NCBI GenBank assembly: GCA_013334755.1
Contig: JAAXWX010000013.1
Coordinates: 1 to 46,500, forward strand
Reading direction: 5' to 3'
Source of the DNA: Chlorobiaceae bacterium
Lineage (GTDB): Bacteria; Bacteroidota; Chlorobiia; Chlorobiales; Chlorobiaceae
Length of the DNA: 46,500 bases
Shown piece by piece: positions 1 to 46,500 of the stretch. The position numbers and the translations under genes were made by a program. Every line of letters begins with the position of its first letter. The first letter of the stretch is position 1. Below the pieces are notes generated by a model that was given only the letters and a program-made list of their open reading frames with translations, did not search any database and was not told the origin of the DNA.

Positions 1-1071
1 CGAAAAATCAGTCCGGATATTGCTCATGTTCATGGTGACAAAGCTGCATTTGCCTGGGCATGCAATGCGTCAGGTATTCCCTGTATTATTACAGCGCATC
101 ACGGTGGAATTCTCTGTCCTGCAGGAACACTTCTGAACCATAGAGACAAAATCTGCCGGGTCAGAGCCAACTATCGTGACTGTCTGCCCTGTGTGCTTAA
201 AACCATTCGAGGCGGTATCGCTTCATGGTATCTGCTCAGTCTGCTTCCCCGGCAAGCACTGCTTTTTGCCGGAAGGAAGCTCAGAGATAGAGGATTTATT
301 CCCTACCTTACTCCTGTTGCTTTAACTCCTCTCCATATTCAGGAAAAATACGATGAATGGAGTACTATTATACGTTATGCCGGACTTCTAATTGCGCCCT
401 CTCATGCGATGGCTGAAAGTATGATTCTTAATGGGGCTGCGGAAAAAATGGTAAGGATTGTGCCGCACGGAATTACGCTTCCTTCGGTACCCATATTAAA
501 TAGACAGGTCTTGCAAAGATCTCCATCCACAGTCAAGATGCGTTTTTTTTACGTAGGCAGGATTTGTTATTATAAAGGGCTGCACGTCCTGCTTGATGCT
601 TTTTCCGGGATTGACGGATTGGCTGAGCTTCACATTATCGGAGGTATTGGCAATAAAGCTGAACAGCGCTATCTACAGAAGCTGAAAAGCAGATATGGTA
701 ATAATCCCCGGATTGTCTGGCACGGCAAGATCGACAACACCATGATCAGCGCTTTGATTGCAGAGTTTGATGTTATGGTGCATTCAACTATCTGTCTGGA
801 GGTATTTGGCCTTAATATTGCCGAGGCACTTGCCATGGGAAAACCGGTTATAGCGACCCGTTGCGGTGGAGCTGAAATGCAGATAAGGGATGGTGTCAAT
901 GGTTTTCTTGTCACGCCCAATGACGTCGAAGCGCTTGCCGGAGCTATGAGGAAGTTTGTAAATGAGGACGTTGATCTTCGGCGGCTGTCACAGGCAGCTC
1001 CGGTTTCGGTTGTATCTCTTGAGGAGCATGTATCCTTGTTGTGTGATCTTTATCATCAATCAGCCTTATAG
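1..1071 (+). CDS. GT4-family glycosyltransferase, 5' end cut off by the window
   Basis: The reading frame is open from base 1 to the stop at 1071, so the gene starts upstream; 356 residues are visible. A GTG at 193 is internal, because residues before it (HVHGDKAAF, ITAHHGG) are typical of the N-terminal Rossmann lobe of GT4 enzymes. A cysteine cluster follows (ILCPAG, KICRV, DCLPC). The C-terminal lobe has GRICYYKGLHVLLDAF and the donor-site motif VFGLNIAEALAMGKPVIA with the E-x7-E type acidic residues. It should be a retaining cytosolic transferase using a nucleotide sugar for polysaccharide repeat-unit assembly; donor and acceptor cannot be told. The next gene starts 7 bases after its stop, which fits an operon. 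Confidence 0.88.
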   Translation, partial: RKISPDIAHVHGDKAAFAWACNASGIPCIITAHHGGILCPAGTLLNHRDKICRVRANYRDCLPCVLKTIRGGIASWYLLSLLPRQALLFAGRKLRDRGFIPYLTPVALTPLHIQEKYDEWSTIIRYAGLLIAPSHAMAESMILNGAAEKMVRIVPHGITLPSVPILNRQVLQRSPSTVKMRFFYVGRICYYKGLHVLLDAFSGIDGLAELHIIGGIGNKAEQRYLQKLKSRYGNNPRIVWHGKIDNTMISALIAEFDVMVHSTICLEVFGLNIAEALAMGKPVIATRCGGAEMQIRDGVNGFLVTPNDVEALAGAMRKFVNEDVDLRRLSQAAPVSVVSLEEHVSLLCDLYHQSAL

Positions 1072-1078
1072 CCGGCTC

Positions 1079-2023
1079 ATGCTTATGACTGACTCTATCA
1101 AGCTCTCCATTATTATTGTTTCCTTCAATACCAGGGATATTCTCAAGGATTGTCTTGTTTCGATTGAGAAAGCTCAGATCGCATGCAGTTATGAGATCAT
1201 TGTTGTTGACAATGATTCGCGTGATGGCAGTGTCGGAATGATAAAAGAGGATTTTTCCGGAATTATTGTAATCGAAAACAAGCAGAACAGTTTATTCGCA
1301 AAGGCAAATAATCAGGGCGTCGCTATTGCCAGGGGTCAATGTCTTCTTTTATTAAATAGTGACACCCTTTTGGAGAAGGGAAACATAGAAAAGCTTGTGT
1401 TGTTTCTCGACAAAGCTTCATCAAGGATTGCCTGCGTCGGTCCTGTCGTTTTGAATGATGACAGAACTCTTCAAAGCTGCGGATACGCATTGCCTTCAAT
1501 TGCAGAAAGGCTTTCGATGGTTCTGCACCTGAGCCGGCTTTTGCCGAAAACAGTTGCCCGGTTGCTTCTTCCTGCAGGTATCCCAGGATTGTATGAAGAA
1601 AACCACAGGGTTGGGTGGATATCCGGGTGTTGTATGCTGATCAGGAGTGATGTATACAGGGCGCTTGGAGGATTGAACGAAGCTTTGGAGTTTTATGGTG
1701 AAGAGCCTGAGTTTTGCAGTCGGCTTAGTAAATCCGGTTATGAAACATGGCTGGTGCAGGAGGCCACCATCATTCATCTTGGCGGCAAGTCATCAGGAGA
1801 TGAGCATGCAGCATTTTTAAAAGATGAGACAGGGGCCATGAGGAGATATACCGAATTGCAGAAATGCACAGTCGGGATAAGAAAATCAATTGTGATGTCC
1901 CGTATTGTAATCGTGTCGGCAATATTCAAATATCTGATTTCTGACCGGTCAAAAAAGGTTTATTTTAAAAATGCAATCAGTCGGGAGAGGGCGATAATAA
2001 GGTATATGAAAAATACACTTTAA
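1079..2023 (+). CDS. GT2-family glycosyltransferase, WbbL/rhamnosyltransferase-like
   Basis: 314 residues. The N-terminus has the GT2 start SIIIVSFNTRDILKDCL, then EIIVVDNDSRDGS, and LLLNSDTLL supplies the metal-binding S/DxD-like site. The C-terminal half has GWISGCCMLIRSDVY and FYGEEPEFCSRLSKSGY, the ED/E-x-D acceptor-side signature of WbbL-like rhamnosyl transferases. The frame stays open back to 962 inside the previous gene, but that stretch has no GT2 features. I chose ATG 1079; ATG 1085 is equally possible. Rhamnose as donor is an inference from family resemblance and from the complete dTDP-rhamnose pathway in this window. Confidence 0.88.
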   Translation: MLMTDSIKLSIIIVSFNTRDILKDCLVSIEKAQIACSYEIIVVDNDSRDGSVGMIKEDFSGIIVIENKQNSLFAKANNQGVAIARGQCLLLLNSDTLLEKGNIEKLVLFLDKASSRIACVGPVVLNDDRTLQSCGYALPSIAERLSMVLHLSRLLPKTVARLLLPAGIPGLYEENHRVGWISGCCMLIRSDVYRALGGLNEALEFYGEEPEFCSRLSKSGYETWLVQEATIIHLGGKSSGDEHAAFLKDETGAMRRYTELQKCTVGIRKSIVMSRIVIVSAIFKYLISDRSKKVYFKNAISRERAIIRYMKNTL

Positions 2024-2045
2024 CACATAGCAGCACTAGCCGGCC

Positions 2046-3170
2046 ATGAAAAAACATCTTCTTGTCGATTGTAATTCAGTTGTTTATCGCCGCGGAATGA
2101 CCCACTTGCCAGGTATTGGAAGAACTACGCTGGATTTGTTGCTTGCCCTGCAAAGCTTAGACGAGCTCCCTTTTGATATAACGATGCATACACAGACTAT
2201 ACGCGGTACGCTTCCCGACGACCCTCTTTCTTTTAAACACCAAAATCTTCCTTTGCCTTCAGGCGCCATTTCTGACTGGGCTATCAAGCAGTTTCCACTG
2301 CTTGATATAGCATGCCCACATGATCTTCTCCATATTCCTCATAATTACAGCCCGGTTCATGATCCGTCTAAAGTTGTTGTAACCATTCATGATGCGCTGT
2401 TTTTCAGTTATCCGGAACAGTTTCTCGGGCATGATTTTGCACGAAAACATTATCCGGAACTTGCCCGTTCATGCAGGGGAATTATTACCTGTTCCAGCAA
2501 TTCAAAGGATGATATCGTTCATTACATGGGGGTTGCACCTGAGAAAATTTCTGTTGCTCCATGGGGTGTCAACAGAAATATTTTTTATTCCACTGAAAAA
2601 GCGGCGTCCATTAAAGGGGTTGGCGTGGTATTAGGTACAGAAAGACCGTTTTATGTTTCGGTTTCTTGTGATATCGGGCGGAAAAATACCCTTGCCGTTT
2701 TGCAGGCATACCGTCTTGCATTGCAAAGTAATATAGAGCACAATCTTGTTCTGGTATGGGGGGCGCCTCCAGCTGAATATCTGTTGGAGTTTGCTCAGGA
2801 GATCAATGCCGGAAGGATTCGTTTTCTGGCTCATGTCAATGATACCGTGCTTCGGCAGCTTTACTCTGCTTCAACCTTGAGCTGGTTTCCGTCAAAATAC
2901 GAAGGGTTTGGTCTTCCGGTACTGGAATCCATGGCTTGTGGAACGCCAGTAGTGACCTGCAGAAACAGCTCGCTTTCAGAAGTGGGAGGTGAGGCGGCGG
3001 TTTATGTTGAACCAGATGATGTCAATACAATGGCGGATCTTATGATTACTTTTGACCGGGGTTTCAGCGGTTATGATGATCTTGTCGATCGCTCCCTTGC
3101 TCATGCATCCTCTTTTACCTGGGAACGGACAGCTGGAGCTTATATTGATTTTTATCTTCGCAACATGTAA
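2046..3170 (+). CDS. GT4-family glycosyltransferase
   Basis: 374 residues, full length for GT4. The N-terminal lobe carries DLLHIPHNYSP and VVVTIHDALFF; the C-terminal lobe carries YVSVSCDIGRKNTLAVLQAY and the donor-binding stretch PSKYEGFGLPVLESMACGTP with E-x7-E spacing. ALSWFPS-type and GGEAAVYVEPDD segments complete the WbdA/mannosyltransferase-like pattern. It is cytosolic and probably adds mannose or a related hexose to the repeat unit; ManC in this window supplies GDP-mannose, but the donor is not proven. Its stop codon directly abuts the next start (TAA then ATG), so the two genes are probably translated together. Confidence 0.9.
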   Translation: MKKHLLVDCNSVVYRRGMTHLPGIGRTTLDLLLALQSLDELPFDITMHTQTIRGTLPDDPLSFKHQNLPLPSGAISDWAIKQFPLLDIACPHDLLHIPHNYSPVHDPSKVVVTIHDALFFSYPEQFLGHDFARKHYPELARSCRGIITCSSNSKDDIVHYMGVAPEKISVAPWGVNRNIFYSTEKAASIKGVGVVLGTERPFYVSVSCDIGRKNTLAVLQAYRLALQSNIEHNLVLVWGAPPAEYLLEFAQEINAGRIRFLAHVNDTVLRQLYSASTLSWFPSKYEGFGLPVLESMACGTPVVTCRNSSLSEVGGEAAVYVEPDDVNTMADLMITFDRGFSGYDDLVDRSLAHASSFTWERTAGAYIDFYLRNM

Positions 3171-3941
3171 ATGATGCTATCCCTTAAAAAAAAAATCAAG
3201 CCGCTGTATCTGCTCATAAAACGCAATCTGCTCAGGATATTCCTCATCAGGGCAAAAGGCATGACATTGTCGCGCTACAGGAATATCATTGTTGTTGCTC
3301 CTCATCCTGATGATGAAGTACTGGGTCTTGGCGGGTTCATTACTCAGTGCCTCCGGGAAGAGGTCAACGTGTATATTATATATCTTACCGATGGTGAGGC
3401 GAGTCTGCCGGATATTGACCCGGAAGTTGTTGCTTCCAAGCGCATCGGACTCAGCAATGCAGTGCTCGTGAGGCTGGGCATATCCGGAGAACGGATTTTT
3501 CGGATGCATCTGCCCGATGGAGGTATACCTCGAAAAAATACCCGGGGTTTTGATGAAGCTGCCGAACGTATGCGGCAGATTTTCAGTTCATTGATGCCTG
3601 ACGCGGTTTTTGTTACGCATCCTCTGGATACATGGCCGTATGATCATGTTGCTGCTTTCGAACTTGCTGAAAAGGCAATTGGCAACATAGTTCCGGCATG
3701 TGAGTTCTATGGTTACTGGGTCTGGTTGTGGTACTCGATGCCCTTGAAATTAATGGGGCGTATTGACCGGATCCATACGAGCTGTATCCCGGTTCACAAC
3801 GTCATGGATGAAAAAAAGTTTTTGATGGATTTGTATCTGAAATCATTAGCCTCAAATGGAAAGCCCTGGAGTGGTTTATTGCCCAAGGAAATGATAGCGG
3901 CATTCCACTATCCTTACGAATTTGTTACAAGGCTCAGATAA
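3171..3941 (+). CDS. PIG-L/LmbE-family zinc N-deacetylase
   Basis: 256 residues. The family's zinc site is clear: HPDDE at residues 45-49 and a second ligand in YDHVA at about 158-162; IIYLTDGEAS lies between. PIG-L enzymes remove an N-acetyl group from an N-acetylated amino sugar, either nucleotide- or lipid-linked. The N-terminus (residues 1-30) is basic and hydrophobic and may touch the membrane. The two tandem acyltransferase genes that follow suggest deacetylation then re-acylation of one amino sugar; this is inference. Two ATG codons in a row start the gene, so the start could be 3174. Exact substrate unknown. Confidence 0.85.
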   Translation: MMLSLKKKIKPLYLLIKRNLLRIFLIRAKGMTLSRYRNIIVVAPHPDDEVLGLGGFITQCLREEVNVYIIYLTDGEASLPDIDPEVVASKRIGLSNAVLVRLGISGERIFRMHLPDGGIPRKNTRGFDEAAERMRQIFSSLMPDAVFVTHPLDTWPYDHVAAFELAEKAIGNIVPACEFYGYWVWLWYSMPLKLMGRIDRIHTSCIPVHNVMDEKKFLMDLYLKSLASNGKPWSGLLPKEMIAAFHYPYEFVTRLR

Positions 3942-3983
3942 TATGATTATTAATGATATTGTCAATTCCCCAAACAGATCAGT

Positions 3984-5132
3984 ATGAACTATTCGTGGAA
4001 ACTTAAAATATATACTGCATGGGATGAAGTTGACGATCCGGCCTTTTTGGCACAGTGGCAGAAATGGTTTAATGCAGACCAGTCTGCCAATGTATTTTCA
4101 CATCCGGTGATCATAAAAACCTGGACAGATTGTTACAGGAGATTTCAGGATATTACGCCTCTTTATTGCGTTGCTGAGTCGGGTAATACGGTGATTTTTT
4201 TACCTCTTGTCCTGTGGCATCGAAACTGGAAAAATGCTAAACTCTGGCTTATTGTGCCTGCCGGTTATTCGGATTATGACTATCATGATCCCGTTGTTGC
4301 TGGAATTTCAACTAAATCATTGATGGATTCATTTTGGGATCTCATTTTTAATAATGTTCTTGGTCATGAACAATATCCGGTTGATAAAATTGATATAACA
4401 GGGATTCACTTTCTCGGCACGCAAAAATCGTGGATAAAAGAAGAAGCTTGTTCCTTTATCGATTTAAAGGCTTTCAATAATTTTGAAGAGTATTTTACAC
4501 GGCTTGGAAAAAATCTAAGAAAAGATATTCGCCGCAGAACACGGATGCTCGAAGAGAGGGGATCACTGAGTATTCATGTTTATAACAGGAATGAACTTGA
4601 GGATGCGTTGAAGGTTCTTGGAGTTTTTCTTGAAGTTCATGCCAGAAAATGGCCTAATGCATTCAAAGTACCAGATTTTCATAAGACATTGCTTTTAAAT
4701 GGTATTTCAGCTGGATTTGTGCATTTTTCAGAAATGCGACTTGATGATGTTCCCATCAGCTGGGAACTTGGATTTCGGTGTCGGTCGAATGCTTATTCTT
4801 ATATGCCAGCATATAAAGAGGAGTATGCAAAGTATTCTCCCGGGAAAGTGCATTTATCCTCTCTTATTGAGGATAGTTTTGAAAGCGGGTTGCAAGTTTT
4901 TGACTTTATGCGAGGTTCTGAAGAGTATAAGGGAGAGTGGGCTGATTCCAAGGCTTTTCTGTATCGTTATCAACATGCCAAGGAAGGGGTTCAGACCAGA
5001 ATGAAATTATTTATCACAAATACTATTAAAGAGATAAAAAATTTCGTTCATAAATCGCCTCTCTATGCTGCGATTTCCTTTTGTCTGGAGAATTTTTTGT
5101 TTCCAGAAATATTTGCAATTATCTCCGCCTGA
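3984..5132 (+). CDS. CelD/BcsL-like GNAT acyltransferase (FemAB-type), copy 1
   Basis: 382 residues. The C-terminal half looks like the Acetyltransf_6 (BioF2-like) domain of CelD/BcsL proteins: YFTRLGKNLRKDIRRRTR, HFSEMRLDD, then AKYSPGKVHLSSLIEDSF and FDFMRGSEEYKGEW. This family transfers acyl or aminoacyl groups onto sugars or peptidoglycan precursors. It is an obvious tandem paralogue of the next gene: both begin with a W-K-L...WDEVDD stretch and share SDYDYHDPV. No signal peptide is seen, so it should act in the cytosol. The acyl donor is unknown; acyl-CoA or one of the ACPs encoded at 19436 and 26150 are candidates. Confidence 0.8.
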   Translation: MNYSWKLKIYTAWDEVDDPAFLAQWQKWFNADQSANVFSHPVIIKTWTDCYRRFQDITPLYCVAESGNTVIFLPLVLWHRNWKNAKLWLIVPAGYSDYDYHDPVVAGISTKSLMDSFWDLIFNNVLGHEQYPVDKIDITGIHFLGTQKSWIKEEACSFIDLKAFNNFEEYFTRLGKNLRKDIRRRTRMLEERGSLSIHVYNRNELEDALKVLGVFLEVHARKWPNAFKVPDFHKTLLLNGISAGFVHFSEMRLDDVPISWELGFRCRSNAYSYMPAYKEEYAKYSPGKVHLSSLIEDSFESGLQVFDFMRGSEEYKGEWADSKAFLYRYQHAKEGVQTRMKLFITNTIKEIKNFVHKSPLYAAISFCLENFLFPEIFAIISA

Positions 5133-5137
5133 ATTTT

Positions 5138-6208
5138 ATGAAATATTTATGGAAATTGCGAGTCTATCAATCATGGGATGAAGTTGATGATGCTGAATTT
5201 CTTGCACTTTGGCATCAATGGGTGGAAAAGTCTCCTGATGCGCATGTGTTTTTTCATCCTCTTATTCTGAAGGCATGGACAGATGCCTTTCGGTTATCAC
5301 AGCATATTTCTCCTTTGTATTGCGTTGCCCAATGTGATGATACAACGTTTTTTCTTCCTCTTATTTTATGGCGTCGTAACTGGAAAAATGCTTTTCTCCG
5401 GGTTATTGTGTCTGCGGGTTTTTCTGATTATGATTATCATGATCCGGTCGTGACTGCGCCGCTAAATAATGAACTTATGAATTCATTCTGGATGTTGATC
5501 GAAGATCAGATTTTCGGAAGCAAGAAAACAGTATGTGATGAGATAAGTTTCACAGGAATTCGTTTTCCGGGCAAAGATAATACTTGGCAAAGCGAGAAGG
5601 ATGTTTGTCCCTATTCTGATCTTACTCCCTTTGAGAGCTACAGCGTTTTTTTTGCGTCTTTGAAAAAAAGCCTTCGGCACGATGTGGAAAAGAAAAAACG
5701 TCGTTTATCTGAATACGGGGAGTTGATTTACAGGCATTATAAGCCGGATGAATCAGCGGGGGCTTTGCAGGCTTTGCCTGGATTTTTAGATGCTCATTGT
5801 AAAAGATGGCCAAAAGCCTACAAGCTGCCCGGATTGCATGCAGCAATTCTTTCTGAAGGTATACCTGCAGGGGTGGTACACTTTTCTGAACTCCTTGTTG
5901 ATAAGCAAGTTATTGACTGGAATCTGGGTTTTCTGTTCAAGAAGCGCTTCTATTATTATATGTCTACTTCGCCTTATCTTGAACAGTACGCCAAATATTC
6001 TCCAGGAAAGGTGCATCTTTCCTATCTCATTCAGGACAGTTTCAATAATGGAGTCCAGATATTTGATTATCTGAGAGGGGCACATGGATACAAAGGCGAA
6101 TGGACTGAAAAGGATATCAAGTTATATTGTTATTTGAAAAGATCGCAGCGTCTGGAAAGCAGATTTCGCACTTCGGTATACAGTGCATTTGAGAAATTAA
6201 AGGCGTGA
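5138..6208 (+). CDS. CelD/BcsL-like GNAT acyltransferase, copy 2
   Basis: 356 residues from ATG 5138. The frame is open back to 5081, but that would overlap copy 1, and the paralogue alignment (MKYLWKLRVYQSWDEVDD against MNYSWKLKIYTAWDEVDD) fixes the start at 5138. It shares with copy 1 the SDYDYHDPV segment, the KKSLRHDVEKKKRR basic helix, HFSELLVDK and the end motif YAKYSPGKVHLSYLIQDSF...YLRGAHGYKGEW. It lies 5 bases after copy 1. Either the two enzymes have split specificities (different sugars or acyl donors) or one is redundant; the divergence is spread over the whole length, so the duplication is not recent. Confidence 0.8.
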   Translation: MKYLWKLRVYQSWDEVDDAEFLALWHQWVEKSPDAHVFFHPLILKAWTDAFRLSQHISPLYCVAQCDDTTFFLPLILWRRNWKNAFLRVIVSAGFSDYDYHDPVVTAPLNNELMNSFWMLIEDQIFGSKKTVCDEISFTGIRFPGKDNTWQSEKDVCPYSDLTPFESYSVFFASLKKSLRHDVEKKKRRLSEYGELIYRHYKPDESAGALQALPGFLDAHCKRWPKAYKLPGLHAAILSEGIPAGVVHFSELLVDKQVIDWNLGFLFKKRFYYYMSTSPYLEQYAKYSPGKVHLSYLIQDSFNNGVQIFDYLRGAHGYKGEWTEKDIKLYCYLKRSQRLESRFRTSVYSAFEKLKA

Positions 6209-7341
6209 AGGTTATCATATCCATACCCTGTTTGCTTCGAGGAGGTACCGAGATGCAGACACTGTGCCTCGTCCGTGCGCTTGTGGAAGCCTCGTATGAT
6301 GTCGAAGTAGTATGTTATTTTGAGCATGACGATACTGTCGTTCTGGAATTCGAGCAGTCGGGCAGCATGGTTACCCTGATGGACATCAACAGGGAACGAG
6401 GCGCAGTAAGCATTACCAGAATGCTTCGCGCATATTTTTCTCAACGACTGCCTGATATTGTGCATGTCCAGTATATGGCTCCGGGTGCACTTCCTGTACT
6501 TGCTGCCCGGCTTGCGGGTATCAGGCGGATCGTCGCGACGGTTCATCAGCCTTATACAGCTGGTCACGGGATACATGCAAAGATACTGCTTCGTTCAGCA
6601 GCACTGCTGTGTGATCATTTTATTTCGGTATCAGTGGCAGCTGAGAAATCCTGGTTCGGCAGGAGCGGAGGCTGCGCTCAGGGAAGGCAGGTCAGATATC
6701 CCCATCATTTTACATTGCATAATGCTGTAGATATTTCCCTGGTCAGCAGCTTGTCGTCCCGGTCGCCTGCAAAAACAGAAGCTGCAGCAAATGAATTGAT
6801 GCGTTTTTTTGTTTTTGGCTATGTAGGAAGAGTCAGACATGAAAAAGGTGTTGACATTCTCTTTGAGGCTTTTGGACGGGTGTTTAATAAACATGGGAGG
6901 GTGAAATTACTGGTTGTTGGTGACGGTCCTGACATGCCACTGCTAAAAGAGAGATATGGCAGGGAGCGATGGTGGGATGATATTGAGTTTGCAGGTATCC
7001 AATCCTGGCAAGATGCAATGAGATTTTTTTCTGTGATTGATACGGTTGTTGTGCCTTCCCGTTTTGAAGGTTTTGGTTTAAGCGCGCTTGAAGCCATGGC
7101 TGCATCGAAACCTGTTATTGCATCGGATGTGGGAGGTTTAAAAGAAATAATCCGGCATGGAGAATCAGGTATTCTTTTCGAAAACGGCAGTGTTGAAAAG
7201 CTGTCTCATGCAATGGAAGGACTTTTAGAGAGTCCCGAAATATGCGCGCGACTTTCCGTTATGGCTAAAAAACGGGCAGAAGAATTTGATATAGGGCTGT
7301 ATAATAACAGGATTATTAATTTTTACAAAAGTTTGCATTGA
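6205..7341 (+). CDS. GT4-family glycosyltransferase
   Basis: 378 residues. It starts with GTG overlapping the previous stop by four bases (GTGA), an arrangement typical of translational coupling. The N-terminal lobe has LLRGGTEMQTLCLVRAL and DIVHVQYMAPGALPVL; the C-terminal lobe has GYVGRVRHEKGVDILFEAF, VVGDGPDMPLL, and the donor site PSRFEGFGLSALEAMAASKP followed by SDVGGLKEII. This is the classical GT4 layout, so it is a retaining transferase of cytosolic repeat-unit assembly. Sugar specificity cannot be read from the sequence. Confidence 0.9.
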   Translation: MKVIISIPCLLRGGTEMQTLCLVRALVEASYDVEVVCYFEHDDTVVLEFEQSGSMVTLMDINRERGAVSITRMLRAYFSQRLPDIVHVQYMAPGALPVLAARLAGIRRIVATVHQPYTAGHGIHAKILLRSAALLCDHFISVSVAAEKSWFGRSGGCAQGRQVRYPHHFTLHNAVDISLVSSLSSRSPAKTEAAANELMRFFVFGYVGRVRHEKGVDILFEAFGRVFNKHGRVKLLVVGDGPDMPLLKERYGRERWWDDIEFAGIQSWQDAMRFFSVIDTVVVPSRFEGFGLSALEAMAASKPVIASDVGGLKEIIRHGESGILFENGSVEKLSHAMEGLLESPEICARLSVMAKKRAEEFDIGLYNNRIINFYKSLH

Positions 7342-8519
7342 TGAAGAAGCATGATGTATACAGTTTTTATAACTGGCTATTTTTTACGCTTTTATTACCA
7401 TATGTGCCAGTGCTGTTGCCTTTTGTACCTGATAGTTTCGCCGGTTTTAATATGACAGGTTGGTCCTGGATGCTTATGCTTTCGGTGTCATTGTTTTACT
7501 ATATCAATAATCCCCGGAATAATTTTCCGATTATTTTCTGGTTACCCTGGTTATTATACATTTTCGGTTACCTGCTATTCCACATGTCTTTTCTTGGACT
7601 GCAGCTCTCACTGCAGTATGTTTTGCCGATTTTTGTAGGTGTTGTGGCTTCCGGATTTACTTATGGAAAAGAGGAATATCATTGGCTGTTCAAAAGGCTG
7701 ATGATCGTATCTTTCGGTATTTTCCTCATGATTATTGCCGGCCACACAGTTCCGGATTTCCCCCAAGCTCATTGGGCGACATCAGTCATTTTTCTTGCAA
7801 TACCAGCGGCACTTGTTCTCGGGGTGTATTTCGTGACCAATAAAATCAAGTATCTTTTTCTATTCGGTGTATTTTTCCTGGTGCCTTTTCTGAATATGAC
7901 GCGAATGGCAATGCTTGTTTTTGTTGTGATTCTGCTGTTGCATTTTGCCAATGTCAAGATCGTTTCCAAACTCTTTGCCGGGTTGATAAGCGCACTTGTT
8001 TTTATTGTGGTTTTTAATTCTGCAGCGTTTCAGGAGAAAACTTTTTTCGAAGGGAGAGGCCGCCTTTCAGATATTTCGATAAATTACTACAGTGCTGACA
8101 CCCGCATGAATACAAGTGGAAGAGGCGCTTTTTATCAATATTTTGAAAAGGGACTCAGGGATTCTCCGGTCTGGGGTAATGGTCCAAGGGCTGATTATTA
8201 TGTGATGCAGTCATTTGTTGATCTTAATGAGGTGCATAATGACTATCTTTCTGTAAGGTATAATTACGGCTATGTCGGGTTGGTACTGCTTTTATTTGGA
8301 TTTGCAGGATCATTTCTGGTGACGTACCGTAAATACAGGACTTTCAGACAACTGAAAGATCAATACAGGTTTTTGGTTTCTTCCTCCGTGCTGATTCTGT
8401 TTATTACGTTTATAATGTTTATGTATTCGGATAATATTCTCAAGTACACCATATTTTTTCCTGACATTTTTTTTGCAATGCTCGGAATGGTTTTTGCTGA
8501 AACTGAAAAGAAATCATAG
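7341..8519 (+). CDS. O-antigen polymerase/ligase-like membrane protein (Wzy type)
   Basis: 392 residues from ATG 7341, which overlaps the previous stop by one base (TGATG). About ten hydrophobic segments are visible. Between the late segments lies a large polar loop (about residues 235-295) ending in VHNDYLSVRYNYGYVGL, which matches the HN-x-YL signature of the Wzy_C/O-antigen ligase family. It should sit in the inner membrane and polymerise or ligate the exported repeat units on the periplasmic face. A polymerase fits better than a WaaL ligase given its place inside a glycosyltransferase run, but the two cannot be separated by eye. Confidence 0.78.
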   Translation: MKKHDVYSFYNWLFFTLLLPYVPVLLPFVPDSFAGFNMTGWSWMLMLSVSLFYYINNPRNNFPIIFWLPWLLYIFGYLLFHMSFLGLQLSLQYVLPIFVGVVASGFTYGKEEYHWLFKRLMIVSFGIFLMIIAGHTVPDFPQAHWATSVIFLAIPAALVLGVYFVTNKIKYLFLFGVFFLVPFLNMTRMAMLVFVVILLLHFANVKIVSKLFAGLISALVFIVVFNSAAFQEKTFFEGRGRLSDISINYYSADTRMNTSGRGAFYQYFEKGLRDSPVWGNGPRADYYVMQSFVDLNEVHNDYLSVRYNYGYVGLVLLLFGFAGSFLVTYRKYRTFRQLKDQYRFLVSSSVLILFITFIMFMYSDNILKYTIFFPDIFFAMLGMVFAETEKKS

Positions 8520-8528
8520 TCATGACCT

Positions 8529-9461
8529 ATGGATATTTCAGTTGTTATTCCTCTGTACAATAAAAAAGATACCATTGTCAGAACCCTTGATTCGATCAGG
8601 AGTCAGACGTATCAGCCATCTGAAATTATTGTTGTTGATGATGGCTCTACCGACGGTTCTGCTGACATTGTGATGTCTCAGGACATGCCGTCCTTGAGGT
8701 TGATCAGCCAGAGTAATGCCGGTGTTTCCTCCGCAAGGAATAAGGGTGCAACCGAAGCTCGAAATGATTGGGTGGCTTTTCTTGACGGTGATGATGAATG
8801 GCTGCCTGATTTTTTAATGACAATCAAGGCATTGCATGACGGGTTTCCGGGATATGAGGTCTATGCTACCGCTTATTTTGCCGGGGATTATCTGGGCAAT
8901 ACCAGGCAGATTGTATTGAACAGAATGCCGTTTACAGGTGAGAGTGGTGTCCTTGAAAATTATTTTGATGTTGGATCATGCTCCGATCCTCCGTTGTGGT
9001 CTTCTGCCATATGTATCAGAAAAAACGCGTTACATGATATTGGCGGTTTTCCGCTGAATCTCAAGTCCGGTGAGGATCTTCTGACATGGGCGCGTCTTGC
9101 CGCACGCAAACCGCCGGTCTACAGCACTCGACCACAGGCTGTTTTCTGGCAGGAGAAAGCTCATACCTATCATGATAAACCCAACAGGTTGCCCGAACAT
9201 GATGATCCTGTAGGTAAAGGTCTTGCTATATTGAGGAAATTGCCGGGAAGAGAGATCCGGAACATTGAGCGTTACATTTCAATGTGGCATAAAATGCGCT
9301 CTTCCATATACCTGCGCCTGGGGTTGCGAGGCAATGCTTTTGTCGAAAGTATCAAGGGATTGTATTATCAGCCTTCAAATGGCAAGCTTTATATATACCT
9401 GCTCTTGTGTGCCATGCCGGAAGCAGTTACAAGAAAAATATTTCAGAGATTCGGGCGTTAG
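8529..9461 (+). CDS. GT2-family glycosyltransferase
   Basis: 310 residues. It has the canonical GT-A start (DISVVIPLYNKKDTI), EIIVVDDGSTDGS, SNAGVSSARNKG and the metal-binding DxD in FLDGDDEW. The middle holds SGEDLLTWARLA, the ED motif that carries the catalytic base in inverting GT2 enzymes. The C-terminus is amphipathic and ends without a clear membrane helix, so it is probably peripheral at the inner membrane. It lies 9 bases after the polymerase gene and 6 before the next transferase. Donor unknown. Confidence 0.9.
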   Translation: MDISVVIPLYNKKDTIVRTLDSIRSQTYQPSEIIVVDDGSTDGSADIVMSQDMPSLRLISQSNAGVSSARNKGATEARNDWVAFLDGDDEWLPDFLMTIKALHDGFPGYEVYATAYFAGDYLGNTRQIVLNRMPFTGESGVLENYFDVGSCSDPPLWSSAICIRKNALHDIGGFPLNLKSGEDLLTWARLAARKPPVYSTRPQAVFWQEKAHTYHDKPNRLPEHDDPVGKGLAILRKLPGREIRNIERYISMWHKMRSSIYLRLGLRGNAFVESIKGLYYQPSNGKLYIYLLLCAMPEAVTRKIFQRFGR

Positions 9462-9467
9462 GGTTTC

Positions 9468-10685
9468 ATGATCAGAAAAATTGCCATAGTTCACACGGAT
9501 TTCAGGTTATATTGGCCTTCAAGGCTGAAAAGACTTAACGATTTTCTTGCCGCGAAGGGAATTGAGTTTTTTGTGGTTGAAATATCAGGGAAGGGTTCTC
9601 CGTATAGTTTCGACTGCGACTCCGGAATTGATGCGACCATGCAGTGGATACAGCTTTACCAAAGCATGGGAATGGAAGATATTGATGCAGGTGATGCGGT
9701 TGGAAAGGTTATTGACAAGCTGGACGAGATTAATCCAGATGTCGTTATAGCAGGTCCTATTGCTTTTCCTTCCGGTGCGGCATCGACGAGATGGTGCGCA
9801 CGGAAGAAAAGACCGGTTGTCGTCTTCGATGATGCAAGGCTTGATGATGTTCCCCGACCGTTTTACGTTGACTGGATCAAGAAACAGGTTTACAGCCTTG
9901 TTGATGCGATGGTTATTCCGGCTTCTTCTCATGATTCGACATACCGTTATTTCGGGTTTCATCCGGAGCAGCTTTTTTTTGGTGTCAATGCTGTCGATAA
10001 TGATTTTTTTGCTCAGGCAGCCGAAGTTGAAAATAAATCTATCCATGAGCCTTTTCTCGATAAACCTTTTTTCCTTGCTGTTGGCCGACAGGTTGGGAAA
10101 AAGAACTGGATATCTCTGCTCAATGCTTTTAAAAGGATAGCGGAGCAGCCTGTATTGGATAAATGGTCACTTGTTTTTATCGGTGGCGGGGAGGAACATG
10201 AACAATTGGTTGTTGCTGCAGGAGAATTAAATGGCATTCGGGTTCATTTTATTCCTTTCAGGAAACAGGCAGATTTGTTGGAGTATTACCGGCAGGCATC
10301 TGCATTGATTTTGCCCAGTCTTTATGGAGAAACCTGGGGGCTGGTCGTTAATGAGGCAATGGCTTCTGGATTGCCTGTTCTGGTGAGCAGAAAATGCGGT
10401 TGTTCCGATACACTGGTTCGTGATGGTGTTAACGGTTATGTGTTTGATCCTGACAATCCAACGGCAATTGATAACATACTGCTGAAATTTGTATCCCTTT
10501 CTTCTGTGAGAAGGATCGAAATGGGACAAGCCTCAACAGATATTATTGCAGAGTGGGGATTGGATAGGTTTTGTCACGGGATGTGGGATGCAGTTTCCTA
10601 TGCGTATTCAGAAAAGAAACGTCAGGGAAGTCTGCCGGGCCAGTTTATCATTAATTTCTGGAATGGGCGATATAGACCAACCTGA
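9468..10685 (+). CDS. GT4-family glycosyltransferase
   Basis: 405 residues. The C-terminal lobe carries AVGRQVGKKNWISLLNAF, FIGGGEEHEQL, and PSLYGETWGLVVNEAMASGL with a following SRKCGCSDTLVRDGVNGYVF. The N-terminal lobe is more divergent (HTDFRLYWPSRLKRL). It is a full-length GT4 enzyme of polysaccharide assembly. The YGETWG form of the donor-site motif is seen in a subgroup that often works on surface polysaccharides; donor unknown. The next gene's start follows its stop by one base. Confidence 0.88.
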   Translation: MIRKIAIVHTDFRLYWPSRLKRLNDFLAAKGIEFFVVEISGKGSPYSFDCDSGIDATMQWIQLYQSMGMEDIDAGDAVGKVIDKLDEINPDVVIAGPIAFPSGAASTRWCARKKRPVVVFDDARLDDVPRPFYVDWIKKQVYSLVDAMVIPASSHDSTYRYFGFHPEQLFFGVNAVDNDFFAQAAEVENKSIHEPFLDKPFFLAVGRQVGKKNWISLLNAFKRIAEQPVLDKWSLVFIGGGEEHEQLVVAAGELNGIRVHFIPFRKQADLLEYYRQASALILPSLYGETWGLVVNEAMASGLPVLVSRKCGCSDTLVRDGVNGYVFDPDNPTAIDNILLKFVSLSSVRRIEMGQASTDIIAEWGLDRFCHGMWDAVSYAYSEKKRQGSLPGQFIINFWNGRYRPT

Positions 10686-10686
10686 T

Positions 10687-11883
10687 ATGAGAATTCTGCA
10701 GTTACACAACCATTATGGCAGTCATTCAGGTGAGACCACGGTACTTGATGTACATGAGGCGCTTCTGAAAAGCAATGGTCATCAGGTTTTTCGTTGTACA
10801 AGAAGCAGTACTGAACTTGATTCCATGCCTTTTGGAAAGATAAAGGCTTTTTTTACAGCTCTTTATAATCCCGCATCCATTCGTGACATAAACAGGATTC
10901 TGAAAGAGTTCTCTCCTGATATTGTACATATACACAATCTCTATCCTTTGCTTTCTCCTTCACTTCTTCCTGCTGTCCGGAAAGCCGGAGTGCCGGTTGT
11001 CATGACGGTGCATAATTACCGTCTTGTTTGTCCGAATGGCCTTTTTTACAATAAAGAAGGTATATGTGAGAGGTGTGCGAGCGGGAAGGAATGGAACTGT
11101 TTCACTCATAATTGCGAGGAGTCGCTGCCTAAAAGTCTTGGTTATGCGCTTCGAAATGCATGGGCGAGGTTATTTGGATATTATACAGAGAACGTCGATG
11201 CTTTTCTTTGTTTGACGGAATTTCAGAAACGTAAACTGGTTGAAAACGGATTTCCTGCAGACAAGTGCCATGTACTGCCGAATTTTGCCGAACAGGAATC
11301 AGCAGTGTCACAAGATATAAGTTCTTTTGATAAGAGGAGGGGGGTTTTCTTTATTGGCCGTCTCAATCGCCAGAAAGGGGTGGATATCATTCTTGAGGCT
11401 GCGCAGCAATGCCCTGGTGTCAGCTTTACTCTTGCCGGTTCTTCAGACACCTCTTTTATTGATACGGAATCCTTGCCTGCCAATGTCAGTTGGCTTGGTG
11501 TTATCGGGGAAGATGAAAAAATTCAGGCTTTCCGGAATGCTGTAGCCCTGATCTTCACCAGTCGCTCATATGAAGGATTTCCAATGGTATTTCTTGAGGC
11601 GATGCAGCATATGATGCCGGTTATTGCGCCGAATCTTGCAGGGTATCCTGAAATTATCCGTGACGGAATAAATGGCTGGCTTTTCAGCCCGGGGGATGCA
11701 GCTGATCTGGCGAAAATAATAAACAAACTATATGATAAACCCGAACTGTTAAGGATTGCCGGTCAAAACGGCCGTGAGATACTTATGAATGAGTACAGCA
11801 GCGAGGTCTGGTACAGGGAGTACCTGCGTATTGCGACTTCACTGCTTCATCAGAGCAAGAGAAACAGCTCGTTCTTTCAGTAA
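10687..11883 (+). CDS. GT4-family glycosyltransferase with a cysteine cluster
   Basis: 398 residues from ATG 10687, one base after the upstream stop. The open frame runs back to 10546 inside the previous gene, but the Rossmann start MRILQLHNHYGSHSGE marks the true N-terminus. PDIVHIHNLYPL, TVHNYRLVCPNGLFY, GICERCASG and NCFTHNC form a Cys-rich insert of a known GT4 subgroup, similar to the one in the first gene of this window. The C-terminal lobe has FIGRLNRQKGVDIILEAA and RSYEGFPMVFLEAMQHMMP. It is cytosolic; donor unknown. Confidence 0.9.
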   Translation: MRILQLHNHYGSHSGETTVLDVHEALLKSNGHQVFRCTRSSTELDSMPFGKIKAFFTALYNPASIRDINRILKEFSPDIVHIHNLYPLLSPSLLPAVRKAGVPVVMTVHNYRLVCPNGLFYNKEGICERCASGKEWNCFTHNCEESLPKSLGYALRNAWARLFGYYTENVDAFLCLTEFQKRKLVENGFPADKCHVLPNFAEQESAVSQDISSFDKRRGVFFIGRLNRQKGVDIILEAAQQCPGVSFTLAGSSDTSFIDTESLPANVSWLGVIGEDEKIQAFRNAVALIFTSRSYEGFPMVFLEAMQHMMPVIAPNLAGYPEIIRDGINGWLFSPGDAADLAKIINKLYDKPELLRIAGQNGREILMNEYSSEVWYREYLRIATSLLHQSKRNSSFFQ

Positions 11884-11939
11884 AACCGGTTTTACAATAC
11901 GTTCCCGTGATTTTGCATGTAAAATATTCCGATCATGTA

Positions 11940-12701
11940 ATGCCCAATGATTACATGTACGACCGATTCCGACTTGGCCGAGTATTCATAAGTACGATGA
12001 ACACTGCGGATGCCATTTCTTTTATACATGGCATAGGAAGCAGGGAATGTTATGGTTACATTTGTTTTATGGATGCCCGCACGGCATATCTCGCTAATCA
12101 CAACGTTGAATACTGTGCTATTCAATGCGCATCATTGCTGACCTTTCCTGACGGGATGCCGTTGGTCTGGTTTGCCCGCAAGTCAGGATATGAACATGTT
12201 GAAAAAGTTTCAGGAAAGGATTTTATGGATATGGTACTATCCGAATCGGTCCGGCATGGGTATTCGCATTTTTTTTTCGGTAGTACACCTGAAACAATTG
12301 AAAAAATTAAGGAAAATCTCGGAAAACAATATCCCGGGATTGTTATTCTTGGAGCAGTATCGCCTCCATTTCAACCATTGGAAGCATTTGATATCGATAA
12401 GCTGGCCGATGAACTTAACAGGTTGAAACCGACTTTTTTCTGGTGCGGTCTTGGTGCTCCCAAGCAGGAGCGGTTGATGGCTCTGCTCCAACCAAAACTT
12501 AAATCGACAATTTGCGGAGGAGTTGGATTGGCATTTGAGTATTTAGCCGGTACTGTCAAACGAGCTCCCTCGTGGATGCAGAAAAATGGTCTCGAATGGG
12601 TTTACCGGCTCGCCCAGCAACCGCGGAATATTTCGCGTGTTTTTATGCCGTTTTTATGGATAACCAAAGAGCTGGTAATGGTAAGATTGCGGAGAAAATA
12701 A
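11940..12701 (+). CDS. WecG/TagA/CpsF-family glycosyltransferase (GT26)
   Basis: 253 residues from ATG 11940; GTG 11907 or ATG 11955 are alternatives and none has a strong ribosome binding site. Family motifs are plain: a GRVFISTMNTADAI start, TFPDGMPLVW (the conserved Asp of TagA), the HFFFGSTPETIEKI Rossmann turn, and WCGLGAPKQERLM. The C-terminal basic helix (RVFMPFLWITKELVMVRLRRK end) probably docks the enzyme to the membrane. GT26 enzymes transfer ManNAcA, ManNAc or glucose to a lipid-linked sugar, usually as the second or last step of the repeat unit. Confidence 0.88.
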   Translation: MPNDYMYDRFRLGRVFISTMNTADAISFIHGIGSRECYGYICFMDARTAYLANHNVEYCAIQCASLLTFPDGMPLVWFARKSGYEHVEKVSGKDFMDMVLSESVRHGYSHFFFGSTPETIEKIKENLGKQYPGIVILGAVSPPFQPLEAFDIDKLADELNRLKPTFFWCGLGAPKQERLMALLQPKLKSTICGGVGLAFEYLAGTVKRAPSWMQKNGLEWVYRLAQQPRNISRVFMPFLWITKELVMVRLRRK

Positions 12702-12835
12702 CGTATATTATTGCATATGTTTGTTGTTCCTGTCGGCAAAACAGCCAAGGAATATCTCTATTTATTCTACTTGCCTTCAGGTGATTACATCTAACTTTCA
12801 CAGGCTTTTCGATAAGCCGAAAAATCTGATACACC

Positions 12836-13537
12836 ATGAAAGCAGTCATTCTTGCAGGCGGCCTGGGTGTCCGCCTTAAGCCTTTTACACAGGTTATTCC
12901 TAAACCACTCCTTCCTATTGGTGAAAAATCACTGCTTGAGATTCAAATAGAGCGACTCAAAGGATTCGGGTTCAGTGAGATATTTCTTGCCACAAATTAC
13001 ATGTCTGACTATATCGAACGTTTTTTTGGCGACGGTATGGAATTCGGCGTCAAGCTGACTGTCAGCAGGGAGGATAAGCCGCTTGGAACGGCAGGTCCGC
13101 TTTTTTTACTCAAGGAAAGACTTGATGCTCCATTTGTTGTCATGAATGGCGATATACTGAGTCTTGTCGATTTTGGCAAGCTTTATGACTTTGCATTAGC
13201 CCAGGACTCGTTGCTGACATTGTCCATCAAAAAAGAGATTACTCCTTTTGATTTCGGCAATATCTTTTTTCAGGGTGATCTGGTTACCGGTATAGAGGAG
13301 AAGCCGGATATCGTCATGAATATTCTTGCCGGTATCTATGTCATGAAGCCGGATATTTTCCGTTATTTCCCCGAAAATGAATTTTTCGGCATGGATATGC
13401 TCATCAAGCGAATGCTTGATGAAGGTCAGCCGATTTCTAAATACGAGTTACTCGACTACTGGCTCGATATCGGAAGAATTGACGACTACTACACTGCGCA
13501 GAAAGAGTATAATAATCACTTCAATATTCCATTATAA
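12836..13537 (+). CDS. Sugar-1-phosphate nucleotidyltransferase
   Basis: 233 residues. The signature MKAVILAGGLGVRLKPFT with PKPLLPIGEK is that of NTP:sugar-1-P nucleotidyltransferases; VMNGDIL provides the metal-binding Asp and YWLDIGRIDDY the C-terminal GDP/dTDP-sugar site. The length and the HddC/ManB-like features suggest a guanylyl- or cytidylyltransferase rather than RmlA, which is separate at 16920. CBS domains that accompany some members are absent. A 134-base gap precedes it, so a promoter there is possible. It is probably the first step of an activated-sugar route shared with the next three genes. Confidence 0.82.
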   Translation: MKAVILAGGLGVRLKPFTQVIPKPLLPIGEKSLLEIQIERLKGFGFSEIFLATNYMSDYIERFFGDGMEFGVKLTVSREDKPLGTAGPLFLLKERLDAPFVVMNGDILSLVDFGKLYDFALAQDSLLTLSIKKEITPFDFGNIFFQGDLVTGIEEKPDIVMNILAGIYVMKPDIFRYFPENEFFGMDMLIKRMLDEGQPISKYELLDYWLDIGRIDDYYTAQKEYNNHFNIPL

Positions 13538-13548
13538 CCGTCGAGTTT

Positions 13549-14748
13549 TTGAAAAAGAGAATAGGAATTATCGGTGCGGGTATTTTAGGGCTTGCTGTTG
13601 CTTACAAAGTCCAGGAGCAGTATCCTTCTGCACAAATAGTTCTTTTTGAAAAGGAGAACGGTCCCGGAAAACACCAGAGCAGTCATAACAGCGGCGTACT
13701 GCATTGCGGGTTGTATTATCAGCCCGGTTCTCTCAAAGCAAGACTGGCAGTTGAAGGGATACGGTCAATGGTTGATTTCTGTGGCCGGAACCGGATTTCC
13801 TATGAGCTTTGTGGTAAAGTGGTTATTGCATCGGATGAGAGAGAAAAGCGGTTTCTTGAAAACCTTGCCAGTCGGGGATCGGCCAACGGCCTTAAAGGGC
13901 TCAGATTTCTGGATTCGGCGGAATTGAAGCACCGGGAGCCATTTGTCAAGGCTTGTGCTTCACTGCTTGTTCCTGAGGAAGGGATTGTTGATTATCCTGC
14001 TGTGATGGATTCCCTTGCATCGCTGATTCAGCAGAAGGGTGGATTGCTTTTCTACAACAGCATGGTAAAAGGGGTCAAGGAAGAGCATCTTTCCGGCAGG
14101 GTGGTGATTGAAACCCCTCAAAAGGATATGGTCGTTGATTTACTGGTGTGTTGCGCAGGTCTTCATGCAGACAGACTTTACCGATCGTGTACCGGAGAGT
14201 TTTCTCCATTGAAAATCATTCCTTTCAGGGGAGAGTATCAGATGCTGAAACCTGAAGCGGAGGGACTGGTGAATCATCTTGTCTATCCGGTTCCTGATCC
14301 AGCCTTCCCGTTTCTTGGAGTCCACTTTACTCGTCTTGTGCATGGAGGAAGGGAGGTGGGGCCTAATGCCGTACTTGCGTTCAAGCGCGAAGGCTACAGC
14401 GGACTGGAGTTTTCATTACGTGATACCGTTGATTCACTTACCTATCCGGGGCTTCTTCGTTTTGTATCAAATAATTTAAAGTTCACTGCAGGAGAACTAT
14501 CGAGTTCGTTATTCAAAAATGCTTTTCTTGCTAAAGCAAAAAAACTGATTCCGGATATTACTCGTAAGCAGCTTGTCAAGGGAACTGCGGGAGTCAGAGC
14601 CCAGTCGGTGGCAAGTGACGGTAAGCTTGTTATGGATTTCAACATCGTCAGACAAGGAAATCAAATTCATGTTCTTAATGCACCATCTCCAGGCGCGACG
14701 GCCTCTTTGGCAATAGCCGGTTACATTGTAGAACAGTATATTCACTAA
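13549..14748 (+). CDS. FAD-dependent oxidoreductase, L-2-hydroxyglutarate oxidase (LhgO)-like
   Basis: 399 residues from TTG 13549; no ATG lies near the FAD motif, so the TTG is accepted. The N-terminal FAD-binding motif is IGIIGAGILGLAVAY, followed by FEKENGPGKHQSSHNSGVLH, the HNSGVLH(G) stretch typical of LhgO. A second conserved block near the end is VKGTAGVRAQSV, with APSPGATASLAIA closing the FAD site. LhgO oxidises L-2-hydroxyglutarate to 2-oxoglutarate. Here it sits 11 bases after a nucleotidyltransferase and 16 bases before an epimerase, so its real substrate may be a hydroxy acid used in sugar decoration. That is inference. Confidence 0.82.
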   Translation: MKKRIGIIGAGILGLAVAYKVQEQYPSAQIVLFEKENGPGKHQSSHNSGVLHCGLYYQPGSLKARLAVEGIRSMVDFCGRNRISYELCGKVVIASDEREKRFLENLASRGSANGLKGLRFLDSAELKHREPFVKACASLLVPEEGIVDYPAVMDSLASLIQQKGGLLFYNSMVKGVKEEHLSGRVVIETPQKDMVVDLLVCCAGLHADRLYRSCTGEFSPLKIIPFRGEYQMLKPEAEGLVNHLVYPVPDPAFPFLGVHFTRLVHGGREVGPNAVLAFKREGYSGLEFSLRDTVDSLTYPGLLRFVSNNLKFTAGELSSSLFKNAFLAKAKKLIPDITRKQLVKGTAGVRAQSVASDGKLVMDFNIVRQGNQIHVLNAPSPGATASLAIAGYIVEQYIH

Positions 14749-14764
14749 CCTAAAAAATTACATT

Positions 14765-15742
14765 ATGAGGGAGACAGTCCTTGTAAGCGGCGGAGCAGGC
14801 TATATTGGTTCAATACTGGTCAGGCTACTGCTTGAGAGAGGCTTCAGGGTGAAGGTTCTCGATAATCTCACGTTCGGAGGCGTTCCGATCATCGATTTGA
14901 TGAATAATGATGATTTTCTGTTTTTGAAAGGTGACGTCCGCAGTGAGGGAGATATTCGAAAGGCACTACAGGGTGTTGATTATGTTGTCCATCTTGCAGC
15001 CATTGTCGGCGATCCGGCTTGCGCCAAAGAGCCTGAGCTTGCCCGTTCGATCAATCTTGAAGGCAGTAAACGCATGTACGATCTTGCGAACGAGCTTGGA
15101 GTCAAGCGGTTTGTTTTTGCTTCGACATGCAGCAATTACGGCAAAATGGAGAACCCGGATTCCTTTGTTAATGAGGATTCAACCCTTGCCCCGGTTTCAT
15201 TGTATGCTGAAACCAAGGTGGCGGTTGAACAGTATTTGCTCAGTCAGTCGCACACCAACGCCTGTAAACCGACTTCGCTGCGTTTTTCAACGGTGTATGG
15301 ACTTTCTCCCCGTCCAAGATTCGATTTGACGGTCAACGAATTTACCAAGGAACTGGCACTGGGAAGAGAGCTTGTCGTATTTGGAGAGCAGTTCTGGAGG
15401 CCTTATTGCCATGTAGTTGATCTTTGCCGTTCTGTAATCGCTGTACTTGAGGCGGAAGAAGAAAAGGTGGCCTTTGATGTGTTCAATGTAGGGGACACAA
15501 AGGAAAATTATCAGAAGCAGATGATTGTCGATGAAATTGTCAAACAACTGCCGGGAAGCAGGATTCGATATGTCACAAAAAACGAGGACCCGCGTGATTA
15601 TCGTGTCTCCTTTGAAAAAATAAAAGAGCGTCTGGGCTTCACCATTACCAAAACAGTGCCTGACGGCATCCGACAGATTATTCAGGTGGTAACTGACGGT
15701 TTTATTCCGGATCCGGACACAAAAGAGTACCGCAACAGCTGA
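14765..15742 (+). CDS. NAD-dependent sugar epimerase/dehydratase (extended SDR)
   Basis: 325 residues. The NAD motif VSGGAGYIGSILVRLLLERG is at residues 7-26, VHLAAIVGDPAC follows, and the catalytic set is STCSNYG plus YAETK (Tyr-x3-Lys). RFSTVYGLSPRPRFD and the end motif are those of NDP-sugar epimerases/dehydratases. It acts on a nucleotide-bound hexose in the cytosol. Immediate neighbours are an LhgO-like oxidase and a DegT aminotransferase, so it may supply a 4-keto or 3-keto intermediate for amination; the exact reaction cannot be told. Confidence 0.85.
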   Translation: MRETVLVSGGAGYIGSILVRLLLERGFRVKVLDNLTFGGVPIIDLMNNDDFLFLKGDVRSEGDIRKALQGVDYVVHLAAIVGDPACAKEPELARSINLEGSKRMYDLANELGVKRFVFASTCSNYGKMENPDSFVNEDSTLAPVSLYAETKVAVEQYLLSQSHTNACKPTSLRFSTVYGLSPRPRFDLTVNEFTKELALGRELVVFGEQFWRPYCHVVDLCRSVIAVLEAEEEKVAFDVFNVGDTKENYQKQMIVDEIVKQLPGSRIRYVTKNEDPRDYRVSFEKIKERLGFTITKTVPDGIRQIIQVVTDGFIPDPDTKEYRNS

Positions 15743-15754
15743 ACCCAGGCCATC

Positions 15755-16885
15755 ATGTACAATATTCCATTATTTGATCTGAACTTCGGCATTGAGGAAG
15801 AAACTGCCGTACTGGAAACACTTCGCTCGAAATGGATTTCCACCGGACCGAAAACAGCAGCATTTGAAACGGATTTTTCCGGTCTGCTCGGTGTCGGTTA
15901 CTCACTTGCGCTTGCCAATTGTACGGTATCGCTTCATCTTGCCATGAAGATCCTCGGTATAGGCCCCGGGGATGAAGTTATCTGTCCCTCTCTTACCTTT
16001 GTGGCCACGGTAAATGCTGTCCGCTACGTTGACGCCATTCCAGTTTTTGCCGATATCCGGGGGGATGCCGATCTCACGATGGACCCACTGGATATTGAGA
16101 GGAAAATAACTTCCCGGACAAAGGCCATAGTGGTTATGCATTACGCAGGGTTTCCCTGTGCTATGGATGAGATTATGCGGATAGCGAAGGCGCACGATCT
16201 CAAGGTGATTGAGGATGCCTGTCACGGGCCTTTGTCGGAGTACCGTGGGCAGAAGCTCGGGACGATAGGTGACGCAGGATGTTTCAGCTTTTTCTCGAAT
16301 AAGAATATCAGTACTGGAGAGGGAGGGATGCTGGTGACGAATAATGAAGCATTGTATGACCATGCAAAGCTTTTACGTTCGCATGGTATGACGACTCTGT
16401 CATACGAGCGCTCAAAAGGTCACAGTACAGGGTATGATGTTGTTGAGTCGGGCTACAACTACAGAATGGATGATATCAGAGCTTCGATAGGCATTGTGCA
16501 GTTGAAGAAGCTCAAAAACGATCTGCTGAAAAGAGCTGAAGTACGACAATGGTACGAAGATGCCTTTGCTGAAGTATCCCGGGTTGTAGTGCCCTTTAAA
16601 GGGCATAACGGTTTTGTTTCGAACTATATTTTTGCAGTTCTTCTTGAGTCGTCATGCAGGCGTTCAAGGGATGAAGTACGTGATGCCCTTCACAAAGCCG
16701 GTATTCAGACGAGCATGCATTATCCTCCGGTACATCTCTTTTCAATATTCAGGGAATTTTCAGACTCTCTTCCTGTTACCGAAAGTGCTGCGTCACGCCT
16801 CATTACCCTTCCGATGTATTCCAGGATGACGAAGCCGGAGGTTGAGTATATTGCCCAGACATTACAGGATATTATTCATGGTTAA
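15755..16885 (+). CDS. DegT/DnrJ/EryC1/StrS-family sugar aminotransferase
   Basis: 376 residues, the normal length. PLP-site features are visible: ALANCTVSLHLAM near residue 50, DEVICPSLTFVATVNAV, VIEDACHGPLSEYRG, and the lysine-bearing block FFSNKNISTGEGGM. SGYNYRMDDIRASIGIVQLKKL is the usual subunit-contact stretch. These enzymes convert a keto group on a nucleotide sugar to an amino group using glutamate or glutamine. It lies 12 bases after the SDR gene, which probably makes its keto-sugar substrate. The amino sugar could then be acylated by one of the acyltransferases in the locus. Confidence 0.9.
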   Translation: MYNIPLFDLNFGIEEETAVLETLRSKWISTGPKTAAFETDFSGLLGVGYSLALANCTVSLHLAMKILGIGPGDEVICPSLTFVATVNAVRYVDAIPVFADIRGDADLTMDPLDIERKITSRTKAIVVMHYAGFPCAMDEIMRIAKAHDLKVIEDACHGPLSEYRGQKLGTIGDAGCFSFFSNKNISTGEGGMLVTNNEALYDHAKLLRSHGMTTLSYERSKGHSTGYDVVESGYNYRMDDIRASIGIVQLKKLKNDLLKRAEVRQWYEDAFAEVSRVVVPFKGHNGFVSNYIFAVLLESSCRRSRDEVRDALHKAGIQTSMHYPPVHLFSIFREFSDSLPVTESAASRLITLPMYSRMTKPEVEYIAQTLQDIIHG

Positions 16886-16919
16886 TGATGCAAAGTCCTG
16901 AATCAAAACAACAATAGTA

Positions 16920-17798
16920 ATGAAAGGAATAATTCTTGCGGGTGGTTCGGGTACCAGACTTTATCCTGTTACCAAAGGTATTTCAAAGCAGCTTTTGCCG
17001 GTCTATGACAAGCCTATGATATACTATCCCCTGACCACCTTGATGCTATCGGGAATAAGGGATATACTCATTATCACGACACCTGAAGACCAGCCGATGT
17101 TCATGAAACTGCTCGGAGACGGGAGTGACTGGGGTATTTCCCTTACCTATACCGTACAGCCCTCTCCTGACGGTCTTGCCCAGGCTTTCATTCTTGGTGA
17201 GTCTTTTATCGGCACCGATGATGTAACGCTTATTTTGGGTGACAACATTTTTTTCGGTTATGCATTCAGTTCGATGCTTGAAGATGCAGTCCAAACGGTA
17301 AAACAAGAGCGCAAGGCCAATATTTTCGGATATTATGTCAGCGATCCGGAACGTTATGGCGTGGCGGAATTTGACCGTGAAGGCAATGTGCTATCCATCG
17401 AAGAGAAGCCGAAGAATCCGAAATCAAACCATGCTGTTGTAGGACTCTATTTTTACACCAATGATGTTGTTGAGATTGCCAAAAAAGTGAAGCCCTCGCA
17501 TCGCGGGGAGCTGGAAATCACATCGGTAAACGAAGAGTATCTGCTGCGGGGGATGCTGAAGTGTTCAATGCTGGGCAGGGGTTTTGCCTGGCTCGACACC
17601 GGAACCCACGAGTCATTCCAGGAAGCAGGGAACTTTATTCAAACCGTAGAAAAACGACAGGGCTTGAAAATCGCCTGCCCTGAAGAGATTGCCTGGCGTT
17701 CAGGGTGGATCAGTGACGAAGCCTTATCGAAGCTTGCGTATCCACTCATGAAAAGCCAGTATGGGCAATATCTTACGCAACTGCTTGTGCAGAGATGA
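16920..17798 (+). CDS. rmlA: Glucose-1-phosphate thymidylyltransferase
   Basis: 292 residues, the standard RmlA length. [18 protein letters not shown] at the N-terminus, [30 protein letters not shown] for the metal Asp and [13 protein letters not shown] near the C-terminus are all hallmark motifs. It makes dTDP-glucose from dTTP and glucose-1-phosphate, the first step of dTDP-L-rhamnose synthesis; RmlB, RmlC and RmlD are encoded about 11-15 kb further on. It closes the first rightward block and converges on the acyl ligase gene with 47 bases between stops. I see no strong terminator hairpin there. Confidence 0.95.
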
Positions 17799-17845
17799 TA
17801 GGGATATACAGTTTGCTTGAATGTATGTGAGCGGTAACGGTGGGG

Positions 17846-19345
17846 TCACTTTGTTGTCAGCAAATTTTTCTGAATTTTTCCTGCTGTGTTTTTAGGCAGA
17901 GCTGTCATGAACTCTATTTTTCTTGGAAGAGCATAGGCTGGCAGCCTGGATTTGCAGTGTTCAATGATCTGTTCAAGAGAACGTTCCATGCCCTTGTTCA
18001 CAACAACATATGCTTTTGCGGCTTCTCCAAGCTGGTCATCAGGTATACCGACAACGGCGACTTCTGTAATTTCGGTCATTTCAAGAATGACATTTTCAAT
18101 TGTTGCCGTCATGACCTTATAGCCGCTGGGTTTGATAAAGTCTTTTTCTCTTCCTACAATATAGATATATCCCTCTTCATCGACATATGCCAGATCGCCG
18201 GTGTACAGTTTTCCATTCCGGAAAGGATTTTTTGCCGGATCGGGAAATAGATACCCTGCGGTGATATTGTCGCCTTCCGCTACGATTTCCCCGACTTCTC
18301 CCTGTTTTACAGGAGTTCCGAACTTGCCGACAACCTGCAGCTTAACTCCCGAAATTCCCCTTCCGATAGAACCCGTTTTTTCTGCAAGCTTTTCGGGCAG
18401 CAGGCAAGAGAGACGTGCGGTAGCTTCGGTTTGCCCATAGCCTATAAATAATTGTACTTGCGGGGGGAGGACATTGCGCAGTTCGGTTATATATTTTTCA
18501 GAGAGTTTTCCACCGGCCTGCTGAATATAGCGTAAAGCAGGGAAATGGCGTTTCCTGAAACTCTGGTTGTTCAACAGACTCTGAAATGTACTTGGAACAC
18601 CTGCGAAGCCGGTGCATCCTGAAGCTTCCATGCTGTTCAGCGTATCTTCAGTGTATTGGAAGTAGTTGTTGATGACTAATGATCCTCCGGCCCTCAGATG
18701 GGTATGGAGTAGAGAGGTGCCGAAACAGTAATGGAAGGGCAGAATGGTCATCATTCTGTCTTCAGGGGATAACTGGAGATAGTCATTTATGGCATTAGTG
18801 TTTGCCATAATGTTTTTATGCGTAACCTTGACAGCGTTAGGTTCACCTGTTGAGCCCGAAGTGAACATCAATGCGGCAAGATCTTTTTCCGGGTTGACGG
18901 TAACGGTTTCACTTTTCGTATACATGTCAACTATCTGCTCTTTGTGCGCCATTATCGTGCTTTTGAGAACGATGATGCTGTTGCTGGCCGAGCATATCCG
19001 GGGGTATTTGGCTGCTGCATGGTCATCAATGCAAAATGCGCGGCACTGGACAATACGGGTGTATTTTTCGAGGTCGTCACTCGTCAGTCGTGATGGCAGT
19101 GGTACAGCAACCGCCCCTGCTTTTATAATACCCAGATAGCTTGCAGCCCAGAATGCCGAGTTATCCGCAAGGATTCCGATTCTTTCCTGAAACTTTATCT
19201 CCGATTGTTTCAGAGTTCTTGCAACCTCTTCAGCCATCAGGAGCAATTCACCGTAGGTTGTGCTTGTATTTTCCTCAATAAATGCCACATGGTCACGTTC
19301 TGCATTTTCAAGCAGATATAGGAACAGATTCTTCATCTTGTTCAT
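17846..19345 (-). CDS. AMP-forming acyl-CoA/acyl-ACP ligase
   Basis: 499 residues from ATG 19345; ATG 19336 is as likely and a TTG at 19366 is weaker. Adenylation-domain core motifs are in order: TSGSTGEPNAVKVTHKN (phosphate loop), GYGQTEATARLSCLL, YTGDLAYVDEEGYIYIVGREKD (ribose Asp) and the terminal lysine in KNTAGKIQKNLL. It should activate a carboxylic acid as the adenylate and load it on the phosphopantetheine of CoA or, more likely here, the ACP encoded 90 bases upstream. Comparable ligase-ACP-amidotransferase sets occur in exosortase-linked polysaccharide clusters; no exosortase is seen in this window. The substrate acid is unknown. Confidence 0.85.
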   Translation of the reverse strand: MNKMKNLFLYLLENAERDHVAFIEENTSTTYGELLLMAEEVARTLKQSEIKFQERIGILADNSAFWAASYLGIIKAGAVAVPLPSRLTSDDLEKYTRIVQCRAFCIDDHAAAKYPRICSASNSIIVLKSTIMAHKEQIVDMYTKSETVTVNPEKDLAALMFTSGSTGEPNAVKVTHKNIMANTNAINDYLQLSPEDRMMTILPFHYCFGTSLLHTHLRAGGSLVINNYFQYTEDTLNSMEASGCTGFAGVPSTFQSLLNNQSFRKRHFPALRYIQQAGGKLSEKYITELRNVLPPQVQLFIGYGQTEATARLSCLLPEKLAEKTGSIGRGISGVKLQVVGKFGTPVKQGEVGEIVAEGDNITAGYLFPDPAKNPFRNGKLYTGDLAYVDEEGYIYIVGREKDFIKPSGYKVMTATIENVILEMTEITEVAVVGIPDDQLGEAAKAYVVVNKGMERSLEQIIEHCKSRLPAYALPRKIEFMTALPKNTAGKIQKNLLTTK

Positions 19346-19435
19346 GACTTTGAAAAAGTTGCACAAATATCTCGTTCAGGGCACCTGAAGCCTATACAGC
19401 AGGGGAGCCATGAACGAGTATATATGACGGCGGTA

Positions 19436-19693
19436 TCAGGCATTCTTCCTTTTGTCAATAAAATTGACGAGTGACTGAACCGAGCCCAGATTGGCCCTGG
19501 TTATTTCAGTATCATTAATCTCGATCTGGAAATGCTGTTCAAGATAAACCACTATATTTGTAGTGCCCAGCGAATCGACGCCATGTTCAGCCATTGGGGT
19601 ATCATCCGGGGCGGCAGGGTTAAACAAGGGAAATGACTCGCAGAGATAGCTTACTAATTGCTCGCGGATTTCAGGTCTGGTTAGAGATGGCAT
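19436..19693 (-). CDS. Acyl carrier protein (cluster-specific)
   Basis: 85 residues. It has the phosphopantetheine attachment motif GVDSLGT with Ser41, followed by the typical acidic helix region FQIEINDTEIT. Its pI-relevant composition is moderately acidic and it is unlike a housekeeping AcpP in sequence. It sits between a NadE-like gene (40 bases) and the acyl ligase (90 bases), so it is probably the carrier onto which the ligase loads its acid. The carried acyl group could then be amidated by the adjacent AsnB- or NadE-type enzymes, or used by an acyltransferase. Confidence 0.88.
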   Translation of the reverse strand: MPSLTRPEIREQLVSYLCESFPLFNPAAPDDTPMAEHGVDSLGTTNIVVYLEQHFQIEINDTEITRANLGSVQSLVNFIDKRKNA

Positions 19694-19733
19694 ATGTTAT
19701 ATCTCCGAAATGTTATAGGATTTGAGGTTTTTA

Positions 19734-20684
19734 TCAAGGCACTAATGGTGAAAGACGCAGATATTCGGTTGTCCGTTGTTTGTTCTGTATATCTGCAATA
19801 ACATTGTTTACCTGTTCAACAGTCAGGTTGAATGATGAAGCTATCTTTTCGGAAGATTGTTTTTTTTCAAATGCATCCCAGATACCATCAAGCAATTCGA
19901 AGGGAAGCCGGTAAAAGAACTCCTCCTGAGTAGTATCGGCCGGGTACGTATCAGTTGTCGGTGGTCTCTGGATGATATCATCGGGCACCCCTATGCACTT
20001 TGCAAGGGCATAGACCTGTGTTTTAAACAAGTGGCGTATCGGCTGGATATCGACACCTCCGTCGCCATATTTTACAAAAAAGCCCAGATCGTGTTCATTT
20101 TTATTTCCTGTTCCTATCACGGCATAGTTGCGTCTTTCAGCCTCATGGTATAGCGTCATCATTCTTGCCCGCTGTTTCAGGTTCGATGCCGCTACGATCT
20201 CGTTGACCTGGGAAGGGCTTAGACGGCGGCGGATTTCCTTTCCGTCCGGCTTGATGACCACAGCACTGAAAACATTCAGAGACGCCTCTTCGAGAAGGTT
20301 CTGGGGAAGTACGATTTTGAATTTGTCATGAACGGGATCAAAATCAGGTACAGCCTGCTTGACTGCATTGTCGCGGGCATCATAGCAGCCGAATCCTCCG
20401 AGTGCGGGAGTGATATCTCTCGTGACAGTCCTGACGCCAAGACGACTGGCCATATCTTCAGCGAGTTTGGCACTGTCGGGACTCGAATCCCGGTCGGGAA
20501 GCATGGCGACAATAACCCGTTCAGCGCCCAGAGCATTGACCGCAAGCTGAAGAACGGTAGCTGAATCTAATCCGCCACTTACTCCTATAACACCGCCGTC
20601 ACGTTTCAGTTTTGTGATGCAGGATTCCTTCAGCCACGACACCAGGCGGGATGCCTCTTCCGAGGGATTGAAATCAGTAAACAT
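19734..20684 (-). CDS. nadE: NAD synthetase-like ATP-pyrophosphatase amide ligase
   Basis: 316 residues. It has the PP-loop SGGLDS at residues 36-41, LKQRARM at about 169-175 (the NadE family's xQARxR region) and GTGNKNEHDLGFFVKYGDGG at 191-210, so it belongs to the NH3-dependent NAD synthetase fold; no glutaminase domain is fused. It is longer than typical ammonia-type NadE (about 245-275 residues) because of extra sequence around 95-165. Tight linkage to asnB (18 bases) and an ACP suggests a dedicated amide ligase in polysaccharide modification. A housekeeping role in NAD synthesis is the alternative; it depends on whether the genome has a second nadE. Confidence 0.78.
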   Translation of the reverse strand: MFTDFNPSEEASRLVSWLKESCITKLKRDGGVIGVSGGLDSATVLQLAVNALGAERVIVAMLPDRDSSPDSAKLAEDMASRLGVRTVTRDITPALGGFGCYDARDNAVKQAVPDFDPVHDKFKIVLPQNLLEEASLNVFSAVVIKPDGKEIRRRLSPSQVNEIVAASNLKQRARMMTLYHEAERRNYAVIGTGNKNEHDLGFFVKYGDGGVDIQPIRHLFKTQVYALAKCIGVPDDIIQRPPTTDTYPADTTQEEFFYRLPFELLDGIWDAFEKKQSSEKIASSFNLTVEQVNNVIADIQNKQRTTEYLRLSPLVP

Positions 20685-20702
20685 AAATCATGTGTTTAAG
20701 CA

Positions 20703-22601
20703 TTAAAGATGATTGTTCTGTATAAAGGTGTGATGCCAGAGTTGGGTTGTTACAATTCCCATCAAGGCCATCTGCTCCATTTCGCTTGCCATTTGGCCCG
20801 CCCTCGCTTTATTCAGGAGTTTCTGAGCTGCTTGAGTTGAAAAAAGCCCTGTCTTGTTCAGTTGCTTCTCCGAAAGTAAATCACTGATATTATCAAATGA
20901 TTTGCTTTTAAAGATATCCTGTATCGGTGCCCGATAAGGAAATTTTGTGCGTTTGGCAATCTCATCCGGCAGCATGGTTTCCGCTACCCGGCGTAAAACA
21001 TATTTGTCCTGTTTCAGGCTTCGCAGTTTGAGTGTCTGGGGAAGCGAGTTGGCAAACTCAATCAGTCGATGGTCTAAAAAGGGAAAGCGCCCTTCAATTC
21101 CGTTGGCCATGGCGACCCTGTCTCCCTGTGAAGAGAGCAGGTAGGGGGTCATGAAGGTCATGATCTCCAGTGTCTGTGCTTGTTGAGGTGAACTCCAGTT
21201 CCGGAATCCTGGCGGAAGGATCCCGGACAGGCGTTCTTCAATTGGCCTCGCAGCGAGTCCTGCCCGGACTTCAGGATGGAAATAGCCCTGCAGTCGTGCA
21301 GTGCTGTTCCATCGGAACATATGACTGAAAAGCACATCATCGGTATGTTCCAGACCTTCCTGCATTGCCAATTCCAGACCGCGCAATTTATCTCTCTCGG
21401 GAAGGTAGGGGTAAAGCCGGCGAACCAGCGATCGTCTCATTGCCGATCCGGGATTGCGTGCCATAAACTGTCGGACTGCAGTTTCCTTGAAAATATCGTA
21501 GCCCATAAAAAATTCATCGGCGCCTTCACCAGTAAGGACTGCCTTGAGGCCGTGCCTGTTGACGTTTTCCGAAAGAGGAAGCATGGAAATCGGGCCCGCG
21601 CGCAGTTGCGGAACTTCAGTATGCCAGACCATTTTCGGTAAAGCTGAGGCAAGATCGTCTGCTGTACAGCGGGTTATATGATGGATGGTGCCGAGATGTC
21701 GTGCAACCTGGAGCTGGTACTCGCTTTCATCATAGTCGGGATGCTGGAATGTAATGGAAAAGGTGTGCAGCTCGGAAGCGTAATGGTTGGCGAAGGCGCC
21801 GATCACCGAGGAATCAACTCCCCCACTGAGGTAGGATGCAATAGGAACGTCGGCCTTCAGGCGAATTTTCACTGCATCGTCAAAGATAGATGAAAATGCT
21901 TCTTTTGCGGTTTCTTCCGACCATTTTCCCTCAGTGAAGTCAAGCTGCCAGTAGCGTTCTTTTTTAATATCACGCTTGCCGAATTCAAGAGTGTAATGAT
22001 ATGCAGGAAGTACTTCAAAAATGTTTTTAAAGGCTGTTTTTCCTGGAAGTGGTGTCCAGAATGTCCAGATGTCCTGCATGACTGAAAGATCCGGTTCCCT
22101 GGGTATTTCAGGGATGGTGAGCAGGGCTTTGATTTCAGAAGCGAAATAAAGTGTTTCTCCAATGAAGGTATAGAAAAAAGGGCATATGCCCAGCCTGTCT
22201 CTGCAGAGAATGAATTTCCGGTTTATGCTGTCCCAGAGTGCGAATGAGTATTGACCGTTCAGTTGCTTGAATCCTTCCACTCCATGTTCTTCGTAGAGGT
22301 GCAGAATGACTTCTACATCACATAGTGTTTTAAACGTATGGCGGGGAGTCAACTGGCGGCGTAGTTCTGTATGGTTGAAAATTTCGCCATTACAGGTAAG
22401 CCAGATTGTTCCAGTTTCATTTGACAATGGCTGCTGGCCTGCTTCAAGGTCAACAAAAGCAAGGCGAGTATTTCCGAAGCTGACAAGATCGCTTTGATAT
22501 ATACCGCTTCCTTCCGGGCCACGATGTCTGATGCTCCGAAGCATGGTCTCAAGTTTATGCTTGTCCTGGGGAGCGTTAAACCATCCTGCAATGCCGCACA
22601 T
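20703..22601 (-). CDS. asnB: AsnB-type glutamine-dependent amidotransferase
   Basis: 632 residues. The N-terminal glutaminase domain begins MCGIAGWF with the catalytic Cys2, then RHRGPEGSG and TCNGEIFNHTEL. The synthetase domain has SYLSGGVDSSV (PP-loop) and VLTGEGADEFFMGYD. Free asparagine synthetases have this layout, but in O-antigen and exopolysaccharide clusters AsnB homologues often amidate a uronic acid or a carrier-bound acid. Location next to NadE-like, ACP and acyl ligase genes favours such a specialised role. No nucleotide-sugar 6-dehydrogenase that would make a uronate is seen in the window. The final residues (NNHL) end without extra domains. Confidence 0.86.
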   Translation of the reverse strand: MCGIAGWFNAPQDKHKLETMLRSIRHRGPEGSGIYQSDLVSFGNTRLAFVDLEAGQQPLSNETGTIWLTCNGEIFNHTELRRQLTPRHTFKTLCDVEVILHLYEEHGVEGFKQLNGQYSFALWDSINRKFILCRDRLGICPFFYTFIGETLYFASEIKALLTIPEIPREPDLSVMQDIWTFWTPLPGKTAFKNIFEVLPAYHYTLEFGKRDIKKERYWQLDFTEGKWSEETAKEAFSSIFDDAVKIRLKADVPIASYLSGGVDSSVIGAFANHYASELHTFSITFQHPDYDESEYQLQVARHLGTIHHITRCTADDLASALPKMVWHTEVPQLRAGPISMLPLSENVNRHGLKAVLTGEGADEFFMGYDIFKETAVRQFMARNPGSAMRRSLVRRLYPYLPERDKLRGLELAMQEGLEHTDDVLFSHMFRWNSTARLQGYFHPEVRAGLAARPIEERLSGILPPGFRNWSSPQQAQTLEIMTFMTPYLLSSQGDRVAMANGIEGRFPFLDHRLIEFANSLPQTLKLRSLKQDKYVLRRVAETMLPDEIAKRTKFPYRAPIQDIFKSKSFDNISDLLSEKQLNKTGLFSTQAAQKLLNKARAGQMASEMEQMALMGIVTTQLWHHTFIQNNHL

Positions 22602-22694
22602 GAAATATTTTTTTAATGTTACAACAGTTCGAGCATAAAATATCGAAAGCCACGGGTTTTAACCTGTGACTGATATGTTTAATTCCTGGAAAGC

Positions 22695-22700
22695 ATTATA
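22695..22700 (-). promoter_or_regulatory. Possible -10 box upstream of asnB
   Basis: A perfect TATAAT reads on the minus strand, 94 bases before the asnB start. No good -35 hexamer is found at 16-18 bases. A short hairpin (CACGGGTT at 22651-22658, AACCTGTG at 22661-22668) would lie in the leader. Confidence 0.35.
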
Positions 22701-22739
22701 GTCAATCGGGTCCTTTTTTCAGTATCCATAACACGACGA

Positions 22740-23282
22740 TTACAGGTCTGATGAAAGAAAACGCCTGTATTTAAGTTTCGCTTTTTCGTATGCATCCCTG
22801 CTCATTCGGAAATAGTAGTTGAGCTCGTCCTCATCAGTGATGACCGCCCCGAAACTCAGAAGAAAATTTAATACTGCCTGATTGCCCTTTCTGACATCAG
22901 TATGTGACTGGTTGAATCCTAACCGGTATAATCCTATTTCGTAAATTGAAAGTACTGATTCAATTGCCGCATAGGGTGGGGCGTCATGTTTCAGTAACCA
23001 GCTGCCCCAGCAGAAGGAGTCGTTTCGGAAATCATAAAGCCGGATGACCCCAAGCTTTTCCGAGGTATTGTTTTCAATGATAAAATAATACTCCTGATTT
23101 TTCTTCTCCCTCTCTTTGTACTCTTGAATCCATGTTCTCTGGGCCTCTATATCATCTTTGGTTGTGGATAAAAATCTGCTTTTTTCAGGGTCAAGACGAA
23201 GGGAGAGGATGAATTCAGCATCACTTGCTTCAACAAGCCGGAAAAGGATATGCCTGGCGATGTTACTGATGATAGGATCCAC
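22740..23282 (-). CDS. GNAT N-acetyltransferase, RimJ/RimL-like
   Basis: 180 residues. The start is GTG 23282, backed by a good Shine-Dalgarno (GGAGAA, on the minus strand) 5 bases upstream. Fold motifs are FRLVEASDAEFILSLRLDP, LGVIRLYDF, and a late DVRKGNQAVLNFLLSFGAV, the acetyl-CoA helix-turn of the RimJ/RimL and PseH-like class. In sugar clusters such small GNATs acetylate an amino group on a nucleotide sugar. It lies 138 bases upstream of asnB, with a promoter-like TATAAT between, so it may be transcribed separately. Substrate unknown. Confidence 0.8.
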   Translation of the reverse strand: MDPIISNIARHILFRLVEASDAEFILSLRLDPEKSRFLSTTKDDIEAQRTWIQEYKEREKKNQEYYFIIENNTSEKLGVIRLYDFRNDSFCWGSWLLKHDAPPYAAIESVLSIYEIGLYRLGFNQSHTDVRKGNQAVLNFLLSFGAVITDEDELNYYFRMSRDAYEKAKLKYRRFLSSDL

Positions 23283-23667
23283 GTGTTCTCCTTTTTTTAA
23301 TGGCGGGGGTGGTTGTAATCATGTGTATACCTAATAAACATAAATGTAAAGATATAAAGTAATAATTGAGAAGGAAAGTCCTTTTTCCGATCAGTGACTT
23401 TTTAAAAAAATCAATGATGATAGGTTCTGCACTGCTTGTAACACTCAGGATGTACCGTGACCTTTATTCAGACGTTATTTGATTGTACCAGACGTTAGAT
23501 CAATCTACAACACATGCCGCGTAACTGATGTGGAGGGAAGTCTTTCCTGTTAATTAAAAACAAAAATGCGCTTGCTACAGAAATCGTGAACAAACAATTT
23601 ATTTTAGTCCGGTTTGTGGTTTTTTTGATACTTGATTGAACGGCCTGTAGATGACCATAAAAGTTTG
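23283..23667. other. AT-rich intergenic region with a 20-bp tandem imperfect repeat
   Basis: 385 bases without a credible gene, between two leftward genes. Its GC content looks clearly lower than the flanking polysaccharide genes. It holds the GNAT gene's ribosome binding site near 23288-23293 (read on the minus strand) and, at 23469-23508, two 20-base units starting CAGACGTTA. No protein, tRNA or strong terminator was seen. Confidence 0.5.
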
Positions 23668-24591
23668 TTATGGATAGGAATGATATGTTTCAATGTGTGT
23701 AATGATGTTGTTTATAGTTTTTGTTAATTTTTTTGCTCCATTCGAGTTGAAATGGTCCGCATCGAAAAAATCATTATCTGAAAAAGAAGAGTCGGAGAGG
23801 AGATTGATGTAATATACATTTTTATTTTTTTCTTGAAATTTTCTGGCATTCGATATGGTTCTGGTTATTTGTACACTATCGAGATTATCTCGATAATATT
23901 GGTGTCCTGGTGGTGTGAATAAGATTACAGATATGTTTTTATTTTTACAGAGAGTAATAATTTTTTGCAGAGAATAGTTGTTCTTACTCCAGTTATTATA
24001 ATTATGTGCTGTTTGGACAGATACAGATTTTTTTGCTGTTTCCAGAAAATCGACACCTGGATTTGAGATGTAGATAGTGCTATAACCCAAGCTGTCTGTG
24101 GTTATCGGTAATTCATTTCTTTGATAATAGGATAGTAATCTTTCAAAGTTTACATTGAACGGCAAGCTGAACAGCTCTGTGTAGTAGCGAATGTCATTGA
24201 TTTTATATATATCATAATACAGCGAGTAGTTTTTTGTTTCCCATTGATTTTCCAGTCTGTTTGTAAATGAGGCATACGAAATAGGGATCAGTACATACTT
24301 TAATTTGTTAAGATTATTTTCATATTTATTGAGGATCTCAAAGTCATAATTCAATGTTTGTGAAAAGTGACTTCCATTAAAGCCTTTAAGGTCAAAATAG
24401 GCTGGATTGATTCCTGAGAATGCATGTGATTCCCCTAAACATAAAATTTCGTAATTTCGAGCATTTTTGATATATGTATTGGCTTTGATCTTATAATCAT
24501 TGGGCATGTTTTGTAACATAATTTCCAAAATTATACATAACGGAATTATTGTTAATGAGAAAAAAAGTGTTTTATTAAAGAGTTTTTTCAT
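23668..24591 (-). CDS. SGNH-type membrane-anchored protein, AlgJ/AlgX-like partner of the MBOAT enzyme
   Basis: 307 residues. An N-terminal hydrophobic helix (about residues 8-28) looks like a signal anchor. GESHA at 53-57 supplies the SGNH block-I Ser55, and DADH at 277-280 the Asp/His of block V. FTPPGH lies between. Such proteins work outside the inner membrane with an MBOAT protein, taking an acyl group and passing it to a polysaccharide; AlgJ/AlgX with AlgI is the model. The start is 1 base after the MBOAT stop, so the pair is co-translated. The protein is rich in Asn, Lys, Ile and Tyr, in line with its AT-rich DNA. Named function is inference from motifs and pairing. Confidence 0.7.
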   Translation of the reverse strand: MKKLFNKTLFFSLTIIPLCIILEIMLQNMPNDYKIKANTYIKNARNYEILCLGESHAFSGINPAYFDLKGFNGSHFSQTLNYDFEILNKYENNLNKLKYVLIPISYASFTNRLENQWETKNYSLYYDIYKINDIRYYTELFSLPFNVNFERLLSYYQRNELPITTDSLGYSTIYISNPGVDFLETAKKSVSVQTAHNYNNWSKNNYSLQKIITLCKNKNISVILFTPPGHQYYRDNLDSVQITRTISNARKFQEKNKNVYYINLLSDSSFSDNDFFDADHFNSNGAKKLTKTINNIITHIETYHSYP

Positions 24592-24592
24592 A

Positions 24593-26065
24593 TTAAAACT
24601 GGAAATATATGAATTGTTGCTTGGCGGTAACTTTCAGTGCGACAATTATGAAAAATAATCCATAATAACAAGCCCATCTGAACCATAAAGGCTTTTCAAC
24701 TAATGATGTATTCCTGTTTCTGTAAATCAGGAATATTAACAGAAACGTAAAAAAGAGAGCAAAAAAGTCTTCCCGGTAAAGACCCATAAGAATATTATTT
24801 TTAATAAAGCTGTGTATGCCAATGCTTTGCAGCAGATTATAGTTGCCATAGATGTCATGTATGTGTGTGACGATATACCATGCATCTTCTGTATTTGCAG
24901 CCCGGAAGAAAATGTACGTGAAACTGACAAGATTAAATGTGATAAATATCTGCCATGCGGTAATCCATTTACTCTTTTCAACACCAAGCTTTTTATAGAG
25001 TTTTTTCTTATAGGGTTTGTAGAAGATCGAAACTGCAAGATATATGCCGTGCAGCACTCCCCAGATGATAAATGTCCAGCTTGCCCCGTGCCATATGCCT
25101 GAAAGGAGAAAGGTGCAAAATAGAGCAAGAGCTGTTCCGTTTGTCCCCAGACTCCTCCACTTCATCTGAAGCGGTTGAAAAATATAGTCGAGAATCCAGC
25201 GGGAAAAAGAGATGTGCCAGCGCCTCCAGAAATCAGCGCAGGAGGTTGCCAGATAAGGACTGTTGAAATTTTGTGTCAGATTGATGCCGAAAAGCCAGGA
25301 GGTGCCGAGAGCCATATTTGTGTATCCCGCAAAGTCGAAGTAGATCTGGAATGCATATGCGTAGGTGGCTATGATGAGCGGCAGACCAGTATAGGAATAT
25401 ACATCGTTATAGACCGGATCGACAAAGAGCGCAAGCCTGTCGGCAACAACCACTTTGAGAAAAAGCCCCCAACAGAACAGCAGCAGGCCTCTGCGGACAT
25501 CATCGTATTTGAACTCATAGGGTTTTCTGATTTGAGGGAGCAGGTTTTCCGCCCGCTCGATAGGGCCCTGGAGAAGTTTCGGGAAAAAACTAATGTAGAG
25601 TGCGAAATAGCCTATATGCTGTTCTGGTTTTGTCTTCATGAAATAGATATCCACCAGATAGGATAAAGCCTGAAATATAAAAAAAGAGAGAGCAATGGGC
25701 ACAAGCGGTGATGGTTCTTGCAGTTCCATACCGGAGAATAGAACGTTGAACAGAAAATTCAGATTTTCTACAATGAAAATAAGGTACTTGAAGTAAACGA
25801 GAATGGCGAGGTTTGTCAGGATACTGACAAACAGTATTTTTTTTCTTGTTTTCTCATGAGTGTATCTGTTGAGGACAATGCCTGAATAATAAGAAAAAAG
25901 AATAACAAATGTCAGAATGACAAGCAGAGATGGCTTAAGTAAAAACCCATAGAAAATGTAGCTGCTTAACAGCAGCACTACCCATCTAAAACGGTCAGTT
26001 GTAAAATAAAAAAGAAGAAAAACAACCGGAAGAAAGATGAAATATGAAAGCGAATTGAATACCAT
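24593..26065 (-). CDS. MBOAT-family O-acyltransferase (AlgI/DltB-like)
   Basis: 490 residues with about ten to twelve hydrophobic segments. Family signatures are FFPKLLQGPIERAENLLPQI (around 160-180), FWRRWHISFSRW with His284 and SGIWHGASW with the invariant His326, and a further WGVLHG. The protein sits in the inner membrane and passes acyl groups from a cytosolic donor through its core to acceptors outside. DltB uses a D-alanyl carrier protein as donor, so the ACP gene 84 bases upstream is a natural candidate donor here. The SGNH partner follows by one base. Acceptor is inferred to be the exported polysaccharide of this locus. Confidence 0.92.
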   Translation of the reverse strand: MVFNSLSYFIFLPVVFLLFYFTTDRFRWVVLLLSSYIFYGFLLKPSLLVILTFVILFSYYSGIVLNRYTHEKTRKKILFVSILTNLAILVYFKYLIFIVENLNFLFNVLFSGMELQEPSPLVPIALSFFIFQALSYLVDIYFMKTKPEQHIGYFALYISFFPKLLQGPIERAENLLPQIRKPYEFKYDDVRRGLLLFCWGLFLKVVVADRLALFVDPVYNDVYSYTGLPLIIATYAYAFQIYFDFAGYTNMALGTSWLFGINLTQNFNSPYLATSCADFWRRWHISFSRWILDYIFQPLQMKWRSLGTNGTALALFCTFLLSGIWHGASWTFIIWGVLHGIYLAVSIFYKPYKKKLYKKLGVEKSKWITAWQIFITFNLVSFTYIFFRAANTEDAWYIVTHIHDIYGNYNLLQSIGIHSFIKNNILMGLYREDFFALFFTFLLIFLIYRNRNTSLVEKPLWFRWACYYGLFFIIVALKVTAKQQFIYFQF

Positions 26066-26149
26066 GTATTCAGCATATTAAGCGTTCAGTATGAAAAAGG
26101 TCTTTATGTATTCATAAAAAAGCTGTTTGAACAGTATCAATTAATCCGT

Positions 26150-26392
26150 TCAGAATATTTTCTGTTCAATGAGATCGATAAATTCGCCAATATTTTGAAG
26201 TTGCATGATGTCCTTGAGATCAAATTTGATATTGAATTCTTTCTCAATTGCGACAATAATACTGATGTGAGAAAGTGAGTCCCACGCTTCAATATTTTCA
26301 GCTGTAGTTTCACGGAAAAGTTCAATGGAATCATCATCGAGCACATCTTTGAAAACTTCGGTTATCCTGTTTTTTATTTTCTCCTTAATCAT
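26150..26392 (-). CDS. Acyl carrier protein (partner of the FkbH-like protein)
   Basis: 80 residues. The carrier motif is AWDSLSHI with the phosphopantetheinyl Ser39, followed by EFNIKFDLKDI. Its start overlaps the FkbH-like gene's stop by four bases (ATGA), so the two are very likely translated as a pair, as in FkbH/FkbJ-type glyceroyl-ACP systems of polyketide clusters. It is distinct from the ACP at 19436, so the locus has two separate carrier proteins. Confidence 0.88.
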   Translation of the reverse strand: MIKEKIKNRITEVFKDVLDDDSIELFRETTAENIEAWDSLSHISIIVAIEKEFNIKFDLKDIMQLQNIGEFIDLIEQKIF

Positions 26393-28173
26393 GAATTTAC
26401 TTGTATAAAATTGTTTTTTAGGCTGTAGCCATCTGTAATGTCGAGCCTCCAGATGCTTGCATCTTTTTTATTACTGTTGACTTTCTGAAATCCGAACTCT
26501 TCAAATAAACCGCTTACCATACCGTTTTTTGCTGTGGGGAAGTAATAGCCTACAATATGTGAAATTCCGCAGGTCATTGCTTCTGCAACGAAACGGTCGA
26601 GCATTGCTGATTCCATACCTCGTTTAAGAACCCTGCAGCTCATGAGCCATAAGTTGATATGCAGTTCATTTCTTTTTTTTTCTCCCACCATAACCGATAC
26701 AAGCCCGTTATCCCCGAATTTATCACTCAGCCGCCCATAAAGCGTTATATAATGATCATTGTCAGTAATTGATTGTATTTCAGTGAGCGTGTATCGACGC
26801 GTTGTCAGATTGAACTGATTGGTTTTATTGGTAAGCTGAGCAATCCGGTCGAGATAGACTGGGCTGAACGGGCGGATTTCAGCAACCATTTCAAGAGAAC
26901 GCAAAAAATCGCCATAGTTTTCAAAACATTCCTGCTGTTTTTTTCGTTCGTTATTACCGGTATAGAACAAGCTCCTCTGAAGATCGTCTACTGAGAGGGT
27001 TATGGTTTCGAACAGTCCTGTTTTGTCTAAAATATCAATATACTTCACAACATTGCTTCCAAGTTCAGGAACGATTACATCTGGCTCCTGGACTCTGACA
27101 ATTTCGCGTTCAACAGGATTGTCGTCGGCAAATACCACGCTCTCCATGCTGATGTTAAGAGCATTTGCGATATCCCGGATATTTTCATGTTTCGGTTTCC
27201 AGTTTGCCCTGAACACCGCAAAATCTTCGAGAGAAAGAATATTGTCTTGATGCATAAAGCCCTCCCGCGCATTTTCCTCATCATTTTTGGAACAGATTGC
27301 GAGAATGATGCCTCGTTCTTTTAACCCCTTGATATACTCCTGAAATTCGCTATAAGCCTCAGATTCCGGGGTCTCCTTGCCGATCCTTATTTCCTGAAGC
27401 CCTTCATCGCCGATTACTCCGCCCCAGATCGTATTGTCAAGATCAAGTGCGAGACACTTTTTAGTTCTTCCATAGATTGCTTTTATGATCGTTGCTACAC
27501 TGTTTGCAAGAAATGGAATGGCATCGTAGGAAAGTGCATATTTAAAAGAGTACCAGAAAAGCCTGTCGTGCCAGTGTTCGAGGCCAAACCATGCTGAGAG
27601 ATAATTGATATCGTTAAGAAAAAGATTTTTTCGCCGTCTGGCTTCTTCACTGAAACGGAGATTGAGATACCCGATAAATCTTGACCTTCCATGAATATCG
27701 TAAGCATCAAGGTTACCAAGCAAACGGTAATGAGGCAGTTCAAAGTTGTTCTGGATTACAGGGCAGGAATAGTCCGTTGCAATACGGTCCCAGAGACTGA
27801 AGAAACGCCCGGTTTCACTGGAAAGCAATCTGTCAACATCTTCACTGTTTTCATGTAAGGCGGGAAACCGGGTAATATTTACAGAGGTAGTGTGGATAAA
27901 GATGATGTGCGGTTGGAAATCCTTTAGCCCGTTATCCGGAAACATGATATCTTCGAAGTATCGATTGTAGTCCGATTCATAAAATACCGGTTTTATGCCG
28001 TCATGAAGTAGAAACAGCTCAAGCATATCCCTGATTTCCGCTGTTGTAGAACCTCCGAGAATAGCGATTCGTCTCTCTATGAAGTCTGAGCGGTTTAGCA
28101 GGTCACGACGGATTGCCTTTTTTTTACGTAATAGGGCGCTGGCATCTATTGGATACTGGAAATAATCTGTCAT
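26389..28173 (-). CDS. FkbH-like protein: HAD-IIIC phosphatase domain with C-terminal GNAT-like domain
   Basis: 594 residues from ATG 28173 (MTDYFQYPIDASALLRKKK is the family start); the frame is open to 28383 but that extension is not family-like. Domain order: an SGNH-like N-terminal domain (GGST at 40-43), a HAD core with LDLDNTIWGG carrying Asp244 and Asp246, then a GNAT-like C-terminal part with MSCRVLKRGMES where Cys513 lies. FkbH proteins take a glyceroyl group from 1,3-bisphosphoglycerate onto an enzyme thiol and an ACP, and remove phosphate. The paired ACP and downstream MBOAT suggest D-glyceroyl (or a product of it) as an O-acyl decoration. The last step is inference. Confidence 0.86.
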   Translation of the reverse strand: MTDYFQYPIDASALLRKKKAIRRDLLNRSDFIERRIAILGGSTTAEIRDMLELFLLHDGIKPVFYESDYNRYFEDIMFPDNGLKDFQPHIIFIHTTSVNITRFPALHENSEDVDRLLSSETGRFFSLWDRIATDYSCPVIQNNFELPHYRLLGNLDAYDIHGRSRFIGYLNLRFSEEARRRKNLFLNDINYLSAWFGLEHWHDRLFWYSFKYALSYDAIPFLANSVATIIKAIYGRTKKCLALDLDNTIWGGVIGDEGLQEIRIGKETPESEAYSEFQEYIKGLKERGIILAICSKNDEENAREGFMHQDNILSLEDFAVFRANWKPKHENIRDIANALNISMESVVFADDNPVEREIVRVQEPDVIVPELGSNVVKYIDILDKTGLFETITLSVDDLQRSLFYTGNNERKKQQECFENYGDFLRSLEMVAEIRPFSPVYLDRIAQLTNKTNQFNLTTRRYTLTEIQSITDNDHYITLYGRLSDKFGDNGLVSVMVGEKKRNELHINLWLMSCRVLKRGMESAMLDRFVAEAMTCGISHIVGYYFPTAKNGMVSGLFEEFGFQKVNSNKKDASIWRLDITDGYSLKNNFIQVNS

Positions 28174-28610
28174 GGTTTCCGGTTTTATACCATGCATTGC
28201 AATGAAATAGTGCGCGTATTTCAGAAATCCTGTGTGTAGATTGCGTTTATGGTACTTAAGGCATCTTACATTTGTTAATATAATCACTTGATGAATAATA
28301 AACATGTAAGATGATACACAGAAATACTGTTTTTTTACAAAACAATTACACTTATATTTTGGTTGATGCTTCTGATTTGACACTACAACATGGATTCATT
28401 GGTGAAATGAATTACAAATTTGAGGAAAATCTCCTGCAGCTTGCAATAGAACGACGAACGGGAAAATGACGGGATAATACGTAGTCGATGTCGTTCATAT
28501 CCGTTCATTTGTTATTTTAACGGATAAAGTTACCTGGGCAGTTTTCTCTTTTTGATTTCCAATGCTTGACGGGTGATTTCGTTATTATTATTGATATTTC
28601 TATCTCTCTT
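28174..28610. other. Divergent intergenic region between fkbH-like and rmlC genes
   Basis: 437 bases separating leftward and rightward blocks; it should contain both promoters. Visible elements are two CGTTCAT units ten bases apart (28492-28498 and 28502-28508) and the inverted repeat ATCCGTT/AACGGAT (28499-28505 and 28519-28525). A TTGACG hexamer at 28566-28571 has no good -10 partner. A 20-codon open frame at 28407-28469 looks like chance. No other gene was seen. Confidence 0.5.
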
Positions 28611-29174
28611 ATGAATGTTATTGATACCGCACTTCCTGACGTATTGATTTTTGAGCCTCGCGTATTCGGTGACGAACGAGGCTATTTTTTTGAATCATTC
28701 CGCCAGGATGTTTTTCAAAAACATGCGGGTCAGGTGACCTTTTTGCAGGATAATGAGTCATTTTCACGATATGGTGTTTTGCGTGGGCTTCATTATCAAA
28801 AACCACCCTATATGCAGGGAAAGCTGGTACGGGTTATACAGGGAACAGTGCTTGATGTAGCGCTGGATATCCGTAAGGACTCTTTGACATTCGGACATCA
28901 TGTTGCTGAAATACTCAGTGATCAAAACAAGAGAATGATGTGGGTGCCTCCCGGTTTTGCCCATGGTTTTGCTGTTTTGAGTGAGTCAGCTTTGTTCAGT
29001 TATAAGTGTGATAACTATTATTCATCTGAATATGAGGCCGGTGTTAAGTGGAGTGACCCTCAAATAGGTATTGACTGGCTGCTGCCGAAAGATGATATCC
29101 GGGTGTCGGAAAAAGATGCAAAACAGCCGTATTTCAGGGATATCGAAGGGATTCAGCTTGATATACAAGAGTAA
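28611..29174 (+). CDS. rmlC: dTDP-4-dehydrorhamnose 3,5-epimerase
   Basis: 187 residues from ATG 28611, which gives the standard RmlC length; the frame is open to 28566 but the added residues are not conserved. Cupin motifs include FEPRVFGDERGYFFESF, VLRGLHYQKPPYMQGKLVRV (catalytic His), ALDIRKDSLTFG and WVPPGFAHGFAVLSE. It epimerises C3 and C5 of dTDP-4-keto-6-deoxyglucose. First gene of the second rightward block; the rhamnose genes C, D and B follow in order. A weak hairpin lies downstream at 29205-29224. Confidence 0.94.
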   Translation: MNVIDTALPDVLIFEPRVFGDERGYFFESFRQDVFQKHAGQVTFLQDNESFSRYGVLRGLHYQKPPYMQGKLVRVIQGTVLDVALDIRKDSLTFGHHVAEILSDQNKRMMWVPPGFAHGFAVLSESALFSYKCDNYYSSEYEAGVKWSDPQIGIDWLLPKDDIRVSEKDAKQPYFRDIEGIQLDIQE

Positions 29175-29204
29175 AATATAACAGCGAAACCGGATGCTTT
29201 ATGA

Positions 29205-29224
29205 AGGATGAATACAAACATCCT
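29205..29224 (+). terminator. Weak hairpin downstream of rmlC
   Basis: The arms AGGATG and CATCCT (6 bp) flank an 8-base loop and are followed by a T-rich stretch (GGTGTTTTAT). It could attenuate transcription into the rmlD genes; short stem, so low confidence. Confidence 0.3.
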
Positions 29225-29272
29225 GGTGTTTTATCTTTTAGTTTCCCCAATTGATTTTTTGGTAGTCTTTCT

Positions 29273-30133
29273 ATGAATATTCTTGTTACCGGCAGCAGTG
29301 GCCAATTGGGTTCTGAACTTCGGACAATATCGCCCCATTGCGGGGGACTGCATTTTTTTTTCTATGATTTGCCTGAACTTGATATTACTCGTTGCGAACA
29401 GGTTGACCGAGTATGTCAGGAACATGGTATCGAGGTTATTGTGAATTGTGCAGCATATACTGCAGTGGACAGGGCTGAATCGGATGCGGAAGCAGCTTTT
29501 ATGGTCAACCGGGATGGTGTTGCTGTTCTTGCAGCATGTGCAAAAGATCGTCAAGCCCTGCTGGTGCATATATCCACTGATTATGTTTTTAACGGGGAGT
29601 CCTGTGTTCCCTACAGGGAAACAGATACTGCCAGCCCGATATGTGTTTATGGTCTTTCAAAATGGGAAGGGGAGGAGCAAATTCGACAAATTAGCCCCTC
29701 TCATCTAATTATCCGAACCTCATGGCTTTATTCAGGATTCGGAAATAATTTCGTGAAGTCCATGCTTCGTCTTGGTGCTGATCACCAGATGCTGAATGTT
29801 GTGTTTGACCAGGTAGGCACGCCGACCTATGCTTCAGATCTTGCTTCGGCTATTGTGTCGATTCTTGAAAAGCATGAACGGCATTATCATTATGCTGAGA
29901 CCTATCATTATTCAAACGAAGGGGTATGTTCCTGGTATGATTTTGCCTGGACTATTATGAAAGCGAGAGACTTGCAATGCAGGGTATTGCCGATAACCAG
30001 CAATGAGTACCCGACTATTGCCCGACGTCCACATTTCAGCGTTTTGCATAAGGCCAAAATAAAGAAGGATTGGGAACTTGATATACCGCACTGGTATGAC
30101 GGATTGGAGAGAATGTTGAAGCATAGTTGTTGA
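29273..30133 (+). CDS. rmlD: dTDP-4-dehydrorhamnose reductase, paralogue 1
   Basis: 286 residues. NAD(P) motif VTGSSGQLGSEL at 5-16, NCAAYTAVDRAE at 58-69, catalytic STDYVF at 101-106 and YGLSK with Tyr126 and Lys130; YHYSNEGVCSWYDFA is the C-terminal substrate-side block. All active-site residues expected of RmlD are present, so this is the best candidate for the working reductase that makes dTDP-L-rhamnose. It is the first of three tandem copies and the most divergent from the other two. Confidence 0.93.
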   Translation: MNILVTGSSGQLGSELRTISPHCGGLHFFFYDLPELDITRCEQVDRVCQEHGIEVIVNCAAYTAVDRAESDAEAAFMVNRDGVAVLAACAKDRQALLVHISTDYVFNGESCVPYRETDTASPICVYGLSKWEGEEQIRQISPSHLIIRTSWLYSGFGNNFVKSMLRLGADHQMLNVVFDQVGTPTYASDLASAIVSILEKHERHYHYAETYHYSNEGVCSWYDFAWTIMKARDLQCRVLPITSNEYPTIARRPHFSVLHKAKIKKDWELDIPHWYDGLERMLKHSC

Positions 30134-30194
30134 AATGCTTCAAGTTTTGCGCTTTATACCGATTTTGCTGCAAAGGTTCTAACTGATACTATTT

Positions 30195-31076
30195 ATGAAT
30201 ATTATCGTAACCGGAAGTGAGGGACAACTCGGTTCAACATTTCGAGCAATAGCTTCACGGCATCCTCATTGGAGTTTTTTCTTTTTTAGCCATCGTGATC
30301 TTGACATCAGTGATGAGGATATGGTAGCTGCAAGAATGAGGGAATGTAAATGTGACGTTGTAATTAATTGTGCAGCATTCACATCTGTGGACAGGGCTGA
30401 GGAGGATTCTTTTTTATCATACAGGGTTAATCGTGACGGAGCAGCTGTACTTGCCAGGTGTGCAAATGAACAAAATGTATTATTGGTTCATTTTTCTACT
30501 TATAACGTATTTAACGGGGCATCGCCTATTCCCTATCAGGAAACCTTTGAAGCAATACCCCATGGGGTCAACGCTAAGGCGAAGCTTGAAGGTGAGGAAC
30601 TGATAAGGTGTACAACAGGGCTTTCATATATAATCATTCGTGCAGCTTGGTTGTATTCTCGGTTCGGGAAGAATTTTATGAAGACCATGTTGCAACTGGG
30701 TCATGAGCGGGAGTCGATAAACGTGGTATCCGATCGAGTCGGGACGCCTACATATGCAGAGGATCTTGCTGAAGCAGTCATGACTATCCTTGCAAAGGCG
30801 GATTTTAAAAAAAAATATGCAGCAACTTATCATTATTCAAACGAAGGCGTTTGTTCCTGGTATGATTTCGCCTTAGCCATTATGCAACAAGCCAAGCTGT
30901 CATGCAGGGTTTTTCCTATCGAGAGTTCAGAATTTCCTGTAGAAGGACCGAGACCATGGTACAGCGTTTTAAACAACAATGCAATCAAAAAAGATTGGGG
31001 ACTCGAAATTCCTCACTGGCACTTTTCGCTGGTCATTGCGATTGAAATGATGCGGAATGAAGGAATGATTGGTTGA
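30195..31076 (+). CDS. RmlD-like protein lacking the catalytic tyrosine, paralogue 2
   Basis: 293 residues, full length with no frameshift. The NAD(P) motif VTGSEGQLGSTF is intact. The catalytic Tyr is replaced: residue 126 is Asn (codon AAC at 30570-30572) in VNAKAK, where paralogues 1 and 3 have Tyr, though Lys130 remains. The STDYVF motif reads STYNVF. An SDR without its Tyr should not reduce dTDP-4-ketorhamnose by the usual mechanism, so it is probably inactive or has taken another role, for instance as a partner of RmlC. The open frame and conserved end (YHYSNEGVCSWYDFA) argue against simple decay. Confidence 0.85.
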   Translation: MNIIVTGSEGQLGSTFRAIASRHPHWSFFFFSHRDLDISDEDMVAARMRECKCDVVINCAAFTSVDRAEEDSFLSYRVNRDGAAVLARCANEQNVLLVHFSTYNVFNGASPIPYQETFEAIPHGVNAKAKLEGEELIRCTTGLSYIIIRAAWLYSRFGKNFMKTMLQLGHERESINVVSDRVGTPTYAEDLAEAVMTILAKADFKKKYAATYHYSNEGVCSWYDFALAIMQQAKLSCRVFPIESSEFPVEGPRPWYSVLNNNAIKKDWGLEIPHWHFSLVIAIEMMRNEGMIG

Positions 31077-31172
31077 TCATGCTTCCTCACAGAACGAGTT
31101 CAGAATGTGGTATTACATTGTATTTTTTTCCAAAACTCGATAAAAAAATAAACGTAAAATCTCAGCTTTTTC

Positions 31173-32048
31173 ATGAATATCATGGTGACAGGTAGCGACG
31201 GACAGCTTGGTTCCGAATTTCGTCTGGTGGCAGCAAGATATCCACAATGGAGTTTCTACTTTTTTAATCATCATGATCTCGATATCAGTGTTGAGGAAAC
31301 GGTTGCTGAAAGAATGAGGGAATGTAAATGTGACGTTGTGATAAATTGTGCAGCATTCACATCTGTGGACAAGGCTGAGGAGGATTCTTTTTTATCATAC
31401 AGGGTTAATCGTGACGGAGCAGCTGTAGTTGCCAGGTGTGCAAAGGGGCAAAATGTGTTACTTATTCATATTTCTACCTATTATGTGTTTGACGGTCTGG
31501 CCGAGAAGCCTTACAGGGAAACCGATGAAATGCGACCAAAAGGAGTATATGCACAGTCAAAGTTTGAAGGAGAGGAGCTCATAAGGAGTTCAGGAGCCTC
31601 ATATATAATTATCCGTACAGGCTGGTTGTATTCGTTTTTTGGTCAGAATTTTATGAAGACTATGCTGCATCTTGGCGGAGAACGCGAGTCGTTGAACGTG
31701 GTGTCAGACAGGGTGGGAACTCCGACTTATGCGGGGGATCTTGCTGCAGCGGTACTGACCATGCTTGGACAGGTGGATCTAAAAAAAACATATGCGGCAA
31801 CCTATCATTATACGAATGAAGGAGTTTGTTCCTGGTATGATTTTGCTGTGGCCATAATGTCGCTTTCAAAGTCACCATGCAGGGTGATGCCGATTGAGAG
31901 TTCCGCATTTCCAGTCTTGGGTCCGAGGCCGCAGTACAGCGTGCTCAACAACGGGTTAATCAAGCGAGACTGGGGTCTGGAAATACCCCACTGGCAGGCA
32001 TCACTTGCCGAGATGCTTGAAACCATAAGGCGGGATACAACGGGGTGA
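31173..32048 (+). CDS. dTDP-4-dehydrorhamnose reductase-like, paralogue 3
   Basis: 291 residues. VTGSDGQLGSEF at the N-terminus; the YAQSK motif keeps Tyr126 and Lys130, so reductase chemistry is possible. The STDYVF motif is altered to STYYVF (Asp103 to Tyr), shared with paralogue 2. It is closest to paralogue 2, with a stretch of near-identical DNA (31311-31444). It may be a second rhamnose reductase or a reductase for another dTDP-4-keto-6-deoxy sugar. It lies 49 bases before rmlB. Confidence 0.85.
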   Translation: MNIMVTGSDGQLGSEFRLVAARYPQWSFYFFNHHDLDISVEETVAERMRECKCDVVINCAAFTSVDKAEEDSFLSYRVNRDGAAVVARCAKGQNVLLIHISTYYVFDGLAEKPYRETDEMRPKGVYAQSKFEGEELIRSSGASYIIIRTGWLYSFFGQNFMKTMLHLGGERESLNVVSDRVGTPTYAGDLAAAVLTMLGQVDLKKTYAATYHYTNEGVCSWYDFAVAIMSLSKSPCRVMPIESSAFPVLGPRPQYSVLNNGLIKRDWGLEIPHWQASLAEMLETIRRDTTG

Positions 32049-32097
32049 TGGAATAATTATTGGTGACGTTATTTTCGTAACATAAAAAAATCGTTCC

Positions 32098-33147
32098 ATG
32101 CATATCTTGATCACCGGGGGAGCCGGTTTTATCGGGTCACATGTTGTCCGACATTTCCTGAAGAATCATTCTTCTTATACGGTAACCAATCTTGACAATC
32201 TGACCTATGCCGGAAACCTTGCCAATCTCAGTGATGTCGACACACTGCCGAATTACCGGTTTGTTAAAGGGGATATAACCGATGGTGATTTTCTGCAGCG
32301 GTTGTTTGAAGAGCACCATTTTGACGGAGTGATCCATCTTGCTGCTGAATCGCATGTTGATCGCTCGATTTCCAATCCGACGGAATTTGTTGTTACCAAT
32401 GTGCTTGGCACTGTTAACCTGCTCAACGCTGCCAAGGCCTCCTGGCACTCAGATTTTGAGGGGAAAAGGTTTTACCATATTTCAACTGATGAGGTATACG
32501 GCTCTCTCGGAAGAGAGGGACTCTTTACTGAAAACACTCCATATGATCCCCATAGTCCCTATTCTGCCTCAAAAGCTTCATCTGACCATTTTGTAAGGGC
32601 TTATCATGATACCTTCGGCATACCGGTAGTGATCAGCAACTGCTCAAACAATTACGGTTCATTCCAGTTTCCTGAAAAACTCATTCCTCTTTTTATTAAC
32701 AATATTCTCAACAGGAAGCCTCTTCCGGTTTACGGAAAAGGTGAGAACATTCGCGACTGGCTCTGGGTTGTCGATCATGCTCATGCGATCGATGTGATCT
32801 ATCATCAGGGGAAAACCGGTGAAACATATAACATCGGCGGACATAACGAATGGACTAACATCGATCTGATCAGACTGCTCTGTCGGATTATGGATAAAAA
32901 GCTTGGACGCACATCAGGAGAATCAGAAAAACTTGTCACCTACGTTACCGACCGGGCAGGCCATGACCTGCGCTATGCCATCGATTCCTCGAAGCTGCAG
33001 CATGAACTCGGCTGGGTTCCTTCAATTTCTTTTGAAAAAGGGCTCGAACTGACTGTTGACTGGTATCTTTCAAATCAGGATTGGCTCGACAATGTTACTT
33101 CGGGCGGATATCAGCGTTATTACGATGAGATGTACAGTGGCAGGTGA
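32098..33147 (+). CDS. rmlB: dTDP-glucose 4,6-dehydratase
   Basis: 349 residues, the standard length. ITGGAGFIGSHVVRHFL at residues 4-20, HLAAESHVDRSI, STDEVYGSLG (catalytic Thr-Asp-Glu) and YSASKASSDH (Tyr-x3-Lys) are diagnostic, as are NCSNNYG and VYGKGENIRDWLWV. It converts dTDP-glucose to dTDP-4-keto-6-deoxyglucose, the substrate for RmlC. With rmlA at 16920, rmlC and rmlD paralogue 1 the pathway to dTDP-L-rhamnose is complete. Confidence 0.96.
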   Translation: MHILITGGAGFIGSHVVRHFLKNHSSYTVTNLDNLTYAGNLANLSDVDTLPNYRFVKGDITDGDFLQRLFEEHHFDGVIHLAAESHVDRSISNPTEFVVTNVLGTVNLLNAAKASWHSDFEGKRFYHISTDEVYGSLGREGLFTENTPYDPHSPYSASKASSDHFVRAYHDTFGIPVVISNCSNNYGSFQFPEKLIPLFINNILNRKPLPVYGKGENIRDWLWVVDHAHAIDVIYHQGKTGETYNIGGHNEWTNIDLIRLLCRIMDKKLGRTSGESEKLVTYVTDRAGHDLRYAIDSSKLQHELGWVPSISFEKGLELTVDWYLSNQDWLDNVTSGGYQRYYDEMYSGR

Positions 33148-33192
33148 ATGAACACAGGATAATTGGTCAAACAATATTAGAAAAGGTTTTTT

Positions 33193-34173
33193 ATGCGAAT
33201 TCTGGTTATTGGAGGTGCCGGCTATATCGGCAGTCATGTTGCAAGGGCTTTTCTTGATCGCGGATATGAGGTAACGGTGTTTGATAATCTGCAGACCGGA
33301 CTGAGGGAAAACCTTTTTGAGGATGCCAGGTTTGTGCATGGTGATATCATGCGTCCTGAACAGTTACGGAGTGTTATGGCTGGAGGTTATGACGGATGCG
33401 TACATCTTGCAGCACTGAAAGCTGCCGGTCAGTCGATGCTGAAGCCGGAAGAGTACGCTGAAGCGAATATAACCGGTACGATCAACATCCTAAACCAGGC
33501 AGCAGAGGCAAAACTGTCACCGTTTATTTTTTCCTCTTCGGCGGCAGTTTATGGAAGTCCTCAATATCTCCCGATTGATGAGGAGCATCCGAAGGAACCG
33601 GAAAATTTTTACGGATTCACCAAACTGGAAATCGAGCGTTTGCTTGGCTGGTATGACCGGCTCAAAGGGATGCGTTTTGCTGCGATCCGGTATTTCAATG
33701 CTGCAGGCTACGATGTTCAGGGGCGAATCAAGGGTCTTGAGATGAATCCGGAGAATCTTCTGCCGATCGTCATGGAAACAGCCGCAGGTATCCGTCAGAA
33801 ACTTTCCATTTATGGTCATGATTACCCGACTCGGGATGGAAGCTGTATCCGCGATTATGTTCATGTCAGCGATCTGGCGGAAGCGCATGTCAGCGCCTTT
33901 GAATACATTATGAAACATGACAAAAGTCTAACGGTGAACCTCGGAAGTCAGACCGGTGTGAGTGTGCTCGAAATGGTTGAGCGTACCCGAGCAATTACCG
34001 GTAAAGCCGTTCCTTCAGAATTTGCAGGCAGGCGTGCTGGTGATCCTTCTGAGCTTGTTGCATCATCAGGAAAGGCACATGAACTTCTTGGGTGGGTGCC
34101 GAAATATAGCGATGTCGATACCCTTGTTTCATCAACGTGGAAAATGTACGAGAAGTATTCATCATCAAAATAA
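33193..34173 (+). CDS. galE: UDP-glucose 4-epimerase
   Basis: 326 residues. VIGGAGYIGSHVARAFLDRG at 5-24, HLAALKAAGQSM, SSSAAVYG and YGFTK (Tyr-x3-Lys), then RYFNAAGYDVQG and YPTRDGSCIRDYVHVSDL are the GalE hallmarks. It interconverts UDP-glucose and UDP-galactose, supplying galactose for the polysaccharide and possibly for galactolipids. A fair ribosome binding site (AAAAGG) precedes ATG 33193. Some homologues act on UDP-GlcNAc; this cannot be told here. Confidence 0.93.
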   Translation: MRILVIGGAGYIGSHVARAFLDRGYEVTVFDNLQTGLRENLFEDARFVHGDIMRPEQLRSVMAGGYDGCVHLAALKAAGQSMLKPEEYAEANITGTINILNQAAEAKLSPFIFSSSAAVYGSPQYLPIDEEHPKEPENFYGFTKLEIERLLGWYDRLKGMRFAAIRYFNAAGYDVQGRIKGLEMNPENLLPIVMETAAGIRQKLSIYGHDYPTRDGSCIRDYVHVSDLAEAHVSAFEYIMKHDKSLTVNLGSQTGVSVLEMVERTRAITGKAVPSEFAGRRAGDPSELVASSGKAHELLGWVPKYSDVDTLVSSTWKMYEKYSSSK

Positions 34174-34188
34174 AACCCTCATTCGTTC

Positions 34189-35604
34189 ATGATTATTCCT
34201 GTGATTCTCAGCGGCGGTTCGGGTACGAGGTTATGGCCTCTTTCCCGTGCATTGTACCCCAAACAGCTCCTTTCGCTGACCGGAGAGAAAACCATGCTGC
34301 AAGATACGGTGCTTCGGCTTGCATTGATTGATGATATAGGCCCTGTGTATTGTATCTGTAATGAGAGTCACCGGTTTCTGGTTGCCGAGCAGCTTCATGA
34401 GATTAATGCCGATATCGGAGAGATCATTCTTGAACCGAAAGGACGCAATACTGCGCCTGCAGCCGCAATAGCGGCATTGCTGATTGCTGAAAAGCATCCC
34501 GGCGCCACGATGCTGCTATTACCGGCTGATCATGTTATTCTTGACACGAGGGCATTTGGTCTTGCTGTCGCTGTAGGAAAGTCTGCCGCCGAAGAGGGAA
34601 AAATGGTCACTTTCGGCATTATACCCGCTTCTCCTGAAACAGGTTACGGTTATATCAGGATATCAGCGGACAGGGGGAATGACAAGGGTGTCTATCCGGT
34701 AGCTGAATTTGTGGAGAAGCCCGACAGGGAAACGGCGGAACGCTACCTTGCTTCGGGGGAGTATTTCTGGAATAGCGGAATCTTTTTTTTCAAGGCAGAC
34801 ACCTATCTTCACGAACTTGAAGCCTCTGCCCCTGCTATCGTTGCCGCATGCAGGGAGGCTTTGCAGAAAGCTGTTGAAGATCTTGACTTTTTGCGTCTCG
34901 ACACCGAAGCATTTTGCGCATCCCCTTCTGACTCTATCGATTATGCCGTGATGGAAAAAACAACAAATGCGGCACTTGTTCCTCTTAACGCCGGGTGGAA
35001 TGATGTGGGTGCATGGTCTGCACTCTGGGATGTTCAGGAACATGATGATGCAGGAAATGTAAAAAGAGGTGATGTGCTTGTTCATGATGTGAAGAACAGC
35101 TACATCCACGCCACAAGTCGTCTTGTTACTGCAGTGGGCCTTGATGACCATATTATTGTTGAAACAGCCGATGCCGTGCTTGTTGCTTCAAGGGCTCGTG
35201 TTCAGGATGTCAAGGTGCTTGTCGAAGAGCTTAAAAAGAGTCAGCGGGATGAGGCTGAGATTCATCGGCGCGTCTGCCGACCCTGGGGGACGTATGAAAC
35301 TGTTGATTTTTCAGATCGCTTCAAGGTCAAGCGGATTACGGTGAATCCGGGAGCAGCATTATCACTGCAAAAACATCTTTATCGTGCCGAACACTGGGTC
35401 GTCGTCAAGGGAACAGCCCGTGTTACGGTAGGGGATAAAATAATTACACTCAGTGAAGATCAATCAACCTATATTCCTGTCGGAGAATTCCATCGCCTTG
35501 AGAACACCGAAAAAACTCCGCTTGAACTGATAGAGGTGCAGTCAGGCAGCTATCTTGGAGAGGACGATATCATTCGGGTCGAAGACCGGTACGGACGACA
35601 CTAG
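34189..35604 (+). CDS. manC: Bifunctional mannose-1-phosphate guanylyltransferase / mannose-6-phosphate isomerase
   Basis: 471 residues, the typical length of type II enzymes. The N-terminal guanylyltransferase domain has LSGGSGTRLWPLSRALYPKQ at 6-25, PADHVI and FVEKPDRETAE. The C-terminal cupin has RPWGTYETVD, LSLQKHLYRAEHWVVV (metal His residues) and YIPVGEFHRLEN, giving isomerase activity. It makes GDP-mannose from mannose-6-phosphate via mannose-1-phosphate; a phosphomannomutase is not in this window. Last gene of the block, 15 bases after galE and followed by a long hairpin. Confidence 0.95.
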   Translation: MIIPVILSGGSGTRLWPLSRALYPKQLLSLTGEKTMLQDTVLRLALIDDIGPVYCICNESHRFLVAEQLHEINADIGEIILEPKGRNTAPAAAIAALLIAEKHPGATMLLLPADHVILDTRAFGLAVAVGKSAAEEGKMVTFGIIPASPETGYGYIRISADRGNDKGVYPVAEFVEKPDRETAERYLASGEYFWNSGIFFFKADTYLHELEASAPAIVAACREALQKAVEDLDFLRLDTEAFCASPSDSIDYAVMEKTTNAALVPLNAGWNDVGAWSALWDVQEHDDAGNVKRGDVLVHDVKNSYIHATSRLVTAVGLDDHIIVETADAVLVASRARVQDVKVLVEELKKSQRDEAEIHRRVCRPWGTYETVDFSDRFKVKRITVNPGAALSLQKHLYRAEHWVVVKGTARVTVGDKIITLSEDQSTYIPVGEFHRLENTEKTPLELIEVQSGSYLGEDDIIRVEDRYGRH

Positions 35605-35633
35605 AATAAAACTCTCAAGAGTATGAATGCCAT

Positions 35634-35678
35634 GAAAATCAGCATGGACGATTTGCTCTCCATCTTCTGATTTTCTTT
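35634..35678 (+). terminator. Probable terminator at the end of the polysaccharide locus
   Basis: GAAAATCAG (35634-35642) pairs with CTGATTTTC (35667-35675), and inside it ATGGA (35644-35648) pairs with TCCAT (35659-35663). TTT follows. It starts 30 bases after the manC stop and precedes a separate transcription unit. Confidence 0.5.
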
Positions 35679-35704
35679 GATAGAACGATTAAAAATATTA
35701 CATT
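35677..35704 (+). promoter_or_regulatory. Possible promoter of the 68-aa gene
   Basis: TTGATA (35677-35682) and TACATT (35699-35704) are 16 bases apart, 46 bases before ATG 35751. The -10 match is only fair. Confidence 0.3.
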
Positions 35705-35750
35705 TTCAAGTTATTGTTTAGTCGGCGGCAAACCTAAATATCAGTGTAAT

Positions 35751-35957
35751 ATGGCTGAAGAAACGAAAAATTCCGGGCAGAGACAGGGTGATATTGTCAA
35801 AGGTGATCTCTCCACTATCCTTGTCAGTGTAGGTAACCTTATTGACAGTACGATTGAGCCGGTAAGCAAGATTGTCGTCCAGGCCCTTGATTCTCTTGTT
35901 GTGGTTGCAAAACAGATCCTTGAAGGTGTAAATTCAACACTCGGCAGCAAGAAGTAA
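35751..35957 (+). CDS. Small amphipathic helical protein, possibly chlorosome envelope-like
   Basis: 68 residues: a polar head (1-18) and then an almost continuous hydrophobic/amphipathic helix (STILVSVGNLIDSTIEPVSK and onward to about residue 62), ending in a basic GSKK. There is no cysteine, signal peptide or known catalytic motif. Size and pattern recall the CsmB/CsmF-type chlorosome envelope proteins of green sulfur bacteria, but I cannot confirm homology. It stands alone, with its own upstream gap and a perfect 13-bp terminator 55 bases downstream, which fits a strongly expressed monocistronic gene. Alternative: an unrelated membrane-surface structural protein. Confidence 0.6.
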   Translation: MAEETKNSGQRQGDIVKGDLSTILVSVGNLIDSTIEPVSKIVVQALDSLVVVAKQILEGVNSTLGSKK

Positions 35958-36012
35958 ACTTCGAAAGTGTTGCGGTACATTCGGCAGCCAGGCGTTGTTC
36001 ATACATGAATTC

Positions 36013-36056
36013 AGGCAAGCTTTTCTGTTAATGAAAAGCTTGCCTGTGCTGTTTTT
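36013..36056 (+). terminator. Strong intrinsic terminator after the 68-aa gene
   Basis: A perfect 13-bp stem (AGGCAAGCTTTTC at 36013-36025, GAAAAGCTTGCCT at 36033-36045) with a 7-base loop is followed by GTGCTGTTTTT. Confidence 0.85.
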
Positions 36057-36140
36057 ATACGATACCATTCTTCTGTGTGGTAACTTTTTTTTATTATTGC
36101 AGGCTTTATACCTGTTTTTGATTGAATGATTTGAAGAATT

Positions 36141-39100
36141 ATGGACGCTAAATTTGTCGAGTATCCCTCAAATGTGCCCTACAGTGCTGTAGAGGCGGAA
36201 GTTCTGGCATACTGGAATGAACACGGGATTTTTCACAAGAGCCTTGAAGAAAAACCTGCTGAGCGGGTGTACTCTTTTTATGAAGGACCTCCAACAGTAA
36301 ACGGCAAGCCTGGAGTTCACCATGTCTTCAGCCGTACCATAAAAGATGTTGTCTGCCGTTACAAGACCATGCAGGGTTACCGGGTACCACGCAAGGCCGG
36401 GTGGGATACTCATGGATTGCCGGTAGAGATTTCAGTAGAGAAAAAGCTTGGTCTGAAAAACAAGGCCCAGGTTGTTGAGTATGGCGATGGCGAGTTTAAT
36501 GCTGAGGCAAGGGCACTGGTGTACCATCATATTGACGACAATCGCGAAGGGTGGGGAAAGCTTACCGAGCGGATGGGATACTGGGTCGATATGGATCATC
36601 CCTATATTACCTGTACCAATGACTATATCGAATCGGTCTGGTGGGCGCTAAAAACCATCTTCGATAAAGGCCTCATCTACAAGGACTATAAAATTGTACC
36701 GCAGGACCCCAAGTCCGAAACCGTGTTGAGTTCGCATGAGCTTGCATTGGGCTATAAAGAGGTGAAAGACCCGAGTATTTATGTGAAATTCAGAATCAAG
36801 AACTCAGATGAATCCCTGCTGGTCTGGACGACAACCCCATGGACGCTGATATCAAATGTTGCCCTTTGTGTTGGCTCCGATATTGACTACGTCAAGGTTT
36901 CCCATAAAGAGACGGGAGAGGTGATGATTCTTGCCAAGTCGCGCATGCAGGTGCTGCTTGAAAAGAATGATGCCGGCGAATCGCTCTGGACTGTTATTGC
37001 TGAACTGAAAGGGCGTGATCTGGAGGGGCTCGACTATGAGCCACTGTTCACCTATATGCATCCTGAAAAAAAGTGCTGGTACGTTACCTCAGGCTCGTTT
37101 GTCTCAACTGAGGATGGTACCGGTATTGTGCATATCGCCCCTGCTTTCGGCGCTGATGACTATGAGATTGCCAAGAAATATGATCTGCCGATGCTTCAGC
37201 CGGTTGCCAGGAATGGCTGCTTCACAGCTGAGGTAAGCGATTATGATGGCATGTTTTTCAAGGATACCGATCCGCTCGTTATCCGTAAGCTCAAGGATTC
37301 GGGGAAATTGTACCGCAAGGAGATGATCACCCATACCTATCCCTATTCATGGCGTTATGATGTGCCGGTGATCTATTATGCACGTGAATCATGGTATATC
37401 AGGACGACAGCGATAGCCGACCGCATGGTGGAGCTCAACAAAACCATAAACTGGTGTCCTCCCGAGATCGGTACAGGACGTTTCGGCAACTGGCTTGAGG
37501 ACAATAAGGACTGGGCGCTTTCACGTGAACGCTTCTGGGGTTCTCCGCTACCACTTTGGGTTTCGGAGGATTTTGTTATCGGTGATGATGCAGCCTCTGG
37601 CAAAATGTTTGCTGTCGGCTCCGTTGCGGAACTGCGCGAGGGATTCATTGATATTGATGGTCAACAGTGCCGGCTTGGAGATGCGCTCGACCGGGGAGAG
37701 GTGATGCTTGATCTGCACAAGCCTTTTGTGGACAGGATTTACTTTATCAGAGAGGGCGTGCGTTTTAATCGTACACCTGAACTTGTTGATGTATGGTTCG
37801 ACAGTGGCTCCATGCCGTTTGCCCAGCTGCACTATCCATTTGAGAATCGCGAAGAATTCGATGCCTCCTTTCCTGCCGATTTTATTGCTGAAGGGGTCGA
37901 TCAGACCAGGGGCTGGTTCTATACCCTGCACGCGATTGCCACACTTATTTTCGATAAGCCGGCATATAAGAACCTTATTGTAAACGGCCATATTCTTGAT
38001 AAAAATGGTCAGAAAATGTCGAAGTCAAAGGGCAATGTGGTTGATCCCTTTGCAACCATGGAGCGATACGGCGCCGACGCGCTCCGCTGGTACCTGATGG
38101 TGACCAGCCCTCCATGGAGGCCGAAATCATTTAATACTGATGAGATCGAGGAAGAGCAGCGAAAGTTTTTCAGGGCATTCATCAATAGCTATAATTTTTT
38201 TGTACTTTACGCAAATGTTGACCACTTTACGTTCGCCGAGCCGGTAATTGCTGTGCAGGAGCGTTCCGAACTTGACCGCTGGGTGTTGTCATGTCTGAAC
38301 ACTCTCGTTGACGGTGTTCATTTGCGGATGGAACAGTATGATCTCACCGGGGCAGTAAGACTGATCAATGATTTCATCGTCGATGATCTTTCAAACTGGT
38401 ATATCCGTCGCTCACGAAAACGGTTCTGGAAAAGTGACATGGGGCCGGATAAAATTGGCGCCTATCAGACACTTTATACTGCTCTTGAGATACTGGCAAA
38501 ATTGCTTGCGCCTTTTACACCGTTTCTTGCTGAACGGATATATTTGAATCTGAACGGAATCAGTCGGCTCGAATCCTTCGAGTCTGTTCACCTTGCAGAT
38601 TTCCCGGTGCTTGATATTTCTGCTATTGACCGACCGCTTGAGCAACGCATGAAAAAGGCACAGATCATTACTTCGCTTGTGCGTACAATGCGCGAAAAAG
38701 CCTCGATCAAGGTTCGTCAGCCGCTCAAGCGCATTCTGCTGGCTGTGAGTGATGCTTCAGCGAGGGAAGAGTATCGTCTGGTTGGTGATATCATCATGGA
38801 AGAGATCAATGTTCAGAAGATAGAGTACATCGAAGAAGAGGGTTCAGTCATCAGCAAGAAGGTAAAACCAAACTTCAAAACCCTTGGTCCTCGTTTCGGC
38901 AAGGAGATGAAAGCACTGGCGGAAGCCATCAGGATCATGAGTCATAAACAGATCGCGCTTCTTGAAAAAGAGGGTCAACTCTCGCTTGAACTTGATGGGA
39001 AGGTTTTTGAACTCCTGCGTGAGGATGTGGAGGTCTTGCACGAAGATATTGAGGGGTGGCTTGTAGCATCTGATGAAGCGAACGGTATCATGGTCGCACT

Positions 39101-39398
39101 TGATACAGAGATGACTGAAGAGCTTGAAATGCAGGGTCTTTCGCGTGAACTTGTAAGCCGTATCCAGGCGCTTCGCAAGGAGCGTGGTCTCGACATTACT
39201 GACCGGATATCACTTTCTCTTCAGGGTTCAGAAAAATTGCAGGAGGCGGTGAAGAGTAATGAAGCCTATATCAAGGCGGAAACGCTTGCCACCACCCTTG
39301 CCGTAGCAATGCTTGACCCTTCATCGGCATCAATGGTGAAAGAGGAGATGGTCAATGGTGAAATTTGCAGGTTATCGCTTGAAAAATATGAGAGTTAA
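36141..39398 (+). CDS. ileS: Isoleucyl-tRNA synthetase, IleS2 type with altered GVHH signature
   Basis: 1085 residues, the length of the IleS2 (eukaryote-like) class. It charges tRNA-Ile with isoleucine in the cytosol. The class I signature that is normally HxGH reads GVHH at residues 58-61 ([14 protein letters not shown]). [11 protein letters not shown] in the CP1 editing domain, [25 protein letters not shown], and KMSKSKGN near residue 625 are all as expected. The C-terminal region (after about 860) is the IleS2 type without the zinc CxxC of IleS1. A GxHH signature has been described for some IleS2 enzymes with very high mupirocin resistance. Its stop codon is part of a terminator hairpin. 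Confidence 0.96.
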
Positions 39399-39423
39399 TA
39401 GTATTATTTAACTCTCTGTTTTT
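39390..39423 (+). terminator. Terminator overlapping the ileS stop codon
   Basis: GAGAGTTAA (39390-39398, ending with the TAA stop) pairs perfectly with TTAACTCTC (39408-39416); loop of 9 bases, followed by TGTTTTT. Confidence 0.75.
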
Positions 39424-39457
39424 ACGGCTTTCTGTTAGAATAAAACAAGGGAATATT

Positions 39458-39892
39458 ATGGCCAAAAAAAACGATAGTGCTTCCAAAAAGGACAATGAGG
39501 TTATGGAAGAGCCTGTCCTGACTAAAACGTATTTATCCGACGAAGAACTCGAACATTTCAGGTTGCTGTTGCTTAAAAGACGTGAAGAGGTACTTCGTGA
39601 CCTGGATATTTTGCGCTCTTCGCTTTCTGACGAGAACGTGGAGGATTCAATTAATTCAAATTACTCCATGCATATGGCTGATCACGGGACTGATACCATG
39701 GATCGTGAGCAGCGCTTCATGTTTATTGCCCGGGACGAAAAATATATCAACTATATTGATCAGGCGCTCGACAGGATCAGAAACAAGACTTACGGCATCT
39801 GTATCAAATCAGGTAAACCCATTCCGAAAAAGAGACTTGAGGCTGTTCCCCATACGTCAGTGAGAATTGAATTCAAGCAGAATAAAAAGTAG
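39458..39892 (+). CDS. dksA: DksA/TraR-family RNA polymerase-binding protein with degenerate zinc site
   Basis: 144 residues. A coiled coil spans about 28-110 and its tip carries DTMD (Asp79, Asp82), matching the DxxD pair that E. coli DksA inserts into the RNA polymerase secondary channel. The zinc finger is reduced: of the four cysteine positions (115, 118, 136, 139) only Cys115 remains; the others are Ser, Arg and Phe. The fold may be kept by packing, as in other cysteine-poor DksA proteins. It probably tunes rRNA and amino-acid promoters, possibly with ppGpp. A good ribosome binding site (AAGGGA) precedes ATG 39458. Confidence 0.86.
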   Translation: MAKKNDSASKKDNEVMEEPVLTKTYLSDEELEHFRLLLLKRREEVLRDLDILRSSLSDENVEDSINSNYSMHMADHGTDTMDREQRFMFIARDEKYINYIDQALDRIRNKTYGICIKSGKPIPKKRLEAVPHTSVRIEFKQNKK

Positions 39893-39951
39893 GATAAGGT
39901 CTTTATTTATAGATTGTAATTCTTCCAGACCAGTTTTTGGATTGGATCGAA

Positions 39952-39975
39952 AGAGGTGCGCGTAATGGCACCTCT
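39952..39975. terminator. Hairpin between convergent dksA and purF
   Basis: AGAGGTGC (39952-39959) and GCACCTCT (39968-39975) form a perfect 8-bp stem with an 8-base loop. It lies 10 bases from the purF stop and can serve both strands; T tracts are short (TTTC on the minus side). Confidence 0.55.
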
Positions 39976-39984
39976 CTTCACTTA

Positions 39985-41478
39985 TCAGTCGTTTTCCTCT
40001 TTATCGGTAGTTGCGTCGTTTACCTCAATCGGATAGTCACCACTGAAACACGCTGTACAGTAGCTGCAGGTTTCATCCTCGAACGCTGGTACGCTGTTCA
40101 TCAGACCTTGCATGGAGAGGTATTTCAATGAATCGACGCCGATATACTCCCTTATTTTTTCTATCTCCTCTTCATCATTGTCAAGATTGTCAAACATATG
40201 GGTGAGGAGCTGCCGCTTGGTCGGAAAATCCATGCCATAAAAGCAGGGGTTTGTGATAGGCGGTGAGCTGATATGCAGGTGGATAGCCTTCGGGTCAGCC
40301 TCCCGTATCAGTTTGATCAGCATTTTTGCAGTTGTCCCCCGGACGATAGAGTCATCGACCAGAATGATAGGCCTGTCCTGCAGCACGCCGCGAACGATGT
40401 TGTATTTTGAACGCACCTTGATGTCGCGGCTGTGGACGCCTGGCTGAATAAAGGTTCTTCCTACGTAGTGGTTGCGGATAAGGCCGTGTTCGAACCTTGC
40501 CGGCCGCTGCATTTTAATGCTTTCCCGAACAAAGCCCAATGCAGCAGTATTGGATGAGTCTGGAACACTGACGACGGTAAGCTCTTTTTCCCCTTCCTGA
40601 TGCTCAATTGATGACTCTCTTGCAAGGTTTTTGCCAAGATTTCTTCTGACTTTGTCAACGGAATGCTTGAAAATAAAACTGTCAGGTCGGGCAAAATAGA
40701 CATATTCAAAAATACAGCGTGCCTTGCGCTTTGATGGTGGCAGAAAGAGTGAGGTCGGTTTTTCGTTAGCTACTGCCAGGTGGTCGATCAGGAGGATTTC
40801 GCCGGGCTCGATATCCCGTATATATTCTGCCTGTATGATATCAAAGGCACAGGTTTCACTGGCTACGATATAGGAAAGCTCTCCGGTAAGAGGATCTACC
40901 TTTTTGCCGAGAGCAAGCGGTCTGAACCCGTAGGGATCCCTTGCGGCAATAAGCTGGTTGTTTGCCAGAATTACCATGGAGTAGGCACCCTGCACCTGTA
41001 ACAATGCTTCATAGAGCTGGTTGATGGGCTCTTTTTTCCGGCTTCGTGCCGCCAGGTGCGGTATGATTTCGGTATCCGAAGAAGCCTGGAAAATAACTCC
41101 CAGTTCTGTCAGTTCACGCCGTAATGCACGCGAATTGGTAAGGTTTCCGTTATGGGCTATCGCAAGGCTTCCTGAGCGATAGGTCAGGGAAAATGGCTGA
41201 ATATTGCTTGCAGATGAGGAAGAACCTGTCGTCGAATAACGGTTGTGACCTATAGCAGCGTAACCACCGAGGTTTTCAAAAATGGATTCATCCCTGAAAA
41301 CTTCTGCAACAAGGCCCATGCCTTTATGCTGTTTGAAGAGGGTCTTCTTTTTGACCTTGTTGTATTCTGCTACGACTATACCTGCGGCTTCCTGTCCCCT
41401 GTGCTGAAGTGAGTACAGTCCATAGAAGGTATCTTCCGCGGGAGTTTTTGAATTAAAAACACCGAAAACTCCACACAT
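39985..41478 (-). CDS. purF: Amidophosphoribosyltransferase
   Basis: 497 residues. It makes 5-phosphoribosylamine from PRPP and glutamine, the first committed step of purine synthesis. The mature N-terminal nucleophile is Cys2 (MCGVFGVF), with SLQHRGQEAAG, GHNRYSTTG and HNGNLTNS in the glutaminase domain. The PRPP loop is ILVDDSIVRGTT. Cysteines in RCIFEYVYF, PCFYGMDFP and CSYCTACFSG match the [4Fe-4S] ligands of the Bacillus-type oxygen-sensitive PurF, which suits an anaerobe. It lacks the long propeptide of the B. subtilis enzyme: Cys follows the Met directly. Monocistronic here; start ATG 41478. Confidence 0.96.
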   Translation of the reverse strand: MCGVFGVFNSKTPAEDTFYGLYSLQHRGQEAAGIVVAEYNKVKKKTLFKQHKGMGLVAEVFRDESIFENLGGYAAIGHNRYSTTGSSSSASNIQPFSLTYRSGSLAIAHNGNLTNSRALRRELTELGVIFQASSDTEIIPHLAARSRKKEPINQLYEALLQVQGAYSMVILANNQLIAARDPYGFRPLALGKKVDPLTGELSYIVASETCAFDIIQAEYIRDIEPGEILLIDHLAVANEKPTSLFLPPSKRKARCIFEYVYFARPDSFIFKHSVDKVRRNLGKNLARESSIEHQEGEKELTVVSVPDSSNTAALGFVRESIKMQRPARFEHGLIRNHYVGRTFIQPGVHSRDIKVRSKYNIVRGVLQDRPIILVDDSIVRGTTAKMLIKLIREADPKAIHLHISSPPITNPCFYGMDFPTKRQLLTHMFDNLDNDEEEIEKIREYIGVDSLKYLSMQGLMNSVPAFEDETCSYCTACFSGDYPIEVNDATTDKEEND

Positions 41479-41771
41479 AAATAATGGTATGTTAAAGTTT
41501 AGTAAACTTGTCAGCTACCTCTAAGCGAATGAACATAACCATTCAAACGGTAAATTGAAAATAATCGTTGCAGTTGTTCCTGATGATTGTTCTCAAATCG
41601 ATCAACTATTTGATGGTCATGAGGATTTTTAAGGCTGGCTGGATTTTCGCGGTCAGTTTTTTTACAGAGGAATAGGTGAGCAGGGGAATTGTCTTTTCAT
41701 GAAGTGGGTTATATTCCCTCAACGCAGCGTAAGAATCAACTTTAAATCAATCATTTTAATAAGGCTCACAT

Positions 41772-42296
41772 ATGGTATCAACGACAAAAAAAACTCCGAC
41801 TCCGCCAGGCATAGCAATCTGGGTTGGTGTAACCCTTCTCTGGGGTACTGTTTTTTACTGGACATCGGTTTTCATGCTGCAGCTTGCATCTGCAAGGCTT
41901 GGAGAGGCTTATGTCAACCCCTCAGGGAGTGAGCTGCTGAAAGTGTATGGCATGCATGTCGTGGTACTGATCGTTTTCGCTCTTGTGGCCATGATGGTAA
42001 AAAAAATGCTCGAACCGGGAGGTCAAAAACAGATACAGCGGTGGGAGGAGATATCGGAAGGCAAGGGAGAAAAAATTTTTATTTCTTTTGCAGGAAGTCT
42101 TGCAACCAGTTTTTTCTTTACCGGCTTGACGGCTGCTACCCTTATAGGAAGTTCCCGTATTTTTGGTTTTGTTGTTGATTTAACCCTGTCGGTTGTTCTT
42201 CTTGCAGGAGTGTTCAACATTGCCGCCGGACTTGCAGCATCACTGATTGTCGGTCTTGTTTTCCTGATTGCCGGGGTAGGAAAGAAAAAATCCTGA
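41772..42296 (+). CDS. Conserved-looking integral membrane protein of unknown function
   Basis: 174 residues, not recognised. A polar, Pro-rich N-terminus is followed by hydrophobic segments at about 14-38, 61-77, 102-124 and 129-168 (one or two helices), and a KKKS tail. The 78-101 loop is polar and charged (EPGGQKQIQRWEEISEGKGE). The positive ends suggest a cytosolic C-terminus. No catalytic motif was seen. It lies 293 bases from purF, which runs the other way, and is followed by a strong bidirectional terminator, so it is a single-gene unit. Confidence 0.7.
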   Translation: MVSTTKKTPTPPGIAIWVGVTLLWGTVFYWTSVFMLQLASARLGEAYVNPSGSELLKVYGMHVVVLIVFALVAMMVKKMLEPGGQKQIQRWEEISEGKGEKIFISFAGSLATSFFFTGLTAATLIGSSRIFGFVVDLTLSVVLLAGVFNIAAGLAASLIVGLVFLIAGVGKKKS

Positions 42297-42331
42297 GGAG
42301 CAGAAATTGCAGAAGTGGAGTGGTCCGAAAC

Positions 42332-42370
42332 AAAAAAGCACAGTTTGCTGACTGCGCTTTTTTGTTTTTT
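42332..42370. terminator. Bidirectional terminator between the membrane-protein gene and tRNA-Ala
   Basis: AAAAAAGCACAGT (42332-42344) pairs with ACTGCGCTTTTTT (42351-42363) with a single A-C mismatch and a 6-base loop, followed by GTTTTTT. The A run on the left gives a U tract for the leftward tRNA transcript too. Confidence 0.8.
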
Positions 42371-42373
42371 ATG

Positions 42374-42446
42374 TGGAGCTAAGGAGACTCGAACTCCTGA
42401 CCCTTTGCATGCCATGCAAATGCTCTACCAACTGAGCTATAGCCCC
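42374..42446 (-). tRNA. tRNA-Ala (anticodon GGC)
   Basis: 73 bases. On the minus strand: acceptor GGGGCTA pairs with TAGCTCC; the D arm holds AGCTCAGTTGGTAGAGC; the anticodon stem TTTGC/GCAAA has loop ATGGCAT giving GGC; the T arm holds GTTCGAGTC. Discriminator base is A. The CCA end is not encoded. It reads GCC and GCU codons. Confidence 0.95.
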
Positions 42447-42459
42447 TTTTGAAGTTCTA

Positions 42460-42488
42460 ATTAAAAGAAAAAAAACTTGTTTTTCCAA
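42460..42488 (-). promoter_or_regulatory. Promoter of tRNA-Ala
   Basis: On the minus strand TTGGAA (42483-42488) and TTTAAT (42460-42465) are 17 bases apart, with the tRNA 5' end 13 bases after the -10 box. Spacing and both hexamers fit a sigma-70-type promoter. Confidence 0.5.
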
Positions 42489-42542
42489 CTTGTTTTGTTG
42501 ATTCTTTAAAAAGAACCGGTTGTCAACGTTAAATATGCTGTT

Positions 42543-43424
42543 ATGTCACTTTTGTTTGTCGTCAGGGAAGGGTTTTCAAATATTGGAAGGGCAAAACTGC
42601 CAGCAGCTATTACGGTTACGATCAGTTTTTTCGCGCTTGTATTGCTTGGCCTTTTCAGTACCGTTTCCTTGAGTTTTCTTGATGTTATTCAGGAAATTCA
42701 GAGCAGGGTTGAACTTGAGGTTTTTCTTGGCGAATCAATGAACGAATCTCAGGCGAAGGAAGCTGCTCGACAGATAAAAATACTCAAGGGAGTTCGGGAG
42801 GCTCATTATGTTTCGAAGGATGAAGCTGCTCGAACTTTTGCACATGACTTTGGAGAGGATATCAACAAAATTCTCGGTTCAAACCCGCTTCCAAGATCAG
42901 TCCGGCTGAAGTTTTTTTCCGCGTATGCCCGGCCCGACAGTATTGAGCGGATTATCCCGAAAATCCGTAACATATCGCCAGACGTTGACATCCGCTATAA
43001 TCAGGCATTTCTCTCCCAGATTGAGGAGAATGCCAGGTTGTTTACGTTGATAACCGGAGGCATAGGGGTGTTGATTTCGCTGGCGACAATCGTCCTGATC
43101 GGTTATACCATCAGGCTGGCCATGTATTCAAGGCAGGAAAAGATCAGAACCATGCGTCTTGTTGGAGCTACAGGCTGGTTCATTGGTGCCCCCTTTATTA
43201 TTGAAGGGGCAATTCAGGGTTTGCTTTCCGGGATACTTGCTGCAGGGGCGGTTTATCTGCTCTTTGATCAACTGCTTTTTCGCTATGAGCCGGTTCTTTT
43301 CGATGTAGTGCAACCCTCAGCCCTTCTCGTTTACCCCTCAACGGTAGTGCTTGGTCTTCTCCTTGGTGTTTTTGGCAGTGCACTGTCGGTGAGCAAGTAT
43401 CTAAGGAAGGTTTCGAAGCGGTAG
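42543..43424 (+). CDS. ftsX: Cell division protein FtsX
   Basis: 293 residues. The FtsX layout is one N-terminal membrane helix (about 22-45), a periplasmic domain (about 45-165, with VELEVFLGESMNESQ and VREAHYVSKDEA), then three helices at about 168-195, 215-245 and 265-285. EKIRTMRLVGATGWFIGAPF is the cytosolic coupling loop conserved in FtsX. It normally pairs with the ATPase FtsE to activate peptidoglycan hydrolases at the septum; ftsE is not in this window, so the pair is split. It converges on nfo with only 6 bases between stops. Confidence 0.9.
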   Translation: MSLLFVVREGFSNIGRAKLPAAITVTISFFALVLLGLFSTVSLSFLDVIQEIQSRVELEVFLGESMNESQAKEAARQIKILKGVREAHYVSKDEAARTFAHDFGEDINKILGSNPLPRSVRLKFFSAYARPDSIERIIPKIRNISPDVDIRYNQAFLSQIEENARLFTLITGGIGVLISLATIVLIGYTIRLAMYSRQEKIRTMRLVGATGWFIGAPFIIEGAIQGLLSGILAAGAVYLLFDQLLFRYEPVLFDVVQPSALLVYPSTVVLGLLLGVFGSALSVSKYLRKVSKR

Positions 43425-43438
43425 CCCCGGTTACCGCT
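43417..43438. terminator. Hairpin spanning the convergent ftsX and nfo stop codons
   Basis: AGCGGTA (43417-43423) and TACCGCT (43432-43438) form a 7-bp stem with loop GCCCCGGT. No T tract follows on either side, so termination is uncertain. Confidence 0.35.
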
Positions 43439-44273
43439 CAAGCGAGTAGAGGAGACTGATCTCTGAGCTCCATGCAGCGGAGTCCGGCGTTTCAAGGATC
43501 AGCGGAATCTCATCGAACTCCTGATGGTTCATGATGTATGAGAAGACATTCATGCCTATCGTTCCTTTACCGATACCTGCATGGCGGTCGATCCTGCTGC
43601 CAAGCGGCTGGAGGGCATCATTGAGATGCATTCCGCGCAGGTAACGGAGTCCAACGATCCGGTCGAACTCCTGAAAGGTGGATTCGATTGCTTCAGTAGT
43701 CTGCAGGTCATAACCGCTTGCAAAGAGATGGCAGGTGTCGAGGCAGACCGCGACCCTTGATTTATCATCGACCTGATCAACCAAAGAGGCCAACTGTTCG
43801 AACCGGTTTCCCAGGTTGGTTCCCTGTCCGGCAGTGTTTTCAATAACGGCTGTTACGCTCTTTGTTGCATCAAGCGCCATATTGATGGATTCAGCGATAA
43901 GCTGCAGGCATCGCTCTTCATCAATTTCCTTCAAATGGCTTCCCGGATGAAAATTCAGCAACAGCAGTCCGAGATCTTCAACACGCTGCATCTCCTCGAT
44001 AAACGCTTCACGCGCACGCTGGAGTTTGTCTGGATCGGGACTGCCGAGGTTGATAAGGTAACTGTCGTGCGGCAGGATGTGTTCGGGTTTAAAGCCGCCG
44101 TCACTGCAGTTTCTGCGGAACGCGTCAATTGAGGAGGTAGTCAGTTTCGGGGCTTTCCACTGGCGCTGGTTTTTGGTAAACAGCGCAAATGCTTTAGCTC
44201 CGATGCTGGTAGCCTGGAGCGGGGCATTTTCAACTCCTCCGGCTGTACTGACGTGTGCACCAACCCGTTTCAT
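43431..44273 (-). CDS. nfo: Endonuclease IV (AP endonuclease)
   Basis: 280 residues, the usual length. It cleaves DNA 5' of abasic sites in base-excision repair and uses three zinc ions. Motifs in order are [45 protein letters not shown] and [26 protein letters not shown], then LILETPD. All zinc-ligand blocks appear intact. It is the last gene of the leftward purN-queE-GT2-nfo run, 27 bases after the glycosyltransferase. Confidence 0.95.
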
Positions 44274-44300
44274 AGAGAAAAAATAAAAAATGAAGGAAAA

Positions 44301-45293
44301 TTAATCGGCACTGCCGAATTTTTTTGCCTGTCCATCCGTGAGATTCAGGGTTTCACGGACAGTAAATGTAGAGCCTTTTGCTGACGATGTTGAAAGCATT
44401 TCACCAAGTAGCCCGGTTGAAAAAAGCTGAACGCCGAGAATCAGCAGCAGGATGCCGAGAAACAGAATGGGGCGGTTGCTGACCGGTTTATGAAGCAGGA
44501 CTTTATCAAGGGTGACGTAAAGGCTGATGACGAAGCCCAGCAGAAAACTGGAAAGGCCGGCCATACCGAAAAAATGCATGGGACGGCGAAGGTACCGGGT
44601 AATAAAGAGTACCGAGAGAAAATCAAAGAGCCCTGATAAAAATCGCGATGAACCGTATTTTGTGCTGCCGAATTGCCGGGCCCTGTGGTTTACCGGCAGT
44701 TCAGTTATTCTGAATCCCATCCATTCAGCCAGTACGGGAATATAACGGTGCATATCTCCGTGCAGCTCCAGTCGCCGGGTTACCTCTTTGCGGTAGACCT
44801 TCAGTCCGCAGTTGAAATCATGAATGGTGATCCCTGTAAAGAGTCGTGTAACTGCATTGAAAAGCTTTGACGGGAGAATTTTGGTGAGCGGATCCTTGCG
44901 CTGCTGTTTCCATCCGCTGACCAGATCATACCCTTCCTGCAGTTTTTTGATCATCTCCTTGATCGCGAAGGGGTCATCCTGCAGATCGGCATCAATTGTG
45001 CAGACATAATCTCCTGCTGCAGCCATGAAGCCTGCCGACAACGCTGCGGTTTTACCGAAGTTCCTCTGAAACGAGATCAGGCGAAGTTCCTGTTTTGAAG
45101 GAACCATCCTGCCGATCAGCGCGCACGAATCGTCGGTGGAGCCGTCATCAACCAGGATGATTTCAAAACTGAACGGTTCCGGAAAGAGCTGCCGAAGCTC
45201 GTTTTCACCCATGGCCAGATAGAGTTGCCCGATAAGGTCAGGAAGCGATTCCCGTTCATTGAAGAGCGGAACGATGACGGAGAGTGAAGTCAA
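44301..45293 (-). CDS. GT2-family polyisoprenyl-phosphate glycosyltransferase (GtrB/ArnC/DPM1-like)
   Basis: 330 residues from TTG 45293. The frame is open to 45458 inside queE, but the GT2 fold starts at LSVIVPLFNERESLPDL. Motifs: EIILVDDGSTDDS, RNFGKTAALSAGF, TIDADLQDDP (DxD) and KVYRKEVTRRL; then two C-terminal membrane helices (about 245-270 and 280-305). Such enzymes put a sugar on undecaprenyl phosphate at the cytosolic face of the inner membrane for later use outside. No upstream ATG or clear ribosome binding site supports the start, so the N-terminus is uncertain. Not part of the large polysaccharide locus. Confidence 0.85.
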   Translation of the reverse strand: MTSLSVIVPLFNERESLPDLIGQLYLAMGENELRQLFPEPFSFEIILVDDGSTDDSCALIGRMVPSKQELRLISFQRNFGKTAALSAGFMAAAGDYVCTIDADLQDDPFAIKEMIKKLQEGYDLVSGWKQQRKDPLTKILPSKLFNAVTRLFTGITIHDFNCGLKVYRKEVTRRLELHGDMHRYIPVLAEWMGFRITELPVNHRARQFGSTKYGSSRFLSGLFDFLSVLFITRYLRRPMHFFGMAGLSSFLLGFVISLYVTLDKVLLHKPVSNRPILFLGILLLILGVQLFSTGLLGEMLSTSSAKGSTFTVRETLNLTDGQAKKFGSAD

Positions 45294-45373
45294 ATGGTCA
45301 AAGGATAATGGGTAACGAATAATCGACAAGGGAAAAGTAAGGAGGAAACGGGCTAAAGCCAAACGATTCTTGC

Positions 45374-46045
45374 TTATACGCCTCTTCTCGCAGGATCCCA
45401 GATGTATTTGTGCAGCTGGAGCTGCAATCTTGCCCTGAGGCGGTCGCGGAGCATCCATGCCGCCAGTTCAGCGGGATCGAGTGTACCGTAAACGACTCCC
45501 ATCATCACGGTGAAGGAATCAGTCAGACGGTATTCATCGAGCAGCGATGTTGCCCAGTCATAGTCATCCTTTCCCGCAAGTACCATCTTGAACTCAAAGG
45601 TCTGGCGGTGGGTTGGTTCTGCTGCAAGCGCAAGCTCGATGTTTTCAGGATTGTTCTGATCGCAGACGCCCGATGACGGCGGTTTCAGGTCAATGATTTT
45701 ATGCACCCGGCTGTCAACCCCGGCAACAGGGAGAAAACCGCCCGTTTCTAGCAGCACCTTCTGCTCAAGATCGCAGAGCTGGCGCATGAGGCTGTGCACT
45801 GCTGGCTGCAAAAGCGGTTCACCTCCTGTGATCTCAATAACAGGGGCTTGAAAACCAAGTGCAAACCGGATGACCTCATCTATTTCAAGAACACTACCGC
45901 CTTCTTCAGCATAGGCGGTATCGCAGCCAATGCACCCGTGTCCGCATCCCGCGAGCCTTATGAAGGCGCAGGGCCAGCCGGCAAAAGAGGATTCTCCCTG
46001 GATTGAGTGAAAGATCTCGGTGATGTTGAGGGTACCGCTGGTCAT
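45374..46045 (-). CDS. queE: 7-carboxy-7-deazaguanine synthase
   Basis: 223 residues. A radical SAM enzyme of queuosine/preQ0 synthesis that turns 6-carboxytetrahydropterin into 7-carboxy-7-deazaguanine. It has EIFHSIQGESSFAGWPC at 10-26, the cluster motif C34-x3-C38-x2-C41 (GCGHGCIGCD), and EITGGEPLLQP for SAM binding. It overlaps the purN stop by four bases (ATGA), so the genes are probably translated together. Other queuosine genes are not in the window. Confidence 0.93.
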   Translation of the reverse strand: MTSGTLNITEIFHSIQGESSFAGWPCAFIRLAGCGHGCIGCDTAYAEEGGSVLEIDEVIRFALGFQAPVIEITGGEPLLQPAVHSLMRQLCDLEQKVLLETGGFLPVAGVDSRVHKIIDLKPPSSGVCDQNNPENIELALAAEPTHRQTFEFKMVLAGKDDYDWATSLLDEYRLTDSFTVMMGVVYGTLDPAELAAWMLRDRLRARLQLQLHKYIWDPARRGV

Positions 46046-46500
46046 GAGTGCTGGATGGTTAGCAGCTTCTCAAGGGCATCCGGGTACAGTTCATGTTCGC
46101 ATGCAAGCACTCTTGCTGCAAGGCTCTCCGGGGTATCGCCCGGCAACACCGGGACCTTTCTCTGCAGCAGGATTTTTCCCTTGTCGTATTCCTCGTTGAC
46201 AAAGTGCACCGTCGCTCCGCTTTCCGTTTCGCCAGCTTCAAGCACCGCAGTATGCACATGGATGCCATACATTCCCTCACCGCCGAATTTTGGCAGCAGG
46301 GCAGGATGGATGTTGAGCATCTTATCCGGAAACGCCCTTACGACCGCATCAGGCACCTTCCGCATGTAGCCTGCAAGCAGAACATTGTCGATCTGAGCTT
46401 CCTTCAGGCATCCGACCATCGCTTCAGCAAATTCATCAAAGGAGCCGAACTGCTTTTCCAAGAGATGCACCGTTGCAATGCCGTGTTCTCGCGCAAACTC
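46042..46500 (-). CDS. purN: Phosphoribosylglycinamide formyltransferase, 5' end beyond the window
   Basis: 152 residues are visible; the frame is open to the right edge, so the start lies beyond 46500. It transfers a formyl group from 10-formyltetrahydrofolate to GAR in purine synthesis. Catalytic residues are in LNIHPALLP (Asn, His) and the later YDKGKILLQ (Asp); LLAGYMR is the usual folate-side stretch. A GTG at 46470 is internal. Confidence 0.93.
   Translation of the reverse strand, partial: EFAREHGIATVHLLEKQFGSFDEFAEAMVGCLKEAQIDNVLLAGYMRKVPDAVVRAFPDKMLNIHPALLPKFGGEGMYGIHVHTAVLEAGETESGATVHFVNEEYDKGKILLQRKVPVLPGDTPESLAARVLACEHELYPDALEKLLTIQHS

What the first reader, a model, noticed from the sequence alone, without database searches (positions are those of the whole stretch)
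23668..28173. FkbH-ACP-MBOAT-SGNH module: possible glyceroyl (hydroxyacyl) decoration of a surface polysaccharide
FkbH-like proteins load a glyceroyl unit from 1,3-bisphosphoglycerate on an ACP in polyketide clusters. Here the FkbH gene overlaps an ACP gene and is followed by an MBOAT transferase and an SGNH partner that overlap in function with AlgI/AlgJ and DltB. Read together, a cytosolic ACP-bound three-carbon acid could be passed through MBOAT to an exported glycan, analogous to D-alanylation but with a different acid. I know of no well-described system of exactly this make-up.
Basis: inference. Interest (0 to 1): 0.62.

Follow-up and report, generated by a model that had tools for sequence, protein, structure and literature searches.

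The report
Glycolysis-fed glycan acylation cassette
A green sulfur bacterium carries a four-gene cassette, found in rearranged form in many distant bacteria, that probably takes a three-carbon acid from sugar breakdown, hangs it on a carrier protein and passes it through the membrane onto a surface sugar polymer; it works like the D-alanine system of Gram-positive cell walls but with a different acid and a different loading enzyme.

Summary
The four genes are real: FkbH (26389-28173), acyl carrier protein (26150-26392), MBOAT (24593-26065) and SGNH protein (23668-24591), one minus-strand operon with catalytic residues and folds intact. (1) Of the 80 nearest FkbH loci in GTDB species genomes, 59 have an ACP immediately downstream and 50 a same-strand MBOAT close by, across several phyla. 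(2) MBOATs next to an ACP lack the AlgI-type PLGG at the position where DltB touches its carrier DltC: 0/28 in FkbH loci; 0/7 against 43-48/53 in a sample not chosen by FkbH. The window MBOAT lacks it; relatives in its family, without ACP, have it. (3) The window MBOAT keeps the C-terminal FIYFQF acyl-shuttle motif, so it combines a Dlt-type carrier donor with a PatA/AlgI-type built-in shuttle. (4) A neighbouring ACP/AMP-ligase cassette is separable. The literature read states that non-Dlt MBOAT-SGNH pathways lack a carrier; no paper on FkbH plus MBOAT glycan decoration was found. Most likely: glyceroyl ester decoration of the polysaccharide made by this cluster. Acid and acceptor are inferred, not shown. 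New variant of a known kind.

The parts
26389..28173 (-). FkbH-like protein (594 aa): FkbH_N domain, HAD-IIIC domain (D244, D246, T248; C294-S295-K296; D350-D351), C-terminal domain with invariant C513. Predicted loader of a C3 hydroxyacid (glyceroyl) from 1,3-bisphosphoglycerate.
   Evidence: (solved homologue 3slr, BF1531)
26150..26392 (-). Acyl carrier protein ACP1 (80 aa), Ppant site Ser39 (WDS39LSHI43); hydrophobic +1 and +4 residues as in DltC M36/V39.
   Evidence: AcpS-type PPTase present in genome
24593..26065 (-). MBOAT acyltransferase (490 aa): H284, H326 (DltB H289/H336), non-PLGG donor segment YIFQPLQMKWR (294-304), C-terminal acyl-shuttle motif F485-I-Y487-F-Q-F490. Predicted: takes acyl from ACP1, forms acyl-Tyr487 outside.
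23668..24591 (-). SGNH/DUF1574 membrane-anchored protein (307 aa): N-terminal hydrophobic helix, S55 (GES55H), D277-x-x-H280. Predicted final transferase to the glycan.

Best explanation
A carrier-protein-fed envelope acylation cassette. FkbH takes a glyceroyl unit from the glycolytic intermediate 1,3-bisphosphoglycerate, removes the phosphate and loads glyceroyl on the phosphopantetheine of ACP1 (inferred from family). ACP1 docks on the cytoplasmic HC-type helix of the MBOAT, in the place where MBOATs without a carrier have PLGG; H326 drives transfer to Tyr487 of the C-terminal FIYFQF shuttle (residues shown; transfer inferred from PatA, DltB and DltX). The acyl-Tyr passes its load to Ser55 of the SGNH protein, which esterifies a hydroxyl of an exported polysaccharide, most likely the Wzy-type polymer made by the cluster around it. 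It works like Dlt but with another loader and acid, and with the shuttle fused to the MBOAT.
For: Contiguous operon; families. Of the 80 nearest FkbH loci, 70 have an ACP within 6 kb (59 immediately behind FkbH), 50 a same-strand MBOAT nearby and 31 an MBOAT directly followed by an SGNH gene; phyla include Bacillota, Nitrospirota, Thermodesulfobacteriota, Lentisphaerota, Spirochaetota, Pseudomonadota and Bacteroidota; a version is on a Sinorhizobium pSymB-type replicon. In twelve other FkbH loci of the phylum no MBOAT was seen (L031-L042). Donor-site test: ACP-adjacent MBOATs 0/28 with PLGG versus 19/27 with neither ACP nor FkbH near (Fisher 8e-9, not corrected for kinship); independent phylum sample 0/7 versus 43/53 (48/53 counting [GS]LGG; Fisher 5e-5 / 2e-6). 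The segment is DltB's DltC-docking helix (M302, V305, I306, M309; PMC11035591). Tree: FkbH-ACP linkage needs at least 4 changes on well-supported branches; AMP-ligase-ACP linkage is a further clade. FIYFQF matches FXYXXF, whose Tyr carries the acyl in PatA and DltX (PMC12148441). MBOAT model closest to DltB (TM 0.66/0.77); SGNH model matches DltD and PatB. FkbH loads glyceryl on carrier proteins from 1,3-BPG in polyketide and NRPS pathways.
Against: No substrate, product or acceptor is shown. The window MBOAT sits on a long branch (1.27) with nearest relatives that have no ACP neighbour, so its ACP linkage rests on position and on the missing PLGG. A few FkbH-near MBOATs without adjacent ACP do have PLGG (L097, L101, L114 upstream copy, L122, L029 second copy), so FkbH proximity alone does not prove ACP feeding. 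Only the window genome among 86 of its family has the intact module, so there is no replication within the family. A second ACP with an AMP ligase lies about 4 kb away. 30 of the 80 nearest FkbH loci show no MBOAT nearby, some because contigs end.
Confidence: 0.62

Rival explanations
1. Same machine, other acid: FkbH-loaded glyceroyl is converted on the ACP (by enzymes elsewhere) to lactoyl, methylglyceroyl or another hydroxyacid before the MBOAT moves it.
For: Many related modules carry MaoC (17/80), SDR (10/80; both in 9), VOC (15/80), split transketolase (9/80) or methyltransferase (3/80) genes near FkbH. Dehydration plus reduction of glyceroyl would give lactoyl (inference).
Against: The window operon has none of these between FkbH and SGNH; the next genes belong to a separable cassette.
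Confidence: 0.15
2. FkbH-ACP1 and MBOAT-SGNH are independent: FkbH-ACP1 makes an acyl-ACP for a cytosolic N- or O-acyltransferase (for example the GNAT at 22740-23282 or a sugar-nucleotide enzyme), while MBOAT-SGNH is an ordinary O-acetyltransferase using acetyl-CoA.
For: FkbH-ACP units occur without MBOAT in two other genomes of the genus (L035, L036) and in 30 of 80 loci; MBOATs occur without FkbH in about a dozen genomes of the family.
Against: Those stand-alone MBOATs carry PLGG (12 of 12 examined, rows L140-L151), the window MBOAT does not; repeated co-linkage in several phyla; the GNAT travels with the other cassette in G114 (L259) without FkbH.
Confidence: 0.13
3. The MBOAT is fed by ACP2 loaded by the AMP ligase (17846-19693), as in the AMP-ligase-ACP-MBOAT-SGNH units of another family of the phylum, and FkbH-ACP1 does something else.
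For: Seven MBOATs of family f10 sit behind an AMP ligase and ACP, with a window-like donor segment LDYLFRPLQMKFRN.
Against: ACP1, not ACP2, is adjacent; the ACP2/AMP-ligase cassette exists without MBOAT beside it in G114 and G015; ACP2 has Thr at the +4 docking position where ACP1 and the f10 ACPs have Ile or Val.
Confidence: 0.07
4. Chance neighbourhood of unrelated genes in a variable polysaccharide locus, or a decaying island.
For: Low G+C (32-44% against 45-51%) marks a possibly recently acquired stretch; FkbH fragments with stops exist in G094 and G145.
Against: All four frames intact, catalytic residues conserved, same association many times elsewhere.
Confidence: 0.03

Closest known systems
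Dlt system (DltA-DltB-DltC-DltD-DltX, teichoic acid D-alanylation)
   Same: Dedicated carrier protein as acyl donor, MBOAT across the membrane, SGNH protein as last transferase; MBOAT model is closest to DltB.
   Different: Loader is FkbH (HAD), not an adenylating ligase; acid predicted to be glycerate; shuttle Tyr is fused to the MBOAT C-terminus instead of DltX; TIGR04091 score 177 against cut-off 375.
PatA-PatB, AlgI-AlgJ/AlgX and other MBOAT-SGNH O-acetyltransferases
   Same: MBOAT with C-terminal FXYXXF acyl-shuttle motif plus separate SGNH protein.
   Different: Those use acyl-CoA and lack a carrier protein (PMC12148441); the PLGG donor segment of MBOATs without ACP neighbours is absent here.
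FkbH/ACP glyceryl-loading pair of polyketide, tetronate and NRPS pathways (FK520, tetromadurin, vioprolide)
   Same: FkbH gene with adjacent stand-alone ACP; TIGR01686 far above cut-off.
   Different: No polyketide synthase, dehydrogenase or FabH-like gene; an MBOAT-SGNH pair instead.
Campylobacter jejuni flagellar glycan locus with an FkbH-domain gene (cj1302) and di-O-methylglyceric acid on pseudaminic acid
   Same: FkbH gene in a surface-glycan locus and a glyceric acid derivative on the glycan; the causal link is not stated in those papers.
   Different: No MBOAT-SGNH export step described there.
AMP-ligase-ACP-MBOAT-SGNH units of Bacteroidota family f10 (found here)
   Same: ACP next to MBOAT, window-like donor segment, FIYFQF shuttle.
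   Different: Loader is an AMP ligase; MBOATs form a separate clade.

Membership tests
FkbH-type glyceryl transferase/phosphatase | FkbH domain over curated cut-off with HAD-IIIC motifs | tested here: met
   TIGR01686 290.9 bits (cut-off 146.65), HAD-IIIC 69 bits; D244xD246xT248, K296, D350D351
FkbH-type glyceryl transferase/phosphatase | Stand-alone ACP partner adjacent | tested here: met
   4-bp overlap in window; 59/80 related loci
FkbH-type glyceryl transferase/phosphatase | Loads glyceryl from 1,3-bisphosphoglycerate | not testable with these tools
   needs biochemistry
Dlt system | MBOAT over the DltB equivalog cut-off | tested here: not met
   TIGR04091 176.8 against 375
Dlt system | Adenylating D-alanine ligase DltA as loader in the unit | tested here: not met
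   loader position held by FkbH; the AMP ligase nearby belongs to a separable cassette
Dlt system | Separate DltX microprotein carrying the shuttle Tyr | tested here: inconclusive
   FIYFQF is fused to the MBOAT C-terminus; ORFs under 60 aa were not searched for a DltX-like gene
Dlt system | Carrier protein docks on the MBOAT HC helix | tested here: inconclusive
   sequence at that helix is of the ACP-adjacent kind; binding not tested
CoA-dependent MBOAT-SGNH O-acetyltransferases (PatAB/AlgIJ type) | C-terminal FXYXXF acyl-shuttle motif | tested here: met
   F485-IYFQF490
CoA-dependent MBOAT-SGNH O-acetyltransferases (PatAB/AlgIJ type) | No dedicated carrier protein | tested here: not met
   ACP1 in the operon
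CoA-dependent MBOAT-SGNH O-acetyltransferases (PatAB/AlgIJ type) | PLGG donor segment seen in MBOATs without ACP neighbour (empirical marker of this study) | tested here: not met
   YIFQPLQMKWR instead
SGNH transferase/hydrolase | Ser in block I and D-x-x-H in block V, SGNH fold | tested here: met
   S55, D277, H280; Foldseek to DltD 6pfx E 3.6e-5 and PatB 7tlv E 2.3e-4

The most novel reading that the evidence does not exclude
Carrier-protein-fed MBOAT-SGNH machines are not confined to D-alanylation. They arose several times from CoA-fed MBOATs by remodelling the carrier-docking helix (loss of PLGG), and pair with interchangeable loaders: FkbH for glycolytic three-carbon hydroxyacids (glyceroyl; with MaoC and SDR lactoyl; with methyltransferase O-methylglyceroyl), or AMP ligases for other acids. 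They decorate surface polysaccharides in many phyla, and the donor type of any MBOAT can be read from that helix.
Probability: 0.45. Interest if true: 0.75.

Novelty: new variant of a known kind. Interest (0 to 1): 0.6.

Why it matters
It would break the stated rule that MBOAT-SGNH pathways other than Dlt use acyl-CoA, show a direct route from a glycolytic intermediate to a surface decoration, and give a sequence marker (the segment at DltB residues 302-309) that predicts whether any bacterial MBOAT is fed by a carrier protein or by CoA. The prediction can be tested in culturable bacteria such as Sinorhizobium meliloti.

Tried and rejected
Literature searches for FkbH with MBOAT, O-antigen, capsule, lipopolysaccharide, and for gellan glyceryl genes: nothing on this make-up. 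Sequence search of the SGNH protein in the PDB gave nothing; folding was needed. I considered that the nearby Lachnospiraceae MBOATs (L051, L080, L087, L091, L099, L109) were orthologues of the window MBOAT; they are not ACP-adjacent and have PLGG, so I treat them as CoA-type relatives. I considered ACP2/AMP ligase as the donor and hold it less likely.

Full report
WHAT IS THERE. The window lies in a 2.1-Mb, 97% complete genome that encodes the FMO bacteriochlorophyll protein (PF02327, 745 bits), so it is a green sulfur bacterium. The finding sits in a polysaccharide locus: glycosyltransferases, Wzy, WecG/TagA, PIG-L, Acetyltransf_6 proteins, nucleotide-sugar genes, RmlA, GalE- and ManC-like genes. 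On the minus strand between rmlC and a GNAT gene lie FkbH (28173-26389), ACP1 (26392-26150), MBOAT (26065-24593) and SGNH (24591-23668), tightly spaced. G+C is 32-44% against 45-51% further left. The genome has one FkbH and one MBOAT.

FAMILIES AND RESIDUES. FkbH: TIGR01686 291 bits over a cut-off of 147, FkbH_N, HAD-IIIC; HAD residues D244, D246, T248, K296, D350, D351 and two invariant cysteines, C294 and C513. ACP1: PF00550, Ser39. MBOAT: PF03062; by profile and by fold nearest to DltB (model pLDDT 86); H284 and H326 correspond to DltB H289 and H336; it ends in FIYFQF. SGNH: DUF1574 by Pfam; model (pLDDT 74, middle part poor) matches SGNH folds including DltD and PatB; S55, D277, H280 conserved. 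An AcpS-type phosphopantetheinyl transferase is in the genome.

SAME ORDER ELSEWHERE. A profile scan of 84,980 species genomes kept the 80 nearest FkbH loci (47-53% identity), chosen by FkbH alone. 59 have an ACP immediately behind FkbH, 70 within 6 kb, 50 a same-strand MBOAT within 4-5 kb, 31 an MBOAT directly followed by an SGNH gene. They are mostly Lachnospiraceae and Oscillospiraceae, with Nitrospirota, Thermodesulfobacteriota, Lentisphaerota, Spirochaetota and Alphaproteobacteria among them. Two Bacteroidota genomes of another family carry FkbH-ACP-MBOAT-SGNH (L029, L030); Rhodobacteraceae SC52 has ACP-FkbH-MBOAT-ORF-VOC and Sinorhizobium meliloti pSymB has MBOAT-ORF-ACP-FkbH. Twelve other FkbH loci of the phylum lack an MBOAT. 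Recurrent extra genes are MaoC, SDR, VOC, split transketolase and methyltransferase: plausible tailoring of the ACP-bound acid, hence probably more than one acid in the class (inference).

IS THE MBOAT FED BY THE ACP? In DltB, carrier DltC docks on a cytoplasmic helix through M302, V305, I306, M309 (PMC11035591). At that position MBOATs without an ACP neighbour usually have YIPLGG(N/S)R. In FkbH loci, 0 of 28 ACP-adjacent MBOATs have PLGG, against 19 of 27 with neither ACP nor FkbH near. In a sample of MBOATs from 118 genomes of the phylum, not selected for FkbH, 7 of 60 had an ACP next door; none of the 7 has PLGG, while 43 of the other 53 do, or 48 if [GS]LGG is counted. Those 7 are AMP-ligase-ACP-MBOAT units, with a GDSL/SGNH gene before the ligase; their segment LDYLFRPLQMKFRN resembles the window's LDYIFQPLQMKWRS. 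Within the window's own family, the 12 MBOATs without ACP that were examined all have PLGG. The Fisher values ignore kinship, but a tree of 51 MBOATs needs at least four changes of the FkbH-ACP label on well-supported branches and places the AMP-ligase group in a further clade. So linkage to an ACP and absence of PLGG go together on several separate branches. ACP1 has hydrophobic L40 and I43 where DltC uses M36 and V39; ACP2 of the neighbouring cassette has Thr at the second.

HOW THE ACYL GROUP CROSSES. In PatA and in DltX the Tyr of FXYXXF carries the acyl group to the SGNH protein; the 2025 paper states that MBOAT/SGNH pathways other than Dlt lack a carrier protein and evidently use acyl-CoA (PMC12148441). 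The window MBOAT has the fused motif and an operon ACP: a combination of the two known designs. 24 of 28 ACP-adjacent MBOATs keep the motif; of the other four, two end in near-matches (FIYASI, FIYSRI) and one is cut by its contig end.

THE NEIGHBOURING CASSETTE. GNAT-AsnB-NadE-like-ACP2-AMP ligase (23282-17846) occurs in G114 (another genus) and partly in G015 without FkbH or MBOAT beside it. It is a separate unit, which bounds the finding at 23668-28173.

WHAT IS SHOWN AND WHAT IS INFERRED. Shown: gene order, families, residues, recurrence, the donor-site association, its repeated occurrence on the tree, fold matches. Inferred: glyceroyl as the acid (from FkbH biochemistry in polyketide and NRPS pathways), feeding of the MBOAT by ACP1, and the cluster's polysaccharide as acceptor. 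Precedent for glyceric acid on a bacterial surface glycan exists in Campylobacter flagella, whose locus also has an FkbH gene, and, from general knowledge not checked here, in native gellan (L-glyceryl ester).

Noticed in passing
window 17846-23282: GNAT-AsnB-type amidotransferase-NAD-synthase-like-ACP2-AMP ligase cassette; found as a unit without the FkbH module in G114 (L259) and in part in G015 (L258). Function unknown, possibly activates and amidates an acid for the glycan.
   Followed up: partly
L256:8596-8763 and L257:9186-9355: Fragments of the FkbH N-terminus (about 56 aa, 70-78% identical, with stops) in two other genomes of the genus: remnants of a lost module.
   Followed up: partly
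L239-L245: AMP-ligase-ACP-MBOAT-GDSL/SGNH units in Bacteroidota family f10: a second kind of carrier-fed MBOAT with fused shuttle motif.
   Followed up: partly
L048, L056, L066, L071, L081, L086, L088, L103, L104: Split transketolase (N and C halves) inside FkbH-ACP-MBOAT modules of Firmicutes; may build or extend the ACP-bound acid. Unexplained.
   Followed up: no
L035, L036 (same genus as window): A different FkbH cluster with ketosynthase III-like, SDR, MaoC-like or VOC and ACP genes in a polysaccharide locus, no MBOAT.
   Followed up: no
window 29273-32048: Three tandem rmlD-like genes (286, 293 and 291 aa) between rmlC and rmlB; one would suffice for dTDP-rhamnose.
   Followed up: no
L136 (Sinorhizobium meliloti 1021 pSymB 631-633 kb): The FkbH frame is split in two overlapping ORFs in the 1021 record but single in other strains: frameshift or sequence error.
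   Followed up: no
L097, L122: MBOAT close behind FkbH without a detected adjacent ACP and with PLGG: exceptions to the ACP/no-PLGG pattern, possibly CoA-type.
   Followed up: no
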